Shown here piece after piece: positions 1 to 64,000 of a stretch of DNA of 64,000 nt. The number at the start of each line of letters is the position of its first letter. Within the stretch, counting starts at the first letter, position 1. This DNA comes from Chloroflexus aggregans DSM 9485 (GTDB lineage Bacteria; Chloroflexota; Chloroflexia; Chloroflexales; Chloroflexaceae): contig NC_011831.1 of NCBI RefSeq assembly GCF_000021945.1, positions 2,431,353-2,495,352 of the forward strand, written 5' to 3'. The notes beneath the pieces were generated by a model. It did not search any database. It saw only the letters and a list, made by a program, of their open reading frames with translations, and had not been told where the DNA came from. Made by a program: the position numbers and the translations under genes.

Positions 1-537
1 TATTTTTTCAGGAAGTAGCCATCTAACAGTTGAATCGTTTGTCAGTGTGGGTGCTAAGATCTGTATGGCGCTCTTCGCAGAGGAAGTGTCCAGTGTGTAG
101 TAGGCGACGCCGAGCTCATTCCAGAGCAGTAGACTATCTGGTGATATAGCTGTAGCTGCTGAAAGTGTACTTATCGAAGATTCTATATTTCCTCCAAGCG
201 CCTCGGCAAATGCCTTTGCGCGAAGGAACTCCGGATGCGAGAAGTCTATCTGATTAAGAATGATTAATACCTCTCCCAGCTTTTGTTTTGCTAGGAGATT
301 TGAGAGTGGATACCAACTAGTATAATCATAGCTTCTATGCTCAATAGCAATAGCTTGTTCCATTAGCCGCATTGCGTAATAATAGTTATAGTAATTCCTT
401 ATCTGTTTGTATAATATCACTATAGCGAGTAGAGTAGCAGATAATAGGATACTTATTAGAATAAGCTTTCGTATATCTGTAATAACTGCACGTAATATGT
501 TTGCGAAGGATGGATTAATTTTTCGCTTTCCCAGCAC
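1..537 (-). CDS. Membrane-anchored TPR-like protein (3' part outside window)
   Basis: An open frame runs from a GTG at 537 to the window edge, giving 179 residues without a stop. An AGGAG ribosome site lies at 544-548, six bases before the GTG, which decides the start. A basic N-terminus is followed by one hydrophobic segment at about residues 26-45. After that come helical stretches of TPR character (an alternating small/aromatic pattern, for example around Asn-Glu-Leu-Gly-Val-Ala-Tyr-Tyr). Membrane-anchored TPR proteins of this shape are common beside O-antigen ligase genes in polysaccharide clusters, and the next gene on the same strand is such a ligase. Base composition is AT-rich like the next two genes. 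The function is inferred from context only. Confidence 0.7.
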   Translation of the reverse strand, partial: MLGKRKINPSFANILRAVITDIRKLILISILLSATLLAIVILYKQIRNYYNYYYAMRLMEQAIAIEHRSYDYTSWYPLSNLLAKQKLGEVLIILNQIDFSHPEFLRAKAFAEALGGNIESSISTLSAATAISPDSLLLWNELGVAYYTLDTSSAKSAIQILAPTLTNDSTVRWLLPEKI

Positions 538-1051
538 CGTAGTCTCCTATTTCTGTCTCTCTTCCCAATGATAAAGACTCCCTGAATCACCTGATCAAAA
601 AGTGATACCGCAGTTCGGTCCTGCTACATAAGGCAAACCACTGGTATTATGATAATTGGTGTACCAAGTGAGATACATTCAATCGCAGAAAAGAAATGTT
701 AGAGCCTCGTAAATATAGATGAGATAATAGTACAGAACGCTCTCTACACATATGTTACATATGTTCAAACCTTTTTCTGATAATCGTTGACCGATGTATA
801 GAAAATAATTTTTCTCGTTCAATTGTTTTTCTCGTTCAATTGGTATGTGGTTCAGATTGGATCTCGCAGGAAAGGATTACCACGCCAATGGACCGATGGT
901 TCGCGTAGGTCCACGATGGTAGTAAGTATGCGTATAGTCGTAGAATACGGTGCCAGACCCAAAAGACCACGCTTGATGAGCTTGTCAAGCCTTGTCCAGC
1001 TCATGCTGGTGCTACCGCTATTGGAAGCTCTAAACCGCGACCGAACGATGC
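538..1051. other. Intergenic stretch without a supported gene
   Basis: About 510 bases separate the partial TPR-like gene from the O-antigen ligase-like gene. Short frames of 67 and 81 codons exist at 823-1068, but they overlap each other on opposite strands, and several frames there carry short protein-like pieces broken by stops. It may be a decayed gene, but I cannot identify it. A 17-bp tandem duplication lies at 809-842. Confidence 0.4.
809..842. repeat. 17-bp perfect tandem duplication
   Basis: The unit TTTTTCTCGTTCAATTG occurs twice back to back at 809-825 and 826-842 in an AT-rich non-coding stretch. It could be slippage or the footprint of a lost insertion. Confidence 0.75.
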
Positions 1052-2455
1052 TCATCCATCAGGGCTGAGAGTAGTATTATGTTCTATCGCAGCAGGTTGT
1101 GATAACTCATTCTTACTTGCTAAAGTACTCTGCTTACATTCAAAATATATTAGTTTGAGCAACACCAGTCCGGGAAACCAAGCTTGCGGTACTTCCCAGT
1201 AGACCTCGCCCAAACCTAGGAAGAAGAAGAATAAAATACCCCACGTCAATATAAGTTTTTCTGTTGGAAAAGAGTGTACTGCTCGGTTTACTTTGTTCAG
1301 TATTATCAGTAATAATAGTATTGCAACTATGACACCCAAGTAGCCCCACTCTGAAAATACTGCAATCCAAGATGAGTGAGGTGCTGCGGTCGAACTTCTA
1401 CCAAAAGCCGGATTTTCTATTTGCTTGATTTTTAGGGGAAGTAGATACTTTTTCTGTGCTTGGCTGGTTATCTCTGAAGGTTTACTTTTCCATTGACCAC
1501 CAAAATATAGACCAGTGCTTATTAGCCCGGCTCGACTTGCAAATTGACCCGGGCCGAGCCCAAATAAACTGAAAAAACTGTACTCCTTAGGTAGTTCCCG
1601 GATGATAACTTCCATAATACCCGTTCGAGGTGTGTTTTTTGATAGATATCTAGCTGATAACAAATATTGAGTATTTCGAGGTTGGGCAGACAGTAGAAGA
1701 GATGTTGCAACTGCAAATATTACTATTACAATGGTTACATTTTTACCAAATCGTATGATCATCTTTTGTGGTTTTATTTTTACTGTAGTTATGAACCAGC
1801 TTATGATCAGGGTTACTACGAATATAGCTATAATGTGAATAGTTGAAGCTAGTACGAGGCTGGACAGTCCAACGAGATATATAATATATTTTAGTAGGTT
1901 TCTTCTTTCTGTTACATCTTTCCACAAAAGAATAAGAAGTAACGAAATACCTATCGAAAACATCGGATTAGAAAAAGACAACTCAGGACTCAAGTCGGGA
2001 TGAAAAGTTCCTTCGACGAAGTCTCCCACGCTAAGATCTGTACTTCCTACTTGAATAAAGCCATATAAAAGTTGAATTATTCCCAGAATTGATTCAATAA
2101 ACAAAATCATCCATGCAAAGATAAATAGTTTCTTGCGGATAATGGTGTATTGAATAGATTTTTTATATGGAAATATAATCAATATCATTAATCCTGACCA
2201 AGTTGCAAAGGATATAAAGGAATTGATAATTTGGAAGTTGGGATTAATCATGGTATAGAAGACGGTTTGAAATATCCAAGCTATTGTTAGAAATATGAAT
2301 AGTGCCAGAAAATTCCATTGAGGTATTAAAAACGATGTTGCAAGTAAGAAAAGGAACGGTGCGAGATAACCTAATGCGTTACTTGGTGACCAAGACAAAA
2401 CAGCTACTGCGATATATATCCAGTATAGCATGCGGGTGTTTCTGTTCATAGCCAT
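1052..2455 (-). CDS. O-antigen ligase / polymerase family membrane protein
   Basis: Polytopic membrane protein with about ten or more hydrophobic segments. A large loop in the C-terminal half holds a His-Ser-Ser-Trp ... Glu-Trp-Gly-Tyr-Leu-Gly pattern, typical of the Wzy_C/WaaL O-antigen ligase family. Such proteins polymerise or transfer lipid-linked glycans on the outer face of the membrane. I prefer the ATG at 2455; an in-frame TTG at 2518 would add 21 residues, and neither has a clear ribosome site. It lies between a TPR-like membrane protein and a membrane glycosyltransferase, all on the minus strand, so it belongs to an exopolysaccharide or surface-glycan cluster. The AT-rich composition differs from genes after 4.4 kb, which hints at transfer. 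Confidence 0.75.
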   Translation of the reverse strand: MAMNRNTRMLYWIYIAVAVLSWSPSNALGYLAPFLFLLATSFLIPQWNFLALFIFLTIAWIFQTVFYTMINPNFQIINSFISFATWSGLMILIIFPYKKSIQYTIIRKKLFIFAWMILFIESILGIIQLLYGFIQVGSTDLSVGDFVEGTFHPDLSPELSFSNPMFSIGISLLLILLWKDVTERRNLLKYIIYLVGLSSLVLASTIHIIAIFVVTLIISWFITTVKIKPQKMIIRFGKNVTIVIVIFAVATSLLLSAQPRNTQYLLSARYLSKNTPRTGIMEVIIRELPKEYSFFSLFGLGPGQFASRAGLISTGLYFGGQWKSKPSEITSQAQKKYLLPLKIKQIENPAFGRSSTAAPHSSWIAVFSEWGYLGVIVAILLLLIILNKVNRAVHSFPTEKLILTWGILFFFFLGLGEVYWEVPQAWFPGLVLLKLIYFECKQSTLASKNELSQPAAIEHNTTLSPDG

Positions 2456-2590
2456 GACTGTAGCGAGGTCGTCCTTTCTAACGACATATCCTAATCGTAG
2501 ATCAAGTTGATCTACCAAAATTGTAGCTAGGGTTTGTCAGTAGTAATTGTTGCTAAATCATAAGTATCCTTGGAAATTTGTCAAGTAGAT

Positions 2591-4216
2591 TCATTTCGTT
2601 GAGAATAGTTGACGATGCTCTGATCGTATAAATAAACTTGGGATGTACGGTTCAAGTATAGGTTCGAAGCCGTACTGTTGCGGATAACTGGTAAAGCGCC
2701 GGATCGTCTCGCTGGAAGATACACTACCGATAATAACGATGTCGGCTTCGTCAAGGAGATCCATGAATTCATTACCGTTTTCATGGTATGCTATTATCTT
2801 TTTGAACGTTGGGATATAAAGTCCAGCGATGTCAAGTGGTACTAAAACTGTTAATTGAGCCTGTTGCACAGAGTTTAGCGTATTCAAGAAGCGTAGTGCC
2901 GGCGTTTGCCATTGATTGTTGGTACTCCACCATGGCATTGGAGTTAGCAAGAACATTAATGAAACTGTTAATACTAATTCAGGTAGTCTCGGTGGTGTTA
3001 GTGGTTGATTAGCGGTATACACAACTATAACAAAGAAAAGCAGAGGAAGTATAAGTAAAAGTAAATAGTGAGGCCTTGGATAGATGGATATTATCGATAT
3101 AAAGACTAGTAATGTACAAATAATTATCCATACTCGCAAGCGGTTGTGCTCTTTGCGAAAAAGTAGTTCGCTAATTGAGCGACGAATGAGATGAAGGGTC
3201 ATCAGAAATACTCCCAGTGCTGTGAAGAGAACTACCCACAAGAAGAGTTTGTCTATTCGATCAGCGGTGGCGGAGTAGTGAACGACACCTACAGGTAATA
3301 GCGTTGCAATACCGTACAATCGGATGACATTCTGTACCATATGACGTAGAATTAACATCGGGTTGGCCAAAAAAGCTTCCCAAACGGTATCTACGTCGTC
3401 GCCAAAAGCAGTCTGCATAATATATGGGAAATCGTTCCAAGGATCGAGCTGACTGTTGTTCCATGTTATCCAGCTTGTTGCAAAGTGTTGAGAGAATGCA
3501 ACGAAACTACGCTCGCCTGTCATTGGAACCCCTTGCCAAATCAGGAGTGCTAGTTGCACGAAGCCAGTTATGATCATTGTTAGCCATGGCAATAGCTGTT
3601 TTTGGCGATAATCACGGATGAGATCAATCAGAACGACACCTAATCCAGCAACGTAGGAAAGAAACAATTCCGGTCGAACATAGCTAGCTGCCAGCAAGCC
3701 GGTAGCGATAGCCAAGCTGCTCCGACTCCGTGATCGTAACAGACTAATCGCGGAGAGACTTAGCAACACTATGAAGAGCGCAAGGTGTGATACTCGCGGC
3801 CATGTCGATACGTTGATCGACGAGATGAGTAATAACCATGCTGCGACAGCACTAACCAGTGGTGTAACTCGATTAAGTCGGCAGATCAAGTAAAATGCGA
3901 GAACCGGTAAGAGAGTGGTCATGCGCCAGTTCAAATAGTAGAGGTCGATGCGATCGGGCGTAGTCCACCAGAGCAGCCAATACCATAGGCCATACAGCGG
4001 GCCGTAGTCGGCGGGGGTGGTTTGCGTGATTCCTGAATAGAGGTAGAGTGTCTCATCGGCAGCAGTGTCTACTTCCAAACTTGATTCTATTCCCATGCAT
4101 AATTTGAACCAAGCCATTATTAAGAAGCAAATAATTGCTGCGTCAATAAAGAGCTTTTTGCCTCGCATTGATTGAGAGGTGTGCATTTTTCTCCGGTTTG
4201 TTTTGAGGTTTGACAT
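2591..4216 (-). CDS. Polytopic GT-C-type membrane glycosyltransferase (predicted)
   Basis: 541 residues with a basic N-terminus, about a dozen hydrophobic segments and a soluble C-terminal tail of roughly 100 residues. The first extracytoplasmic loop contains Ala-Ala-Asp-Glu-Thr, an acidic pair in the place where GT-C enzymes (GT39/GT83, ArnT/PMT-like) carry their catalytic acid. Such enzymes move sugars from polyprenyl-phosphate donors outside the membrane. The start is ATG 4216 with only a weak GAAG upstream. It is upstream of the O-antigen ligase-like gene on the same strand and shares its AT-rich composition. Specificity cannot be read from sequence, and the family assignment rests on topology plus the acidic loop. 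Confidence 0.6.
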   Translation of the reverse strand: MSNLKTNRRKMHTSQSMRGKKLFIDAAIICFLIMAWFKLCMGIESSLEVDTAADETLYLYSGITQTTPADYGPLYGLWYWLLWWTTPDRIDLYYLNWRMTTLLPVLAFYLICRLNRVTPLVSAVAAWLLLISSINVSTWPRVSHLALFIVLLSLSAISLLRSRSRSSLAIATGLLAASYVRPELFLSYVAGLGVVLIDLIRDYRQKQLLPWLTMIITGFVQLALLIWQGVPMTGERSFVAFSQHFATSWITWNNSQLDPWNDFPYIMQTAFGDDVDTVWEAFLANPMLILRHMVQNVIRLYGIATLLPVGVVHYSATADRIDKLFLWVVLFTALGVFLMTLHLIRRSISELLFRKEHNRLRVWIIICTLLVFISIISIYPRPHYLLLLILPLLFFVIVVYTANQPLTPPRLPELVLTVSLMFLLTPMPWWSTNNQWQTPALRFLNTLNSVQQAQLTVLVPLDIAGLYIPTFKKIIAYHENGNEFMDLLDEADIVIIGSVSSSETIRRFTSYPQQYGFEPILEPYIPSLFIRSEHRQLFSTK

Positions 4217-4426
4217 GGTGCTTCTTCATCGATAACGATAAATGCGCAAGATGGGTGGAACCGTCTTGAGTTGTTGGTTCAATTGGTTACATGATACTAC
4301 GATTCTGAAGCTACAAGGAACTGGTCATAGCATCTTGACGGATACCATGCTTTCGGCTAGGATCGAACTAATCTGATGACATGCACGACGTTCACGGTGA
4401 ACGTCACCCAGCGATTTGAGGCAGGC

Positions 4427-5806
4427 ATGGGCGTAGCGCTCAATCCAACGATCTTTCGCGCGTATGACATTCGCGGGATCGTCGAGGTGGATCTCGACGA
4501 AGGGATTTATGAGTTGCTTGGGCGGGCGGCGGGCACCCTGTTTCGCAACGAAGGTCGCCGGCGGATGGTGGTAGCGCGTGATGCGCGGCTGAGTTCGCCT
4601 CGCTTTCAGGCGGCGTTGATGGAGGGGTTGCGCGCCACCGGGATGGACGTGCTCGATATTGGTATGGTGGCGACGCCGGTGATGTATTTTGCGGTCGAGG
4701 CATTGGGTGCCGATGCCGGGGCGATTGTGTCGGCCAGCCATAACCCGCCGGAATTCAACGGTCTGAAGCTGCGCCGCGCCGAGCCGTGCTTCGGTTCCGA
4801 GCCGCTACCTTCGGAGGCGATTCAAGCGGTGGGAACGATTGCCGCCAGCGGTCATTTTGCGCAGGGCGCTGGCCATTACGAGCAGGTTGACATTGGCCCG
4901 GCCTATATCGAGTCGGCCCGGCGCTGGATCGATTTCGGCCACCGCCGTCCGCGTGTGGTGCTCGACGGCGGCAATGGCGTGGCCGGCCCGTTGGCCGTTG
5001 CAATGTACGAAGCGCTTGGAATCGAGGTTATTCCGCTGTTTATTGAGCCGGACGGCACCTTCCCCAACCACCATCCCGATCCGTTGAAGGTTGAAAACTT
5101 GCGCGATTTGCAAGCGGCGGTGCGCGAGTATCGCGCTGATCTCGGCATTGGCCTTGATGGCGATGGTGACCGGCTGGGGGTGGTGGATGAGACCGGTGAA
5201 GTGGTATTCGCCGATCGCTATCTGATTGCACTCGCCAAGGCGATGCTGGTCAAACGGAAGGGGCCGGTGGTCTTTGACGTGAAGTGTAGCGCCGTCTTGC
5301 CACAGGCTATCCGCGAGTTGGGCGGCGAGCCGGTGATGTGGAAGACCGGCTACACCAGCTTGTCGGCGAAGATGCGTGAAGTGGACGCGGTGTTGGGCGG
5401 TGAGTTGAGTGGTCATACCATCTTTCCCTTCCCCGGACGGTATTTTGATGACGGTGCGTTTGCGGGGGCGATGCTACTGTATGCCCTCGGCGAGTTGGGG
5501 CAGACGCTGCGCGAGGTGTTGGCCCCGTATCCGGTGTTACCGTCGATTGATGAAGGTCGGATACCCTTCCCCGAAGAGCGCAAGTTTGCTGTGATCGACT
5601 TCCTGCGTGAGCGGTTTGCCGGCAAGTACCCGCTGATAGATATTGACGGCGTGCGAGTTGATTTTGGCGATGGCTGGGGGTTGGTGCGGGCCTCGAATAC
5701 CGAACCGGCGATTACTACTCGTTTTGAGGCCCAGACGTGGGAGCGTGTGAGCGCAATTCGTGATGAGATGTTGAGCGTCGTTGAGGAGTTTCGCACACAG
5801 GCATGA
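4427..5806 (+). CDS. manB: Phosphomannomutase / phosphoglucomutase
   Basis: Alpha-D-phosphohexomutase that interconverts hexose 1- and 6-phosphates, giving mannose- or glucose-1-phosphate for nucleotide-sugar synthesis. All four family loops are intact: catalytic Ser104 in SASHNP, the metal loop DGDGDR with Asp244, Asp246 and Asp248, the sugar-binding GGELSGH at 324-330, and the phosphate-binding RASNTEP from 421. The frame opens at 4376, but the ATG at 4427 has GAGG five bases upstream and begins at the conserved Pro-Thr-Ile-Phe-Arg-Ala-Tyr-Asp-Ile-Arg-Gly core, so I start there (459 residues). The stop overlaps the start of the next gene by four bases (ATGA), implying translational coupling. 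It probably feeds the neighbouring glycan clusters. Confidence 0.93.
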   Translation: MGVALNPTIFRAYDIRGIVEVDLDEGIYELLGRAAGTLFRNEGRRRMVVARDARLSSPRFQAALMEGLRATGMDVLDIGMVATPVMYFAVEALGADAGAIVSASHNPPEFNGLKLRRAEPCFGSEPLPSEAIQAVGTIAASGHFAQGAGHYEQVDIGPAYIESARRWIDFGHRRPRVVLDGGNGVAGPLAVAMYEALGIEVIPLFIEPDGTFPNHHPDPLKVENLRDLQAAVREYRADLGIGLDGDGDRLGVVDETGEVVFADRYLIALAKAMLVKRKGPVVFDVKCSAVLPQAIRELGGEPVMWKTGYTSLSAKMREVDAVLGGELSGHTIFPFPGRYFDDGAFAGAMLLYALGELGQTLREVLAPYPVLPSIDEGRIPFPEERKFAVIDFLRERFAGKYPLIDIDGVRVDFGDGWGLVRASNTEPAITTRFEAQTWERVSAIRDEMLSVVEEFRTQA

Positions 5807-6915
5807 GCGTGTATCGACGCCCTTTGTTACAGGCGTGGGAAGCTGCATATACCGCAGAGCTGACACTCGATCAACTACGCCGCCGGGCGGCGACCGTTGG
5901 TGCAGCACTGGCTGGCCAGCGCGCGCGCTGCCTGATTGCCTTCGATACCCGCTTTCTCGCGAACCTCTTGGCCCAAACCTTGGCCCACGATCTGGCGGCG
6001 CAAGGGGTGACAGTCGTGCTGGCCGACGCGCCGGCGCCGTTGCCGGCCATTCACCACGCCCTTGATCAACGGATAGCCGATTGTGCGCTCTACGTATCGG
6101 CGCGGAATCGGCCATATTATATCGGTGGCTTGCTCTTAGTTGCTGATGACCAGAGTGGGTTGAGTCTTGATCCGGCACGTGATCCACTCCCACCGATTGT
6201 CTTTCCACCGACGAATCCGTTTAAAGAGACGATTGATCTACGCTCGCCATACCGCGATGCGTTGCGCCATACCCTCGATCTCGATGCGATCCGGCGCTTG
6301 CCGCTGACGTTTTTTGTTGATGCAATGGCCGGTACCACCGCCGGTATGGTGACGGCGCTGTTCGGTGAGGGTGGGCAGGCGCGCGCGATTGAGATTAACC
6401 GCGATCCCGATCCTCTCTTTGCGCGGGGTGCGCCGCATCCATTCGAGTCGCCGCTCAACCGGTTGCGCAAGTTAGTACGCGAAAGCGACTCACACCTCGG
6501 TGTTGCGCTGGCCGGAGATGGAACGGCGCTGGCCGTGGTTGATCCGTCGGGCGAGGTGCTCGATCCGTTCGAGGCGAGCCTATTGTTGGCCGCTCATGTG
6601 GCTCAGTATCACCGGCAGCGAGGGTTGGTGATCGCTCCCCCACCATCGCCACACAGCTCCTTGCGCGCACAGCCAAAGCAGTTGGCAGCCTGGCAAGAGG
6701 CGAATGGAATGAAGATCGAGTTAGCCGGTGATAGCCTGCACGGTGAACGGCAGCCGGTCGTGGCAATGACGACCGCAGGCGAGGTATTGCTCGGTCGCTG
6801 GAGTACATGTCCTGATGGTTTACTGGCCGGGTTGTTGTTCTGCGAGGCGGCAGCACGGAGTAATGGTGGGTTGCGTGCGCTCTGTGCCGCGTTGCGCAGC
6901 CAATTTAGTGCATAA
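5803..6915 (+). CDS. Degenerate phosphohexomutase paralogue, probably non-catalytic
   Basis: 370 residues that follow the phosphohexomutase fold but have lost its chemistry. Where active enzymes have SASHNP, this protein reads SARNRP (99-104), so the phosphorylated serine is Arg101. The metal loop DGDGDR is replaced by AGDGTA, within LAGDGTALAVVD. The sugar-binding GGE-SGH loop is not recognisable, and the protein is about 90 residues shorter than the upstream enzyme. It starts inside the stop codon of that gene (ATGA), so the two are co-translated. It may be a regulatory or structural partner of the mutase, or a diverged enzyme with another substrate. The long, clean frame argues against a pseudogene. 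Confidence 0.75.
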   Translation: MSVYRRPLLQAWEAAYTAELTLDQLRRRAATVGAALAGQRARCLIAFDTRFLANLLAQTLAHDLAAQGVTVVLADAPAPLPAIHHALDQRIADCALYVSARNRPYYIGGLLLVADDQSGLSLDPARDPLPPIVFPPTNPFKETIDLRSPYRDALRHTLDLDAIRRLPLTFFVDAMAGTTAGMVTALFGEGGQARAIEINRDPDPLFARGAPHPFESPLNRLRKLVRESDSHLGVALAGDGTALAVVDPSGEVLDPFEASLLLAAHVAQYHRQRGLVIAPPPSPHSSLRAQPKQLAAWQEANGMKIELAGDSLHGERQPVVAMTTAGEVLLGRWSTCPDGLLAGLLFCEAAARSNGGLRALCAALRSQFSA

Positions 6916-6993
6916 GCTGGGATACCGACTTGACGACGTGCTGGCAACTAATTGTGTTAACGTAATAGCCGGAGAAGACTGTTCGGTTACCTC

Positions 6994-8169
6994 ATGAAGA
7001 ACATCTTTAACCGTCTCAATGCGCTGCGCTACCTCATCCCATCCCTCTCCCTCACCTTCGCCGGTGTCGTGTTGTTGTCGCTCGGTGTTGCCTATCTGTT
7101 TATTCACGCCTACCGCACTGTTGAAGGATTGCCCGATGTTGTCTGGTGGCTAACGCTCCAATTCCTTCCCCGTCCGTGGCGGGGGGTCTTGTTGCTTGGC
7201 GCCGGTTTGGCCGTCTTGGCCGGTGGGATCTGGCAATTGAGCGGTGTCGTGGTGATCCCGCGTCCTAGTCAATTACCTGCCGATGGCGAACTGGTGTTAG
7301 GCTACGACCGCGCCAAACGACCGCGCCGGATTGCAGTGATTTCGGGTGGCGCCGGCATGCTGGTGTTATCGGGCTTGAGCGAACAGGTTGATCGCATGAC
7401 CTGCATCGTTCCGGTCACCGATCCAGTAGAGTACTATTATCGGGCTTCGGGATTGCTCAATCAACCAAATGTCTACTACGTGGTGCCAACGCCGATGCCA
7501 CTCGAAGTCATTGCCGAACTTGACGATAGTACGCTGATAGATGTGCGGCACATCCACCTACATCCCGAATTGGCCGATCGGCGGGTGCAGCGATTGCGTT
7601 TGACACAAGCCAACCCACCGCCGTTAACTCGAGTAACGGTGGAGGCCTTGCAAGAGGCCGATGCGATTGTGTTGGGGCCGGGAAGCCTGTTTGAAAGTAT
7701 TCTGCCGAATTTCTTGCTGGCCGAGTTTGCCGAGGCAGTGCGCAAGAGTCCGGCCAAAAAGATCTTTGTCTGCAATCTCATGACCGAGCCGGGACGAACG
7801 ACCGGCTTTCGCGTGGCCGATCATATTCGGGCAATTAAGGAGTATGCCGGGATTACCCCAGATTATGTGTTGGTGAATGCACAACGGATCGATCCAGAAA
7901 CGACACGTATTTATGCCGCTGCCCATCAATCGCCGGTCTATCTCGACCCTGGCGATTACGAAGAGTTGGCGACGTTGCCGGGTGATGTACATGGCCGGCG
8001 TGGAGTGATTATCGAAGGAAGTATGGTAATCGAGGCTGATCTGTCGGCTGCGGTGATCCAATATACGACCTCACTTGACAATCCACAACAGAGTCGCGCA
8101 GTCCGGGTATTGCGCCACGATGGTCAAAAGCTGACGGCAGCTCTGCTCGAATTGTTGCGGCGGGTGTGA
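6994..8169 (+). CDS. Membrane-anchored YvcK/CofD-like protein
   Basis: 391 residues. Two hydrophobic segments at about 17-40 and 60-80 precede a domain resembling the YvcK (UPF0052)/CofD family, which binds UDP-sugars or acts as a 2-phospholactate transferase. The nucleotide loop is present as ISGGAGMLVLSGL. The usual Asp-Asp-Gly-Gly-Ser-Ser element is replaced by a Thr-Asp-Pro-Val-Glu-Tyr stretch, so typical activity is doubtful. The later GPGSLFESILPNFL and VCNLMTEPGRTTGF blocks match the family well (Gly-Pro-Gly-Ser-Leu-Tyr-Thr-Ser and Asn-Leu-Met-Thr-Gln). In Firmicutes YvcK affects cell-wall precursor use. It follows the mutase pair by about 80 bases on the same strand, which suits a role in envelope synthesis. 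Confidence 0.72.
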   Translation: MKNIFNRLNALRYLIPSLSLTFAGVVLLSLGVAYLFIHAYRTVEGLPDVVWWLTLQFLPRPWRGVLLLGAGLAVLAGGIWQLSGVVVIPRPSQLPADGELVLGYDRAKRPRRIAVISGGAGMLVLSGLSEQVDRMTCIVPVTDPVEYYYRASGLLNQPNVYYVVPTPMPLEVIAELDDSTLIDVRHIHLHPELADRRVQRLRLTQANPPPLTRVTVEALQEADAIVLGPGSLFESILPNFLLAEFAEAVRKSPAKKIFVCNLMTEPGRTTGFRVADHIRAIKEYAGITPDYVLVNAQRIDPETTRIYAAAHQSPVYLDPGDYEELATLPGDVHGRRGVIIEGSMVIEADLSAAVIQYTTSLDNPQQSRAVRVLRHDGQKLTAALLELLRRV

Positions 8170-8180
8170 ATACCCGCCGC
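8157..8180. terminator. Stem-loop over the YvcK-like gene stop codon
   Basis: A nine-base perfect stem (8157-8165 with 8172-8180) and six-base loop enclose the TGA stop. It sits between convergent genes and could terminate from both sides, but there is no T-run after it. Confidence 0.4.
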
Positions 8181-8192
8181 TGTCTGCACTTG

Positions 8193-10604
8193 TTACCGAT
8201 TGACTAAGGGGATGTAGATCGTAGCTTGGGTTGATGCTGCGCCACCTGGCGTCAGGGTAACGGTCGGAGTGGCCGTCGTCGTGGCCGTCGGTGTCGTCGT
8301 GGCCGTCGTCGTGGCCGTCGTCGTGGCCGTCGGTGTCGTCGTGGCCGTCGCCGTGGCTGTCGCCGTCGGAGTGGCCGTCGGTGTCGCCGTCGCCGTCGGT
8401 GTCGCCGTTGGGCTAGCAGTAGCAGTGCTTGTCGGAGTTAGCGAAGGCGTGTTTGTTGGTGTCGGACTCGGGTCGGGTTCAGGCGGCAGATCGGTACAGA
8501 GTACGTTAGCCCATAAGGTAGCCATTGCGCTAAACCCGGCAGTGGTGGGATGGATGTTATCGGCGCTTCCATTACTCGGATTGGTTGTGATGATCTGATC
8601 CTGATGGGCGTCGAAATAGCTGTAAAAGTCAGGACCGAGCCGAATCGGTGCCGTATCGTCGAGTTCGTCAACCAATGCAACGATGCTGCTGTTGAAAGCC
8701 TGTGTTGTGGTGCGACGGGTAGTTGCCTGGCTTGCCGTGCCATCGTTGCGCCATGGCAGCCGGGCAACCCATAAGGCAAGATCGGGGCGGTCTTGGCGGA
8801 GGGCATTGATCACCGCCCGTAGGTCTTCTTTGTACACACTGGCCGGCATAAGGTTGTTGTAGATATTGGTGGTTGATGTTGCTGTAGCATCGTTTGTACC
8901 TACCTGTAAGAGTATCTGTTCGGCTCCGAGATCGGTGATATGCTGGCGGTAAACCGCCGCTTTGCCGAGAACATTGAGGTAGCCGGCAGTACCAATCCGG
9001 TCTGAGCCGGTTGTATTGCCGTAGAGGTCACGAGCGGTGCGAATGCCGCTAAAACCATCATTGACGATGAAGACCGGACTGTTGAGACAGGTGGTCAAGA
9101 GGTTGTTAAGCTCAATCTGATAACCGGCATAATAGATATTGGTATAGCCGGTACTGTCGGCTTGCGTATTATCCGCTTGTGGATAGTTGCGACCATCACT
9201 GCTGCGTGGGTATCCGCTACCGCTCACCGGTGGACTGGTGAATGGGTAGCCATCACTGGCACCGGTAAGGGTTGAACCCGGTGGAACTCGGTAAAATCCC
9301 CACTTGCCGGCGGTAATCGAGTCGCCAATACTGATGAACACTCGTCCGTAACCGACCGGGGCGATGGTGCGGCTCAGCGATCCGGTAGTGCCATTAACAA
9401 GGATGGTGGCTGTTACGGTATACTCGGCACGGCGTGGCAAGGTAATGGTTGCTTGCCAGCCATCGCCTGCCGTTGTATCGTCGATGGTCTGGGTGAAGCC
9501 GGGACCACTGACAGTAAAGCGCACCCCGTCAAACCCGCTGGGCGGATCGGTTACGGTTGCTTGCAGCCGCAAGACCGGATCGGTCTGAATATAGGGGATC
9601 TGAAACACATCTTTGGTGGTCAGTGGGCCAGGGGCGGGTGATGAAGCTGCCGGGAGATCGGCATCGATGATCAGCATGCCGGTTACCGGATCGATCGGGC
9701 GCGGTGTGCCGTTGGCATCGAGAATCGTTAAGGCGAGCACCGGTTCACTTTGTGCCGGACGGATGGTAAAGGTTCGAGTTGATGTTGAACCGGGTGGCAG
9801 TAGGTGGAGATACTGGACGATCAGATCACCGGTCGCCTCATCATACTCGGTCACATAATCAATGCCGGGAGCAAGGGTCACACCGGCGCGTTGGACCGAT
9901 GGTTCACCACCGGTCCAGTTTCTCACTCGTAGGCGCGGATAGCGCACGATCCCGTTCGATGGAGTAATCTCCACCGCTCCGCTGGCTGCTAATCCGACTC
10001 CGGATGTTGAAGCGATACCGGCTAATGACGGGGCAGTAGTTGTTTTAGGTAACGCCTCACCGGCCCACGCATCGAGGAAGAGGAGCCAATGTTGGCTCGA
10101 CGGTGTGATCGCGACCGGTTGGAGAAAAGCTCCGGTACTGGTATCGGGAGCGAGATGAGGACCGCTGATGGTGGCCGGGCCGTTAACAGTTATGGCAATC
10201 TGACCACCGGCCCATACTTCATAGGTTACGGTGGTAGGACCGGTGGTGTAGGTGATTTGCACACGCACGGGTGATGAGTGCATGAGCATCGGCGTAGTGA
10301 TGATCGGTTGGTTTGCCGATGTTTGCACTTGCACCAAGACCGAATCGGATGCAACGAGATTATGGTTCCCTGCCGGATCGCGTCGTAAGTCACGCCATGC
10401 ACTGATACCGCGAGTAGTGAACGTGAGGGCAAAGCGGTATGGCATGACCACATCGATCTGTCCATCAGGCCCTGGTTGCACATACAATTCGCGATTAAGC
10501 GGTTGGGCTACGGCAGGTGGTTGCAACGTTCCACTCGCCGCCCCTAATCCGAGCAGGACAGCAAAGCTGATAAGGAGGATGCGATAGATAGGTGGTAGCG
10601 ACAT
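8193..10604 (-). CDS. Secreted SGNH/GDSL-type esterase with Pro/Thr-rich tail
   Basis: 803 residues from ATG 10604, which begins just before a clear signal peptide. An upstream in-frame start would add 20 residues overlapping pglF-like coding. The N-terminal 400 residues are beta-rich without a recognised family. The hydrolase domain follows: block I GDSIT with nucleophile Ser429, block III GTND, and a late D-x-x-H in DNIHPTTAGF. This set defines SGNH hydrolases, which deacetylate or de-esterify carbohydrates and lipids. After the domain comes a long Pro/Thr/Ala-rich linker and a C-terminal Ile-Tyr-Ile-Pro-Leu-Val-Asn-Arg tail, also seen in the hydrolase at 15911. It is the last gene of the minus-strand bacillosamine-type cluster, 22 bases below the pglF-like gene, so surface glycan is a plausible substrate. 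Confidence 0.85.
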   Translation of the reverse strand: MSLPPIYRILLISFAVLLGLGAASGTLQPPAVAQPLNRELYVQPGPDGQIDVVMPYRFALTFTTRGISAWRDLRRDPAGNHNLVASDSVLVQVQTSANQPIITTPMLMHSSPVRVQITYTTGPTTVTYEVWAGGQIAITVNGPATISGPHLAPDTSTGAFLQPVAITPSSQHWLLFLDAWAGEALPKTTTAPSLAGIASTSGVGLAASGAVEITPSNGIVRYPRLRVRNWTGGEPSVQRAGVTLAPGIDYVTEYDEATGDLIVQYLHLLPPGSTSTRTFTIRPAQSEPVLALTILDANGTPRPIDPVTGMLIIDADLPAASSPAPGPLTTKDVFQIPYIQTDPVLRLQATVTDPPSGFDGVRFTVSGPGFTQTIDDTTAGDGWQATITLPRRAEYTVTATILVNGTTGSLSRTIAPVGYGRVFISIGDSITAGKWGFYRVPPGSTLTGASDGYPFTSPPVSGSGYPRSSDGRNYPQADNTQADSTGYTNIYYAGYQIELNNLLTTCLNSPVFIVNDGFSGIRTARDLYGNTTGSDRIGTAGYLNVLGKAAVYRQHITDLGAEQILLQVGTNDATATSTTNIYNNLMPASVYKEDLRAVINALRQDRPDLALWVARLPWRNDGTASQATTRRTTTQAFNSSIVALVDELDDTAPIRLGPDFYSYFDAHQDQIITTNPSNGSADNIHPTTAGFSAMATLWANVLCTDLPPEPDPSPTPTNTPSLTPTSTATASPTATPTATATPTATPTATATATATTTPTATTTATTTATTTPTATTTATPTVTLTPGGAASTQATIYIPLVNR
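8245..8478. repeat. Low-complexity microsatellite coding a Pro/Thr-rich linker
   Basis: Hexanucleotide-like GTCGTGGCC/GTCGGTGTC units run through the 3' end of the SGNH esterase gene. On the minus strand they encode alternating Thr, Ala and Pro, probably an extended wall-spanning linker. The pattern is prone to slippage and length change. Confidence 0.85.
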
Positions 10605-10626
10605 AGAACAATTCTCTGCCCAGACG

Positions 10627-12579
10627 TTAATCGCTTGCCATCTGTCGTTTCCACAGCGGTTCACCCACAGCCTGTTCGCGCGGCTTGGGTTCAGTCATCG
10701 GTAGTGGCATCGGTTGTTTGAAGGTCGGAACGAGCCGATGCAAGGTACGGAGGAGCAAGGCCGTATCTTCATGAAAGGCTGCCATCTCAAGGATACGGAT
10801 CTGATCGGCGAGTGCGCGAGGGACAAACTGTGAAGCGTTGCGTGCGATAAAGATTTTGGCGTGCTCGGTGCGCTGATATTCTTCCCCCTCGATAAACAGC
10901 TCTTCGTACAGCTTCTCGCCGGGACGGAGGCCGGTAAAGACGATATCAATATCGCGTCCGACCTGTAAACCGGACAACTCGATCATATCGCGCGCGAGAT
11001 CGACGATGCGGATCGGTTCACCCATATCGAGGACAAACACTTCGCCGCCCTTCCCCAACACCGAGGCTTGGAGTGTCAATTGCACCGCTTCAGGGATGGT
11101 CATAAAGAACCGGCGCATCTCCGGATGGGTAACGGTGACCGGACCACCGGCGGCGATCTGCTGCTTGAACGTCAATACGACCGATCCGCGTGAACCGAGC
11201 ACATTACCGAAACGTACTGCGACGTATGCTCGTCCGGTTAATCGGGCCGCTTCGTGAACCAGCAGCTCGGCTACCCGTTTCGTGGCCCCCATCACACTGG
11301 TGGGATTAACAGCTTTGTCGCTCGAGATCATCACAAAGTGGCTCACGTTAACCTGCATTGCCGCGCTCAGGAGATTGCGCGTCCCGAGTACGTTATTGGT
11401 CACCGCTTCAGACGGATGCAATTCCATCAACGGCACGTGCTTGTGCGCTGCCGCGTGAAAAACGATCTCGGGTTGGTATTGTTCAAAGATATGCATAACA
11501 CGCTCGGCAAAGCGAATATCGGCGATGATCGTAGTGAGACGGGTAGCAGACGTTACTTGCCGGCGTAGCTCCTGTTCGATGGTAAACACCGAGTTTTCGC
11601 CGTGACCGAGGATTATCAACTCGGCCGGCTCGGCGCGCAGGATCTGACGGCAGAGTTCGGAACCGATCGAGCCACCCCCACCGGTCACCATCACGCGCTT
11701 GCCACGCAACAGATTATGGACGGCGACAATGTCGGTCTGCACCGGTTTCCGACGCAATAGGTCTTCAATCTGCACGTTACGCAATTGATTAACGCTAACC
11801 TTCCCGTCGAGCATTTCGTAGAGACCGGGCATAATTTTGGTTTTGACCCCGGTTCGCTCACAGAGTTCGACAATGCTACGAATCTCTTTGCCGGTGGCCG
11901 AAGGCATCGCGATGATGACCAGATGCGCACTATATTCACGGGCCAGGCGCGGTATGTCGAAGCGATTTCCGAGTACCGGTATGCCATAGATGCACATACC
12001 GAACTTAAGCGGGTCATCATCGAGAAACCCAACCGCTACCATACCAAGTTGCGGATTATCACGCAATTCACGCGCGATCATCGTACCAGCCGAGCCGGCA
12101 CCCATAATCAACACTCGTTGCTGCTTACCGTTGATTTCACCCTTACGCTTGCGCTGCATTAGCTGATGGTGCCAGTGCAGGCGTGATAACAGGCGTGGCC
12201 CAATCGTCATAACGAGGTTAAAACAGAAGAAGATAACCGGTACCGACCGCGGGAGGAGAGCCATTGGTATGATACCGGCAACGATGAACGTGGTTGGTGC
12301 GGCGATGATCATAGCGAGTGACACCGCCGAAATAAGCAATAGTAGTTCGTCAAGGGAAGCGTAGCGCCAATAGCGTGCATAGACACCCAATTGTCGAAAG
12401 ACAAAGAGGTGGATCGGTGTGGCAAGCGCTGCCAGTATAAACCAACCCATAAGTGCTGCGCCTGACGGTAATTCGTCAAGACGTACCACAAAGCTCAAGT
12501 AGGCGGCAATAGGTAACAAGATCGTATCAAGCAAGAAAAAATAACGATTGCGGGTTGGTGAGGATAATTCGAGCTTCAA
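10627..12579 (-). CDS. pglF: CapD/PglF-type nucleotide-sugar 4,6-dehydratase
   Basis: 650 residues with the layout of membrane-bound UDP-GlcNAc 4,6-dehydratases (WbpM, PglF, FlaA1 family). Four hydrophobic segments lie in the first 130 residues. A first Rossmann-like domain has GAGSAGTMIARE, and a second, catalytic SDR domain starts at VTGGGGSIGSELCRQIL. The catalytic area reads SSDKAVNPTSVMGATKR, the long-type dehydratase signature in which Asp-Lys replaces the usual Tyr motif. The product would be a UDP-4-keto-6-deoxy sugar. The start is a TTG at 12579, supported by AAGGAG six bases upstream. With the three genes upstream on the same strand it completes a bacillosamine-type pathway. The pglF symbol is by family; substrate is inferred. 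Confidence 0.87.
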   Translation of the reverse strand: MKLELSSPTRNRYFFLLDTILLPIAAYLSFVVRLDELPSGAALMGWFILAALATPIHLFVFRQLGVYARYWRYASLDELLLLISAVSLAMIIAAPTTFIVAGIIPMALLPRSVPVIFFCFNLVMTIGPRLLSRLHWHHQLMQRKRKGEINGKQQRVLIMGAGSAGTMIARELRDNPQLGMVAVGFLDDDPLKFGMCIYGIPVLGNRFDIPRLAREYSAHLVIIAMPSATGKEIRSIVELCERTGVKTKIMPGLYEMLDGKVSVNQLRNVQIEDLLRRKPVQTDIVAVHNLLRGKRVMVTGGGGSIGSELCRQILRAEPAELIILGHGENSVFTIEQELRRQVTSATRLTTIIADIRFAERVMHIFEQYQPEIVFHAAAHKHVPLMELHPSEAVTNNVLGTRNLLSAAMQVNVSHFVMISSDKAVNPTSVMGATKRVAELLVHEAARLTGRAYVAVRFGNVLGSRGSVVLTFKQQIAAGGPVTVTHPEMRRFFMTIPEAVQLTLQASVLGKGGEVFVLDMGEPIRIVDLARDMIELSGLQVGRDIDIVFTGLRPGEKLYEELFIEGEEYQRTEHAKIFIARNASQFVPRALADQIRILEMAAFHEDTALLLRTLHRLVPTFKQPMPLPMTEPKPREQAVGEPLWKRQMASD

Positions 12580-13013
12580 GTCGAGCTCCTTTCCGGTTGC
12601 TCCTGCTGGAATCAGTACAACACGACTTATCGGTCAGTGAGACAACTATTACTTCGTTAGTCGGCTTTCTGCCTAAAATGCTACGCTCTGTAAGTGAACA
12701 AGTGATGTGAGCTTGACAGTGAGGTGATGAGAATCTTGTTAGAAAAGGTAGTATTCTCGTTTCGCTTGGGTGTACAGATGGTTTGCACCGTTCATTGTCT
12801 CACCGCCGGTAATGCTCTGTGAAGCGTCAATGCTAAGATAGCCCTTCCGCGTCGTTGAGGGCACATTTGTAGGAAGCTGAGCGGACGGAGAGGCTGAGTA
12901 TCGAACGAGCGATATGTCAATGAAGATGGTATGTATCTTTACCTCTCAGCGTGCTGAAAAGAGCGGAAGGGCACGTTATGCCGTGCCCTCTTGCATGAGG
13001 AACCAACCGTAAC
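12580..13013. other. Intergenic region upstream of the pglF-like gene
   Basis: About 430 bases without a credible gene. It holds a stem-loop just below the aminotransferase gene (12968-12989) and presumably a promoter for the minus-strand pglF-like gene, but I see no convincing -35/-10 pair. Confidence 0.5.
12968..12989 (-). terminator. Stem-loop downstream of the aminotransferase gene
   Basis: AGGGCACG (12968-12975) pairs with CGTGCCCT (12982-12989) around a six-base loop. It lies about 25 bases after the stop of the minus-strand aminotransferase gene. The downstream sequence on that strand contains CTCTTTTC but no strong T-run, so termination is possible rather than certain. Confidence 0.5.
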
Positions 13014-14183
13014 TCAGGCGGTGAGGGCAGCGCGCAGCCGTTCTACTACCTCGCTCACCTGAGCTTCGCTCATCACACTGGAAAAAGGAAGAGCCAGTGA
13101 TACGTCGCCGAGGCGTTCGGTGATGGGAAAATCGCCGCGTTCGTAGCCGAAGCGTTCTTGGTAGAAAGGTTGGAGATGGATCGGAGTAAAGTACGGACGG
13201 CTGGGAATGCCGGCAGCCGCGAGACGTTGCATGACGGTGTTGCGATTGGCCGGTGGCAGAATCCGCACCACATACACAAACCAGCTCATGCGTGTTGTGT
13301 GGGGACTGAGCTGAGGACACTCAACCAGTTCGAGGTCGGCCAGTTGCTCGTGATACCACGCCGCGACTTGGGAGCGGCGGGCAATGAGTTCTTCGATCCG
13401 ACTCAATTGCACAACACCTAAAGCTGCACTCAGCTCGTCAAGTCGATAGTTGTAGCCGAGCCGCGTATGGTTGAGCCATGCATCGAAGACATCACGGCCC
13501 TGATTGCGTAACGAGCGGAAGAGTGTTGCCCATTCATCGTGAGGCGTCACAATCATCCCACCCTCGCCGGTAGTCATCTGCTTGTTGGGATAAAAGGCAA
13601 AGACAGCAGCATCACTCAGCGTACCGGCCATGCGCCCTTTGTAGGTCGATCCAATGGCTTCGCAGGCATCTTCGATCACATACAAACCGTATTCGGCAGC
13701 TACGGTGTTGATCGGATCCATATCGGCAGGTTGGCCAAAGGCATGCACCGGCATAATCGCCTTCAAAGTGCCGATTGACCCGTGTCGGCGTGGCAGCCAA
13801 CGGGTGGCAGCGGCGCCACCGCGCATCAGATCGTGTACTGCCTCGGCAACGAGCTGCGGATCAATGTTACCGGTGACCGGATCAACGTCGACGAAGACGG
13901 GAATGGCCCGTTCGTAGAGAATGCTATTCGCCGAAGCGATAAACGAGAATGGCGTGGTAATCACCAGATCGCCGTCACGCGCTCCGGTGGCGATACAGCA
14001 GAGATGTAAGCCGCTGGTTCCAGAGTTGACACCGATGGCGTGCGGAAGACCAACATAGCGGGCCATTGCCTGCTCGAAAGCAACTATCTGTGGTCCAATG
14101 CTTAAATAGCCGGTCTGCAACACCTGATTGACGGCCGCAATCTCGGCGGCAGTAATGTCTGGCGATGACATTGGGATCGACAC
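13014..14183 (-). CDS. pglE: DegT/DnrJ/EryC1/StrS (PglE-like) sugar aminotransferase
   Basis: 389-residue PLP enzyme of the sugar aminotransferase family, which converts UDP-4-keto-6-deoxy sugars to 4-amino sugars. Family marks are visible: SGTSGLHL near the N-terminus for cofactor phosphate, VIEDACEAIGSTYKG with the pyridine-binding Asp, and FAFYPNKQMTTGEGGMI with the Schiff-base Lys. The later GYNYRLDELSAALGVVQL block is also typical. The start is a GTG at 14183 with GGAGGT five bases upstream. It lies between pglD-like and pglF-like genes, so it would act on the dehydratase product. The symbol is by family and context. Confidence 0.87.
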   Translation of the reverse strand: MSIPMSSPDITAAEIAAVNQVLQTGYLSIGPQIVAFEQAMARYVGLPHAIGVNSGTSGLHLCCIATGARDGDLVITTPFSFIASANSILYERAIPVFVDVDPVTGNIDPQLVAEAVHDLMRGGAAATRWLPRRHGSIGTLKAIMPVHAFGQPADMDPINTVAAEYGLYVIEDACEAIGSTYKGRMAGTLSDAAVFAFYPNKQMTTGEGGMIVTPHDEWATLFRSLRNQGRDVFDAWLNHTRLGYNYRLDELSAALGVVQLSRIEELIARRSQVAAWYHEQLADLELVECPQLSPHTTRMSWFVYVVRILPPANRNTVMQRLAAAGIPSRPYFTPIHLQPFYQERFGYERGDFPITERLGDVSLALPFSSVMSEAQVSEVVERLRAALTA

Positions 14184-14294
14184 AATCTACCTCCTCAACT
14201 TGGCGCAACTTCGTTAGGGCAGGGTGGGAAGCGTAGCATTACTGCGTCTTGGTACGATCGCGTTCAGGTTACGGACGTTGTGCATTATCGACGA

Positions 14295-14984
14295 CTAAGC
14301 ATCGTGCGGCGTGGTTGTGTCGAGACGCGGATCAGTCCCTCCTGTGCGGGTACGCAACGGGCGCGCCGGTACGCCAACGACTACCGTTTCAGATGGCACA
14401 TCCCGGTGGATCAATGCGCCGGCACCGGCAATGCTCCACGCACCAACGCGGCGTTGTGGCATCACAATCGCTCCAATCCCGATCAATGATCCGGTGCCGA
14501 TCACAACATCACCTCCGGTATGAACGCCAGGTGCGATGTGGACATGGTCACCGATCTGATTGTGATGGTCGATGGTGCATCCGGTATTGAGAATAACGTT
14601 GGCGCCGATCACGCTACCGGGATTGATAATAACACCGGCACAGACCATCGTGCCGGGACCAATGATGACATCGGCGGCAATAATGGCAGTTGGATGGATA
14701 GCGCACACGATGGTTTCACCACGCTGCTGTAGCGTATCAAATAACCGTGCCCGTACCCGGTTATCACCAATCGCGATGACGACGCCCTCATGCGCTATGT
14801 CGCTTATCGCAGCGAGTGGCCCTAATACAGGCAACCCAAGAGCCTGTGTACCTTGACGGCGTGGATTGTCGTCAAGATAGCCGATGGGTTGGTAGAGATT
14901 GCCGTTCGCAGCCGCTCGTAACAGGATGTCGGCTACGACCTGACCGTGTCCACCTGCACCAAGAATGAGAATGCGTTGTGTCAT
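14295..14984 (-). CDS. pglD: PglD/NeuD-type sugar O/N-acyltransferase
   Basis: 229 residues. An N-terminal Rossmann-like segment (LILGAGGHGQVVADIL) binds the nucleotide-sugar. A left-handed beta-helix of hexapeptide repeats (V-I-I-G-P-G, V-V-I-G-T-G and similar) follows, as in PglD and NeuD. The catalytic His of the family is visible in the Asp-His-His stretch of TIDHHNQIGDHVHIAPG. In the bacillosamine route this enzyme acetylates the 4-amino group made by the PglE-type aminotransferase. It sits between pglC-like and pglE-like genes on the same strand. No strong ribosome site precedes ATG 14984. Acetyl-CoA is the likely donor by family; substrate is inferred. Confidence 0.87.
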   Translation of the reverse strand: MTQRILILGAGGHGQVVADILLRAAANGNLYQPIGYLDDNPRRQGTQALGLPVLGPLAAISDIAHEGVVIAIGDNRVRARLFDTLQQRGETIVCAIHPTAIIAADVIIGPGTMVCAGVIINPGSVIGANVILNTGCTIDHHNQIGDHVHIAPGVHTGGDVVIGTGSLIGIGAIVMPQRRVGAWSIAGAGALIHRDVPSETVVVGVPARPLRTRTGGTDPRLDTTTPHDA

Positions 14985-15055
14985 AGATCAGCCGACGTAT
15001 CTGTACGTTGATGCGGAGCAGAGACCGCAGGATGCGTCGAGATGACGGTAAGTCA

Positions 15056-15703
15056 TCACAACGGGCTTTCGGGTTGAATTGGTGACGGTGGGATGCGCGG
15101 GGGCGAACCACGAAACTCTTCGGCGGTAGCGTGGCCGGGTTGGCTAATCCCTTCACGCTGTAATACTTTCCAGCAGGTCAGAGCCAAAATCTTCAGATCA
15201 AGCCATAGCGATAAGTGGTCGACGTAATAGACATCGTAGGCAAACTTCGCATCCCACGAAAGTGCGTTGCGTCCGTTGATCTGGGCCAACCCGGTAATGC
15301 CCGGTAACACCTCGTGCCGGCGGCGTTGCTCAGGAGTATACCGGTCCAGATATTGCATGAGCAGCGGTCGCGGCCCGACTAAGCTCATTTCACCACGCAA
15401 CACACAGAACAGTTCGGGGAGTTCGTCAAGACTGGTACTGCGTAAAAAACGACCAAACCGCGTGAGTCGTTGTTCGTCGGGCAAGAGATTACCCTGTGCG
15501 TCACAGGCGTTGGTCATGGTACGAAACTTCAGCATGGTAAACGGGCGGCCATACAAGCCGGGCCGCTGCTGCCGGAAAAAGATACCGGGGCCGAGGTTGA
15601 TGCGCACCAGGATGGCGATGAGTGCCATCACCGGCGCCAGCACGATCAGGGCCGGAATAACGATCATCAGATCAAGCAGCCGTTTTCCATAACGACGGTA
15701 CAT
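15056..15703 (-). CDS. pglC: PglC/WcaJ-type phosphoglycosyl transferase
   Basis: 215-residue monotopic phosphoglycosyl transferase that moves a phospho-sugar from UDP-sugar to undecaprenyl phosphate. One hydrophobic N-terminal segment (reentrant helix) precedes the catalytic core FRQQRPGLYGRPFTMLKFRTM. The Asp-Glu pair (SLDELPELFCVLRGEMSLVGPRPLL) and the C-terminal ITGLAQINGRN are intact. The length matches PglC-type small enzymes rather than the larger WbaP/WcaJ forms. A GGAG lies just before ATG 15703. It is the first gene of the pglC-D-E-F order on the minus strand, so it probably starts assembly of a lipid-linked glycan on a diacetyl-bacillosamine-like sugar. Confidence 0.88.
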   Translation of the reverse strand: MYRRYGKRLLDLMIVIPALIVLAPVMALIAILVRINLGPGIFFRQQRPGLYGRPFTMLKFRTMTNACDAQGNLLPDEQRLTRFGRFLRSTSLDELPELFCVLRGEMSLVGPRPLLMQYLDRYTPEQRRRHEVLPGITGLAQINGRNALSWDAKFAYDVYYVDHLSLWLDLKILALTCWKVLQREGISQPGHATAEEFRGSPPRIPPSPIQPESPL

Positions 15704-15844
15704 AGGCGTCTCCGTGACACGATTTGTTAGTGATGACGTTATCGTATCGGGTGAAGATGTCAGTTAGATGAACGTAGGGTGATAGGGGGTGACACTCTAT
15801 ACAATTCGGGGCATCTTCTGCCGATTTGTTTCCGATAATGGGCG

Positions 15845-15873
15845 TTGCGTATGATAGGCTGAGAGCATAAAAT
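15845..15873 (+). promoter_or_regulatory. Possible sigma-70-type promoter for the glycoside hydrolase
   Basis: TTGCGT at 15845-15850 and TAAAAT at 15868-15873 are separated by exactly 17 bases and lie 37 bases before the hydrolase start. Confidence 0.45.
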
Positions 15874-15910
15874 CGGGTGGATCACGTTCTTTCTGGAGAA
15901 GAGAGGGGCT

Positions 15911-17701
15911 ATGGTTCGGTGTTCCCTTGCGCGCATCCTTTTCATCTGCGGCCTACTGGTGGTCCTGATCGGTGAATATCGATCGGTTCCCAGCGTTGTG
16001 GCCCTCACCCAACCGCAACAGGTGACGGCATTTGGGATGAATACCTACTTCAGCGGTCTGGAGCGCTTGCCGCAGAATCGTAACGATGATGTAATGGCGC
16101 TGATTGATGCTACTCGGTCGTTAGGGGCTGAATGGGCGCGGGAAGAGCTCAGTTGGGCCAATCTCGAACCGAGCAAGGGACTCTTTACGTGGGAACTGAT
16201 GGATGCAGCCCTGACGCAGACTGCCAACGCCGGGTTAGGAATTATCGGCATGTTACTAACAACACCGGCATGGGCGCGGGTTGGCGATTGCAGCAGCCGG
16301 ATCACGCGCAACGGTGGCTCGCTCAATTACTGGTGCCCGCCGGCCAACCCGCAGGATTTCGCCGATTTTGTTCGCACGGTGGTTGAGCGTTACAATGGTG
16401 ATGGCTACAATGATGCGCCGGGTTCACCAAGGGTAGCGGCATGGCAAATCTGGAACGAGCCAAACAACTGGACAACCTGGCCGGGTGAAGCGCACGAATA
16501 CGGCGCACTGTTGGTCGCCGGTTACACCGCGGCCAAAGCTGCCGACCCAACCGCACTCGTTGCAACCGGTGGGGTCTACGTTTTTGACGGTGGCACACGC
16601 ATAGGCGGAAATCGTGATGGTCTCGAATTTCTCGGTGCAGCATTTACGGCTGTTCCTAATGCCCAGACGAGCTTTGATGCACTGGCTATTCATCCCTACA
16701 TGCCCGATACCACGCCCGATCGCGCCGGTCTGTATGGCTTAGTTACGCTCTGGGGGCGGATCAGTAATGTGCGAGGCTGGCTCAATGACAAGCGTGGCTC
16801 ACACGTGCCGATTTGGATCAGTGAGTTAGGCTGGTCAACCTGTACCTCTACTGTAGACGTCTGTCACAGCGAGCAAGAGCAAGCCGATTGGCTAGTGCGA
16901 AGCCACGGCATCGCGCTCGCATTAGGCGTGCAGCATATCAACTGGTTCCAGCTTGAAGATAAGTTTGATAGCCCAGCCGGTGATCAGTGGGGCAACATGG
17001 CCTTGCTGCGCAATCGGAGCCAAGGCTATACCCGCAAGCTCGCTGCTCATGCCTACGCTACCCTCACGGCGCAGCTTGGCAGGGCAACGTTTATTGGTTT
17101 TGGGCCATTACATAGCTACGTCCATCAGAACAACGCCCTTATCCCCGCCGCCCGTTACCATCTCCGCTTCCAAACCGCGACCGGCGCGCTGGTTGATCTA
17201 TTGTGGACGACCGGCAGCGCCGAGACGCGCACCATGCCGGTTGAGGCCGGTCGCAGCGCGCAACTGCTCAGCCGTGATGGGGCAACGCTGCCGCTAACGA
17301 TCAGTAGCGGGCAGGCTCAAATTCCGCTTAGTGGAACACCGGTCTATCTCCGGCAAGACACACCGCCACAATTGGGTGTCACACCGACCGATGTCACCAT
17401 TCCAATGCTGACGACCGATCCGGCCACCACGTATACGCTCTCGGTTAAGAACCTCGGGTCGGGCAGTATCGGTTGGACTGCCGTTGGTAGCGCGAGTTGG
17501 CTGACACTCATAACGACGAATGGGAGTGGTCATCGTAGTACCTTACAATACCGCATCGATCCCAACGGGTTGGCAACCGGTGATTATACGACAACCATCA
17601 CCGTCAATGCCGGGAGTGCCGGAGTGCAGAGTATCCCGGTCACGTTGCGCGTCGTCAACACTATCTACCGCGTCTATACACCGCTAGTTACCCGGCGTTG
17701 A
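15911..17701 (+). CDS. Secreted clan-A-type glycoside hydrolase with C-terminal Ig-like domain
   Basis: 596 residues starting at ATG 15911 after AGAGGGG. A signal peptide (about residues 1-33) leads into a TIM-barrel hydrolase resembling GH5/GH39-like clan A enzymes. The acid/base Glu183 is in WQIWNEPNNW and the nucleophile Glu305 in WISELGWS, both followed by Trp as in the clan. After about residue 430 the protein becomes beta-rich, with a BACON/Ig-like stretch (LSVKNLGSGSIGWTAVGSASWLTL). It ends in Tyr-Arg-Val-Tyr-Thr-Pro-Leu-Val-Thr-Arg-Arg, like the SGNH esterase. Substrate cannot be read, but beta-glycan or xylan-like polymers are usual for such folds. It stands alone between the glycan cluster and rplI. 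Confidence 0.85.
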   Translation: MVRCSLARILFICGLLVVLIGEYRSVPSVVALTQPQQVTAFGMNTYFSGLERLPQNRNDDVMALIDATRSLGAEWAREELSWANLEPSKGLFTWELMDAALTQTANAGLGIIGMLLTTPAWARVGDCSSRITRNGGSLNYWCPPANPQDFADFVRTVVERYNGDGYNDAPGSPRVAAWQIWNEPNNWTTWPGEAHEYGALLVAGYTAAKAADPTALVATGGVYVFDGGTRIGGNRDGLEFLGAAFTAVPNAQTSFDALAIHPYMPDTTPDRAGLYGLVTLWGRISNVRGWLNDKRGSHVPIWISELGWSTCTSTVDVCHSEQEQADWLVRSHGIALALGVQHINWFQLEDKFDSPAGDQWGNMALLRNRSQGYTRKLAAHAYATLTAQLGRATFIGFGPLHSYVHQNNALIPAARYHLRFQTATGALVDLLWTTGSAETRTMPVEAGRSAQLLSRDGATLPLTISSGQAQIPLSGTPVYLRQDTPPQLGVTPTDVTIPMLTTDPATTYTLSVKNLGSGSIGWTAVGSASWLTLITTNGSGHRSTLQYRIDPNGLATGDYTTTITVNAGSAGVQSIPVTLRVVNTIYRVYTPLVTRR

Positions 17702-17727
17702 CGTTCTCCGTCGGGTTATGGTAAGAT
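17698..17727 (+). promoter_or_regulatory. Probable promoter of rplI
   Basis: TTGACG (17698-17703) and TAAGAT (17722-17727) with an 18-base spacer stand about 43 bases before the rplI start. The -35 overlaps the stop codon of the hydrolase gene. Confidence 0.5.
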
Positions 17728-17770
17728 AAAGGCCGTTGCTTACGAACAGGTCTAGGTAAAGGAGAGCGCC

Positions 17771-18232
17771 GTGAGCGCAAAGAAAATGAAAGTGTTGCTC
17801 CTGCAAGATGTTGAACATCTTGGCAAAGCGGGCGAAATCAAAGATGTAAGCGGCGGTTATGGCCGAAACTACCTGATACCCAAAGGATTTGCCGTCCTTG
17901 CAACCAAAGGCCAGATCAAGCAGGCTGAAGAGCGGCTAGCTGCGCAGCGCCGGCGGGCCGAGGCAGCACGCAAAGAGGCTGAGGCACTCGCGGCGAAGCT
18001 GGCATCACTGACGCTGACCTTCGTTGTGAAGGTCGGGGAACAGGATCGGCTCTACGGTTCGGTGACCAATGCCGACATTGCAGCGAAGCTGCACGAAGTA
18101 GCCGGTGTCGAGATCGACCGGCGCAAGATCGCATTGGAAGATCCGATCAAGCGTACCGGCGAGTACGAGGTTCCGGTTGAGCTGGCAAGTGGTGTTTCAA
18201 CAACGCTCAAAGTGGTTGTAACCGGCGAATAA
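17771..18232 (+). CDS. rplI: 50S ribosomal protein L9
   Basis: 153-residue L9, close to the usual 149. The N-terminal rRNA-binding domain is plain: VLLLQDVEHLGKAGEIKDVS followed by GYGRNYLIPKGFAVLAT, the family signature. A long charged helix (residues about 50-80) links to the C-terminal domain. Translation starts at GTG 17771, with AAGGAG about six bases upstream. It stabilises the large subunit near the L1 stalk. It is followed by a strong hairpin terminator and then dnaB, a common rplI-dnaB neighbourhood in bacteria. Confidence 0.97.
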   Translation: MSAKKMKVLLLQDVEHLGKAGEIKDVSGGYGRNYLIPKGFAVLATKGQIKQAEERLAAQRRRAEAARKEAEALAAKLASLTLTFVVKVGEQDRLYGSVTNADIAAKLHEVAGVEIDRRKIALEDPIKRTGEYEVPVELASGVSTTLKVVVTGE

Positions 18233-18267
18233 TAATCTTCGACCGTAACGGGGCCATCTGCTAAGTC

Positions 18268-18300
18268 CAATGTGCCGCAAATTGCGGCACATTGGCGTTT
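18268..18300 (+). terminator. Rho-independent terminator between rplI and dnaB
   Basis: A near-perfect inverted repeat, CAATGTGCCGCAA (18268-18280) with TTGCGGCACATTG (18282-18294), is followed by GCGTTTT. It lies about 35 bases after the rplI stop. Confidence 0.8.
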
Positions 18301-18344
18301 TATCCCGATGATGTGGATAATCGGTGGGCAACAGGGGAAAAACG

Positions 18345-19697
18345 GTGGAAAAGCGCGAAGATCGGCTGGAACGGAGCGTACCATTTGATTTGCAAGCTGA
18401 GCGAGCGACGCTTGGTTCAATTCTGCTGGAACGCGATGCGATCATCGCAGTTGCCGGTTGGCTCCCCTCGGAATACTTCTACTTAGAAAAGCATGCGCTC
18501 ATTTACGAAGCGATGCTCGCGTGCTACAACCGGCGTGAACCGGCTGACATCGCAACCGTCGCCGCCGAACTGCGTCGGCGTGGTCAACTCGACCTGATCG
18601 GTGGAGTGACCATGTTGAGCGAGTTGGTCACCGAAGTACCAACGGCCGTCCACATCGAATACTATGCCCGCATTGTCGAGCGGACAGCCCTCTTACGCCG
18701 TCTAATCGAGGCCGGTGGGCGGATCGCGGCGATGGGGTACGACGAAGCGAGCGATCTGGAAGAGACGCTCGATCGAGCCGAAGCCGAGTTGTTCGCCGTC
18801 TCGCAACGGCGCAACAATCAGGATTTCGTCCACATTGGCCGCGTGGTCAATACCCTCTTTGCCCAGATCGAGTCGATGCAAGAACGGCGCGGCGAGGTGA
18901 TCGGCGTGCCGACCGGCTACCACGATCTCGATGAGCTGACCGGCGGCTTGCAGCCGAGCGACCTCATCATTCTTGCGGCCCGGCCGAGTGTCGGTAAAAC
19001 ATCGCTTGCCCTCTCACTCGCCTACAATGTGGCATATCAGGCGAATGGCACCGTCGCCATTTTTAGCCTTGAAATGAGTCGCGAGCAGTTGGTGCAGCGT
19101 ATGCTGGCGATGCATACCGGTATCGACATGCAACGCCTCCGTACCGGTAATCTGCGTGGTGAAGAGCTGAGTTTGGCGATTGAGGGATTAGGTGTCCTTT
19201 CAGAGCTGCCGATCTACATCGAGGACACACCCGGTTTGAGCATCACCGATGTCCGCGCGCGGGCCCGTCGGTTGCACAGTGAAGTAGGGATTACGTTGAT
19301 TATGATCGACTACCTACAACTTATGTCTGGTCGGCGTGCCGATAATCGGGTGCAAGAGGTCAGTGAGATTAGCCGTGGTTTGAAAGCACTGGCGCGAGAA
19401 CTGAATGTGCCGGTGATCGCACTTTCACAACTCTCTCGCGCCGTTGAAGGTCGCCAAAGTCACGTGCCGATGCTCAGCGACTTGCGTGAATCGGGATCAA
19501 TCGAACAAGATGCCGACCTCGTCATGTTTATCTACCGCGAAGAATTGTACGACAAGGACACGGACAAGAAAGGTATTGCCGAAATTCACGTTGCCAAGCA
19601 CCGGAACGGCCCGCTCGGTGTGATTCCGTTGCGGTTTGAAGCTCGTACCACCCGATTCCAGAACCTCGAGCGCTATCATGCTCCAGAGGGATTCTAG
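18345..19697 (+). CDS. dnaB: Replicative DNA helicase DnaB
   Basis: Hexameric 5'-3' replication fork helicase of about 450 residues. The N-terminal domain begins VPFDLQAERATLGSILLE. The RecA-like C-terminal domain has Walker A ARPSVGKTSLAL, Walker B LIMIDYLQLM and the SQLSRAVEGR block. No intein interrupts it. Two GTG starts fit: 18324, and 18345 with AGGGG about eight bases upstream, which I prefer; the earlier one adds seven residues. It follows rplI behind a terminator, so it probably has its own promoter within the short gap. Confidence 0.96.
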   Translation: MEKREDRLERSVPFDLQAERATLGSILLERDAIIAVAGWLPSEYFYLEKHALIYEAMLACYNRREPADIATVAAELRRRGQLDLIGGVTMLSELVTEVPTAVHIEYYARIVERTALLRRLIEAGGRIAAMGYDEASDLEETLDRAEAELFAVSQRRNNQDFVHIGRVVNTLFAQIESMQERRGEVIGVPTGYHDLDELTGGLQPSDLIILAARPSVGKTSLALSLAYNVAYQANGTVAIFSLEMSREQLVQRMLAMHTGIDMQRLRTGNLRGEELSLAIEGLGVLSELPIYIEDTPGLSITDVRARARRLHSEVGITLIMIDYLQLMSGRRADNRVQEVSEISRGLKALARELNVPVIALSQLSRAVEGRQSHVPMLSDLRESGSIEQDADLVMFIYREELYDKDTDKKGIAEIHVAKHRNGPLGVIPLRFEARTTRFQNLERYHAPEGF

Positions 19698-19773
19698 GCT
19701 TGGAAGCCGAGCAACAGCTTGCTGTTTGCATGCGTTCCGTGCTGTGGCAGATTGACAATGCCGATGATCGCTC

Positions 19774-19802
19774 TTGCCAAAATCGACGGAATATGGTAGG
19801 AT
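19774..19802 (+). promoter_or_regulatory. Promoter of the tRNA cluster
   Basis: TTGCCA (19774-19779) and TAGGAT (19797-19802) are 17 bases apart and end 11 bases before tRNA-Trp. Confidence 0.6.
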
Positions 19803-19813
19803 ATTGAGCGCGA

Positions 19814-19889
19814 AGGCGGGTAGCTCAATTGGCAGAGCAGTGGCCTCCAAATCCACCGGTTGCAGGTTCAAGTCCTGTCCCGCCTGCCA
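19814..19889 (+). tRNA. tRNA-Trp (anticodon CCA)
   Basis: The acceptor stem AGGCGGG pairs with CCCGCCT. The anticodon loop reads CTCCAAA with CCA. The T-loop GGTTCAAGTCC is normal and the discriminator is G. A 3' CCA is encoded (19887-19889). It is first of three tRNAs in a row. Confidence 0.95.
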
Positions 19890-19912
19890 TTTTTTATACC
19901 GGCCAGCCAAGC

Positions 19913-20006
19913 GGGGGCGTGGCAGAGTCCGGTTGATTGCGTCGGTCTTGAAAACCGAAGGACGCAGCAATGCGTCCCGTGGGTTCGAATCCCACCGCCC
20001 CCTCCA
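19913..20006 (+). tRNA. tRNA-Ser (anticodon UGA)
   Basis: The acceptor GGGGGCG pairs with CGCCCCC. The anticodon loop CTTGAAA carries TGA, and a long variable arm (GGACGCAGCAATGCGTCC) marks a class II serine tRNA. The T arm GTGGGTTCGAATCCCAC is perfect. CCA is encoded. The discriminator base reads T (20003), where a G is usual in bacterial serine tRNAs. Confidence 0.95.
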
Positions 20007-20016
20007 GTGTTGCTAC

Positions 20017-20106
20017 GGGGAGGTCGCATAGTGGCCTAGTGCGGCGGTTTGCTAAACCGCTAGGGGGGCAACCCCCTCGAGGGTTCGAATCCCTCCCTCC
20101 CCGCCA
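20017..20106 (+). tRNA. tRNA-Ser (anticodon GCU)
   Basis: The acceptor GGGGAGG pairs with CCTCCCC. The anticodon stem-loop CGGTTTGCTAAACCG carries GCT, and a long variable arm (TAGGGGGCAACCCCCT) is present. The discriminator is G, followed by an encoded CCA. Confidence 0.95.
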
Positions 20107-20107
20107 G

Positions 20108-20137
20108 AATCGCCCGCAGGCTTATCTGCGGGCGATT
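20108..20137 (+). terminator. Terminator hairpin after the tRNA cluster
   Basis: A perfect 12-base stem, AATCGCCCGCAG with CTGCGGGCGATT, closes a six-base loop immediately after the last tRNA. The T-run is weak (GTCAT). Confidence 0.7.
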
Positions 20138-20371
20138 GTCATGAAACGGCCCGGGTAAGATGTTTCAGAATTGCAACAAAAAAAGCGAGTGATCTGCGCG
20201 TCGCTGCCTTGATTGCATCGTGTGTATGCTTTAGGATAGAGAAAGCAGCTCGTTTGCCAACCAATGGCCGCGCACGCTCAGTGAACCTCACGCAAAGATG
20301 CTGAGGTTTTGGTATAGTGTTTACTAACACGCGGTCTACAATCCGTCTTCGATAAGATAAGTGAGGCAACG

Positions 20372-21019
20372 ATGCCAATTACTGTCGAACACGTCACGCA
20401 CTTTCTCACCGCAGCAGCAGCGTTAATCCATGAGCGGCGCGATGAGTTAACCGCGCTTGACGCCGCGATTGGCGATGCCGATCACGGGGCAAACCTCGAC
20501 CGTGGGTTTACCGCTGTGATGGCACGTCTGCCGAGTGTGGCCGATAAAGATATCGGTACTGTGCTGAAGACCACCGGGATGACAATTGTTTCTACCGTGG
20601 GTGGCGCCTCAGGGCCATTGTATGGCACGGCTTTTGTCCGGGCAGGGATGGCGTTGGCCGATCGGCATGAGCTAAGTACCGAGGAGGTACTACTCGCCCT
20701 CGAAGCAGCACTTGATGGGATTGTAGCGCGTGGTAAAGCGCAGCGTGGTGAAAAGACGATGGTTGATGCGCTTGCTCCGGCAATCGAGGCGCTGCGGGCC
20801 GCGTTAGCTGCCGGTGAGCCGCTGGGTCGGGCGTTGCAGGCGGCTGCGGATGCGGCTGAGGGCGGCGCGAAAGCAACTATCCCTATGCTTGCCCTGAAGG
20901 GGCGGGCGTCGTATCTCGGTGAACGCAGTATCGGTCATCAGGATCCGGGAGCAACTTCGACAGCGTATCTGCTCCGTGCGCTGGCGATGACGTGTAGCCG
21001 TGTTGAGGAGGGCGCATGA
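20372..21019 (+). CDS. dhaL: Dihydroxyacetone kinase, ADP-binding subunit DhaL
   Basis: 215 residues of the DhaL family, the nucleotide-binding subunit of PEP-dependent dihydroxyacetone kinase. The Mg-ADP site residues are present in [16 protein letters not shown], followed by the [12 protein letters not shown] loop. [13 protein letters not shown] and [19 protein letters not shown] complete the signature. GAGG precedes ATG 20372. The stop overlaps the dhaM start by four bases. The operon continues with dhaM, HPr and Enzyme I, giving a full phosphate relay from PEP to DhaL-bound ADP, yet the substrate-binding subunit DhaK is not in the window. Confidence 0.92.
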
Positions 21020-21408
21020 TCGGTCTTTTGATCGTCTCGCATAGCGCACGACTGGCAGAAGGTGTCCAAGAGTTTGTGGCCCAAATCAGTGGTGGCCAGT
21101 TTCCGGTTATGGCGGCAGGTGGCGCAAGTGATGGTTCCTTAGGGACAAGTGTGGAGCGGATTTTGGCTGCTCTCGATCAATTGCGCACCACCGATGGGAT
21201 TTTGGTGCTGGTCGATCTGGGTAGTGCGGTCATGAGTGTCGAGACGGCCCTCGAACAGTTTACCGGTCCGCCGGTCCAAATTAGTAATGCACCGTTGGTG
21301 GAAGGAGCGTATCTGGCAGCGGTCGAGGCATCAAATACGGTGACGACACTCGAACAGGTAGCAGCAGCAGCGTTGCAAGCACGCGAGCTGATTAAAGTCT
21401 ACGAGTAA
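21016..21408 (+). CDS. dhaM: PTS-type phosphotransfer subunit DhaM
   Basis: 130 residues, the single-domain EIIA(Man)-like form of DhaM. The phospho-acceptor His lies at the end of the first strand ([16 protein letters not shown]), and [18 protein letters not shown] is the other family block. It would pass phosphate from HPr to the ADP held by DhaL. Unlike the E. coli fusion it carries no HPr or Enzyme I domains; these are encoded separately by the next two genes. It is translationally coupled to dhaL through ATGA. Confidence 0.9.
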
Positions 21409-21413
21409 CCGAT

Positions 21414-21686
21414 ATGACAGAAGTTGTTTTGACGGTGAATAATCCTGTTGGTTTGCATGCCCGCCCGGCTAAGCTGTTTGTTGAGACGGTGCGGGCGTAT
21501 AAGAGCACTGTGACCATTCAGAATCTCAGTCGGCCCCAAACGAAAGAACTACCGGTAACGGCTTTTAATTTGTTGCAGATCGGGGTGCGTCAAGGCCACC
21601 AGATCCGGTTACGTGCCAGTGGTGAGGACGAAGCTGAAGTCATCGCTGCTTTGACCAGGTTGGTCGAAGAGAATTTTGGCGAGTAG
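21414..21686 (+). CDS. ptsH: HPr phosphocarrier protein
   Basis: 90 residues. The active-site His15 is in NPVGLHARPAKLFVETV. The central helix region reads TKELPVTAFNLLQIGV, without the regulatory Ser46 of Firmicutes HPr, so HPr-kinase control is not expected. It starts five bases after the dhaM stop, with no obvious ribosome site, suggesting coupled translation. It carries phosphate from Enzyme I to DhaM. There is no sugar-specific PTS permease nearby. Confidence 0.9.
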   Translation: MTEVVLTVNNPVGLHARPAKLFVETVRAYKSTVTIQNLSRPQTKELPVTAFNLLQIGVRQGHQIRLRASGEDEAEVIAALTRLVEENFGE

Positions 21687-21699
21687 CGAGCGAGGTGTT

Positions 21700-23370
21700 A
21701 TGGGAAAGATGCTGCAAGGTGCCGGTGGTGCTGCTGGGTTGGCGTTGGGTCCTGCGTACCGCTGGCAGCGTGTGGCTACGGTAGCAGTTGATCCGCCTCA
21801 CGAGTCGGTAGAAGCGGCATTGGCTCGCTTTCATGCAGCACAACGTGCCGCCGCAGCACGCTTGCGTGCTATCGCCGAACGGCAACGAGCAGCCGGTTTG
21901 CACGAAGCCGATTTGTTCGATGCACAAGCTTTGCTGGTCGAAGATGAGACCTTGACCGATGGGGTGACGGCGCTGGTGCTTGATGGGCAGCCGTTGACGA
22001 CGGCAATTCGCACAACAGTGGCGCAAATGCAGGCGTTGCTCGCCGATCTTGATGATGAGTATCTGCGGGAACGTGCGGCTGATATGGCCGCGGTTGGGGT
22101 GGAGTTGTTGCATGCGCTGGCCGGCGAGACCGCATCGCAGCCAACTGTCCCGCCCGACGCTATTGTCGTTGCTGATGATTTGACGCCCGCCGAAACGGTC
22201 GACCTACCGCACCACGTTGCCGGTTTTGCTACTGCCGATGGTGGTCCGACCGGTCATACTGTTATTCTTGCCCGCGCACGAGGTGTGCCGGCAGTAGTAG
22301 GGGTAGGTGACGAAATCCTCGCTGTGCCCGATGGCGTACAGCTTTTGATCGATGGCGATGCCGCGACGGTATTGATCGACCCCGATGAAGCAGCGTTGCA
22401 GTCGGCTCAAGTGCGGATGGAGGCGTTGCGAGTGCTGCAACGGCGACAAGCGGCGTTGCGGGATCAGCCCGGTCAGTTGCGTGATGGCCGCTTAGTTGGA
22501 TTGTGGGCCAACATTGGTCGTCCGGCTGAGGCGCGATTGGCCCGTGAGTACGGGGCCGAAGGTATCGGATTATTTCGGACGGAGTTTCTTTTTCTCGACC
22601 GTTCGGCGCCACCAGATGAAGATGAGCAGTATACGGCATATTGCGCGGTGTTGGATGAGTTGCCCGGCAAGCCGGTAGTGATCCGCACACTCGATATCGG
22701 TGGTGATAAGCCGTTGCCGTATCTCCCACTTTCCCCTGAAGCGAACCCGTTTCTTGGGGTGCGAGGGTTGCGGCTCTCGATGCAGCGCCCCGATCTCTTC
22801 CAAATCCAATTGCGTGCGTTGTTACGGGCAGCGTTTCGTGGCGATATTTGGATTATGCTACCGATGGTTGCCACTCCAGCCGATCTCGCGTGGGCGCGTG
22901 CGCAGTTGGTGGAAGCGGCGGCAGCCTTGGCAGCGGCCGGTGTTGATCATCGGCCCGATCCACCACTGGGTGTGATGATCGAGACGCCGGCGGCGGCGGT
23001 GTTAGCCGATCAACTGGCACGAGACGCGGCCTTCTTTAGCATTGGGAGCAACGATTTGGCTCAGTATACACTGGCGGTTGATCGTGGTCATCCTACCCTG
23101 GCGGCTCGTTATCCCTCCAATGATTCGTCGGTCTGGCGGATGATCGATCTGGCTGCGCGTGCTGCACAGCAGGCCGGTATTCCGATTGGTATTTGTGGTG
23201 AGCTTGGTGGTGAACCAGATGCCGCTCCAGCTCTGGTGGGCTTAGGCTTGCACGAGTTGAGTATGGCCCCGGCTCGTATTCCGGCAGTCAAGGAACGACT
23301 GCTGCAAACCTCATGGGCTGAAGCACAAGCGGCTGCGGCGCGGGCGCTTGCGGGGTGGCGAGAAGCATAA
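21700..23370 (+). CDS. ptsI: PEP-protein phosphotransferase (Enzyme I)
   Basis: 556 residues from ATG 21700, which has GAGG four bases upstream; the frame also opens at 21676, overlapping HPr. The phospho-histidine is His186 in TADGGPTGHTVILAR. The PEP-binding C-terminal barrel shows EGIGLFRTEFLFLDR, RTLDIGGDKPLPYL, FFSIGSNDLAQYTLAVDR and Cys499 in GICGELGGE, all expected of active Enzyme I. It autophosphorylates from PEP and passes phosphate to HPr. It is the last gene of the dhaLM-HPr-EI operon and is followed by a good terminator. Confidence 0.93.
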   Translation: MGKMLQGAGGAAGLALGPAYRWQRVATVAVDPPHESVEAALARFHAAQRAAAARLRAIAERQRAAGLHEADLFDAQALLVEDETLTDGVTALVLDGQPLTTAIRTTVAQMQALLADLDDEYLRERAADMAAVGVELLHALAGETASQPTVPPDAIVVADDLTPAETVDLPHHVAGFATADGGPTGHTVILARARGVPAVVGVGDEILAVPDGVQLLIDGDAATVLIDPDEAALQSAQVRMEALRVLQRRQAALRDQPGQLRDGRLVGLWANIGRPAEARLAREYGAEGIGLFRTEFLFLDRSAPPDEDEQYTAYCAVLDELPGKPVVIRTLDIGGDKPLPYLPLSPEANPFLGVRGLRLSMQRPDLFQIQLRALLRAAFRGDIWIMLPMVATPADLAWARAQLVEAAAALAAAGVDHRPDPPLGVMIETPAAAVLADQLARDAAFFSIGSNDLAQYTLAVDRGHPTLAARYPSNDSSVWRMIDLAARAAQQAGIPIGICGELGGEPDAAPALVGLGLHELSMAPARIPAVKERLLQTSWAEAQAAAARALAGWREA

Positions 23371-23400
23371 CGCGCCACTGTAACACACCCTTGATGAGGA

Positions 23401-23435
23401 CGGTTCATCCCTTGCGATGAACCGGGCTTTTTTAT
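23401..23435 (+). terminator. Rho-independent terminator of the dha/PTS operon
   Basis: CGGTTCATC (23401-23409) pairs with GATGAACCG (23416-23424) and is followed by GGCTTTTTTAT. It lies 30 bases after the Enzyme I stop and between convergent genes. Confidence 0.8.
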
Positions 23436-23474
23436 GGTCGTTGTGAATGCACGAAGCTCGCTGCTCTCGTTGTT

Positions 23475-26400
23475 TTATGGCACAATCCGTATGATTGCGG
23501 TGTTTTGCCAGAGGTACGGATTGCCAATCTGGTCGCCAGCAGTGGCTTGAACCACAATCGGAACAGCCCCAACCGGGGTCGTCCCCGCCGTGAGCGGGAT
23601 GCTAAAGGTATTGCCGGCCCCTGCTGCCAATAGCCCGATGTTAACGGTCATCACCTGACCGCTGATACTGCACACCCCCGGTACACTGCTACATGCACCA
23701 GCACCAAACGTGACACCCGCGGGTAGATTGATCGTTAATTCAAGATCACGGGCAGCACCGGCTGTCGGGCCACTAGCCTGATTGACGTAATTGATTGTCA
23801 GGCTCGTTGTACTGCCGGTTGTGACAGTGGTGGTTGCCGGAACAGCTTGCAGCGACAGCTCTGGTGTAGGTGGTGGTGTCAAATAGAGAGGAACACCGGT
23901 TTGACCCTCTTGGATGAAGTGGTTTTCGTCAACAGGGCTAGTGGTACACGTCACAATCCGCCACCAACCCGACGGCGGATTAGCGATCACATCGCCGCCA
24001 CGGGTGGTTGCCGTGCCGTTGTTCCATTGCCCGTCCGCTGAAGCTGTACCGACGATACCACCGGTTTGGCCGGTAGGATCGTAGAGCGATCCCGGCGGGT
24101 AATAGCGCACCCGTGCCCGGCTCGCACCTTCGAGATCGAAGTTGTGGAAGGCTACGCTACTGAGGCCAGGCGCAACATACTGGAAGAACGTGGTGCAGAC
24201 TGGATTGCCCGGTGGGTGACGCAGGCTTTGTCGGAGAATGCCCTGGGCAATCTCATCACCGGTGCCGACAATTCCATCTATATCAACGGTTGGCGCACCA
24301 CTACCGGCCCAGCCGCTGCGTACAGCCCAGCCATTGGTATCGTTGTCGGGCACACTGGCAACCAGCAGGTAGATGCCGCATAGTGTAGAACTCGGTATAC
24401 CCGGCAGACTTACCCATGTGGTGGCATCACCGGTATTTGGCGCATAGTTGGCACTCGTCACCAAGGTACCGATTGTTGGTGGATAGCCATCGCCAGCTTG
24501 CCAGCCGGTTGGCATTCGGTAGAGAGCGAAGGTAGCGGTCTCAGCCGAGCCGCGAATAACATCCACAGGATTGGCTGTTGGGTTGATCGACGGGCTGAGC
24601 AGCTCGATGGCCAGATCACCACTCACACCGCATGGAACATCGATTCGCACAACCGTTGAACCGTTATTAACCCCGTAGAAGTTCCAGTTGTACACCGTGT
24701 AGTTCGGGCCGGCTGTTTGGAGAGCAGTCGGGTTCTGGGTGAGTAAGGTTGGTGCGGTATCAATGATCGTCACAGTAGCCAGATTTGGTGTGCCAAAAGT
24801 GGCGCCGGTCGGGGCAGTCAGTGCAATTTGTATTGTCTCGAAGGGCTGCTCGTCGAAGCTGTTATTCCAAATTGGGATGGTGAAGGTTTGAGTCGTTACC
24901 CCGGGCGCAAAAGTGAGTGTACCACTCACCGGTGCGTAATCGTGGTTAGTAGCCGAGCCATCACCGGGTTGGGCCGTACCACCCGCCACCGTCGCGTAGG
25001 CAACCGTGACGGGCGTAGCCTCAGCGCGGCTGAGCGTCACCGTGACCGTAGCGACGCCATTGCTCTCGTTGACGAAGAACTCGTTGCCGGCAAAGCGCAC
25101 CGCCGGCGGATCATCGTCGCGGATCGTGCCAACGCCGAGACCATCATCGATCACAACGGTCTCATCGCTCGCCAGATTGCTCGGTTGACCGGGCATCGTT
25201 GCGCGTGGGTTGCTCAAATTGATGGTAAAGAACTCATCATCTTCCGGTTCAGTGTCACCGATAATTCCTACCGGTAGCGTCACTTGCCATGTGCCGGCCG
25301 GGATGGTGATGGTGCCGGCTATAGCGTTATAGTCGGTGCCTGCTGTAGCAGTACCGTTAGCACTCGCATAATCGACCAAGATGTCACGGTCGGAGATGCG
25401 GTTGCGGCGGACGATAAAGTTACCGTTGGCAATCCCACTATCGCCTTCAAGACGCAACACGTCGTTAATACTAATGCGCACCGGTTCATTATCGCGGTTT
25501 ATAACGTTTAGATTGGCAGGTGCTAACCCATTGTAAAACGGGTCAGCACTGATTGCCGGGGCAAATTGTACGGTGAACGGTTGATGACCGTCTTCAAGGG
25601 TGTCATCGACTCCACTGATCAAAACCACCGCGTTGATGTTCCAATTAGTGTTGTCGAACACGATACTACTTGGTGTGACACTCCCCTCAGTTGGATCATC
25701 AACCGTTATATTCAGTTGCACAGGCGCGGTCGGTTGGCTTGTTAGCCGCATTTGTAGCGTAATGCTGTCACCATTTTCCGATACGGTCAACGGTGCTGTT
25801 GGTGTCGTGACGAGAAAGCCGGGCGAGTCATTGTCAGAAATGATCACCTCAACATCAGGTGCAAGTAGTCCGTTGTAGAACGGATCGGTACTACTCACCA
25901 CGTGTGATAGGACAACGGTCTGGGTCGCTTCAGCAATGTTATCGTCGGGCACATAGCCGACAACGAATTGCGGTATGTTCCAGTTGGCTGGAGTAAAGGT
26001 CAGGGTTGCCATCGGTGAACCGTTGACCAAGACGATGCCTTGCCCGTCGATCGTGATCGTGACATTGGCAGTTGGTTGCGTGCCCAGTTCGAGCGTGTAG
26101 CTGCCGGCAGTGCCTTCGGTGAGGGTCAAAGTAGTAGTACTGGGGATGATCGCCGGAATATCATCATCGATCACGGTAACCGGTAAACCGATGCCGCTAA
26201 GGCCGTTGTAGTTCGGATCAGGGCTGGTCGTAGCGTGTAGAATGATACGGTTACGGTTGGGCTGGGCGATCTGGTCAACGTTCGGTTCCAGCACATTCAC
26301 AAGCTGTGGTGTGTTCCAGTTGGTCGGTGTGAAGGTTAGGGTCGTCGTAGCACTGCCATTGACGAGCAAGAAGCCCTGACCATTTATCGTGACGGTGACA

Positions 26401-29400
26401 TTATCCGCGGGTGCGCTAGAAAGCGTTATTGCATAGTTACCGGGTGATCCTTCAACCACTGTGAGAGTAGCCGGAGTAAAGATCAAACCGGCTGTATCAT
26501 TTTCAAGGATGGTGACGGTCAGCGGGACAGGGGCGAGCGCAGTGTAGATCGGGTCGCCACCGCCCACGACGTGGAGTAGGGTGATGTCGTAGCTCGTACC
26601 GGTCGGCGTTTCGTCGATGAGGTCATCAATCGCCTGCACGCTGACGGTCTGCGGCACATTCCAGGTGGCCGGCGTAAAGGTCAAGCTCAGGGTTGGCTGG
26701 CCGTTGAGCGTGACTTGCCCTTGACCGTCAATCGTGATTGTGACGTTGGCGGTTGGCTCGCTGGCGAGCGCGATGGTGTAGGTTTCAGCCGGCCCGCCTT
26801 CGGCCACCGTGAGCGCGGTCGGGGTCAGTGTCACGCCGGCCGTGTCGTTTTCGAGGATGGTGGCGGTCAGCGGGACAGGGGCGAGCGCAGTGTAGATCGG
26901 GTCGCCACCGCCCACGACGTGGAGTAGGGTGATGTCGTAGCTCGTACCGGTCGGCGTTTCGTCGATGAGGTCATCAATCGCCTGCACGCTGACGGTCTGC
27001 GGCACATTCCAGGTGGCCGGCGTAAAGGTCAAGCTCAGGGTTGGCTGGCCGTTGAGCGTGACTTGCCCTTGACCGTCAATCGTGATCGTGACGTTGGCGG
27101 TTGGCTCGCTGGCGAGCGCGATGGTGTAGGTTTCAGCCGGCCCGCCTTCGGCCACCGTGAGCGCGGTCGGGGTCAGTGTCACGCCGGCCGTGTCGTTTTC
27201 GAGGATGGTGGCGGTCAGCGGGACGGGGGCGAGCGCAGTGTAGATCGGGTCGCCACCGCCCACGACGTGGAGTAGGGTGATGTCGTAGCTCGTACCGGTC
27301 GGCGTTTCGTCGATGAGGTCATCAATCGCCTGCACGCTGACGGTCTGCGGCACATTCCAGGTGGCCGGCGTAAAGGTCAAGCTCAGGGTTGGCTGGCCGT
27401 TGAGCGTGACTTGCCCTTGGCCGTCAATCGTTATCGTGACGTTGGCAGTCGGTTCGCTGGTCAAGGCGACGGTATAGGTCGCCGCCGGGCCACCTTCGGC
27501 AATGGTGAAAGCGGTCGGGGTCAGTGTCACGCCGGCTGTGTCGTTTTCGAGGATGGTGACGGTTAGCGGGACGGGGGCGAGCGCAGTGTAGATCGGGTCG
27601 CCACCGCCCACGACGTGGAGTAGGGTGATGTCATAGCTCGTACCGGTCGGCGTTTCGTCGATGAGGTCATCAATCGCCTGCACGCTGACGGTCTGCGGCA
27701 CATTCCAGGTGGCCGGCGTAAAGGTCAAGCTCAGGGTTGGCTGGCCGTTGAGCGTGACTTGCCCTTGGCCGTCAATCGTTATCGTGACGTTGGCAGTCGG
27801 TTCGCTGGTCAAGGCGACGGTATAGGTCGCCGCCGGGCCACCTTCGGCAATGGTGAAAGCGGTCGGGGTCAGTGTCACGCCGGCGCTCTCCGTTTCACTG
27901 ATTGTTAATGTCAGCGGTGCCGGACTGAGTGCGTTGTACACCGGATCGGTTGAGGTAGCAGCGTGATCAAGAACCACAACATACGTACTGCCAACCGGTG
28001 ATTCATCGATTTGATCATCGATGACGGTTAGAGTGACGGTTTGGTCAGTATTCCAGTTGGCGGGCGTGAAGGTCAGGGTCAGGGTGGGTTGACCGTTGAG
28101 GGTTACTTGCCCTTGGCCATCAACATTAACCGTCACATTAGCAGTCGGTTGGCTTCCCAATCGTACATTATAGGTGACAGTATCACCCTCGTTAACGGTA
28201 AGACTGGCAGGGGTCAGAACGACTGCGGCAACATCATTTTCGATTATCGTGAGTGAAAGTGGTGTTGCGGGCAACCCATTATAAACAGGATCAGCGCCGG
28301 CAGTGATGTGGTTTAAGCTAACCAGATACGTTGAACCGCTGACAGTCTCGTCGATGAGGTCATCAATCGCCTGCACACTGACCGTCTGCGGCGTATTCCA
28401 GTTGGTCGGCGTAAAAGTCAAGGTCAGAGTCGGCTGACCGTTGAGGGTGACTTGCCCCTGCCCATCAACGGTTACAGTCACGTTATCCAACGGTTGGGTA
28501 GCGAGGCGGATAGTGTAGTTCACCGCCGGGCCACCCTCGGCCACCGTCAGGCTGATGGGGGTGAGAATGAGATTGGCGACATCGTTCTCTTGCACGGTGA
28601 CGCGGAGTAGACGGTCAGTCAGCCCGTTGTACACCGGGTCGCCGGCGCTGGCGAGGTCGTGGCGCAGGTCAAGCGCATACGTGCCGGTGAGGGTCTCGAC
28701 GGTGCTATCGTCAATCGCCTGCACGCTGACGGGCTGTGGCGTGTTCCAGTTGGCCGGGGTAAAGGTCAAGGTGAGGGTCGGCTGGCCGTTGAGCAGCAGT
28801 TGGCCGTTGCTGGTGACGAGCGGCGAGACGGCGCTGACGATTTCAGGCGTGATGGTGACGGTGACGTTCGCTAGCGGCTGGGTGGCAAGGCGCGCGGTGT
28901 AGTTCACCGCCGGGCCGCCTTCGGCCACCGTCAGGCTGGCGGGGGTGAGAATGAGATCCGCGACATCGTTCTCTTGCACGGTGACGCGGAGCAGACGGTC
29001 GGCCAGCCCGTTGTACACCGGGTCGCCGGCGCTGGCGAGGTCGTGGCGCAGGTCAAGCGCATACGTGCCGGTGAGGGTCTCGACGGTGCTATCGTCAATC
29101 GCCTGCACGCTGACGGGCTGCGGCGTGTTCCAGTTGGCCGGGGTAAAGGTCAAGGTGAGGGTCGGCTGGCCGTTGAGCAGCAGTTGGCCGTTGCTGGGCA
29201 CCAACGGCGAGACCGCGCTCACCAGTTCGGGCGTGATGGTCACGGTTACATTGGCAAGTGGTCGCGTAGCCAGGCGCGCGGTGTAGTTCACCGCCGGGCC
29301 GCCTTCGGCCACGGTCAGGCTGGCGGGGGTGAGAATGAGATCCGCGACATCGTTCTCTTGCACGGTGACGCGGAGCAGACGGTCGGCCAGCCCGTTGTAC

Positions 29401-32400
29401 ACCGGGTCGCCGGCGCTGGCGAGGTCGTGGCGCAGGTCTAGCTCATACGTGCCGGTGAGGGTCTCGACGGTGCTATCGTCAATCGCCTGCACGCTGACGG
29501 GCTGCGGCGTGTTCCAGTTGGCCGGGGTAAAGGTCAAGGTGAGGGTCGGCTGGCCGTTGAGCAGCAGTTGGCCGTTGCTGGTGACGAGCGGCGAGACGGC
29601 GCTGACGATTTCAGGCGTGATGGTGACGGTGACGTTCGCTAGCGGCTGGGTGGCAAGGCGCGCGGTGTAGTTCACCGCCGGGCCGCCTTCGGCCACGGTC
29701 AGGCTGGCGGGGGTGAGAATGAGATCCGCGACATCGTTCTCTTGCACGGTGACGCGGAGTAGACGGTCAGTCAGCCCGTTGTACACCGGGTCGCCAGCGC
29801 TGGCGAGGTCGTGGCGCAGGTCTAGCTCATACGTGCCGGTGAGGGTCTCGACCACCGCATCATCAATCGCCTGCACGCTGACGGGCTGCGGCGTGTTCCA
29901 GTTGGCCGGGGTAAAGGTCAAGGTGAGGGTGGGCTGGCCGTTGAGCAAGAGTTGGCCGCTGCTGGGCACCAACGGCGAGACCGCGCTCACCAGTTCGGGC
30001 GTGATGGTCACGGTTACATTGGCAAGTGGTCGCGTAGCCAGGCGCGCGGTGTAGTTCACCGCCGGGCCACCCTCGGCCACCGTCAGGCTGGTGGGGGTGA
30101 GAATGAGATTGGCGACATCGTTCTCTTGCACGGTGACGCGGAGTAGACGGTCAGTCAGCCCGTTGTACACCGGGTCGCCGGCGCTGGCGAGGTCGTGGCG
30201 CAGGTCTAGCTCATACGTGCCGGTGAGGGTCTCGACGGTGCTATCGTCAATCGCCTGCACGCTGACGGGCTGCGGCGTGTTCCAGTTGGCCGGGGTAAAG
30301 GTCAAGGTGAGGGTCGGCTGGCCGTTGAGCAGCAGTTGGCCGTTGCTGGGCACCAACGACGAGACCGCACTCACCAGTTCGGGCGTGATGGTCACGGTCA
30401 CATTGGCAAGTGGTTGCGTGGCAAGGCGCGCGGTGTAGTTCACCGCCGGGCCACCCTCGGCCACCGTCAGGCTGGTGGGGGTGAGGATCAGGTTAGCGAA
30501 ATCATTCTCGATAATCGTCACCGGCAACGACACCGGCGGCAGCGCATTGTAAATCGCGTCGCCGGCGCTACTGGCGGTATGGCGTAGGTGGACGAGATAC
30601 GTGGTTGCAGAATCGAGCGTTTCGTCAACCTGATCGTCAATCACCTGCACAGTAACTGATTGCGGTGTATTCCAGTTGGCCGGCGTAAAGGTCAAGGTGA
30701 GGGTTGGCTGGCCGTTGAGCAACACTTGTCCGCTACCGGTAATCAGTGGTGAAGCTGGTGCGACAATTTCCGGTGTGATCTGTATTGACACCGGTGCGAT
30801 GGGCTGGCTGTTGAGGCGGACAGTATACGTATCGGAATCTCCCTCAGTGAGGGTCAGGTTACTCGGTGACAGAACAATACCGGCCAGATCATTATCGATG
30901 ACTGTGACATCCACATTCGCAGTTAGCCCATTGTAAAAGATATCGGTGCTACTGGCGACGTGGGCAATCTGCACGACCGTACTAATTCCCTCATCGACTA
31001 AATCATCGACGGCGCGGACCGTAACGGTTTGAACAACATTCCAATTTGCCGTTGTAAAGACCAACGTGATTGGAGCCGGCGTGGTTTGTCCATTGAGGAG
31101 TACCTGTACAGATGGGGTGATCGTAAGAGTAACGTTTGCGGTAGGCTGGGTTGCCAGTCGTACCTGATACGTTGTTTCTGGACCACCTTCAGCGACCGTT
31201 ACACTGAATGGTAAGGTAATAATGTTGGCAGTATCATTATCGGCGATCCGAACTGCTAGTGGAGACAAACTCAGACCTTGATAGAACGGATCGGTACTGG
31301 TACTCGTGTGGAACACTGTACCGGTATGTGGCGAGGGTTCGGCCACCTGATCATCAATCGCTTGTACGATAACCGTCTGTGGTATATCCCAAGTAGCAGG
31401 CGTAAAGGTCATTGTCGTCAGGTTTGTCGTCACCTGTACACCGCTGAGAGTAATGGTCACCGGAGCTGTTGGCCGACTGCTCAAGCGGATAGAATACGTT
31501 CCATCGGGTCCACCTTCACCAATATCGATCTGTGTCGGTTGCAAGACAATGCCTGCCCGATCGTTGTCTTGCACCGTGATCGTATGCACATTTGGCTCGC
31601 CAAGTATTGCATCGACCGGTGCAGTAAGGCGAATAACGATGGTTTCGTCTAGTTCAGTTTGGGGATCGTCGATAAGCGGAACTAATAGGCGAACCGATCG
31701 AACACCGGCAGGTATCACTATAGTCCCATCACGCAGTCCGTGATCGGTAAAATCTGCCGTACCGGTGACGACATATGACACACGCGCATCAACGGCCGAA
31801 ATACGACTCAGACTAACTGTAACGGCAACGATTCCGTCCCCCTCCTCAGCAGTACTAGAAGCACCGGTAAAGCTTACTTCTGGCGGCAAACTCGTGTCGA
31901 TAATGGTGACAGTAGCTGTACCCGGCAAGCCAATAAAGCCACCCTCAGGATTGAATAAGCGTAGCGTGAACGTTTCCGCCGGTTCGTAAAGATCGTCGGC
32001 GATAATCGGGACGGTAAACGTCTTTTGTCGCTCACCGATGGCGAACGTTAGTTGACCGGTGGTAGTTATGTAGTCACTACCGGCTACGGCACTACCATTC
32101 ACCGTCTCGTAGCGCACCCGTACCGTTTGCTCTGCCGGTGCGCCTAATTGCACAGTTACCGTTATGGTACCGGCATTTTCATTAACGCTCAGGTTCGCGT
32201 TGGCGAAGAAAAAGATCGATTCACCGGGGCGCAGCGTTGGCGTATTCGTCGGTTGCGGCGTAGCAGTCCGGGTGGGAGTCGCAGTTAAGACCGGCGTAGC
32301 AGTCCGGGTAGAAGTCGCCGTCGGCGACGGTGTCGCTGTCCGCGTCGGTGTCGCCGTAGCAGATGGCCCTAGTGGCGGTGATGTTGGCGATAACGGCGGT

Positions 32401-32981
32401 GGTGGCGGTGGCGACGGTGTTTCTACCGTAGGAATAGTCGTTGGAGTCGGCGTTGCCGTCGGAATGGGCGTTGCGGTACGAAGCGGGGTCGCAGTGCGTA
32501 TTGGTGTTGCCGTTGGTAACACTGTCGGTGTATTGGTTGGCGTCGCCGTTGGGGTTGGAGTCGCGGTTGGGGTCGCGGTTGGCGTTGCGGTTGGCGTCGC
32601 CGTTGGGGTTGGCGTCGCCGTGGGCACCTCGATAACTATCACCGGCGGTACTTCTTCCTCAGGTTCTGGTTCGGTACCGGGGGTACTGATCGTAGTTGGC
32701 GTCTCGTTAGGAGAAGCGATCGCTTCAGGATTCAGCGGAGGCAATTGCGGTCCACCGCTCCACAGACTATAGTCAACCCGTCCACTGTTGCTAACATCAC
32801 CGCGAAACCACTCCATGTGTGGCGCAACCTGATCGATCATCAGGTTGGCAACACAGGAGATCAGCAGAAACAGTAGCAACAGCGACGCGAGGAACAACCA
32901 TACCTGAGGTTGTTGTAGGCGCTCTCGGTCAAGCAGCCGATTCCACGCGGGTTGCCGGTTTTTCAGGACTGGCGGAATCAT
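23475..32981 (-). CDS. Giant surface protein with about 21 Calx-beta-like repeats
   Basis: 3168 residues. One hydrophobic segment at about residues 28-50 anchors the N-terminus. A Thr/Pro-rich linker follows (about residues 115-250). Then come about 21 Calx-beta-like domains, each with an L-x-V-x-E-G-G-P start, a FTPANWN-x-P-Q-x-V-x-V strand, an Asp-Asp turn and a final E-N-D; such domains often bind calcium. A module of about 250 residues near Cys-Gly-Val-Ser-Gly-Asp-Leu may be a P-domain-like fold, and a DUF11-like domain ends the protein. Two blocks are nearly identical at DNA level. The ATG at 32981 lacks a clear ribosome site and overlaps the sensor kinase gene by 53 bases, suggesting coupling. 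A role in adhesion, filament contact or gliding is likely but inferred. Confidence 0.85.
26491..27882. repeat. Four 348-bp near-identical tandem repeats
   Basis: Unit boundaries recur at 26491, 26839, 27187 and 27535, each coding 116 residues of one Calx-beta-like domain. Sequence between units is almost unchanged at the DNA level, including silent positions, which points to recent amplification or gene conversion. Confidence 0.9.
28576..30496. repeat. Five 384-bp near-identical tandem repeats
   Basis: The same GCGACATCGTTCTCTTGC block recurs at 28576, 28960, 29344, 29728 and about 30112. Each unit codes a 128-residue Calx-beta-like domain. Variants alternate between units ([11 protein letters not shown] versus [14 protein letters not shown] versus TRP), a mosaic that suggests exchange among units. 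Confidence 0.9.
32240..32635. repeat. Low-complexity sequence coding the Thr/Pro linker of the giant protein
   Basis: GTTGGCGTCGCCGTTGGGGT-like units encode Pro-Thr-Ala-Thr repeats between the membrane anchor and the first Calx-beta-like domain. Confidence 0.8.
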
Positions 32982-35187
32982 CGGCGTATCGCAAGGTAAA
33001 GAAAAATGTACTGCCCTGTCCCGGCGTGCTCTCTACTCCAATCGTGCCACCTAAGCGTTCGACGAGCTGCTTAGCGATCGCTAAGCCAAGCCCGATTCCA
33101 CGTTCGCTCGAGTTAATCCCTTCACTGGTACCTTCACCGCGAATAAAGCGCTCAAAGATCTGTTCGTGCATATGGGGCGGAATGCCACGACCCGTATCGC
33201 TCACTTCGATCCGCATCATATCAGGTTGCGGAATGGCACGAATCGTAATGGTACCGGCATTTGTGTAGCGACGTGCATTATCGAGCAATTGGATCATAAT
33301 CGTTCGCACATGATCGACATCGGCCAGTACCGTAGGTAGCTTCTTGGGAATAGCGATTTCGAGCTGCAATCCTTTCGCCTTGATCTGTGATTGCACTTGC
33401 CAAACCGCATCTTCGATCGGGCGTCGCACTTCGATTGGTTCTAAATTGGATTTGAGCGAACCAGAGTCGAGATTAGCAATGGTAATAACATTACTAATCA
33501 AGTTAGTCATATTATTCGCATGTAACCGGATAGACTCGACAAAGCTCTTTTGCTCTTCATCGAGTGGACCGGCCAGCCCTCGCAGCAGCAGATCGGCATT
33601 ACCGCGAATCACCGTCAAAGGCGTGCGCAACTCATGCGAAATTGTACCGATAAAGTTCGTCTTTGCTCGGTCGACCATCACCTCCTCTGTGAGATCCTGT
33701 AAGACGGCCACGTAACCGAGCAACGTACCGTTTTCTTCCTTCACCGGAGCAACCGAGAGGCGAATAAATGCATCACCGAGCGCAAAGAGATCTTGCGCTC
33801 GTTGATCACCAAAACCGGGGATACCTTCTTGCAGCGGTTGTAACGGCAGATCGCTCAGCCGTCTGGGAATGGGATCGTCGTCGTCCAACCCTAGCAAACG
33901 ACGTGTAGCACGATTAATTGACCGAATCTCGCCATGAATGTCGGTAAAGATGATACCGTCGGTAATACTCTCAACAATGGCCGCACGCTGACCGGCTTCG
34001 GCGCGGACTTGGGCCAGCAGCTTGATCAGATATTCGGTCATGCGATTAAAATTCTGGGCTAACACGCCGATCTCATTTTGCGTAGCCGTACTTAACTGAA
34101 CCCGCCGCTGGAGATCACCGTTCACGATAGCATTTGCGGTATTGGTCAACTCTTCTAGGGGTCGGGTAATGCGTCTAGCCACCCATAGACCGAGGATAGC
34201 AATCCCGGCGCCGAGACCCAGGGTGATCATGAGCAGCACCGGGCTAATATCTGCCCACGTCGTCAGGACCTCTTCACGTGCGCGGGCAGTTGCGAGGATA
34301 CCAACGCGACTACCACGAATAGTGAACGGGACATAGGCAAATTGATACTCGGTACCATTAACGATTTGAACGGTAAAGAGAGTCTGTCCAAACGGATCGG
34401 GATTAGCCTTAATGCGAGCCACCTGATCGGCGTTTAGGGTGAGTGTTGGTGTGATATTTCCGAAAGTGCCGGTAATAACCTTACCGTTTTGGTCGTAGAT
34501 AACTATGCCATCAAGACGAGCTTGCTGCACAATCGTATTGAGTAATCCATCAAGCCGGATCGCGACGATTAAACCGCCCACCACTTCGGTATCGACCCGA
34601 ACAGGAGCAATCGTGGCAAGGTAGAGCGTTTGGGTATTACTGAACTGGATCAAACCGGCGTATTTATCACCGCGCGAATCGGACTCGCCGTTGAGCACTT
34701 TTGGTGTAAACCACGCACCACTCAGATCGAACGAATCGTGGGTGATATAGGTATCAGAAGCCTGCGGCGGTCGCTCGAAATCGGCGATAGTGCGACCATC
34801 ACGGCCAAAGGCAATCAGTCGGTCAAGGCGGACATCGCTCCGACGTGTACCTTGTAGGAAGAATGGTTCAAGCGCGATCCGCAAGCCGGCGACGTCATTC
34901 GTGCGAAACGCCTCAGCGACTGCCGGCGCACCGATACTATCGTTGCGTTGAGCAAAAGCAACTTCGCGTAAAAAATCAAGATTGGCTTGTTCTTGGGCAA
35001 GAAATGCATCGCTAACGGTACGAGTGGCGGCAGCCAACTCATTGTCAAAGCGATCTTGTTGCTGACGGGCGATAAAAAACGCGACGATCGACAGCCCTAC
35101 CACTGCGACTACGATCGCAAGGATAAGGAAGGGGCCGATAATCTGATACTTGAGTTGTGTGCGCAACTCGCCGATCAGCCGTCGCAT
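32929..35187 (-). CDS. Membrane sensor histidine kinase (HAMP-PAS-HisKA-HATPase)
   Basis: 752 residues from ATG 35187, which has GGAGGAG seven bases upstream; the frame opens 12 codons earlier. Two membrane segments (about 15-40 and 315-340) flank a large extracytoplasmic sensor of dCACHE-like size. A HAMP region ([20 protein letters not shown]), a PAS domain ([20 protein letters not shown]) and a HisKA helix with His518 in [12 protein letters not shown] follow. The ATPase has its N box [12 protein letters not shown]1 DTGRGIP and G2 [10 protein letters not shown]. No response regulator is adjacent. Its 3' end overlaps the start of the giant Calx-beta-like protein, so kinase and surface protein are probably co-expressed. 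Confidence 0.92.
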
Positions 35188-35482
35188 GACAGATCTCCTC
35201 CCTAGAAGGCAGCCGGTCAGCAACGATGCGAATGTGCGTTCCTAATTACTCTAGAGCATCACTGAGACTGAGATAGTTAACCGCACACCTTGTCGTTTAT
35301 CGATAGTATAAGACAGGTTGTGGTCATCGCGAATACATATTTGATGGCAAACAGTTAACAGTTTATTTATGATGCAAGGTGACATCATTTCACCATAGGC
35401 GCTGGCGAGTAAATAATGAGCAAGCTGTAATCCTTTGATAAGTGTTACCATACCGACAACGACTAATCGCCGACAGCCATGC

Positions 35483-35488
35483 TATAAT
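35483..35488 (+). promoter_or_regulatory. Possible -10 element for the MBL/glycosyltransferase pair
   Basis: A consensus TATAAT lies 48 bases before the MBL-fold gene start. No good -35 is seen at 17-18 bases, so this is weak support. Confidence 0.35.
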
Positions 35489-35536
35489 GCCGGTGTACAT
35501 GTTGTTTCATCATTTATTCACCTCTGTACGGATGTT

Positions 35537-36310
35537 ATGCAGGTACGTTTTCTCGGCACCGGTACCTCGATGGGCGTTCCCGTTATCGGCTGCAATTGCC
35601 CGATCTGCACCTCATCCGATCCACGTCACCACCGTTTGCGGACTTCGGCGCTTGTTCGTAGTCATGGTCTCACCATTGTAATTGACGCCGGACCAGACTT
35701 TCGGTTGCAGGCACTTGCTGCCGGGTTATGTCGGATCGATGCAGTCCTGCTTACCCATGCCCATTTTGATCATGTGGCCGGTCTCGATGATTTACGGCCG
35801 TTTTGTCTACGCCAAGGAACGGTGCCGATCTACGGTAGCCCGCAAACACTCGCCGATGTGCGTCGACGTTTCGCCTACGCATTTGATGAGAGTTCGTCGG
35901 GTTCGTCACGCCCGGCAATTACGCTACATCCGGTTGAAGCGCCATTCCAGCTTGGCGCGCTGACCATCGTACCGATCGCAATTCCTCACGGCACGTGGAC
36001 GATTACCGCCTACCGCATTGGCCCATTAGGGTATGTTACCGATGCGAGTGCAGTACCACCGGATGCGGTCGCTACCCTACGAGGGGTGCAAGTGTTGGTA
36101 CTAAATGCCTTGCGTGTTGAACCACACCCAACCCATCTCTCGATTGCCGAAGCGGCCGAAGTGGCAGTAGCCGTAGGCGCACCTCGTACCTTTCTCGTTC
36201 ACATGACCCATACCGTCGATTATCGGGCTGACTACGGGTTACCGCCTGAGGTGACATTTGCCTACGATGGCCTTGAGGTCGAAATCGAATCACCGTCGAG
36301 TTGCCCATGA
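35537..36310 (+). CDS. PhnP-like metallo-beta-lactamase-fold phosphodiesterase
   Basis: 257 residues from the ATG at 35537; the frame opens further upstream, but the first fold strand VRFLGTGTSMGVPVIGC starts here. The active-site motif HAHFDHVAGLDDLRPF matches the HxHxDH rule. The early NCPICTSSDPRHHRLRTS resembles the extra zinc-binding cysteines of PhnP, which opens phosphoribosyl cyclic phosphates. Late histidines in LVHMTHTVDY complete the metal site. The PhnP-like role is by similarity only, since no other phosphonate genes are near. The stop shares ATGA with the next glycosyltransferase gene. Confidence 0.83.
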   Translation: MQVRFLGTGTSMGVPVIGCNCPICTSSDPRHHRLRTSALVRSHGLTIVIDAGPDFRLQALAAGLCRIDAVLLTHAHFDHVAGLDDLRPFCLRQGTVPIYGSPQTLADVRRRFAYAFDESSSGSSRPAITLHPVEAPFQLGALTIVPIAIPHGTWTITAYRIGPLGYVTDASAVPPDAVATLRGVQVLVLNALRVEPHPTHLSIAEAAEVAVAVGAPRTFLVHMTHTVDYRADYGLPPEVTFAYDGLEVEIESPSSCP

Positions 36311-37428
36311 TCCGTTTTGCCATCGATGCCCGTCTCAATGCGTACCGGCAGGGTGGAATTGCTCATTACACGCAGAGCCTCGTGCGAGCTATGGTGCCAC
36401 TGCTGGCCGATGAGGAAGAGCTGCTCGTCCTTGAACACGTCCGTGCGCATATGCCACTGGTAAATGGTCTGCGGCGTAGTCGATTGCTCACGCCGCCCCA
36501 CCATCGGTTTGAGCAACTCAGTTTGCCGGTAGAAGTGTGGCTACGCCGACCGATGCTCTTGCATAGTCCCGATTTTATACCGCCGCTCGTACATTCATGG
36601 CGGACGGTCATCACGATCCACGATCTGGCGTTTCTCTATTTTCCCGAGATCCTCGACCGTGCTGCTCGGCGGTATTATAGCCGTATCTATCAGGCAGTAG
36701 CCGGCGCCGATGCGATTATTGCGGTATCACAGGCGACTCGTGATGATATTGTCGAACGACTAGGCGTGCCACCGGAGCGAGTGTCGGTCATTTATGAGGC
36801 AGCCGATGATGATTTTCGACCTTTGACCATACCCGCCGGTACGACCCGCATCATCGACGGTCAGACGTTGATCGCCGACACGTTTCTGCTCTTCGTCAGT
36901 ACCATCGAGCCGCGAAAAAACATTCCCACCGTGCTGCAAGCGTTACGGATCTGTTGCGATCGGCGCCCATCGGCGGGCTACCGGCTGGTTTTGGCCGGTG
37001 CGCGTGGTTGGCTTGATGAACCGATTTTGGCGCAGATCGGTGAGTTAGGTTTGAGTGATCGGGTAATCCGCATCGGCTTCGTGGGCAGGGAGGATCTACG
37101 CTGGCTGTATGCTGCTTGTCGAATCTATCTCAATCCATCGCGATACGAAGGATTTGGCTTGCCGGCGCTCGAGGCGTTGGCCTGCGGAGCGCCGGCCATT
37201 GTGTCTGACACCAGCAGTCTACCGGAGGTCGTCGGTGATGCAGCATGGTTAGCGCCACCACTCGATCCCTTGACGTGGGCCGATCTCATCGAGCAGCTCT
37301 GGCACGATGAGGCAGCACGGTCCGACCTCAGCCGGCGAGGTCCGCGACAGGCAGCCCGTTTCTCGTGGCAGACAACCGCGCAACAGACCCTAGCACTCTA
37401 CCGGCGATGTATTAGGCATCACGAGTGA
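36307..37428 (+). CDS. GT4-family (GT-B) glycosyltransferase
   Basis: 373 residues from the ATG at 36307, inside the upstream stop codon (ATGA). The N-terminal half starts IRFAIDARLNAYRQGGIAHY and has VITIHDLAFLYFPE. The donor domain has FLLFVSTIEPRKNIPTVLQA and PSRYEGFGLPALEALACGAP, the EGFGLP signature of GT4 enzymes. The activated sugar donor would be a nucleotide-sugar. The 3' end overlaps the convergent eIF2B-like gene by 10 bases. It could add a sugar to a surface glycan; target unknown. Confidence 0.88.
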   Translation: MIRFAIDARLNAYRQGGIAHYTQSLVRAMVPLLADEEELLVLEHVRAHMPLVNGLRRSRLLTPPHHRFEQLSLPVEVWLRRPMLLHSPDFIPPLVHSWRTVITIHDLAFLYFPEILDRAARRYYSRIYQAVAGADAIIAVSQATRDDIVERLGVPPERVSVIYEAADDDFRPLTIPAGTTRIIDGQTLIADTFLLFVSTIEPRKNIPTVLQALRICCDRRPSAGYRLVLAGARGWLDEPILAQIGELGLSDRVIRIGFVGREDLRWLYAACRIYLNPSRYEGFGLPALEALACGAPAIVSDTSSLPEVVGDAAWLAPPLDPLTWADLIEQLWHDEAARSDLSRRGPRQAARFSWQTTAQQTLALYRRCIRHHE

Positions 37429-38351
37429 GGCTCATCCAGACCGTTGCGAAGCAACGGATGGAGATGCGTTGCCGCCAACCACGCCTCTATCCCAACCGGC
37501 GGTGCAATCCCCCGTTCGGAAATAATACCGGTGAGAAGGTCGAGCGGCGTGCGGTCGCAGTACGCGGTATGTACGGTAATGCCTGGTGGTGCTTCGGTCC
37601 ACAACTGATTGATCGACTGGATTGATTGAGTCGGTAAACGATACCCCAATGGTAATAGCTTTTCGCTCGAACATAGCGTATAGATGGGGACACCGGCAGC
37701 TTGTGCGGCCAGTGCCAGAGGATAGGTACCGACGCGATTGATCAGCCCATCGCTACTAATGAGATCCGCGCCGACCAGAACGAGATTGCATTGTGCAACT
37801 TGCGTCGCTGCTGAGGCATCGGCAATTAACGTCGTATGAATGCCACTGGCGGCCAGTTCGCCGGCCAGCATACGCCCTTCTCCGAGTGGGCGGCTCTCGG
37901 TGCAAATCACGCGTGGTCGTCGTCCGGCGCGGTGGGCATGGCGCAAAGCAGCGCGAACCGTCGTGCTACGCCCGATGGTCAAAATCCGCGCTTCTTCACC
38001 GATTAACCGTAGCGTCGTTTCCGCGATGGCTGCTTCGTGTACGTGCAAGCGACGGCGAAAATCGTTGGTCGTCTCATCAACCAGCCGGATTGCGCTTTCA
38101 CTATCTCCCGCCTCTTCAAGTCGCCAGAGTAAACTGTTGACGAGATTCACCAGCGGTGCCACCGTCGGATGGCTACGCATCAATGCCCGCCCGACGGTCA
38201 GCACCTCGTGTTGTACATCGACGCGATTGCTCATCGGCCGACTGCGGACAGCGCGGGCCAACACCTCGGCGCATTTCTTAGCAATCTCTACCGCGCCTGA
38301 GACCGTATCGGCCGCAATCGCGGCAACGGACCGGGCGATAAATGGATCCAT
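37419..38351 (-). CDS. eIF2B-like / ribose-1,5-bisphosphate isomerase family protein
   Basis: 310 residues from ATG 38351, which has AGGA six bases upstream; the frame opens eight codons earlier. The C-terminal Rossmann-like domain carries ILTIGRSTTVRAAL, VICTESRPLGEGRMLA and the strong family mark VLVGADLISSDGLINRVGTYPLALAA. These are shared by eIF2B regulatory subunits, methylthioribose-phosphate isomerase and archaeal ribose-1,5-bisphosphate isomerase. In bacteria a sugar-phosphate isomerase role is more likely than translation control. The hybrid kinase at 38442 lies next to it upstream; a PfkB kinase and a BtpA-like protein lie 2.6 kb away on the other strand. Confidence 0.8.
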   Translation of the reverse strand: MDPFIARSVAAIAADTVSGAVEIAKKCAEVLARAVRSRPMSNRVDVQHEVLTVGRALMRSHPTVAPLVNLVNSLLWRLEEAGDSESAIRLVDETTNDFRRRLHVHEAAIAETTLRLIGEEARILTIGRSTTVRAALRHAHRAGRRPRVICTESRPLGEGRMLAGELAASGIHTTLIADASAATQVAQCNLVLVGADLISSDGLINRVGTYPLALAAQAAGVPIYTLCSSEKLLPLGYRLPTQSIQSINQLWTEAPPGITVHTAYCDRTPLDLLTGIISERGIAPPVGIEAWLAATHLHPLLRNGLDEPHS

Positions 38352-38441
38352 GGTTATTCCTGTGCCGGTATTCAAGCCATGGCTCAGGCCGGCCTCATTG
38401 CCGGCTTACCCTCCACTGGGTTGATCTTACCATAGCATATG

Positions 38442-40847
38442 TTAGACGTGGTTGGATGAATTGATCATTCGTTTGGGAGGGAGATTACGCAACAGTTCGG
38501 CCAATTGGAGAATGGAAAAGGGCTTACTCAGGAGCCGATCTTGCAATTGCTCTTTCTGCTGCGGTTTGAGCGAATTGAGTGTATCGCCACTGATAAAAAT
38601 GATCCGCTCGGCAAGATGCGGATGGGTCTGACTAATCGCATCTTTGAGTTCAAAACCACTCTTCTGCGGCATGCGGACATCGGTGATAACGATATCATAT
38701 GGATGAAGGGCTAATTCGTTCAATGCCGTATCGACATCACCGACGGTCGTTACCTCGTGGCCGAGTTCTTTGAGCAGACGGTCTAGCATCCGGCGGACCG
38801 ACTCTTCATCATCAACGACCAGTACGCGCTGCGACGGGCCGCTCTCGGTCAGCTCCGGTGGTGGTGGTTCTTCTGGCACCTCATCGTGGGTTTCGATCAG
38901 TGGCAAGCGAATAAAGATCCGAGTCCCTACACCTTCACGGCTTTCAGCCCAGATCTGGCCTTGATGCTCTTTGATAATTCCGTAGCAGATCGCGAGGCCT
39001 AAACCGGTACCCTGACCAACCGGTTTCGTGGTAAAAAACGGATTAAAGATTTTATCGAGATATTGAGCCGGGATACCGATGCCGGTATCAGCGACGACAA
39101 TCTCAATGTGGGGACCATCGGTCGTATCACAGAGGGCCGTGCGGATGGTCAGAGTACCTCCACCGCGTTCGGTCATCGCTTGGCGGGCATTCGTAATCAG
39201 GTTCAGGAGCACCTGTTGCAACTGATGAGGATCGGCTACCGTCTTCGGCAACTGCGGATCGAGTTCGAGTTGCACGGTAATATTATCGACCCGTAGTTGA
39301 TAGACTTGCAAGGCCAACGCACGCTGGACCACATCGTTAATTTGCACAACCGATCGTTCGGGTTTATGCTCGCGAGCAAACATCAGCAGGTTGCGCACGA
39401 TCCGACCGGCCCGATCCGCCTGCTGATGGATTTGTTCGAGATCGCTACGGGTATCTTCATCGAGGGCACGTTTACGCAACAACAATTGGGCGTAGCCGGA
39501 GACACTGGTGAGGGGGTTATTCAATTCATGTGCTACGCCGGCGACCAACTGACCCAACGCCGAAAGTTTATCCGATTGGATCAATTGTTGTTCAAGACGC
39601 CGTCGTTCGGTGAGATCGCGACCGATACACGCAATCATCACCTGATCATCAACTTCGAGGCGTTGGGCACTCATCTCGACAATGGCGAATTCGTTGGAGG
39701 GGCGTTGAAATGAGACGGTAAAGGGTAGCGATTGCTGACCGGCAGCCACCCGTTGCAGAGTTTGAGCGATAGTTGGCCATTCTTCCGGCAGGCACCACCG
39801 TTGCAAGGGCTGACCGATCAACTCATCGAGCGTGACATTCAGAATCTGGGCGCCGCTCTGATTACTACTCACGATACGCCAATCGGTATCGAGCATCAGT
39901 ATCATATCGGAGGCGTTGGCAAAGATGGTACGATAACGAGCCTCACTGCTGCGGACTGCTTGATAAAGGCGTGCGTTTTCAATAGCGATAGCCGCGTAAT
40001 CGGCCAATGCAGAGAGGAGCGATTGATCACTTTCGCTAAATACTCGACCGGTGCGCCGGTTATTGACGGCCAACACGCCGATCACTCGATCGCCGAGCTG
40101 CAACGGTACCTGTAATGTCGCTTGGACGGTAACGGATGGCATAATCGTGATCGGCTCGCCGGTAACGGCGCTACTCAGACGTAACGCTTTACCACTGCGT
40201 ACCACTTGCCCGGCCAGTGCAGTGTTCAGATGGAGATTATCAGGTGGTTGGACCGCAAGATTACGCCATGCCCGGAGGAGTAAGCGATCCTCTTGTGCGG
40301 CGCGTTCAAACAAGATGCCTTCCTCTGCTTGAGTCACATAGACTGCCGCTTCAACAATCCGATCTAACAACTGGCGTTGATCCATCAACGTGGTGACCGA
40401 TTTACCGACGCGGGTCAAGACGGTCAATTCTTGTACACGTTGTTGCAAAAGCGACAGCAGCCGGTCGCGTTCACGTTGCAACCGGCGCTCACGTAATGCC
40501 TGATCGATGACCTCACGGGCTTCGGCGTCCGAAAACGGTTTGATCAAGTAATTGCGGGCACCGAGACGAAACGCCTCAACGGCGATCATCTCGGAGCCGT
40601 GCGCGGTCATAAGAATAACCGGGACATCAATACCTTCTTGTGTTAAGATACGCAAGAAGTCAAGCCCGTTCATATCGGGCAATTGCAGATCGAGTAAGAT
40701 GAGATCGGGCTGGCGTGCTCGTAACCGGTCGAGACCACTCTTACCGGTCAGAGCGATCGTGGCGCGGTATCCCAACTCGGGGAGAACACTACTGGCCAAC
40801 ATGCGGCCAACTTGCTCACTATCATCAATAACAAGGATCTCTTCCAT
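38442..40847 (-). CDS. Cytoplasmic hybrid histidine kinase (REC-GAF-PAS-HisKA-HATPase-REC)
   Basis: 801 residues without membrane segments. An N-terminal receiver (ILVIDDSEQVGRML, phospho-Asp in LILLDLQLPDMNG) leads to a GAF domain (about 150-300), a PAS domain (YRTIFANASDMILMLDTDWR) and the HisKA helix with His440 in GVAHELNNPLTS. The ATPase domain (NLITNARQAM, DTGIGIP, GTGLGLAICYGI) follows. A second receiver closes the protein (VLVVDDEESVRRML, VITDVRMPQKSG). The layout fits a phosphorelay node that both receives and integrates signals. No output gene is linked. The start at ATG 40847 has only a weak ribosome site. Confidence 0.93.
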   Translation of the reverse strand: MEEILVIDDSEQVGRMLASSVLPELGYRATIALTGKSGLDRLRARQPDLILLDLQLPDMNGLDFLRILTQEGIDVPVILMTAHGSEMIAVEAFRLGARNYLIKPFSDAEAREVIDQALRERRLQRERDRLLSLLQQRVQELTVLTRVGKSVTTLMDQRQLLDRIVEAAVYVTQAEEGILFERAAQEDRLLLRAWRNLAVQPPDNLHLNTALAGQVVRSGKALRLSSAVTGEPITIMPSVTVQATLQVPLQLGDRVIGVLAVNNRRTGRVFSESDQSLLSALADYAAIAIENARLYQAVRSSEARYRTIFANASDMILMLDTDWRIVSSNQSGAQILNVTLDELIGQPLQRWCLPEEWPTIAQTLQRVAAGQQSLPFTVSFQRPSNEFAIVEMSAQRLEVDDQVMIACIGRDLTERRRLEQQLIQSDKLSALGQLVAGVAHELNNPLTSVSGYAQLLLRKRALDEDTRSDLEQIHQQADRAGRIVRNLLMFAREHKPERSVVQINDVVQRALALQVYQLRVDNITVQLELDPQLPKTVADPHQLQQVLLNLITNARQAMTERGGGTLTIRTALCDTTDGPHIEIVVADTGIGIPAQYLDKIFNPFFTTKPVGQGTGLGLAICYGIIKEHQGQIWAESREGVGTRIFIRLPLIETHDEVPEEPPPPELTESGPSQRVLVVDDEESVRRMLDRLLKELGHEVTTVGDVDTALNELALHPYDIVITDVRMPQKSGFELKDAISQTHPHLAERIIFISGDTLNSLKPQQKEQLQDRLLSKPFSILQLAELLRNLPPKRMINSSNHV

Positions 40848-40971
40848 AATGGAGAGCCCAATCTGTATTTTGGGAAGGAAATTGCTGGGGTTGTTGACGG
40901 CGATGTCTTGCCAGCTCTATTGTAGAATTGTACACGTAAGCGCCATCGGCTGCAACATGTAAAGGATAACC

Positions 40972-41946
40972 ATGGATGTGGATACGCGGCGAGTGGTAAC
41001 GACCCTGGGCGACATCAATGTCGATCTCGGTTTTATGTTGCCGCACTTTCCCCGCGAAGGTGATGACAACCCGGCCACGACGGTACATTGGGGTGGAGGT
41101 GGCTCTGGATTAAATATGGCCGTTGCCGTGGGCCGGTTAGGGGCGACCCCATATGTAATCGGTCGGGTTGGGAATGATCTCGCCGGATCATTTGTGTTGC
41201 AAACTGCGCGTGCACATGGAGTACAGGTGAGTGCGGTGCAGGTCGATCCGGTTGCAGCAACCGGCCTGTGCGGAATTGTTGTCACCCCGAATGGTCAGCG
41301 AAGTTTTATGAGTTTTCGGGGGGCAAATGTCTATTGTGATGCTTCGACGGTCACATCTTCCCTTATCCGGTCGAGTCGGATCTTATTGGTAGGGGCCCAT
41401 GCACTACTTGATGATCCGCAGCGATCGGCTGCATTGCAAGCGATGGAGCTAGCGATTGAGCAGGGATGTGCGATTGCGCTTGATCTCTGCTTGCCGGCAG
41501 TGCGGATGGTACGACGCTTGATCGTGCGACTTCTACCGCAGTTGTGGTTACTCACGATGAATGAAGATGAGTTACGGGCACTGTTGCCGGGGCAAAGCAC
41601 ATCTCAGGCACTCGATAGCCTGATCGGATCAGGTGTGCGCCATGTGGCGATCAAGCGAGGCGCACAGGGGTGTAGTGTTGCCAGTGCTGATGGTGGGCGG
41701 CTCGATGTGTTACCGCCGGCGGTTAGCGTAGTGGATACAACAGCCTGCGGTGATGCGTTCAGCGCCGCCTACGCTTGGGCATTGGCGCACGGGCTTGATC
41801 TCTCGGAGAGTGCTACCATTGCCAATCTGATGGGGGCATTAACGGCAACACGCCACGGGGCGGTTGAAGCCATTCCTAAAAGTGACGACATTCGGAGTCG
41901 GCTAAGTACGGCGATCTGCGAACGACTTTGGCCGGTTAATGGATGA
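40972..41946 (+). CDS. PfkB-family sugar/nucleoside kinase
   Basis: 324 residues of the ribokinase fold. The N-terminal part has TLGDINVDLGFMLP and WGGGGSGLNMAVAVGRLG, the first PfkB signature. The second signature and catalytic Asp are in VDTTACGDAFSAAYAWALAHG. AAAGGA precedes ATG 40972 by six bases. The stop is close to the start of the BtpA/SgcQ-like gene, and an ATG of that frame overlaps by four bases, so they form an operon. Such BtpA-PfkB pairs suggest work on one sugar or nucleoside, but the substrate cannot be read from the sequence. Confidence 0.9.
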   Translation: MDVDTRRVVTTLGDINVDLGFMLPHFPREGDDNPATTVHWGGGGSGLNMAVAVGRLGATPYVIGRVGNDLAGSFVLQTARAHGVQVSAVQVDPVAATGLCGIVVTPNGQRSFMSFRGANVYCDASTVTSSLIRSSRILLVGAHALLDDPQRSAALQAMELAIEQGCAIALDLCLPAVRMVRRLIVRLLPQLWLLTMNEDELRALLPGQSTSQALDSLIGSGVRHVAIKRGAQGCSVASADGGRLDVLPPAVSVVDTTACGDAFSAAYAWALAHGLDLSESATIANLMGALTATRHGAVEAIPKSDDIRSRLSTAICERLWPVNG

Positions 41947-41963
41947 GGAAGAGGAGATACGCC

Positions 41964-42818
41964 ATGCCGCCGCTTTGGAAAGAACAGCTCGACCGGTTGC
42001 GTCTGCGCGATTTACGCGAGATCTTTCGTACCGCAAAACCGGTGATCGGGATGGTACACTGTTGGCCGTTACCCGGCGCACCTGGTTACACCGGTTATGG
42101 CATGCAGACGATTATCGACCATGCGATTCGCGATGCCGAAGCCTTGGCTGAAGGTGGCTGCGATGGTCTGATCGTCGAAAATATGTGGGATATTCCCTTC
42201 CGCGCCGGCCCTCACGTGCAACCCGAAAGTATTGCTGCCCAGGCTGTAGTGGCGTATGCCGTTCGGCAGGCAGTGCCAGAGTTACCGCTAGGGCTTAATC
42301 TGGTGCATAATGGCGGCGTTGCGCTTTTGGGGATGGCCATTGCAGCCGGTGCTAGCTTCATTCGCGTTTGTATGTTCACCGGTGCCGGGGTATGGGATGC
42401 CGGAAGTTGGGATGAAGGTTGTGCAGCCGATCTGATGCGTCGTCGCAAGGAGTTACACGCCGAATCGATCAAGATCTTTGCCGATGTTGATAAAAAACAT
42501 TCAGTGCGCTTTCCCGGCATCGATCTGGCGACACATATCGAATGGACGCGCTTTTTTGGCGCTGATGCGCTGATCATTTCTGGCCGGATGACCGGCGATG
42601 CGCCCGATTTAGCGAAAGTTGAGCAAGCACGGTCGCTAGCCGGCGATACGCCGATCTTACTCGGTAGCGGTACGAATGAGCAGAACATTGCCGCCTTTAT
42701 GCGCATTGCCGATGGCGTGATTGTGGGGAGTAGTATTAAACAAGATGGCGAAATTACAAATCCCGTTGATGTCAATCGGGTGCGACGATTTGTGATGGCA
42801 GCCCGGAGCGCTGATTAG
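41964..42818 (+). CDS. BtpA/SgcQ-family TIM-barrel protein
   Basis: 284 residues from ATG 41964, preceded by AGGAG at seven bases; an ATG at 41943 is also in frame. The family core is clear: KPVIGMVHCWPLPGAPGY, then GCDGLIVENMWDIPF, NLVHNGG, FIRVCMFTGAGVWDAG, KIFADVDKKHS and ILLGSGTNEQNIAAFM. BtpA was named for photosystem I stability in cyanobacteria, while SgcQ-type members sit in sugar operons. The pairing with a PfkB kinase favours a sugar-phosphate or nucleoside role here. No photosystem I is expected in Chloroflexota, so the cyanobacterial name should not be taken as function. Confidence 0.88.
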   Translation: MPPLWKEQLDRLRLRDLREIFRTAKPVIGMVHCWPLPGAPGYTGYGMQTIIDHAIRDAEALAEGGCDGLIVENMWDIPFRAGPHVQPESIAAQAVVAYAVRQAVPELPLGLNLVHNGGVALLGMAIAAGASFIRVCMFTGAGVWDAGSWDEGCAADLMRRRKELHAESIKIFADVDKKHSVRFPGIDLATHIEWTRFFGADALIISGRMTGDAPDLAKVEQARSLAGDTPILLGSGTNEQNIAAFMRIADGVIVGSSIKQDGEITNPVDVNRVRRFVMAARSAD

Positions 42819-43199
42819 TACTTTTAGGTTACTTGAAAATAGTACCAGGTTGGCTCCGCAATAGGACTATCATGCTATTGTGGACAGACCGGGCAGCGGG
42901 TATAGTTATTCTCGGACGGTGCGTTGAAGTTGATATTTGATTAGCCGTCCAACGTTCAGACTGCTAAAACGACTTTACGAGAGTACAACTGTCATCAAAC
43001 CAGCATCGCAGCCAGTATCTGACCTTCATCGTAGCCGACATCGCAGCACCGATCTTGCCCGCAGTTGATCGTGTTGTTGTAGAAGCCTTCATCTTACAGT
43101 ACGTTGTTAAGTAACTTCCATTAGCAGTCTGAACTATCTCAACACCCCGCCGTTGCGCGGGGTGTTGATTTTTTATCGGCGAGGTGAAAGGAGAACGGT
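42819..43199. other. Intergenic region with a terminator near its end
   Basis: About 380 bases with no convincing gene. A short open stretch of 50 codons ending at about 43100 has protein-like character but no start or homology that I recognise. A strong hairpin with T-run at 43140-43174 is 320 bases beyond the BtpA-like gene, so a long 3' tail or a small RNA is possible. Confidence 0.45.
43140..43174 (+). terminator. Rho-independent terminator upstream of the GT-A-like gene
   Basis: CAACACCCCGC (43140-43150) pairs with GCGGGGTGTTG (43157-43167) and is followed by ATTTTTT. The next gene starts 26 bases later, with its own GGAG, so transcription of that gene may depend on read-through. Confidence 0.85.
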
Positions 43200-43988
43200 A
43201 TGACGGTTGTATTGGCCGCAACCCATCATGATCCGGATGGACGGCTCTATCCGCAGATGGTACGAGTCGTTCCGACGTTGCAGCAGTATTTCGACGGTAT
43301 CGCGATTTTGTTGACGCCAACGAGTGCTACCGAAACCCAGGCATGGTTGGCCCGATCCGAGGTGGCATTGCACGTCGCACCACCGGATGCGCCGATTGGT
43401 CATCGCCATCTTGGTCGGTGGCGGCGGGGGGCAGTGCAGACGGCGTTAACGACCTTTGCCAACGCAGAGTGGCTCCTTTTCTGCGATCTTGATCGGGTCT
43501 TGCATTGGGCCGAGTACTGGCCGGATGAGTTTGCGACGACGTTAGCTGCGCTACCGGAGGCTGATCTGACAGTACTGGGACGGACAGCGCGTGCATTCTA
43601 TAGTCATCCGCGGGCACAGGTACTACCGGAGACGATTGTGAATGAGGTCTTTGCCCGCATGACGGGTTTGGCGTGGGATGTAATGGCGGCGGCACGCGGT
43701 TTATCCCGGCGGGCAGCCGATCTGATCGTTACCGCCAGCCGCGATGATAGTATTGGCGCCGATTGCACGTGGTTGCTGTTAGCGCAGCGAGCCGGTTTGC
43801 AGCTTGCGTACCGGGAAACGGAGGGATTGGAGTTCGAGACCCTCGATCGGTATCAAGATGAAGTCGCCGCCTTGGGAGGGCCACAGGCGTGGCTAGATCG
43901 CTTTGATGCCAACCTCAATAATTGGTTGCTACGCCTTGAACTCGCCTACACAGTGGTAGAGTCGTGTCGGCAACAGATGAACGAATAG
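43200..43988 (+). CDS. Putative GT-A-type glycosyltransferase-like protein
   Basis: 262 residues from ATG 43200 with AAAGGAG seven bases upstream. The N-terminus reads like a GT-A fold (VVLAATHHDPDGRLYPQMVRV), and a DLDR motif in WLLFCDLDRVLHWAEYW resembles the metal-binding DxD. No complete family signature is present, and a role outside glycosylation cannot be excluded. It stands alone between a terminator and a convergent cell-wall hydrolase gene. Confidence 0.6.
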   Translation: MTVVLAATHHDPDGRLYPQMVRVVPTLQQYFDGIAILLTPTSATETQAWLARSEVALHVAPPDAPIGHRHLGRWRRGAVQTALTTFANAEWLLFCDLDRVLHWAEYWPDEFATTLAALPEADLTVLGRTARAFYSHPRAQVLPETIVNEVFARMTGLAWDVMAAARGLSRRAADLIVTASRDDSIGADCTWLLLAQRAGLQLAYRETEGLEFETLDRYQDEVAALGGPQAWLDRFDANLNNWLLRLELAYTVVESCRQQMNE

Positions 43989-44088
43989 ACGGAAAATTGG
44001 AGAAGGAAAGTGAAAAGGAAGGGACAAGGTATAGGCTTGCCCCTTCCCTTTTGGGCTTGTCAGGCAGGATACCGAATCGGAGACAACG

Positions 44089-45699
44089 TTAGCGATACGG
44101 TCGAATCGCACCCACAAAACGGCTGGTCCAATACGCACCCCAAATACTTGAGATTTGGACACCGTAGGCAGGCGTCATCGCATGCACCATTTGACCACCG
44201 CCGATATAGATCGCGACGTGGGTAATCCCTCGGCCACCGCCGGTATTGGCGAAGAACATCAGGTCACCGGGAGCCAGATTATTGAGATTACCAATCACAG
44301 CACCGTATCGAGAGTTGAACTGGGAGGCAGCGGTACGCGGTAGATTAACGCCAAACTGGCGATAAACGTACCACGTGAGGCCACTACAATCGAAACCGGT
44401 ACGTGGACTAGCGCCGCCCCAGACATAGCGATACCCGACAAACTGCACGGCATAGCTGGCGACATCACCGCTGGCCGGAATATTCACCGGACCGCTATTA
44501 GCCAGGCGAGCACGGTTGGGAAGGGGTGGGATATCATTCGTATAGGGCACGCGGCGAGCGGCCATCGGTGTCACACCCAACAACTCCGAATAGATCCATG
44601 CTCGCGTCCCATTGCTTAGCTCGACGCGGTACCAATCTTTGTGGCGAGCCAGCAGCTTCACGTCAGCGCCGGCATTGATCGAGCCAATCCGTTCGTATGC
44701 AGAACCGGGACCTTTGCGGAGATTAACCGAGTTTTCGAGCACAGACCCGACAAGCGGTGGGTTCGGATCGGGGATCGATGACGCGACCGGCACTCGTTCG
44801 ATCACACCGGGAGCGATGTTGAGAAACTCAGAGGTTACCCATCCGTAGATACCACCGGTCTCGATAAGGAACCAGCCGTTATACTGTTCGACCAGGTTCA
44901 ACTCTTCACCGGCAGTCAACCGTTTCATACTGACATAATTCGTGCCGGGGCCATCACGCAGATTAAGGCCGTCTTCACGCACGATTGCCACCTTGGGTGG
45001 GGGTGGAGGGGGAATAGTGGATTCGTCTACCGGTTTGAGGTTGTAGAAGATCGCTTCCGGCAAATCGACCAGCTCAGCGGCGATCCAGCGCAAAGTAGGA
45101 TCGTCGGTAGTACGGAACTGGAGCCACTCGTTATGCCGACCAACAACTTCAATGGTGGTACCACCATTCAGTCGGGCGATGTCGTCGTAGGCAAGACCGG
45201 GACCATTACGCACTTTGGCTACGTCGGCGGTAACGGTGGCCGGCACAATGAGCGGAGCGTTGATTTCACTGCGCGAGAGGATTGTGAGTGGTACCGGTAA
45301 CGACTCATCGGCAGAAAGGGGTGGATCGCCGACTACCTCACCGGTGCGCGTTTGGTCGAGGTTAATCGGGCCGAGCATGATGAGCGGAACGTCTCCGTCG
45401 GGGGCCACAGGTGCAGCGGTGGGTTGGACGGGGATAGGCTTCACCGGGCGGAGGGGCAATTGCCCTAACAGGAGAGCGACCGGTAGAAAGAGGGCAATTA
45501 CCGCATGGAAAAGATAGCGGGAAGGAAGTCGGTTCAGTCGTTGTTGGAGATCTAAGGAGGTACGGACAAAGGCGACGATTGTAGCAAACGGTCGCGAGCG
45601 TTGTCGGTGTCTACTCCGATGGTGAACAGCGCGTTGACGTAAGCGTTGTAATTCAAGGGGTAGTAGATCACCAGATTGATCGTGTTGCAGCTCAATCAT
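44089..45699 (-). CDS. SH3b-repeat NlpC/P60 cell-wall endopeptidase
   Basis: 536 residues. A basic N-terminus and one membrane segment (about residues 62-80) precede three or four bacterial SH3 repeats with the pattern LNLRDGPGTNY and NLRKGPGSAY. The C-terminal NlpC/P60 domain has catalytic Cys438 in GFDCSGLTWYVYRQFG and His494 in GITHVAIYIGGG. Enzymes of this type cut gamma-D-Glu-diaminopimelate bonds in peptidoglycan, and SH3b repeats anchor them to the wall. The start is ATG 45699 after AGAGGAAAG. It probably acts in the envelope during growth or separation. Confidence 0.92.
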   Translation of the reverse strand: MIELQHDQSGDLLPLELQRLRQRAVHHRSRHRQRSRPFATIVAFVRTSLDLQQRLNRLPSRYLFHAVIALFLPVALLLGQLPLRPVKPIPVQPTAAPVAPDGDVPLIMLGPINLDQTRTGEVVGDPPLSADESLPVPLTILSRSEINAPLIVPATVTADVAKVRNGPGLAYDDIARLNGGTTIEVVGRHNEWLQFRTTDDPTLRWIAAELVDLPEAIFYNLKPVDESTIPPPPPPKVAIVREDGLNLRDGPGTNYVSMKRLTAGEELNLVEQYNGWFLIETGGIYGWVTSEFLNIAPGVIERVPVASSIPDPNPPLVGSVLENSVNLRKGPGSAYERIGSINAGADVKLLARHKDWYRVELSNGTRAWIYSELLGVTPMAARRVPYTNDIPPLPNRARLANSGPVNIPASGDVASYAVQFVGYRYVWGGASPRTGFDCSGLTWYVYRQFGVNLPRTAASQFNSRYGAVIGNLNNLAPGDLMFFANTGGGRGITHVAIYIGGGQMVHAMTPAYGVQISSIWGAYWTSRFVGAIRPYR

Positions 45700-46159
45700 G
45701 GAGCGTCTTTCCTCTTTCTGTCTGCCAACCGGGTCAGCCTAGATTGCATCGCTAAGCGATTAGCACGGTCATGGTGAAGCTGAGGTTGGCAGGCTTGGAA
45801 GCGAAGCAGACGTTGGGGAGACAATATCAGCGTGCTATCAGTCGTGCTTCAGCTTCTTGCCGGCGTTCACACTGTGTTTGAATCAAATCGTTAGTCACAG
45901 CGTCTCGTCGCAAAAGTAGAAAAATAGTAATACAAGTTGCGCCGTTTGTCAATCTTCAACCGATACACGAGGCGATTCATGCGTTGGAACGCTCAACAAG
46001 GAGGAGGTCTTGCCACCTTCGTTGAACCGATGCTATGTTAAGTGTTTTGGAATGAATATGAGCGTATGCCGTCATCTGAGCGACGGCATATCGCATTGCG
46101 GCATATTGCGTGTCGAAGCGACCGTATGCAGATTGCTGAGCAACATCTGATAACCGTTA
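45700..46159. other. Intergenic region with a hairpin
   Basis: About 460 bases without a supported gene. TATGCCGTC (46065-46073) pairs with GACGGCATA (46082-46090). On the minus strand it lies downstream of the gene at 46160 and could end that transcript, but no T-run follows. Confidence 0.45.
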
Positions 46160-46687
46160 TCAGAATGCACGCCACAATAACAGCATCCGCCAATAGAGTA
46201 AGGCAGCAGTCACCCGTTCGGACAGAGTCGGAGCAGCGCCACTATCAAGTGCAGCGACGGCGAAGCCCATTGTTTGTGCCTGGCGAACGAACATCAGGCG
46301 ATGACTAAACGGCGCAGCAATCATTAGTCGGCGCAAACCGGAAGTGTGAGCGGTCGATAGCAACTGGTCGGTGTCGTCCAGTATCCGCAACCGCTCATAT
46401 GACACACCACGGCGGTTCAGCTCAATGACTAACGCTTCGGTGTTGGGGCCGGCCAGATACGCGACCGGTACCGCACCAGTATTGAGAAGATCGGCAAGTT
46501 GGGCACTCATTTCGACGGTAGGTGGCGCGGTAGCGACAACCAGCACGGCATCGGCGCTGAGCGGGAAGGGTTCGGCAAGTGGCCGATCCACTACCCACAG
46601 CGTAATCGCAGCGATAATGACGATACCACCGAGGAGCCAACGGCGGACGGAGCGAAGTGATTGGAGCCAGAAGTTGTGTGTCTTCAT
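46160..46687 (-). CDS. Small membrane-anchored protein, possibly DUF218/YdcF-like
   Basis: 175 residues. A membrane segment at about 18-36 is followed by a soluble alpha/beta domain. The opening DAVLVVATAPPTVEMS and the later pattern of alternating strands and helices recall the DUF218/YdcF fold, but its usual acidic and Arg residues are not clear. The ATG at 46687 overlaps the hybrid kinase stop (ATGA), so it is translated together with that kinase. It may help its partner sense or respond at the membrane. Function unknown. Confidence 0.6.
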   Translation of the reverse strand: MKTHNFWLQSLRSVRRWLLGGIVIIAAITLWVVDRPLAEPFPLSADAVLVVATAPPTVEMSAQLADLLNTGAVPVAYLAGPNTEALVIELNRRGVSYERLRILDDTDQLLSTAHTSGLRRLMIAAPFSHRLMFVRQAQTMGFAVAALDSGAAPTLSERVTAALLYWRMLLLWRAF

Positions 46688-49600
46688 ACTTGTTCGGCTG
46701 CGTCAACTAAGCTAGCAATGAGATTCTGCACCGATTGGATTGTAAACGGTTTGGCGAGTATCGCGTTGACACCGTACCGCTGCATATCAGCCGGATCAAC
46801 TTGTTCGCTCCAGCCGGTCACCAGAACGATCCGAACCGTTGTATCGATCTGTCGCACCCGTGAGGCCAATTCCCAGCCTGACATACCGGGCATGCCGAGA
46901 TCGGTACAGATAATCGCGTACCGACCGGGCCGATACTGGGCAAGTGCTTCTTCGCCCGAAGTAGCTTCGACGACCCGATGACCCTGACGCTCAAGGATGC
47001 GGGTCAGCACCTGCCGCACCGCCGTTTCATCATCAACCACTAAAATGTGCAGCGGCACCATAGGTGACGGTTGTGATGATGAGGTGGGTAGTTCCGGTGG
47101 TTGCCCTACCGGCAGCCAAATCTGGAACATCGTACCTTTACCGGGTTCACTTTCGAGCGTAATCCGTCCACCATGCTGTTGCACGATACCACGAACAATC
47201 GCCAACCCCATTCCGGTACCGCGCACACCTTTGGTCGAAAAGAAGGGTGCAAAGATCCGTTCGTGGAGGGCGGGATCGATCCCGACACCATTATCTTGGA
47301 TCACCAACAGCACACCGGCTGCGCCGAACACCTCAGGAGGTGCAGGAGTAGTACGGATCGTTATCGTCCCACCATTGGGTAGTGCGTCGATGGCGTTTAA
47401 CACGAGATTGATGATCAATTCGCGTAACGCAGGAGCATCACCGGTAATTATCGGCAACGGCTCTAGGTCGGTACGCACCTCGATCACGATCCCACGACTC
47501 TGTGCTTCGTCGCGCCAACGGGGACGAGTCAACGCCAGACTCTCTTCGACCACTTGGTTAAGATCAACAGCACCCTGTGGAGTCGATTGGCTGGTTTGGG
47601 CAAATCCTTGCAGACGTTTAATTGTAGCTGCGCCATCGATCGCAGCTAACTCAATTGCCCGTAACCCCTCTTGCAATCGTGGATCGTGGTACTCGTTGAG
47701 CAATAACTGAACGTGACCAAGAATGCTCGCCAGTAAGTTGTTAAAATCGTGAGCCACACCGCTAGATAACTCACCGAGTGCCCGTAATCGGTCACGTTCG
47801 ATCAACTGTTCACGGGCGCGCTGGAGTTCGGCGTCGTGTTGAAGGTTAGCGATAGTGACACCGATCAGATGAGCCATTGCCGTCACCAAGTCGAGGTCAC
47901 TTTGAGCAAACACCCCGCGAACATCGCTTTCGATGGTGATGACGCCGAATACACGCTCGTCAACCAAAATCGGGACGATCATTTCAGCCGCAGTAGCCGG
48001 CAGAAAGGGATGGCAGACATAGCGTTCGTCGCGGAGGACATCGTTGACGATTGCCGGTTGGGCATGGCGAATGACCCAACCGCTGATACCGACATCACAC
48101 GGCAAGGGGGGAAAGACCTGTTCGCTCGATTGGCAGTGCATCAGGCGACCATAGGCAGCACGCACGATGAGCTGATCATGCTCAATGACACTAATGAGTA
48201 CTTGATAGTACCCGAAGGTACGGTGAAGCAATTGGGTAGCTTCATCGAGCAATTGATCGATATCACGGACGGCGCCAATACGGACGGTGAACTGTTGCAG
48301 AACCTGAAATTGGCTGGCCCGTTCTTGTGCCTCACGTAGAAGACGAACGTTATTGATGACGGCGGCAACCTGTTCGCCAAACATCTGTGCCGTACCGACA
48401 TCTTCGGCAGTGAAGGCATTGGGGATCCATTTATCAATCGTTAAAAAGCCAATTGTGGTCTGATCAACCCGCAGTGGTACACCGATCCAGGAACGGATGA
48501 TCTCGCTATCGGGTACCTTCTGCCAACCGGGTAATTGCTGTACATCGGGATGATACCTTGCCGTACCGACTTGACGCAGATCATAAATCGTTGAACCCGG
48601 TCCGGCGAAGAGAGTTACTTGATCGACCGGAGTACGCAGACCACGCTGGGCAATGAGGCGGACATACTCATCGTCATGCACAACGAAGACACAAGCCGAG
48701 TCGAACGGGATAAATCGTTGCAATTCGGCCAGGATCTGATCAAGCACGCTGGCCTGATCGATGCGTGCGTTGGTCAGTGCCACGAGACGGTGCAGCGCTT
48801 CGGCGCGAGCGTGTGCGCGTTGCTCGAAAGCGCGCTGGCGGGCACGCATCAATTGATTGGCCGCAAAAGCAAGCAGGTTAGTATCCTCTTTGCTCCAATA
48901 GCGGCCCGGTTGGTTGACTACTAGCCATGCCGGTAATCCATCGAAACGTAGATCGGTGATCAGCGCGCCTTCATTACGCCAGCGGTTCAGGTCATCGTAG
49001 TGAACGTTGTGACCGGCGTGATCGAGAAGGTTCCCATCATACGTGGTGCTAATAAGGAGAGGTTCGACCCCAAGGACGACGGCTAATTCGGCCAAGATCA
49101 ACGTTTCGGCTTGGGTCGATTCGGTGCTATGGGCCAAGATTCGTTCGCGTGCTGTGGCGTAACGCAGGATCTGAGCCTTTGTAGCGTTGTCGATAGCGAT
49201 GGCAGCCTGATCGGCGAAAATAGAAATCGTTTCGATAACTTCTTGGCTAAACGGTGTGGCGACAGTGTAGCGAGATAGGCTAAGCGCACCGACGCACTGC
49301 GCGCGAACGATCAGAGGGATAGAGAGTATAATAGCCGGATGGCGGTCGAGTTTGGGTACGTAGCGTGGATCGTGAAGTGGGTTGGTAATTTGGAGGATTT
49401 GACGATGGGCAACTGACCAACCGGCAATACCTTCACCGACCCGCAAACGGAAGATACGTTCACGCTCAGGACGGTCTTCAAGCCCAAGGATAGCAGCGCT
49501 TGTCAACCACTCGCCTTGCTCGTCGAGCAGCCAGATAGTCACAACATCGGCTCCGCTTAGATCACGAGTGGCGACTAATACACGCTGTAACACATCCGGC

Positions 49601-49698
49601 AGTTCGAGCGATGAAAGAACTGCCTTACTGAGTGCAAGAATGGTGGCGATCGGTGAGGTGACGGCAGATTGGTCAGATGGTGTGTCTTGGTTTGTCAT
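46684..49698 (-). CDS. Hybrid histidine kinase with several GAF domains and C-terminal REC
   Basis: 1004 residues from ATG 49698. The open frame extends further upstream through ssb and a repeat island, but that part is not credible. Three GAF-like domains are visible (about residues 30-180, 300-450 and 470-610). The HisKA helix has His650 in ELSSGVAHDFNNLLAS. The ATPase domain has NLVLNAIDAL, DNGVGIDP and GTGMGLAIVRGI. The receiver at the end carries LHILVVDDETAVRQVL and phospho-Asp in IICTDLGMPGMSG. It is soluble, so it senses cytoplasmic cues. It is coupled to a small membrane protein. A TATAAT six bases before the ATG suggests a leaderless message. Confidence 0.92.
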   Translation of the reverse strand: MTNQDTPSDQSAVTSPIATILALSKAVLSSLELPDVLQRVLVATRDLSGADVVTIWLLDEQGEWLTSAAILGLEDRPERERIFRLRVGEGIAGWSVAHRQILQITNPLHDPRYVPKLDRHPAIILSIPLIVRAQCVGALSLSRYTVATPFSQEVIETISIFADQAAIAIDNATKAQILRYATARERILAHSTESTQAETLILAELAVVLGVEPLLISTTYDGNLLDHAGHNVHYDDLNRWRNEGALITDLRFDGLPAWLVVNQPGRYWSKEDTNLLAFAANQLMRARQRAFEQRAHARAEALHRLVALTNARIDQASVLDQILAELQRFIPFDSACVFVVHDDEYVRLIAQRGLRTPVDQVTLFAGPGSTIYDLRQVGTARYHPDVQQLPGWQKVPDSEIIRSWIGVPLRVDQTTIGFLTIDKWIPNAFTAEDVGTAQMFGEQVAAVINNVRLLREAQERASQFQVLQQFTVRIGAVRDIDQLLDEATQLLHRTFGYYQVLISVIEHDQLIVRAAYGRLMHCQSSEQVFPPLPCDVGISGWVIRHAQPAIVNDVLRDERYVCHPFLPATAAEMIVPILVDERVFGVITIESDVRGVFAQSDLDLVTAMAHLIGVTIANLQHDAELQRAREQLIERDRLRALGELSSGVAHDFNNLLASILGHVQLLLNEYHDPRLQEGLRAIELAAIDGAATIKRLQGFAQTSQSTPQGAVDLNQVVEESLALTRPRWRDEAQSRGIVIEVRTDLEPLPIITGDAPALRELIINLVLNAIDALPNGGTITIRTTPAPPEVFGAAGVLLVIQDNGVGIDPALHERIFAPFFSTKGVRGTGMGLAIVRGIVQQHGGRITLESEPGKGTMFQIWLPVGQPPELPTSSSQPSPMVPLHILVVDDETAVRQVLTRILERQGHRVVEATSGEEALAQYRPGRYAIICTDLGMPGMSGWELASRVRQIDTTVRIVLVTGWSEQVDPADMQRYGVNAILAKPFTIQSVQNLIASLVDAAEQV

Positions 49699-49704
49699 AA
49701 TTTT

Positions 49705-49710
49705 ATTATA
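49705..49710 (-). promoter_or_regulatory. -10 element placing the kinase transcript start near its ATG
   Basis: A consensus TATAAT on the minus strand ends six bases before the kinase ATG at 49698, so the transcript would start at or near the ATG. No convincing -35 is seen, and no ribosome site lies before the ATG. Confidence 0.4.
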
Positions 49711-49860
49711 CACTCGCGGTATTACCAATAGCATATACTGGTGGATACTTCTGGAAATACGTGCGAATTTTTCGCGAATCGCGCAACTTTTGCCCTCTTT
49801 CCACGGTTTACTACATGCAACGGCAATTGAATAGTCAATTTGAGCACAGAGGAGGGCACG

Positions 49861-50241
49861 ATGCGTAGCTTCAAAGGAACGATGAATCGGGTCGAGTTGA
49901 TCGGGCGATTGGGGGCCGATCCTGAACTCAAACAGGTAGGCAATGGTGTAACGGTCTGTCGGTTTAATCTGGCGACCAATCGTCCGGGTGGCAACGATGA
50001 TCAGGGACATCGGACCAGTGAAACTGAGTGGACGACGGTGGAGGCATGGGAGCGTTTGGCAGAAGTGTGCGGTAATTATCTGCAAAAGGGGCGGCGGGTG
50101 ATGGTGATGGGCAGCTTGCGCACCGACAAATGGCAAGATAGTGAGAGTGGGCAAATGCGATGGCGGACGTATGTACGTGCCGATGAGGTGATTTTCCTTG
50201 ACGGTGGAGTTGGCCGGCAAGAAGAGGGAGATGAGGAGTAG
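49861..50241 (+). CDS. ssb: Single-stranded DNA-binding protein
   Basis: 126 residues from ATG 49861 with AGGAGGG four bases upstream; the frame opens at 49840. The OB fold is clear: MNRVELIGRLGADPELKQV, VCRFNLATNR, TEWTTVEAWERLAEVCGNYL and KGRRVMVMGSLRTDKW. The protein is shorter than typical SSB. Its acidic tail ends GRQEEGDEE and lacks the Asp-Asp-Ile-Pro-Phe tip that recruits partner proteins. It may be a second, specialised ssb of the genome. It is divergent from the hybrid kinase. Confidence 0.93.
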   Translation: MRSFKGTMNRVELIGRLGADPELKQVGNGVTVCRFNLATNRPGGNDDQGHRTSETEWTTVEAWERLAEVCGNYLQKGRRVMVMGSLRTDKWQDSESGQMRWRTYVRADEVIFLDGGVGRQEEGDEE

Positions 50242-50242
50242 G

Positions 50243-50650
50243 GGAGCGTCCAGAGACGTTAACGCAAAGGCGCAAAGGGCGCAGAGGGCGCAGACGCAAC
50301 AAGCGCCACCCGTAGGGGCACGGCACGCCGTACCCCCACGAAGGGCAAAGGACGGTAACGCAAAGGCGCAAAGAGCGCAGAGGCGCAAAGAGCGCAGAGG
50401 CGCAAAGAGGTTAACGCAAAGGCGCAAAGGGCGCAAAGGCGGCAGACGCAACAAGCGCCACCCGTAGGGGCACGGCACGCCGTGCCCCCACGAAGGGCAA
50501 AGGACGGTAACGCAAAGGCGCAAAGGGCGCAAAGGGCGCAAAGACGGCAGACGCAACAAGCGCCACCCGTAGGGGCACGGCACGCCGTGCCCCCACGAAG
50601 GGCAAAGGACGGTAACGCAAAGGCGCAAAGGGCGCAAAGGCGCGGAGGGT
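50243..50650. repeat. Intergenic repeat island of GCAAAGGCGCAAAGG units
   Basis: Many copies of AACGCAAAGGCGCAAAGGG-like units are interleaved with three copies of a longer block at 50291, 50443 and 50548. Each long block contains GGGGCACGGCACGCCGTGCCCC, a strong palindrome. The island gives long open frames on the minus strand by chance because its units keep frame. It lies between ssb and cysK and resembles dispersed repeats of Chloroflexus genomes. Confidence 0.85.
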
Positions 50651-50672
50651 AGAGGAGGTAGTTACTCCGTAG

Positions 50673-50757
50673 TCTCCGCGCCTGTGCGTTGCGGTGTCAG
50701 TGACAACAGCATCTCGGTTGCCACGCCGACCATCTCCGCGCCTGTGCGTTGCGGTGT
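50673..50757. repeat. Two 25-bp direct repeats, 60 bases apart
   Basis: TCTCCGCGCCTGTGCGTTGC plus GGTGT occurs at 50673-50697 and again at 50733-50757, right next to the cysK stop codon. Confidence 0.8.
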
Positions 50758-50760
50758 GAG

Positions 50761-51690
50761 TTACTCTTCAGCGAAGAGAGGAGTAGAGAGATAGCGTTCG
50801 CCGTTTGACGGCACGATAAAGACGATCAGCTTCCCGGCGTTTTCAGGGCGGCGGGCGACGCGGAGGGCGGCGGTAGCGGCAGCACCACTTGAGATGCCGA
50901 CCATCAACCCCTCTTCGCGGGCGAGGCGACGAGCCATCGCAAAGGCATCTTCGTTACTGACTTGCTGAATCTCATCAAGAATGGAGGTATTCAACACATC
51001 GGGAATAAAGCCGGCGCCGATGCCCTGAATCTTGTGTGGGCCGGGCTTACCGCCTGATAACACCGGCGAAGCTTCCGGTTCGACGGCAACAATACGCAGG
51101 CTAGGCCGGCGCGGTTTGAGTGCTTCACCGATGCCGGTGAGGGTACCGCCGGTACCGACACCACCGACGACAATATCAACCTGACCATCAGTATCGCGCC
51201 AAATCTCTTCGGCGGTGGTAGCGCGGTGAATGGCCGGGTTAGCAGGGTTCTTAAACTGCTGAGGCATAAAGCTGTTCGGAATTTCGGCCAGTAGCTCTTC
51301 GGCACGGGCAATGGCACCGCGCATCCCTTCGCTACCCGGTGTTAACACCAATTCAGCGCCGAAGCCGCGCAGAAGTTTACGCCGCTCGATACTCATTGTT
51401 TCAGGCATTGTCAGGATGAGACGATACCCGCGGGCGGCGGCTACTAGCGCCAAGCCGATGCCGGTATTGCCACTGGTTGGCTCGATAATCACCGTCTCAC
51501 CGGGACGGATCAGACCTTCACGCTCGGCGGCATCGATCATCGCCAAACCTATCCGATCTTTCACTGAGCCGGCTGGGTTGAAAAATTCGAGTTTGGCAAC
51601 AACAGTAGCATGGGTGTCGTTAACGCGGTTGAGACGGACGAGCGGTGTATTACCAATCAGTTCGGTGATCGAATTGTAGATGCGGGCCAC
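50761..51690 (-). CDS. cysK: Cysteine synthase (O-acetylserine sulfhydrylase)
   Basis: 309 residues from a GTG at 51690 with AAAGGAG about six bases upstream; the frame opens 33 codons earlier but without support. It begins [19 protein letters not shown], typical of the family. The PLP Lys44 is in [14 protein letters not shown], the substrate loop is [10 protein letters not shown], and [14 protein letters not shown] binds cofactor phosphate. The [10 protein letters not shown] stretch is also expected. It makes cysteine from O-acetylserine and sulfide. A near-consensus promoter stands 40-70 bases upstream. Confidence 0.95.
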
Positions 51691-51729
51691 GGTAGGCTCC
51701 TTTGTACTAAGCAGATCCTTGCTTATCGT

Positions 51730-51758
51730 ATTGTAATTGGATCGGCGTGAAATGTCAA
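51730..51758 (-). promoter_or_regulatory. Promoter of cysK
   Basis: On the minus strand TTGACA (51753-51758) and TACAAT (51730-51735) are 17 bases apart, about 40 bases before the GTG start. Confidence 0.75.
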
Positions 51759-51855
51759 TTTGTTGCTTGACAAAGTTAAGATTGACCATAGCTGTGACCG
51801 ACGAAAATCATGCTATACTGACGCGAAGGAACGCAACAGTAACGGAGGGCAAAGT

Positions 51856-52419
51856 ATGCGCGGTCGCGCGATACGTCCGGTTGATCGAGCCGGTGGTGGA
51901 GAAGAAGCAGTTCGGCTGACACGGTGTGCCGGAACGTGGTTAGCCGATCCACCCGACGCTGCCGAGCAAGCGCGGATTGCGGCTGCGGTGCGGGCTGTGA
52001 GTGAGCAGCGTACCTTAGCACTCGAATTGCATCGCGATCAAGCAGCACTCGATGCGTATTGTATCGAATTGTTTCGCGACCCAATATTTGATCCATTGCA
52101 TATTGGCCCAGCGGTGATCCGGCGGATCATTGACAAGCTCGGTGAACCACCGGTGGACGATGAGGCGAATACGACTGCTTTTTCAGAGTATTTGCAACGT
52201 GCAGTGCTGTTGTTTGCGCTGCCCAATCCACGCCGATTGCTGGCGGCGCAACTACGTCGTTACCTACCACGTTTTACCGAGGTCGGCGATTGGAAGGCAG
52301 CGGTGGCAATTGATTACAGCGCGTTCCGTACCTCGCTTGGCAATGAGGTAACACCGTTTTTGGCCCAGATGACGCTCGCCGGTTTGGCTGATTACTACGA
52401 TGAATTACCGGAGGCGTAG
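51856..52419 (+). CDS. Protein of unknown function
   Basis: 187 residues from ATG 51856 with GGAGGG about six bases upstream; the frame opens at 51760. It looks soluble and helix-rich with no membrane segment, and I recognise no family. It is divergent from cysK, and a TATACT at 51814-51819 may be its -10 element. The clean frame, codon use and ribosome site support a real gene. Confidence 0.7.
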   Translation: MRGRAIRPVDRAGGGEEAVRLTRCAGTWLADPPDAAEQARIAAAVRAVSEQRTLALELHRDQAALDAYCIELFRDPIFDPLHIGPAVIRRIIDKLGEPPVDDEANTTAFSEYLQRAVLLFALPNPRRLLAAQLRRYLPRFTEVGDWKAAVAIDYSAFRTSLGNEVTPFLAQMTLAGLADYYDELPEA

Positions 52420-52522
52420 GCGGCTGGCAATGCGATGCGCTATACCGGTGGATTGCAACCGGCGCTGATTGAGGACTAAGAGCGAACCACATCGGCGCGC
52501 ATCCGTGCTCTACGCCAGTGGG

Positions 52523-52550
52523 TTGCAACAAGTACAAAGTATGGTATAAT
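52523..52550 (+). promoter_or_regulatory. Promoter of tRNA-Glu
   Basis: TTGCAA (52523-52528) and consensus TATAAT (52545-52550) are 16 bases apart, 13 bases before the tRNA. Confidence 0.75.
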
Positions 52551-52563
52551 GCACCTTCGTCAG

Positions 52564-52640
52564 GCCCCCATCGTCTAGTGGCCTAGGACATCACCCTTTC
52601 AAGGTGGAGATCGCGGGTTCGAATCCCGCTGGGGGCACCA
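52564..52640 (+). tRNA. tRNA-Glu (anticodon UUC)
   Basis: The acceptor GCCCCCA pairs with TGGGGGC. The anticodon loop CTTTCAA carries TTC. The T arm is GCGGGTTCGAATCCCGC. The discriminator is A and the CCA end is encoded (52638-52640). Confidence 0.95.
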
Positions 52641-52644
52641 ATAG

Positions 52645-52683
52645 AAGCGCACTGCACATATCGCAGTGCGCTTTAGGTTTTTT
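52645..52683 (+). terminator. Terminator of tRNA-Glu
   Basis: AAGCGCACTGC (52645-52655) pairs with GCAGTGCGCTT (52663-52673) and is followed by TAGGTTTTTT. Confidence 0.85.
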
Positions 52684-52992
52684 AGGCTGGCATTGGTCAT
52701 TCGGCTCGGATGCAGGACTGCGTTTGTTGCCATGTGCTGGTGTTGGTTCGCGTGTTGTTTGTCCACTCTCGATCCTCGTAGAGATGCTGTCTCGTATCTA
52801 AAGGTAAGGGGGAAGAACACTGTATGAGTCTGTCCTTCATTAATAACGCAGGTGCTTGATGTTGACCAGTGGTTATCGCTGTTGTGATGACATCTCAAGT
52901 AACGCCGGCTTAGGGGCTTGTTCACAAGTCAAGTATAGCTCTGTCTTACACTGAGCGAAGTGGCGGCGAGTCAAAGAGAAAGGAGCCATGCT
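52684..52992. other. Leader/intergenic region upstream of the His-rich gene
   Basis: About 310 bases from the tRNA-Glu terminator to the His-rich gene. A small palindrome CTTGTTCACAAG lies near 52917, but no clear promoter or riboswitch is seen. Confidence 0.4.
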
Positions 52993-53316
52993 ATGACTCA
53001 CCCAATTCATGATCCACACCCCCATATCCACAGCGAGCATTGCGGCCATCTCCGCATTTTGCACAATGGTCACGTCGATTATCTGCATGATGGTCATCTC
53101 CACCATCCACACGAGGGGCACTACGACGAGCACGTGATAGCCGTCAGTTCAGACAACCCCGCCGGCTGTGCGCCAATTGCATGTCAGTGCGGTCACGAAG
53201 GCTGCGGTCATCCGTTGGTGCCGCACGGGGATCATTTTGACTATTTGGTCAATGGTCGTCTTCACCATCGCCACGGCGATCGCTGCGATGATCACGGCCC
53301 GCTAACGGTTTTGTAA
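52993..53316 (+). CDS. Small His-rich, probably zinc-binding protein
   Basis: 107 residues from ATG 52993, with AAAGGAG upstream; the frame opens at 52960. Over a fifth of residues are His. Repeated motifs such as HNGHVDYLHDGHLHHPHEGH and HGDHFDYLVNGRLHHRHGD, together with Cys-Gly-His pairs, indicate metal binding, most likely zinc. There is no signal peptide. Small proteins of this kind occur beside Zur-type regulators in other bacteria, and here the convergent neighbour, one base away, is a Fur-family regulator. A zinc store or chaperone role is inferred. Confidence 0.8.
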   Translation: MTHPIHDPHPHIHSEHCGHLRILHNGHVDYLHDGHLHHPHEGHYDEHVIAVSSDNPAGCAPIACQCGHEGCGHPLVPHGDHFDYLVNGRLHHRHGDRCDDHGPLTVL

Positions 53317-53317
53317 G

Positions 53318-53788
53318 TCACTGCTTATAGGCTTGACAGCGCCAGCACAGACCGGTCAATTCGAGGAGATGATGCTGGACACGAAAGCCGTGTCTTGCCA
53401 GCACAACGTTCAGTTCATCGAGGATCGCACATCCGTCGATCAGTAAGGTCGCGCCGCAACGACGGCAGATCGCGTGGTGGTAATGACCGGGGAGCGTGCG
53501 TGCATATGCGTATAACCCGCGCTCAGTGCGAATCCGGGTTAACCAGCCCTGCTCACGGAGGTAGTCAACCATGCGATACGCAGTGGCGCGGCTTACCCGT
53601 GTTGGCGGCGGAGCAAGCGCTGCCGCCAATGCTTCAGTGCTGAACACGTGTGGCTGGCAGGCAATCCAATGAATGATGGCGCGACGTGGTTGGGTGAGGC
53701 GAATGTGGTGTTCGCGTAACGCAGCCGTGATCCGTTGTTCCCAATCTGTTGTGCTGAGAGAGATGATGGTGTTGTGACAATCGGTCAT
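53318..53788 (-). CDS. Fur-family metalloregulator, probably Zur-like
   Basis: 156 residues from ATG 53788; longer starts at 53848 and 53899 exist, but this one gives the usual Fur length and leaves a palindromic operator upstream. The winged helix is visible (LTQPRRAIIHWIACQPHVFS, then SRATAYRMVDYLREQGWL). Metal ligands appear in GHYHHAICRRCG and LTGLCWRCQ, two CxxC pairs for structural zinc. The neighbour is a His-rich zinc-binding protein, which favours Zur over iron or peroxide sensing. Confidence 0.85.
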   Translation of the reverse strand: MTDCHNTIISLSTTDWEQRITAALREHHIRLTQPRRAIIHWIACQPHVFSTEALAAALAPPPTRVSRATAYRMVDYLREQGWLTRIRTERGLYAYARTLPGHYHHAICRRCGATLLIDGCAILDELNVVLARHGFRVQHHLLELTGLCWRCQAYKQ

Positions 53789-53829
53789 ACGATTATCGGT
53801 GGGAATGTCATAAGTGCGTTCACTTTCGT

Positions 53830-53850
53830 TAATGATACTATGGATCATTA
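53830..53850. promoter_or_regulatory. Candidate Fur/Zur operator palindrome
   Basis: TAATGAT (53830-53836) and ATCATTA (53844-53850) form a perfect inverted repeat with a seven-base spacer, 42 bases before the regulator ATG. It would allow autoregulation. The spacer is longer than in classical Fur boxes. Confidence 0.5.
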
Positions 53851-53952
53851 CTGGATGCAGAAGCGAACCCAGCCCAAACGAACGCCGGCGCAGGAGCAAG
53901 CTGAAATTGCCCTGCGCCGGTCATTGTCGAGCGTGAGATCGCCGACGACGGT

Positions 53953-55152
53953 TCACCTTAGCAAGAAGGTGGCATACAAGCCAACGAGCAGGAAGAAGCC
54001 AAACCACGCCCCTAACATACCGGTAGCAATCGTACCAAGCCGCTCCACACGGGGAGAGATCTGCGCATCACGCTTCACCCCACCAGACTGGTACATCACC
54101 ATTATGAGATACGCGAGTACTGCGACGCCGACGATGGTGGTTACGGTAAATACGATAATCGATCCCCAATCGAAGGCATAGGGGTAGGTAGCGACACTGT
54201 ACCCGAATCGTGCTAGTGAGACAACCCGGATCGCTTCGCGTACCATACCTACCACAACCAGCGTTCCTATCCAAACGAGCAACGTGCGCGGCGCATGGCG
54301 GATTGGTTGGCGCAGCCAGAAGAAATAGCCGGTCAGTGCTACTCCGATGCCCACTAACGTGATCCCGACTTGCCAACCGATACCGAACTCAACACCTTCG
54401 GTCATCGCCCAGAGCAAGCCGGCAAGCGCGTAGATCGGGCTAATCACAAGGCCTAGTTTCCGACCAAGGTTGGCCACCCATTGTATAAAAGGTGCATCTT
54501 CCTCACTCCGACGGAAATACCAACCGAACAAAGTCAGCGTCACCGCAAGGCTCAGGCAGGCTTGCAAGGGCAACAAAAACACAAGCCGCGGAATGTTCCA
54601 CGCATGGAAGATGATTCCGCGTGTATCAATAATGCCATTCGGCGCATACCACTCCATCCAGCGTTCAGGTCGGATCGAGACTGCCGCCAGCACATGCATA
54701 ATCCAGCCGGCGAAGAAGAGTAAGATGAACGATGCCACCGCCGACCAAAGCAATTTCCCGTCAGGGCTGCCCTTCAGGTAGAACAGGTATGCGAGACTGT
54801 AGCCGCCCATGACCACAAAGATGAAACTGACCGACCAAAACCCGGTCAAAGAGTTGCTGGCATACCAAATTGGATCGTAGATCGTCTGCACAAACAGCAG
54901 AGGTGCAATGCCGGTAACAATCCCTAGCCCAACCGCATTTGGGGTGAGCCGGGCAGCGACCCGTGCCAGCCGTAATCGGTAGTCGGTAGGACGGAGAAAG
55001 CCCCAAATCGCGTACAAACTTGATCCCAAGGCGAGCGTAACAAAGAAGATATGCAACACCCACGTTACGACCAATAACACCTGCAACGCTGGCGGATAAA
55101 ACGGCGCGCCGAGCGGGTCGCGCATCATTTTGAGCATCTCACCGACATTCAT
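53953..55152 (-). CDS. Membrane subunit partner of the cytochrome bd-like protein
   Basis: 399 residues with about nine or ten membrane segments and no CxxCH motif. The order of helices and the early LLVVTWVLHIFFVTLALGSS with a His resemble CydA-like membrane subunits, but the family is not certain. ATG 55152 follows AGAGGTGA. It starts three bases after the stop of the cytochrome c-fused subunit, so both are made from one message. It probably forms a heterodimer that binds heme and oxidises quinol. Electron acceptor unknown. Confidence 0.7.
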   Translation of the reverse strand: MNVGEMLKMMRDPLGAPFYPPALQVLLVVTWVLHIFFVTLALGSSLYAIWGFLRPTDYRLRLARVAARLTPNAVGLGIVTGIAPLLFVQTIYDPIWYASNSLTGFWSVSFIFVVMGGYSLAYLFYLKGSPDGKLLWSAVASFILLFFAGWIMHVLAAVSIRPERWMEWYAPNGIIDTRGIIFHAWNIPRLVFLLPLQACLSLAVTLTLFGWYFRRSEEDAPFIQWVANLGRKLGLVISPIYALAGLLWAMTEGVEFGIGWQVGITLVGIGVALTGYFFWLRQPIRHAPRTLLVWIGTLVVVGMVREAIRVVSLARFGYSVATYPYAFDWGSIIVFTVTTIVGVAVLAYLIMVMYQSGGVKRDAQISPRVERLGTIATGMLGAWFGFFLLVGLYATFLLR

Positions 55153-55155
55153 ATC

Positions 55156-56562
55156 TCACCTCTGCGTGACTACTTGGGGTTGCGACGGATGCACCTGCTG
55201 GACAAAGTATTCGAGATATTGAGCCATAGCGGAAAGTTCTTCTTCAGTGCCGACCACCGGATGCATATACTGGAACCCGCCAATTGCGCGGATGCGCGAC
55301 TTGATCAGATCAGCCGTCGTGGCTCGACGGAGGTATAACAGATCGGCCAGTGACCGTAACGCCAAGCGTTGGTTGAACCCAATCAATGCCGTTTGCTGGC
55401 TCACATTGTGGCACGAGGCGCACTGCTGCATGACTAAGGTGCGTCCGACGGCAATTGTCTGATTGGGCAATCCACTATTGGCCGGCAGCACGATCTGGTC
55501 AGGCCGAGGGAGAAATGGCAACGACCCCAGCATACCGGTCTCATTGAGCCGCTGCTCTTCACTCTGGATACTACGGGCTGGCAGATCGTTGAAAACGAGC
55601 TGATTCGATGACATATAGCCGGCGATAATATCGGGTTTGCGTAAGACTTCGCGGGTGCGTTCGGCGCCAAAGATCGCGGCAAACAACACGAACAGCGCAC
55701 CCAACGCAATCAGGCGTTGCTGGCGCTGGGGAAACCGCCACGCAAACAGCAGACCGGCAAACGTCGCGGCGATTCCGCCAAGAATAACGGTATAGGTAAT
55801 CGGCGGTATGGCGCGGGTTCGCATAATAATTTTGGCGTGCTCGGGCAGCACTGGGTAGAACCAGAAGACGAAAATAGCCAGCGCGACCGCCAAGCCGCCC
55901 AAACCCATCAGGGCCGCATTGCGGATAATCGGTTCGCGCTCGGGGTATGTTTTGGGCATGCCAGTCACAATGAGCAGCGCCCACGCTGCGGTAATCGGGA
56001 ACATAAGCGCAAAGCGCAGGAAGATTTGTGGCCAGAAGGTGGGATTGAAGAAACCGTTCAGACTCACACCGGTATCTAACCACAGACCGGGGGTGAGCTT
56101 AAATGATAAAACTCCTACGATGATAGATAATGTGCCGGTACCGCCAAGGGCGAGAATCCATGCCAACCGTAGGTGTGTTTTCGGATCAATCCGACCGAAC
56201 GAATAGTAGTAGGCGATAATACCAACGACATCAATCAAAAACATGTACCATTCAGCTCCCCAGTAGAAGACGAAATTGTGGATAAGCGTCGAAATACCGC
56301 GTGGGTTCGCTGCGGTAGTGGTTTGCCAGATACCGACGCCGGCCATCGCGCCGAAGACATACGCAAAGACGAGCAAGCCTAATGCGCTCCGGCGTAAGTA
56401 CTCGTACAGTTCAGGACGCTTTTCATAAACCGCCCGTCGTTCGAGATAGAGGTTGAACCATGCCGCAGCGACGGTCAGGTGTGAGGCAAGTACGTGGAAT
56501 GCCGAAACAATCGCCACGTACATGGCCGAATGGATGAAGATACCTTCCCAAATCGGATACAT
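55156..56562 (-). CDS. Cytochrome bd-like membrane subunit fused to cytochrome c
   Basis: 468 residues from ATG 56562, which has GGAGGT four bases upstream; a TTG at 56574 is not needed. The first 340 residues form about nine membrane helices with several His (IHSAMYVAIVSAFHVLASHL) as in cytochrome bd subunit I relatives. A hydrophilic tail follows with one c-type heme motif, CASCH at 381-385, and a candidate axial Met around YMHPVV. It probably passes electrons from quinol through b-type heme to the outside c heme. A Crp-type palindrome lies 40 bases upstream and a Crp/Fnr gene lies beyond it. This fused form is not the standard oxidase. Confidence 0.75.
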   Translation of the reverse strand: MYPIWEGIFIHSAMYVAIVSAFHVLASHLTVAAAWFNLYLERRAVYEKRPELYEYLRRSALGLLVFAYVFGAMAGVGIWQTTTAANPRGISTLIHNFVFYWGAEWYMFLIDVVGIIAYYYSFGRIDPKTHLRLAWILALGGTGTLSIIVGVLSFKLTPGLWLDTGVSLNGFFNPTFWPQIFLRFALMFPITAAWALLIVTGMPKTYPEREPIIRNAALMGLGGLAVALAIFVFWFYPVLPEHAKIIMRTRAIPPITYTVILGGIAATFAGLLFAWRFPQRQQRLIALGALFVLFAAIFGAERTREVLRKPDIIAGYMSSNQLVFNDLPARSIQSEEQRLNETGMLGSLPFLPRPDQIVLPANSGLPNQTIAVGRTLVMQQCASCHNVSQQTALIGFNQRLALRSLADLLYLRRATTADLIKSRIRAIGGFQYMHPVVGTEEELSAMAQYLEYFVQQVHPSQPQVVTQR

Positions 56563-56601
56563 AAACACCTCCAAATGCTACCGAGCCCAACGTGACTTAT
56601 T

Positions 56602-56617
56602 AGTGATATTATTCACT
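56602..56617. promoter_or_regulatory. Crp/Fnr-type binding palindrome
   Basis: AGTGA, six bases, then TCACT: a perfect inverted repeat matching the TGTGA-N6-TCACA spacing of Crp sites except for outer bases. It is about 40 bases before the start of the cytochrome gene, and a Crp/Fnr-family gene is next door. Confidence 0.65.
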
Positions 56618-56638
56618 TTTCTCTAGGCACAAATAATA

Positions 56639-56661
56639 CGACAGCACCTACGGTGCTGTCG
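56639..56661 (-). terminator. Hairpin downstream of the Crp/Fnr gene
   Basis: CGACAGCACC (56639-56648) pairs with GGTGCTGTCG (56652-56661). On the minus strand it is followed by TATTATTTG. A perfect 14-base palindrome TTGCGCTAGCGCAA (56662-56675) precedes it. Confidence 0.6.
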
Positions 56662-56797
56662 TTGCGCTAGCGCAAGATCACGGGCCTGTTTGTGAAATAT
56701 GTGTCACCCGATCCGCGATCCGAGCGGATGAACATATTTGTTAGGATGGCTCAGGCGGAGAGAAATTACATTGGCATGAATTCAGGATCAAACAACG

Positions 56798-57478
56798 TCA
56801 CAGCACCTCCGCTTTGGCGAACAATTGTTGTCGATCACTCACTATCAGGCGACCGTGCTGAACTTGCACAAGACCCTCTTCCTGCCATTGATGCAACAAG
56901 CGGCTAATGGTGTAGGGACTGGCGCCGATCAGATCGGCAAGATCGCGCTGTAATAATGGAATTGTGAGGGGGGCAGGACACGCCATATCGCAATGACGTT
57001 TCATCCAACGCACCAGCGCTTTAGCCAGCCGTATCTCAACATCGTTGGTAGCCATTTCGAGCAATTGATCTTGCAAATCTTCGCGATACTCGCTCAAGAG
57101 TTGCATGGCGTTGCGTTGCAATTGGGGAAATTGCTGCATAAGTGACTGAAACATCAGGGTGGGCCACGCCAACATGTGGCCCGCTGAGATTGATTGCGCA
57201 TAGAGTGTGTATCGACTCTCGGAAACGATAGCGCTTAACCCGATCACTTCATGCGCTTCAGCAATCCGAAACACACTTTGCCGACCAGTGGGAGTCAGTT
57301 TGTATAATCGGATTTGCCCTGTCACAATGAGGTAGAGATGGGTTGCCGGATCGCCGTCGGCGAAGAGTTGCGTGTCGCGTTTTACCTGAATCGTCTCGGC
57401 AAAGCGCATAATAACAGCAATGTCGTTTGATGCGAGACCTGTTAAAAGACGAGAGTGGCTCAGGGTGTCAGAATTCAT
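56798..57478 (-). CDS. Crp/Fnr-family transcriptional regulator
   Basis: 226 residues. The N-terminal cyclic-nucleotide-like beta-roll is present (DTQLFADGDPATHLYLIVTGQIRLYK). A long dimer helix leads to a winged helix (LQRDLADLIGASPYTISRLLHQWQEEGLV). The Cys cluster of Fnr is absent, so oxygen sensing by Fe-S is not expected; heme, NO or cyclic nucleotide ligands are possible. It is upstream of the cytochrome pair on the same strand, separated by a terminator-like hairpin and a matching palindrome, so it is the likely regulator of that pair. Confidence 0.92.
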   Translation of the reverse strand: MNSDTLSHSRLLTGLASNDIAVIMRFAETIQVKRDTQLFADGDPATHLYLIVTGQIRLYKLTPTGRQSVFRIAEAHEVIGLSAIVSESRYTLYAQSISAGHMLAWPTLMFQSLMQQFPQLQRNAMQLLSEYREDLQDQLLEMATNDVEIRLAKALVRWMKRHCDMACPAPLTIPLLQRDLADLIGASPYTISRLLHQWQEEGLVQVQHGRLIVSDRQQLFAKAEVL

Positions 57479-57719
57479 ATCATAGGGATTGGGTAGAGCG
57501 ATGGTAGCCAGCCAACTATACTTATTCTACCAAAAAGCCGTTACTAAGACAACGCTTCATTAATAGCGGCGCTAGCCGGATGTCATAGGCGACTTGCTCT
57601 ATCTCGGTGGCTGAGCACGGATAGGGCATGAGCCACGGAACGACACGGGTGGAGGAATAGATGATGGGCGCGGATGAGGCGGCTCAGCACGGATGCGTAC
57701 CCGCATAATCCGCGCTAAT

Positions 57720-58862
57720 TCATGCCGCAGTCATGACCATTCGGTAGCCGAATAACCAATTGAGCAATAACCCTAATCCGATCACGTACAAACCATACCA
57801 AAGCACTACTTTACTCGCAGCAGCTCGACCAAGCAACCGGTTCAGCATTGCCCATTCGGGGATCGACGAGACAGTCGTAGCCATCATAGCAGACACTAAT
57901 GTGCCAAGTGGCACGATCTGATGCAACGCTACCAAAGTCGGGGCAGTAGAGGCCGCATTAATGTCGAGTGGCAAACCGAACACAGTTGCAAGGATCGGCC
58001 CCCACCATACGCTGCCGGCCTGCTTCAGTGCCTCAACCAACGTCAGATTGAAATTAACCAAAATCCCGGCTAGTAGCCCACTAAACAGCACAATCCCAAT
58101 CAGCCGTTTAAACAGCGCCCATGCTTCTTGATGGGCGCGTATCAAGATATTGGAGCGGTCTAGCGAGTCGTGGAATGGCGAGCGTAATATGGGCTGAAGA
58201 AAGCGATGCGGATCGAGACCCAATACTGGGGCGAGATAACCGGTGATTATGGCAGCAATCACTCCGGCCACTACGTACACACCCCCACCAAGTGGACCGA
58301 CGATGACAAACATAAAGATGATAGCAAACTCGTTGAGCGCCGGACTAGCAAAGAGAAAGGCCGCTGAGGCACGGCGACTAGCGCCGCCGGCTGCTAACCC
58401 GGCATAAATATTCGTCACTGTACACGAGCAGACCGGTGTCACCATTCCTAGCAGGGTTCCACCAAGAATGCCGATCACATCGTTGCGCCCCAACGTTCGC
58501 TCAAGCCAAACCGTGCTCACGCCTAACCGAAGGAGCATCATCCCGAACGTGGTAAGGAAAAGAATGATCGGTAACTTGAACCATTCGTAGATCGTATATG
58601 CGACAGTATATTTGATGTCAAGTGGCCCAAACGGCGTTGCGATGATCCATCTCGGCATCCACGCGGTAAGCAGCGCGCCTAGTGCTTTGCCGGCGTTGGC
58701 AATCGGTGCCTCGAAGACCGGCACAATCTGAGATAGCTCATTGCCGGTAGCCCATGTGATCACGCTTTGCATGACGACTTGACCAATAATGGCCAGCAGG
58801 ACAATGAGTGAGAGCAGTGGCAGGACTCCTTCAAGCCGTGTGCACACAGACATTCGTCGCAT
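57720..58862 (-). CDS. ArsP/DUF318-type permease
   Basis: 380 residues from ATG 58862 with GGAGG six bases upstream. About ten membrane segments are seen. The motif VTPVCSCTVTNIYAGLAAGG with Cys-Ser-Cys is the family mark of ArsP-like permeases, repeated in a weaker form as inverted halves (FASPALNEFAI, FGLPLDINAASTAPTLVAL). ArsP exports organoarsenicals, but relatives handle other substrates. The promoter has an operator-like palindrome between -35 and -10, so expression is probably inducible. No regulator gene is adjacent. Confidence 0.85.
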   Translation of the reverse strand: MRRMSVCTRLEGVLPLLSLIVLLAIIGQVVMQSVITWATGNELSQIVPVFEAPIANAGKALGALLTAWMPRWIIATPFGPLDIKYTVAYTIYEWFKLPIILFLTTFGMMLLRLGVSTVWLERTLGRNDVIGILGGTLLGMVTPVCSCTVTNIYAGLAAGGASRRASAAFLFASPALNEFAIIFMFVIVGPLGGGVYVVAGVIAAIITGYLAPVLGLDPHRFLQPILRSPFHDSLDRSNILIRAHQEAWALFKRLIGIVLFSGLLAGILVNFNLTLVEALKQAGSVWWGPILATVFGLPLDINAASTAPTLVALHQIVPLGTLVSAMMATTVSSIPEWAMLNRLLGRAAASKVVLWYGLYVIGLGLLLNWLFGYRMVMTAA

Positions 58863-58905
58863 CACCAACCTCCGGCATCAAGAGATGAGGAATAGATGCC
58901 GGACC

Positions 58906-58934
58906 AGTATATCATTATTGATACAGTGTGTCAA
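58906..58934 (-). promoter_or_regulatory. Strong promoter of the ArsP-like permease gene
   Basis: On the minus strand a perfect TTGACA (58929-58934) and TATACT (58906-58911) are exactly 17 bases apart. They lie about 44 bases before the permease start. Confidence 0.85.
58910..58923. promoter_or_regulatory. Operator-like palindrome inside the promoter spacer
   Basis: TATCA-TTAT-TGATA is a perfect inverted repeat that covers the spacer and part of the -10. A second repeat, ATTGA (58917-58921) with TCAAT (58931-58935), overlaps the -35. A repressor bound here would block polymerase; ArsR-type proteins would be a natural candidate. Confidence 0.6.
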
Positions 58935-59194
58935 TAAAGAGATCGAACGATCATCACATGCAGCAGACTGGGGTTTGATAGCCTATTGACCCCCGATGCA
59001 TTCTGCCCAGATGCCAGTCCGATTGGGTCGCTGAGCGCATCGTCTAGTGCGGGCTACGAAACACAACGACACCGTCAGCGAAGTTTCAGGATGCTGGTGG
59101 TTACGTTTCCCGTGCCCCTTCTCCCTCCCCCACCGAGGGAGAGGGAGGGGAGAGAGTAGCCTACTTTTCGATACGCGTGTGCAGGTGAGAGAGA
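58935..59194. other. Intergenic region with a purine/pyrimidine inverted repeat
   Basis: No gene is supported. CTCCCTC and GAGGGAG at 59121-59141 form the core of an inverted repeat of about 36 bases at 59115-59150, which may terminate the crotonase-like gene or be a dispersed repeat. Confidence 0.5.
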
Positions 59195-60004
59195 CTAACG
59201 ATTCTCAGAGTTGGCCCACACGGGCGGGCGTTTTTCGACAAACGCAGTTACTCCCTCTTGCGCACACGGTTCCATCATATTGCAGGCCATGGTTTGCCCG
59301 GCCAGTTGGTACGCCTCAGCCATTGGCAGTTCAATTTGGCGATAGAAGAGCGATTTGCCAATTGCAATCGACTCGGCGGGTTTGGACAGGATAGCGTCGA
59401 CCAGTTGCTCAATCGTGGCGTCGAGTTGGTCGGGTGGCGCAACCCGGTTGACCAAGCCGAGGTGGTGAGCAGTTTCGGCATCGATAAACTCGCCGGTAAC
59501 CAGCATCTCGAAGGCTGCTTTGCGACCGATATTGCGCGATAGCGCCACCGATGGCGTCGAGCAGAACAGACCAACATTAATTCCCGATACCGCAAACTTA
59601 GCCTCACTCGAAGCGACAGCGAGATCGCACATCGCCACCAACTGGCAGCCGGCGGCAGTCGCAATCCCGTGGACGCGGGCGATGACCGGTTGCGGCATGC
59701 GCTGAATCGTCAGCATCATCTGAGAGCAGCGGGCGAAGAGGTCTTCGTAATAGTGCTGGTCGGGATGGGCCAGCATCTGTTTCAGATCGTGTCCGGCACA
59801 AAACGCTTTACCGGCGCCGGCCAGCACCACAACGCGGACATGCGGATTGGTGGCAATCGCGTCGAGTTGGGCTTGCAGCGCAGCTAACATCTCTTCGGAC
59901 AAGGCGTTAAATTGGCGTGGTCGGTTGAGGGTGATCCGAGCAACGCCACGGCTATCGGTTTCGCACAAGACATACGGTTCGACCGCCGTTTCACCGGCCT
60001 GCAT
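59195..60004 (-). CDS. Enoyl-CoA hydratase/isomerase-family protein (ECHDC3-like)
   Basis: 269 residues from ATG 60004 with GAGGAGG upstream; the frame opens 21 codons earlier. The crotonase fold is clear: ARITLNRPRQFNALSEEM, the oxyanion loop GKAFCAGHDLKQML, and IARVHGIATAAGCQLVAMCDLAVAS. The block SGINVGLFCSTPSVALSR resembles the ECHDC3 group rather than classical hydratases, and the usual catalytic Glu pair is not seen. So it may act as a hydratase-like enzyme with altered chemistry. It is divergent from the aromatic cluster, and a link to it is possible but unproven. Confidence 0.83.
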   Translation of the reverse strand: MQAGETAVEPYVLCETDSRGVARITLNRPRQFNALSEEMLAALQAQLDAIATNPHVRVVVLAGAGKAFCAGHDLKQMLAHPDQHYYEDLFARCSQMMLTIQRMPQPVIARVHGIATAAGCQLVAMCDLAVASSEAKFAVSGINVGLFCSTPSVALSRNIGRKAAFEMLVTGEFIDAETAHHLGLVNRVAPPDQLDATIEQLVDAILSKPAESIAIGKSLFYRQIELPMAEAYQLAGQTMACNMMEPCAQEGVTAFVEKRPPVWANSENR

Positions 60005-60266
60005 AGCAACCTCCTCTTTTGATCGGCAATGTGGGATCGTCACGAGTATTGTACACGATAAGGGCAAAGGGCAGGAAGAGCGTGAGGCTGTCTACCCCTT
60101 ACCGCCGACTTTTTTCCAAAATCCCAACTCGCGTTCGGTTATACCGAATTTGGTTATCGACAATGGTGGCATCTCTCTCTATAATCGGAATCACTGCGGC
60201 GAGGAAACTAAATAATATCAAAACGCAGCAACGGCGCTAGGGATTCATGTACGAGGAGGTGATGTA

Positions 60267-61859
60267 ATGACGGTATCCGAAGTAACGGCGGAGACCGCCA
60301 TAGGCGGTGTGCGTCCAATGAACGGGCGTGAGTATCTCGAAAGCCTACGCGATGATCGAGTCGTCTATTTTCAAGGGGAACGGGTTAAGGACGTCACGAC
60401 TCACCCAGCCTTCCGCAATTCGGCGCGCATGGTAGCGCGATGGTACGACCGGCTCCATGAACTGCATCAGGAGGATGTAGCCCGCGGTGATCCCGATCAG
60501 TGGAAGTGGACGATGCCGACCGATACCGGTAGTGGTGGCTGGACCCATCCCTTCTTTGTCGGGTCGCGGACGGTTGAGGATTTGGTACGGGCACGGGACA
60601 CCATTGCCGAGTTGCAGCGGGCAGTTTACGGCTGGATGGGACGTGCGCCTGACTACAAGGCAGCATTTACCGGCACACTTGGAGCGAATGCCGAGTTTTA
60701 CGCGCCCTATCAGGAGAATGCGCGGCGCTGGTATCGGAAAACGCAGGAGGAGTTGATTTACTGGAATCATGCGATTGTGAATCCGCCCATCGACCGCAAT
60801 CGACCGCCGGACGAAGTTGCAGACGTGTACATGCATGTCGAACGGGAGACGGATGCGGGGCTGATTGTATCCGGGGCGAAGGTGGTGGCGACCGGTAGTG
60901 CCTTAACCCATGTGAACTTTATCGCTCACTATGGTCCACTGCCGATCAAAGAGAAGCGATTTGCACTTATTTTTGCGGTACCGATGAACGCGCCCGGCGT
61001 GAAGTTAATTGCACGCACCTCGTATGAATACAACGCGGCAGTCGTCGGTAGCCCCTTCGATTACCCGTTATCAAGCCGGCTCGATGAGAACGACTCGATT
61101 TTGGTCTTCGACCGCGTCCTGATCCCGTGGGAAAACATTTTTGTGTACGGCGACATTGAGAAGGTCAACACCTTCTTCCCAATCTCAGGCTTCGGCCATC
61201 GCTTCCCGCTGCACGGTGGTACGCGCTTTGCCGTTAAGCTCGATTTCATTACCGGGCTTATGCTCAAAGCGGTTGAGTCAACCGGCGTCGCCGAATTTCG
61301 CGGTGTACAGGCACGACTTGGTGAGATCGTCACCTATCGCAACCTCTTCTGGCACTTGACCGAGGCGATGGTGCGTAATCCGATGCCGTGGGTAGATGGG
61401 TACCTCTTACCAAATCTCGAAGCCGCCTTCGCCTACCGTGTGTTAGCGCCGGATGCCTACGTCAAGATCAAAGACCTGATCGAGAAAGATGTTGCGAGCG
61501 CGCTGATCTATCTGCCATCACATGCAGCCGATCTGAAGAACCCTGAAGTACGCGCCTACCTCGACCGTTTCGTGCGCGGTTCAAATGGCACCAGCGCATT
61601 CGATCGGATTAAGCTGATGAAGTTACTCTGGGACGCAATCGGCACCGAGTTTGGTGGTCGGCACGAACTGTACGAGCGTAACTACGCCGGGAACCACGAG
61701 AACATCCGGATCGAGACCTTGGGAGCAGCAATGGCGATGGGGGTGACAGCCAATCTGAAGGCATTCGCCGAGCGGTGCATGGCCGAGTATGACCTCGATG
61801 GTTGGACGGTGGACGACTTGGTCAATCCGACCGATGTTAATGTCGTGATGAGCCGGTAA
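60267..61859 (+). CDS. hpaB: HpaB-family FADH2-dependent 4-hydroxyphenylacetate 3-monooxygenase
   Basis: 530 residues from ATG 60267 with GGAGGTGAT upstream. It starts [21 protein letters not shown] (within the first 35 residues), typical of the HpaB family, and contains [20 protein letters not shown] and [19 protein letters not shown]. Such enzymes use FADH2 from a separate reductase to add an ortho hydroxyl to phenols. The reductase HpaC is not in the window. The next gene is an extradiol dioxygenase, so its catechol product is probably cleaved directly. The substrate is inferred; phenol, p-hydroxyphenylacetate or related compounds fit. Confidence 0.9.
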
Positions 61860-61883
61860 TGAGGAACAGAAAGGAGTGCAGCA

Positions 61884-62864
<981 letters not shown>

Positions 62865-62880
62865 CGTATAAATAGGTATG

Positions 62881-62917
62881 CGCCCTCTTTCGGTCGGATT
62901 CGGCCGGGAAGAGGGCG
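62881..62917. promoter_or_regulatory. Inverted repeat between dioxygenase and IclR genes
   Basis: CGCCCTCTT (62881-62889) pairs with AAGAGGGCG (62909-62917) with a 19-base loop. It may terminate, attenuate or bind the IclR protein; there is no T-run. Confidence 0.45.
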
Positions 62918-62950
62918 AACGCGGTATTATCCCGGTGAAAGGAACGAGCT

Positions 62951-63757
62951 ATGTTGCAGACCCTGCAAAAAGCGGCACGAGCACTCACGCTTTTTACGCC
63001 GCAGTACCCAGAGTGGAGTGTTGGTGAGATGGCAAAAGCGTTGGAGTTGCCAAAATCGAGCGTCTCGGAGTTGCTCAGTAGTTTGGCCGAGCAGGGTTTG
63101 CTTCGTCGGGTGGGGGTGGGGCGTTATCGGTTAGGCTGGCGGCTACTCGAACTTGGTCAAACCTTACTCAAGACAACCGAGTTCCGCGATGAAGCACGAG
63201 CCGTTATGCAGGAGATGGTTGCAGTATGGGGCGAAACCATGCATTTGGCCGTGCTTGAAGCCGGAACAGTCGTTTATCTGGAGAAGTTGCGCGGCCAGCA
63301 AGGGCTGCAGGTGGAATTGTCGGGGATTGGTGTGCGCTTACCGGCGCACTGTTCAGGAGTGGGGAAAGTCTTGCTCGCTTACCAGCCATGGGATGCGGTA
63401 CTGCGTGTGGTCGGCAATGATCAACTGTATCCCTTTACACCCAACACCATCACCTCACTCGACGCACTGGCCGAAGAACTAGCACGGGTGCGGCAGCGCG
63501 GTTACGCCTACGATCTCGAAGAGGTCTCAATCGGCCTCTGTTGCGTGGCAGCACCGATTCGCGACTATGAGGGACAGGTTATTGCCGCCATTAGCTTTTC
63601 GGCGCCAACCCATCGCTTTCGGCTCCACCGTGATCAGTATACGCGAGCAATTATCGAAGGCGCACAGCGCATTTCGGAGCGGCTAGGCTATTATGGAGGA
63701 ACGTCTGCATGCAAGCCGACAAAGTCAAAGTCGCCATCCTCGGTTCCGGTAATATAG
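62951..63757 (+). CDS. IclR-family transcriptional regulator
   Basis: 268 residues from ATG 62951 with AAGGA upstream. The N-terminal winged helix ([34 protein letters not shown]) is followed by the effector domain with [31 protein letters not shown], the usual IclR block. The end of the frame overlaps the acetaldehyde dehydrogenase start by 49 bases. IclR proteins often control aromatic catabolism and sense pathway intermediates, which fits its place inside the meta-cleavage cluster. Confidence 0.92.
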
Positions 63758-64000
63758 GCACCGATTTGATGTACAAACTGTTGAGACAGCCGGGACCGAT
63801 GGAGCTGGCGCTGGTAGCCGGGATCGATCCTGCGTCGGAGGGGTTAGCCCGGGCCAGACAGTTGGGCATTCCGACCAGTGCCAGCGGTATTGAGGCGATT
63901 CTGGCCGATCCCGAGATTCGGATCGTGTTTGACGCGACCAGTGCAAAGGCGCATGTGCGTCATGCCAGACTGTTACGGGAACACGGACGTATCGCGATTG
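63709..64000 (+). CDS. mhpF: Acylating acetaldehyde dehydrogenase (5' part only)
   Basis: The first 97 codons are inside the window, starting at ATG 63709 with GGAGGA eight bases upstream. The NAD-binding motif [18 protein letters not shown] and the following [19 protein letters not shown] are typical of MhpF/XylQ-type enzymes. They oxidise acetaldehyde to acetyl-CoA at the end of meta-cleavage pathways, usually with an aldolase partner encoded next. It overlaps the IclR frame, suggesting coupled translation. Confidence 0.88.

Follow-up and report, generated by a model that had tools for sequence, protein, structure and literature searches.

The window, that is, the whole stretch of 64,000 nucleotides of Chloroflexus aggregans DSM 9485 DNA that was analysed, contains two neighbouring membrane protein genes, named A and B here, preceded by a gene for a Crp/Fnr-family regulator. 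The features of this region are listed below in window coordinates.

53953–55152, minus strand: gene B, predicted second CydA-like subunit that lacks heme c, with 10 predicted transmembrane helices
55156–56562, minus strand: gene A, predicted CydA-like membrane subunit with a C-terminal monoheme cytochrome c domain, 8 transmembrane helices predicted
55408–55422, minus strand: CASCH heme-c motif, residues 381–385 of A, the likely axial Met being M433
56602–56617, strand-neutral: AGTGATATTATTCACT, AGTGA-type palindrome with conserved core GTGA-N6-TCAC, located after the predicted transcription start
56633–56638, minus strand: TATTAT, probable −10 element, beginning 30 bases past the operator centre
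56662–56675, strand-neutral: TTGCGCTAGCGCAA palindrome, probable operator of the adjoining regulator
56798–57478, minus strand: regulator of the Crp/Fnr family that resembles NnrR in operator, recognition helix and profile score
57720–58868, minus strand: ArsP_1-type permease adjoining the regulator, retained nearby in Chloroflexus and Roseiflexus loci

The reading frame of A spans 55156–56574 (minus strand), and its conserved start is the ATG at 56562 (MYPIWEG...). Counted from this ATG, the CASCH motif occupies residues 381–385, as the earlier note on this DNA had stated, and the exact AGTGA-N6-TCACT palindrome it had pointed out lies 39 bases ahead. The two-gene unit with a second membrane protein was also correctly recognized, and its pairing is kept across phyla; the adjacent Crp/Fnr-family gene is located upstream of A. 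A Fur-family gene is among the neighbours of the window pair. It is adjoined at 52960–53316 by a small His-rich protein with many DHxDYLxxGxLHHPH-like units, for which no Pfam match was found. At 49964–50637, around a histidine-kinase ORF, a repeated low-complexity coding-like stretch of PSWGHGVPCPYGWRLLRL units was observed, which is probably a dispersed repeat.

The genome itself (G000, one contig of 4,684,931 bases) contains a second A–B pair at C1:3271554 with 80% identity and a crp gene before it; this second crp-A-B unit corresponds to L010:8754–12180. In the tree, A of the second copy groups with the Roseiflexus copy and not with the window copy (support 92/89), and the unit may have originated by transfer or by an old duplication.

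Protein A matched Pfam PF01654 with 21.5 bits, under the gathering cut-off of 26.2, and its heme part matched PF13442. NCBIfam gave nothing for A or B at E values up to 1, and a direct PDB search with the single A or single B sequence gave no match. Through a profile of 44 homologues, A was matched to 5doq_A, the CydA of Geobacillus, at E 7.2e-10, and a further, weak stretch of the match covers the ExGRQPW region; the hhalign comparison with 11 canonical Chloroflexota CydA proteins (11 of 21 loci taken in) gave 97.1%. The AF2 model of A (pLDDT 89, pTM 0.85) matched ten bd subunit-I chains with VIA Z of 25.9–27.9. The next family, ACIII, reached up to 17.6, and an ACIII-like identity of A was rejected on this clearly weaker fold match. 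Judged from profile match, structural comparison and predicted model, A is a protein with the cytochrome bd subunit-I fold, and the membrane part belongs to the bd family as had been proposed. The fusion of this part with a heme c was likewise borne out, since CxxCH is present in A of all 80 loci listed out of 212 confirmed relatives. Common annotation serves the pair poorly, as the earlier note suspected: in four plasmid records with NCBI-style names, A is called "cytochrome c" or "c-type cytochrome", and B goes under "hypothetical protein" or "cytochrome C".

H23, H95, E104, N173, R183, E301, R304, E305, R308 and P310, together with the heme-c ligands C381, C384, H385 and M433, are invariant in 44/44 aligned A homologues; at position 111, 14 of the homologues have D and 30 have E. 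By alignment, H23 corresponds to the CydA helix-1 His, E104 to the helix-3 Glu, and E305/R308/P310 to ExGRQP. The multi-helix membrane part with bd-type His described before is therefore present, and the check across homologues found a heme-ligand-type His kept in it, H23, without exception. Where CydA has the b558 His, A has the invariant Arg R183 (44/44). R183 falls on this His in the alignment of the A profile with 5doq_A and one residue beside it in the hhalign alignment, and neither alignment places a His at the b558 position. The window A also contains no Q-loop, its loop 6 being about 15–16 residues (239–253), and no Met within residues 254–310. Its Lys and Arg residues number 2–4 in each of loops 1, 3, 5 and 7 and 0, 1, 1 and 3 in loops 0, 2, 4 and 6. 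This pattern fits eight helices with both termini outside, and the heme-c domain should therefore face outward. The heme content of A–B we infer from these sequences; we know of no spectra or activity for any close relative of the pair.

The profiles of A and B matched each other by hhalign (probability 96.9, E 1.8e-10), which marks the two proteins as paralogues. The best Foldseek match of B was bd subunit I, weakly (E 1.1e-3), and hhalign of B against canonical CydA gave 71%; the PDB search with a profile of B gave no bd match, the top matches being unrelated proteins at E 0.46 and up. H34, R189, R305 and R309 of B are invariant in 36/36 homologues. By these comparisons B is a second CydA-like subunit, as in CydAA′, and a physical association of A and B as a CydAA′-like pair is predicted. 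B shares the locus with A in 73 of the 80 loci listed (of 212 confirmed relatives), five of these 73 having other genes between B and A, and is absent from L066, L087, L089, L099, L109, L112 and L113; the check on whether the second subunit is kept in homologues thus came out in favour of the two-gene unit.

Matches to A were found in 8 of 100 relatives, the own genome counted, and in 15 of 400 genomes of the phylum, two of which (L031 and L032) are canonical CydA-like without CxxCH. The collection scan confirmed 212 relatives, of which 80 are listed: 17 are near, with at least 64% identity, and come mainly from Chloroflexota, and the other 63, with identity of about 30%, include many Desulfobacterota. 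Canonical CydA was over the cut-off in 16 of 61 relatives and in none of the 7 with A–B. Thermus thermophilus has two plasmid pairs with 53% identity, and plasmid pairs were also revealed in Methylosinus and Agrobacterium. One Thermus pair (L157:6235–8801, 53% identity) has a ZnuA-type protein beside it, as well as a gene with the name SaoD/DsrE, and its presence on the plasmid is likely due to horizontal transfer.

The neighbouring genes fit, rather than prove, a respiratory module that takes its electrons at heme c. The gene order B, Rieske, cytochrome b, A was found in L053, L060, L068, L096 and L100, the end of a cytochrome b gene lies before A in L087, and a monoheme cytochrome c gene precedes A in L041, L042 and L044. 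The B–Rieske–cytochrome b–A order, found in other phyla, suggests that a bc complex and a bd-type oxidase are joined via the heme c of the oxidase; the interleaved bc complex may use the heme c of A instead of cytochrome c1. The Methylosinus and Agrobacterium pairs are followed by a kinase and a regulator, with ActS/PrrB/RegB and ActR/PrrA/RegA as best NCBIfam matches, all under the curated cut-offs (213 and 228 against 350; 156 and 160 against 250). The Methylosinus plasmid locus (L159:11983–16925) has, after A–B, a cytochrome c and the RegBA-like kinase and regulator, and adjoins methanobactin genes. In most desulfobacterial A proteins the C-terminus is extended by a part that contains seven more CxxCH; in L057:7995–10637 and similar loci this extended A also showed weak MtrC/MtrF-domain matches.

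The earlier note read A–B as oxidising quinol and sending electrons outward via heme c to an external acceptor. The outward orientation expected for the heme-c domain would agree with this, and the desulfobacterial A with seven more CxxCH could be an outward wire. However, the window A has neither a Q-loop nor b558 ligands, the active-site-type ligands are kept in 44/44 homologues, and a second quinol oxidase would be superfluous in the six loci where bc genes lie right before A, the heme-c gene. We therefore consider outward transfer from quinol very improbable. Considering the missing Q-loop of the window A, the Arg that replaces the b558 His in 44/44 and the Rieske/cytochrome b loci, electrons most likely enter at heme c and pass to O2, as in an OR-C type enzyme.

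Upstream of A, the palindrome TTGCG-N4-CGCAA (TTGCGCTAGCGCAA in the window), which the earlier note had overlooked, was exact in 11 of 13 crp-preceded regions and had one mismatch in L035; crp-preceded L050 had no such site even when one mismatch was allowed, and neither did any of the 7 upstream regions without crp. No exact match appeared in 6000 shuffled regions, the shuffles keeping base composition only. The loci without crp stand at three places on the tree and the site is missing there, which indicates that regulator and site were lost together. The own genome contains 13 exact TTGCGNNNNCGCAA, against 6 for the reversed control. Eleven of these 13 are inside ORFs and two precede the two A–B pairs, that of the second copy counting as outside coding only if the conserved ATG is the start. 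In the 62 distant, mostly desulfobacterial loci, no TTGCG, TTGAY, TTGAC, GTGA or TTGYG site was found in the 350 bases before the pair, so the switch does not extend beyond the Chloroflexota tier. The pairs of Thermus, Methylosinus and Agrobacterium had no TTGCG, TTGAY or GTGA site (up to one mismatch) in the 300 bases upstream. Two side observations concern this region. In L016:11035–11725, and likewise in L038, the crp–A intergenic stretch is present in tandem duplicate and the TTGCG site is 534 bases from the start of A; in the window, the TTGCG site and the −10 element enclose an inverted repeat, GACAGCACC-TAC-GGTGCTGTC (56640–56660), which is imperfect in L034.

A −10-like hexamer was found 29 or 30 bases past the operator centre in 12/12 loci. 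Scored with a −10 weight matrix, this offset was the best of 45 (mean over 10 loci 4.4 bits; next non-overlapping offset −0.06). The hexamers of L043, L010, L039 and L040 are poor (1.6–2.1 bits), and L036, L038, L040 and L043 have a better-scoring hexamer elsewhere within 15–50 bases. The spacing places the operator centre at the class II activator position (−41.5), and transcription is predicted to begin near 56626.

The AGTGA palindrome had been proposed as the site of the adjacent Crp. As a bare pattern, exact AGTGA-N6-TCACT is at background level: the 4.68 Mb genome has 3 copies of it and 4 of the reversed control. A relative with a 99% identical protein A already has different outer arms. 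The core GTGA-N6-TCAC was exact in 7 of 13 crp-preceded regions and 3 of 7 without crp (the window and the near-identical L034 counted separately), where shuffles expect 0.08 in 20; the core is therefore real. It is located past the predicted start in Chloroflexus and Roseiflexus loci and is also present in crp-less L045, L046 and L048. The check on conservation of the palindrome thus divided: the core is kept in Chloroflexus and Roseiflexus and the outer arms vary.

At the places of CRP residues 180 and 181, the regulators have P, H or I at the first and Y or F at the second (12/12), and both R180 and E181 of the cAMP-type CRP are missing from the adjacent regulator. The S. meliloti regulator, which we take to be NnrR in line with its position beside nirK in a record without annotation, has L and H there, and the Desulfosarcina relative has L and Y. 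In PMC1274295, CRP residues 180 and 181 are tied to bases G3 and A6 and the NnrR consensus is given as ctTTGcgnnnncgCAAag; TTGCGCTATCGCAA and TTGCGCGAGCGCAA are among the NnrR-regulon promoters in PMC6710368. A recognition helix without R180/E181, taken with this consensus, means that the adjacent Crp should read TTGCG and not GTGA. The recognition helix and the co-occurrence of crp with TTGCG-N4-CGCAA make the AGTGA palindrome improbable as its site, and this assignment was rejected; the idea of a regulated module gains support from the dedicated regulator.

In the A5 profile, the Desulfosarcina regulator scored 212 bits, that of Chelatococcus (nor cluster) 183, S. meliloti NnrR 169, the best solved CRP/FNR protein 134, the T. 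thermophilus relative 114, FNR 89, CRP 85 and FixK-like proteins 57 and 43; the first two were picked as top matches, so the ranking is partly selected, and the S. meliloti regulator was taken independently of it. The fork that would unite the regulator with NnrR apart from FNR, CRP and FixK had support of 84/92, with few outgroups on long branches. An NnrR-like regulator is what both the operator and the recognition helix suggest. The searched Chelatococcus nor region yielded no TTGCG-N4-CGCAA even when one mismatch was allowed, and the S. meliloti nap-nir-nor region had no exact copy within its first 22 kb. On the Desulfosarcina plasmid (L167:3977–4727), an exact TTGCGCCAGCGCAA follows directly after the NnrR-like crp gene, near ZIP, DUF1858 and FprA genes, which suggests a separate regulon.

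The host is a hot-spring photosynthetic bacterium, and the NnrR type of regulator switches on nitric-oxide enzymes in denitrifying bacteria. It may be asked whether the bd-type site of A reduces NO with heme-c electrons while the NnrR-like regulator senses NO. The NnrR-type operator and recognition helix speak for it, and the regulator has its best relatives on plasmids next to a nor/nnrS cluster (Chelatococcus) and next to FprA and NapC/NirT genes (Desulfosarcina). An octaheme cytochrome gene follows the A–B pair, after B, in seven Geobacter-type loci (L052, L054, L055, L056, L078, L079 and L088); that of L054, the one scanned, matches PF11783. On the other side, nirK, considered as a co-occurring NO source, was over the cut-off in 6 of 100 relatives and A–B present in 8 of 100 with a single genome common to both, and was rejected for lack of association. 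Moreover, the two alphaproteobacterial pairs adjoin RegBA-type redox kinases and not NO regulators, and the regulator signals drift among relatives. We know of no bd-family NO reductase. O2 is the likelier substrate; NO reduction or handling, in our view unlikely, has to be taken seriously as a rival on account of the regulator.

The surroundings of the pair bear on a further possibility, namely that A–B is a copper-free stand-in for heme-copper oxidases under copper shortage or NO block. The own genome contains two COX1-family genes, the Fur-family gene and the ArsP-type permease are neighbours of the window pair, methanobactin and feoB genes lie by the Methylosinus pair, and a ZnuA-type protein lies by the Thermus pair. 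However, these neighbours vary by lineage, and the neighbourhood of the second copy (L010) gave no permease or Fur match; such a role seems quite doubtful.

The reading we favour, and hold to be reasonably probable, is that A–B is a two-subunit CydAA′-like O2 reductase of the OR-C type, switched on by its NnrR-like neighbour. The heme c of A would be reduced from outside the membrane, with a cytochrome c, auracyanin or a bc-type complex as the donor. From heme c the electron would move on to an active site of two hemes within the membrane part (H23, E104, E305 and R308), where O2 would be reduced, and B would be a duplicated subunit I standing in for CydB. The neighbouring Crp/Fnr protein would bind TTGCGCTAGCGCAA at about −41.5 (class II), contact RNA polymerase and activate the operon; as the regulator is NnrR-like, it likely responds to NO or to low oxygen. 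A second regulator, perhaps one that represses, is the probable binder of the GTGA-N6-TCAC located past the start. More tentatively, we put forward as a possibility a copper-free, cytochrome c-driven bd-family enzyme in the NO metabolism of Chloroflexota, which would reduce NO or sustain O2 respiration under NO and be controlled by a private NnrR-like sensor with a TTGCGCNNGCGCAA operator. If the NnrR-like link is true, the bd superfamily would be tied to nitric-oxide biology in phototrophic Chloroflexota.

Compared with canonical CydAB (qOR), A shares the subunit-I fold and the H19-, E99- and ExGRQPW-type residues, and differs by the Arg for the b558 His and, in the window A, by the absent Q-loop and the absent Met at 254–310; the pair further differs by the added heme c, the missing ninth helix and a CydA-like B in place of CydB. 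ACIII membrane subunits resemble A in general helical fold, as a clearly weaker match than bd subunit I. The OR-N CydAA′ of Nitrospirota and Nitrospinota, as presented in PMC12342949 and PMC10839748, likewise consists of paired CydA paralogues with cytochrome c as proposed donor, and differs in that the heme c is fused to A in the window pair; no Nitrospira locus was among the 80 loci listed. With alphaproteobacterial NnrR, as described in PMC1274295 and PMC6710368, the window regulator shares the operator TTGCG-N4-CGCAA as well as the absence of E181 from the recognition helix, whereas it has one local target operon per locus and not a denitrification regulon.

The closest likeness is to the OR-C family: A–B has the bd active-site-type residues, no quinol site, a CydA with a CydA paralogue, and a heme c. 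This placement is a probable one, made by shared features. A heme c on a subunit-I-like protein is the mark of OR-C, a family of the cytochrome bd superfamily reportedly described by Murali, Gennis and Hemp in 2021. To our knowledge, no heme-c-bearing bd-type oxidase has been purified. The OR-C family is named in the available parts of PMC13189123 and PMC10839748, which describe no dedicated NnrR-like switch for it. The heme c that sets this bd relative apart from standard bd oxidases is not new in itself, the heme-c branch being already published. Among titles and abstract openings of the literature on Chloroflexus/Roseiflexus bd or heme-c oxidases, NnrR with bd, and NnrR in Chloroflexi, none reports the A–B/NnrR-like circuit. 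By every feature tested, A–B belongs to the branch of the bd superfamily that bears heme c, a published kind of enzyme; what is new is its private NnrR-like circuit and, in other phyla, the bc-interleaved gene order. The locus would represent a thermophilic version of that branch in which A has one heme c, the operon is small and consists of two genes, and the regulator and operator predict the inducing condition.
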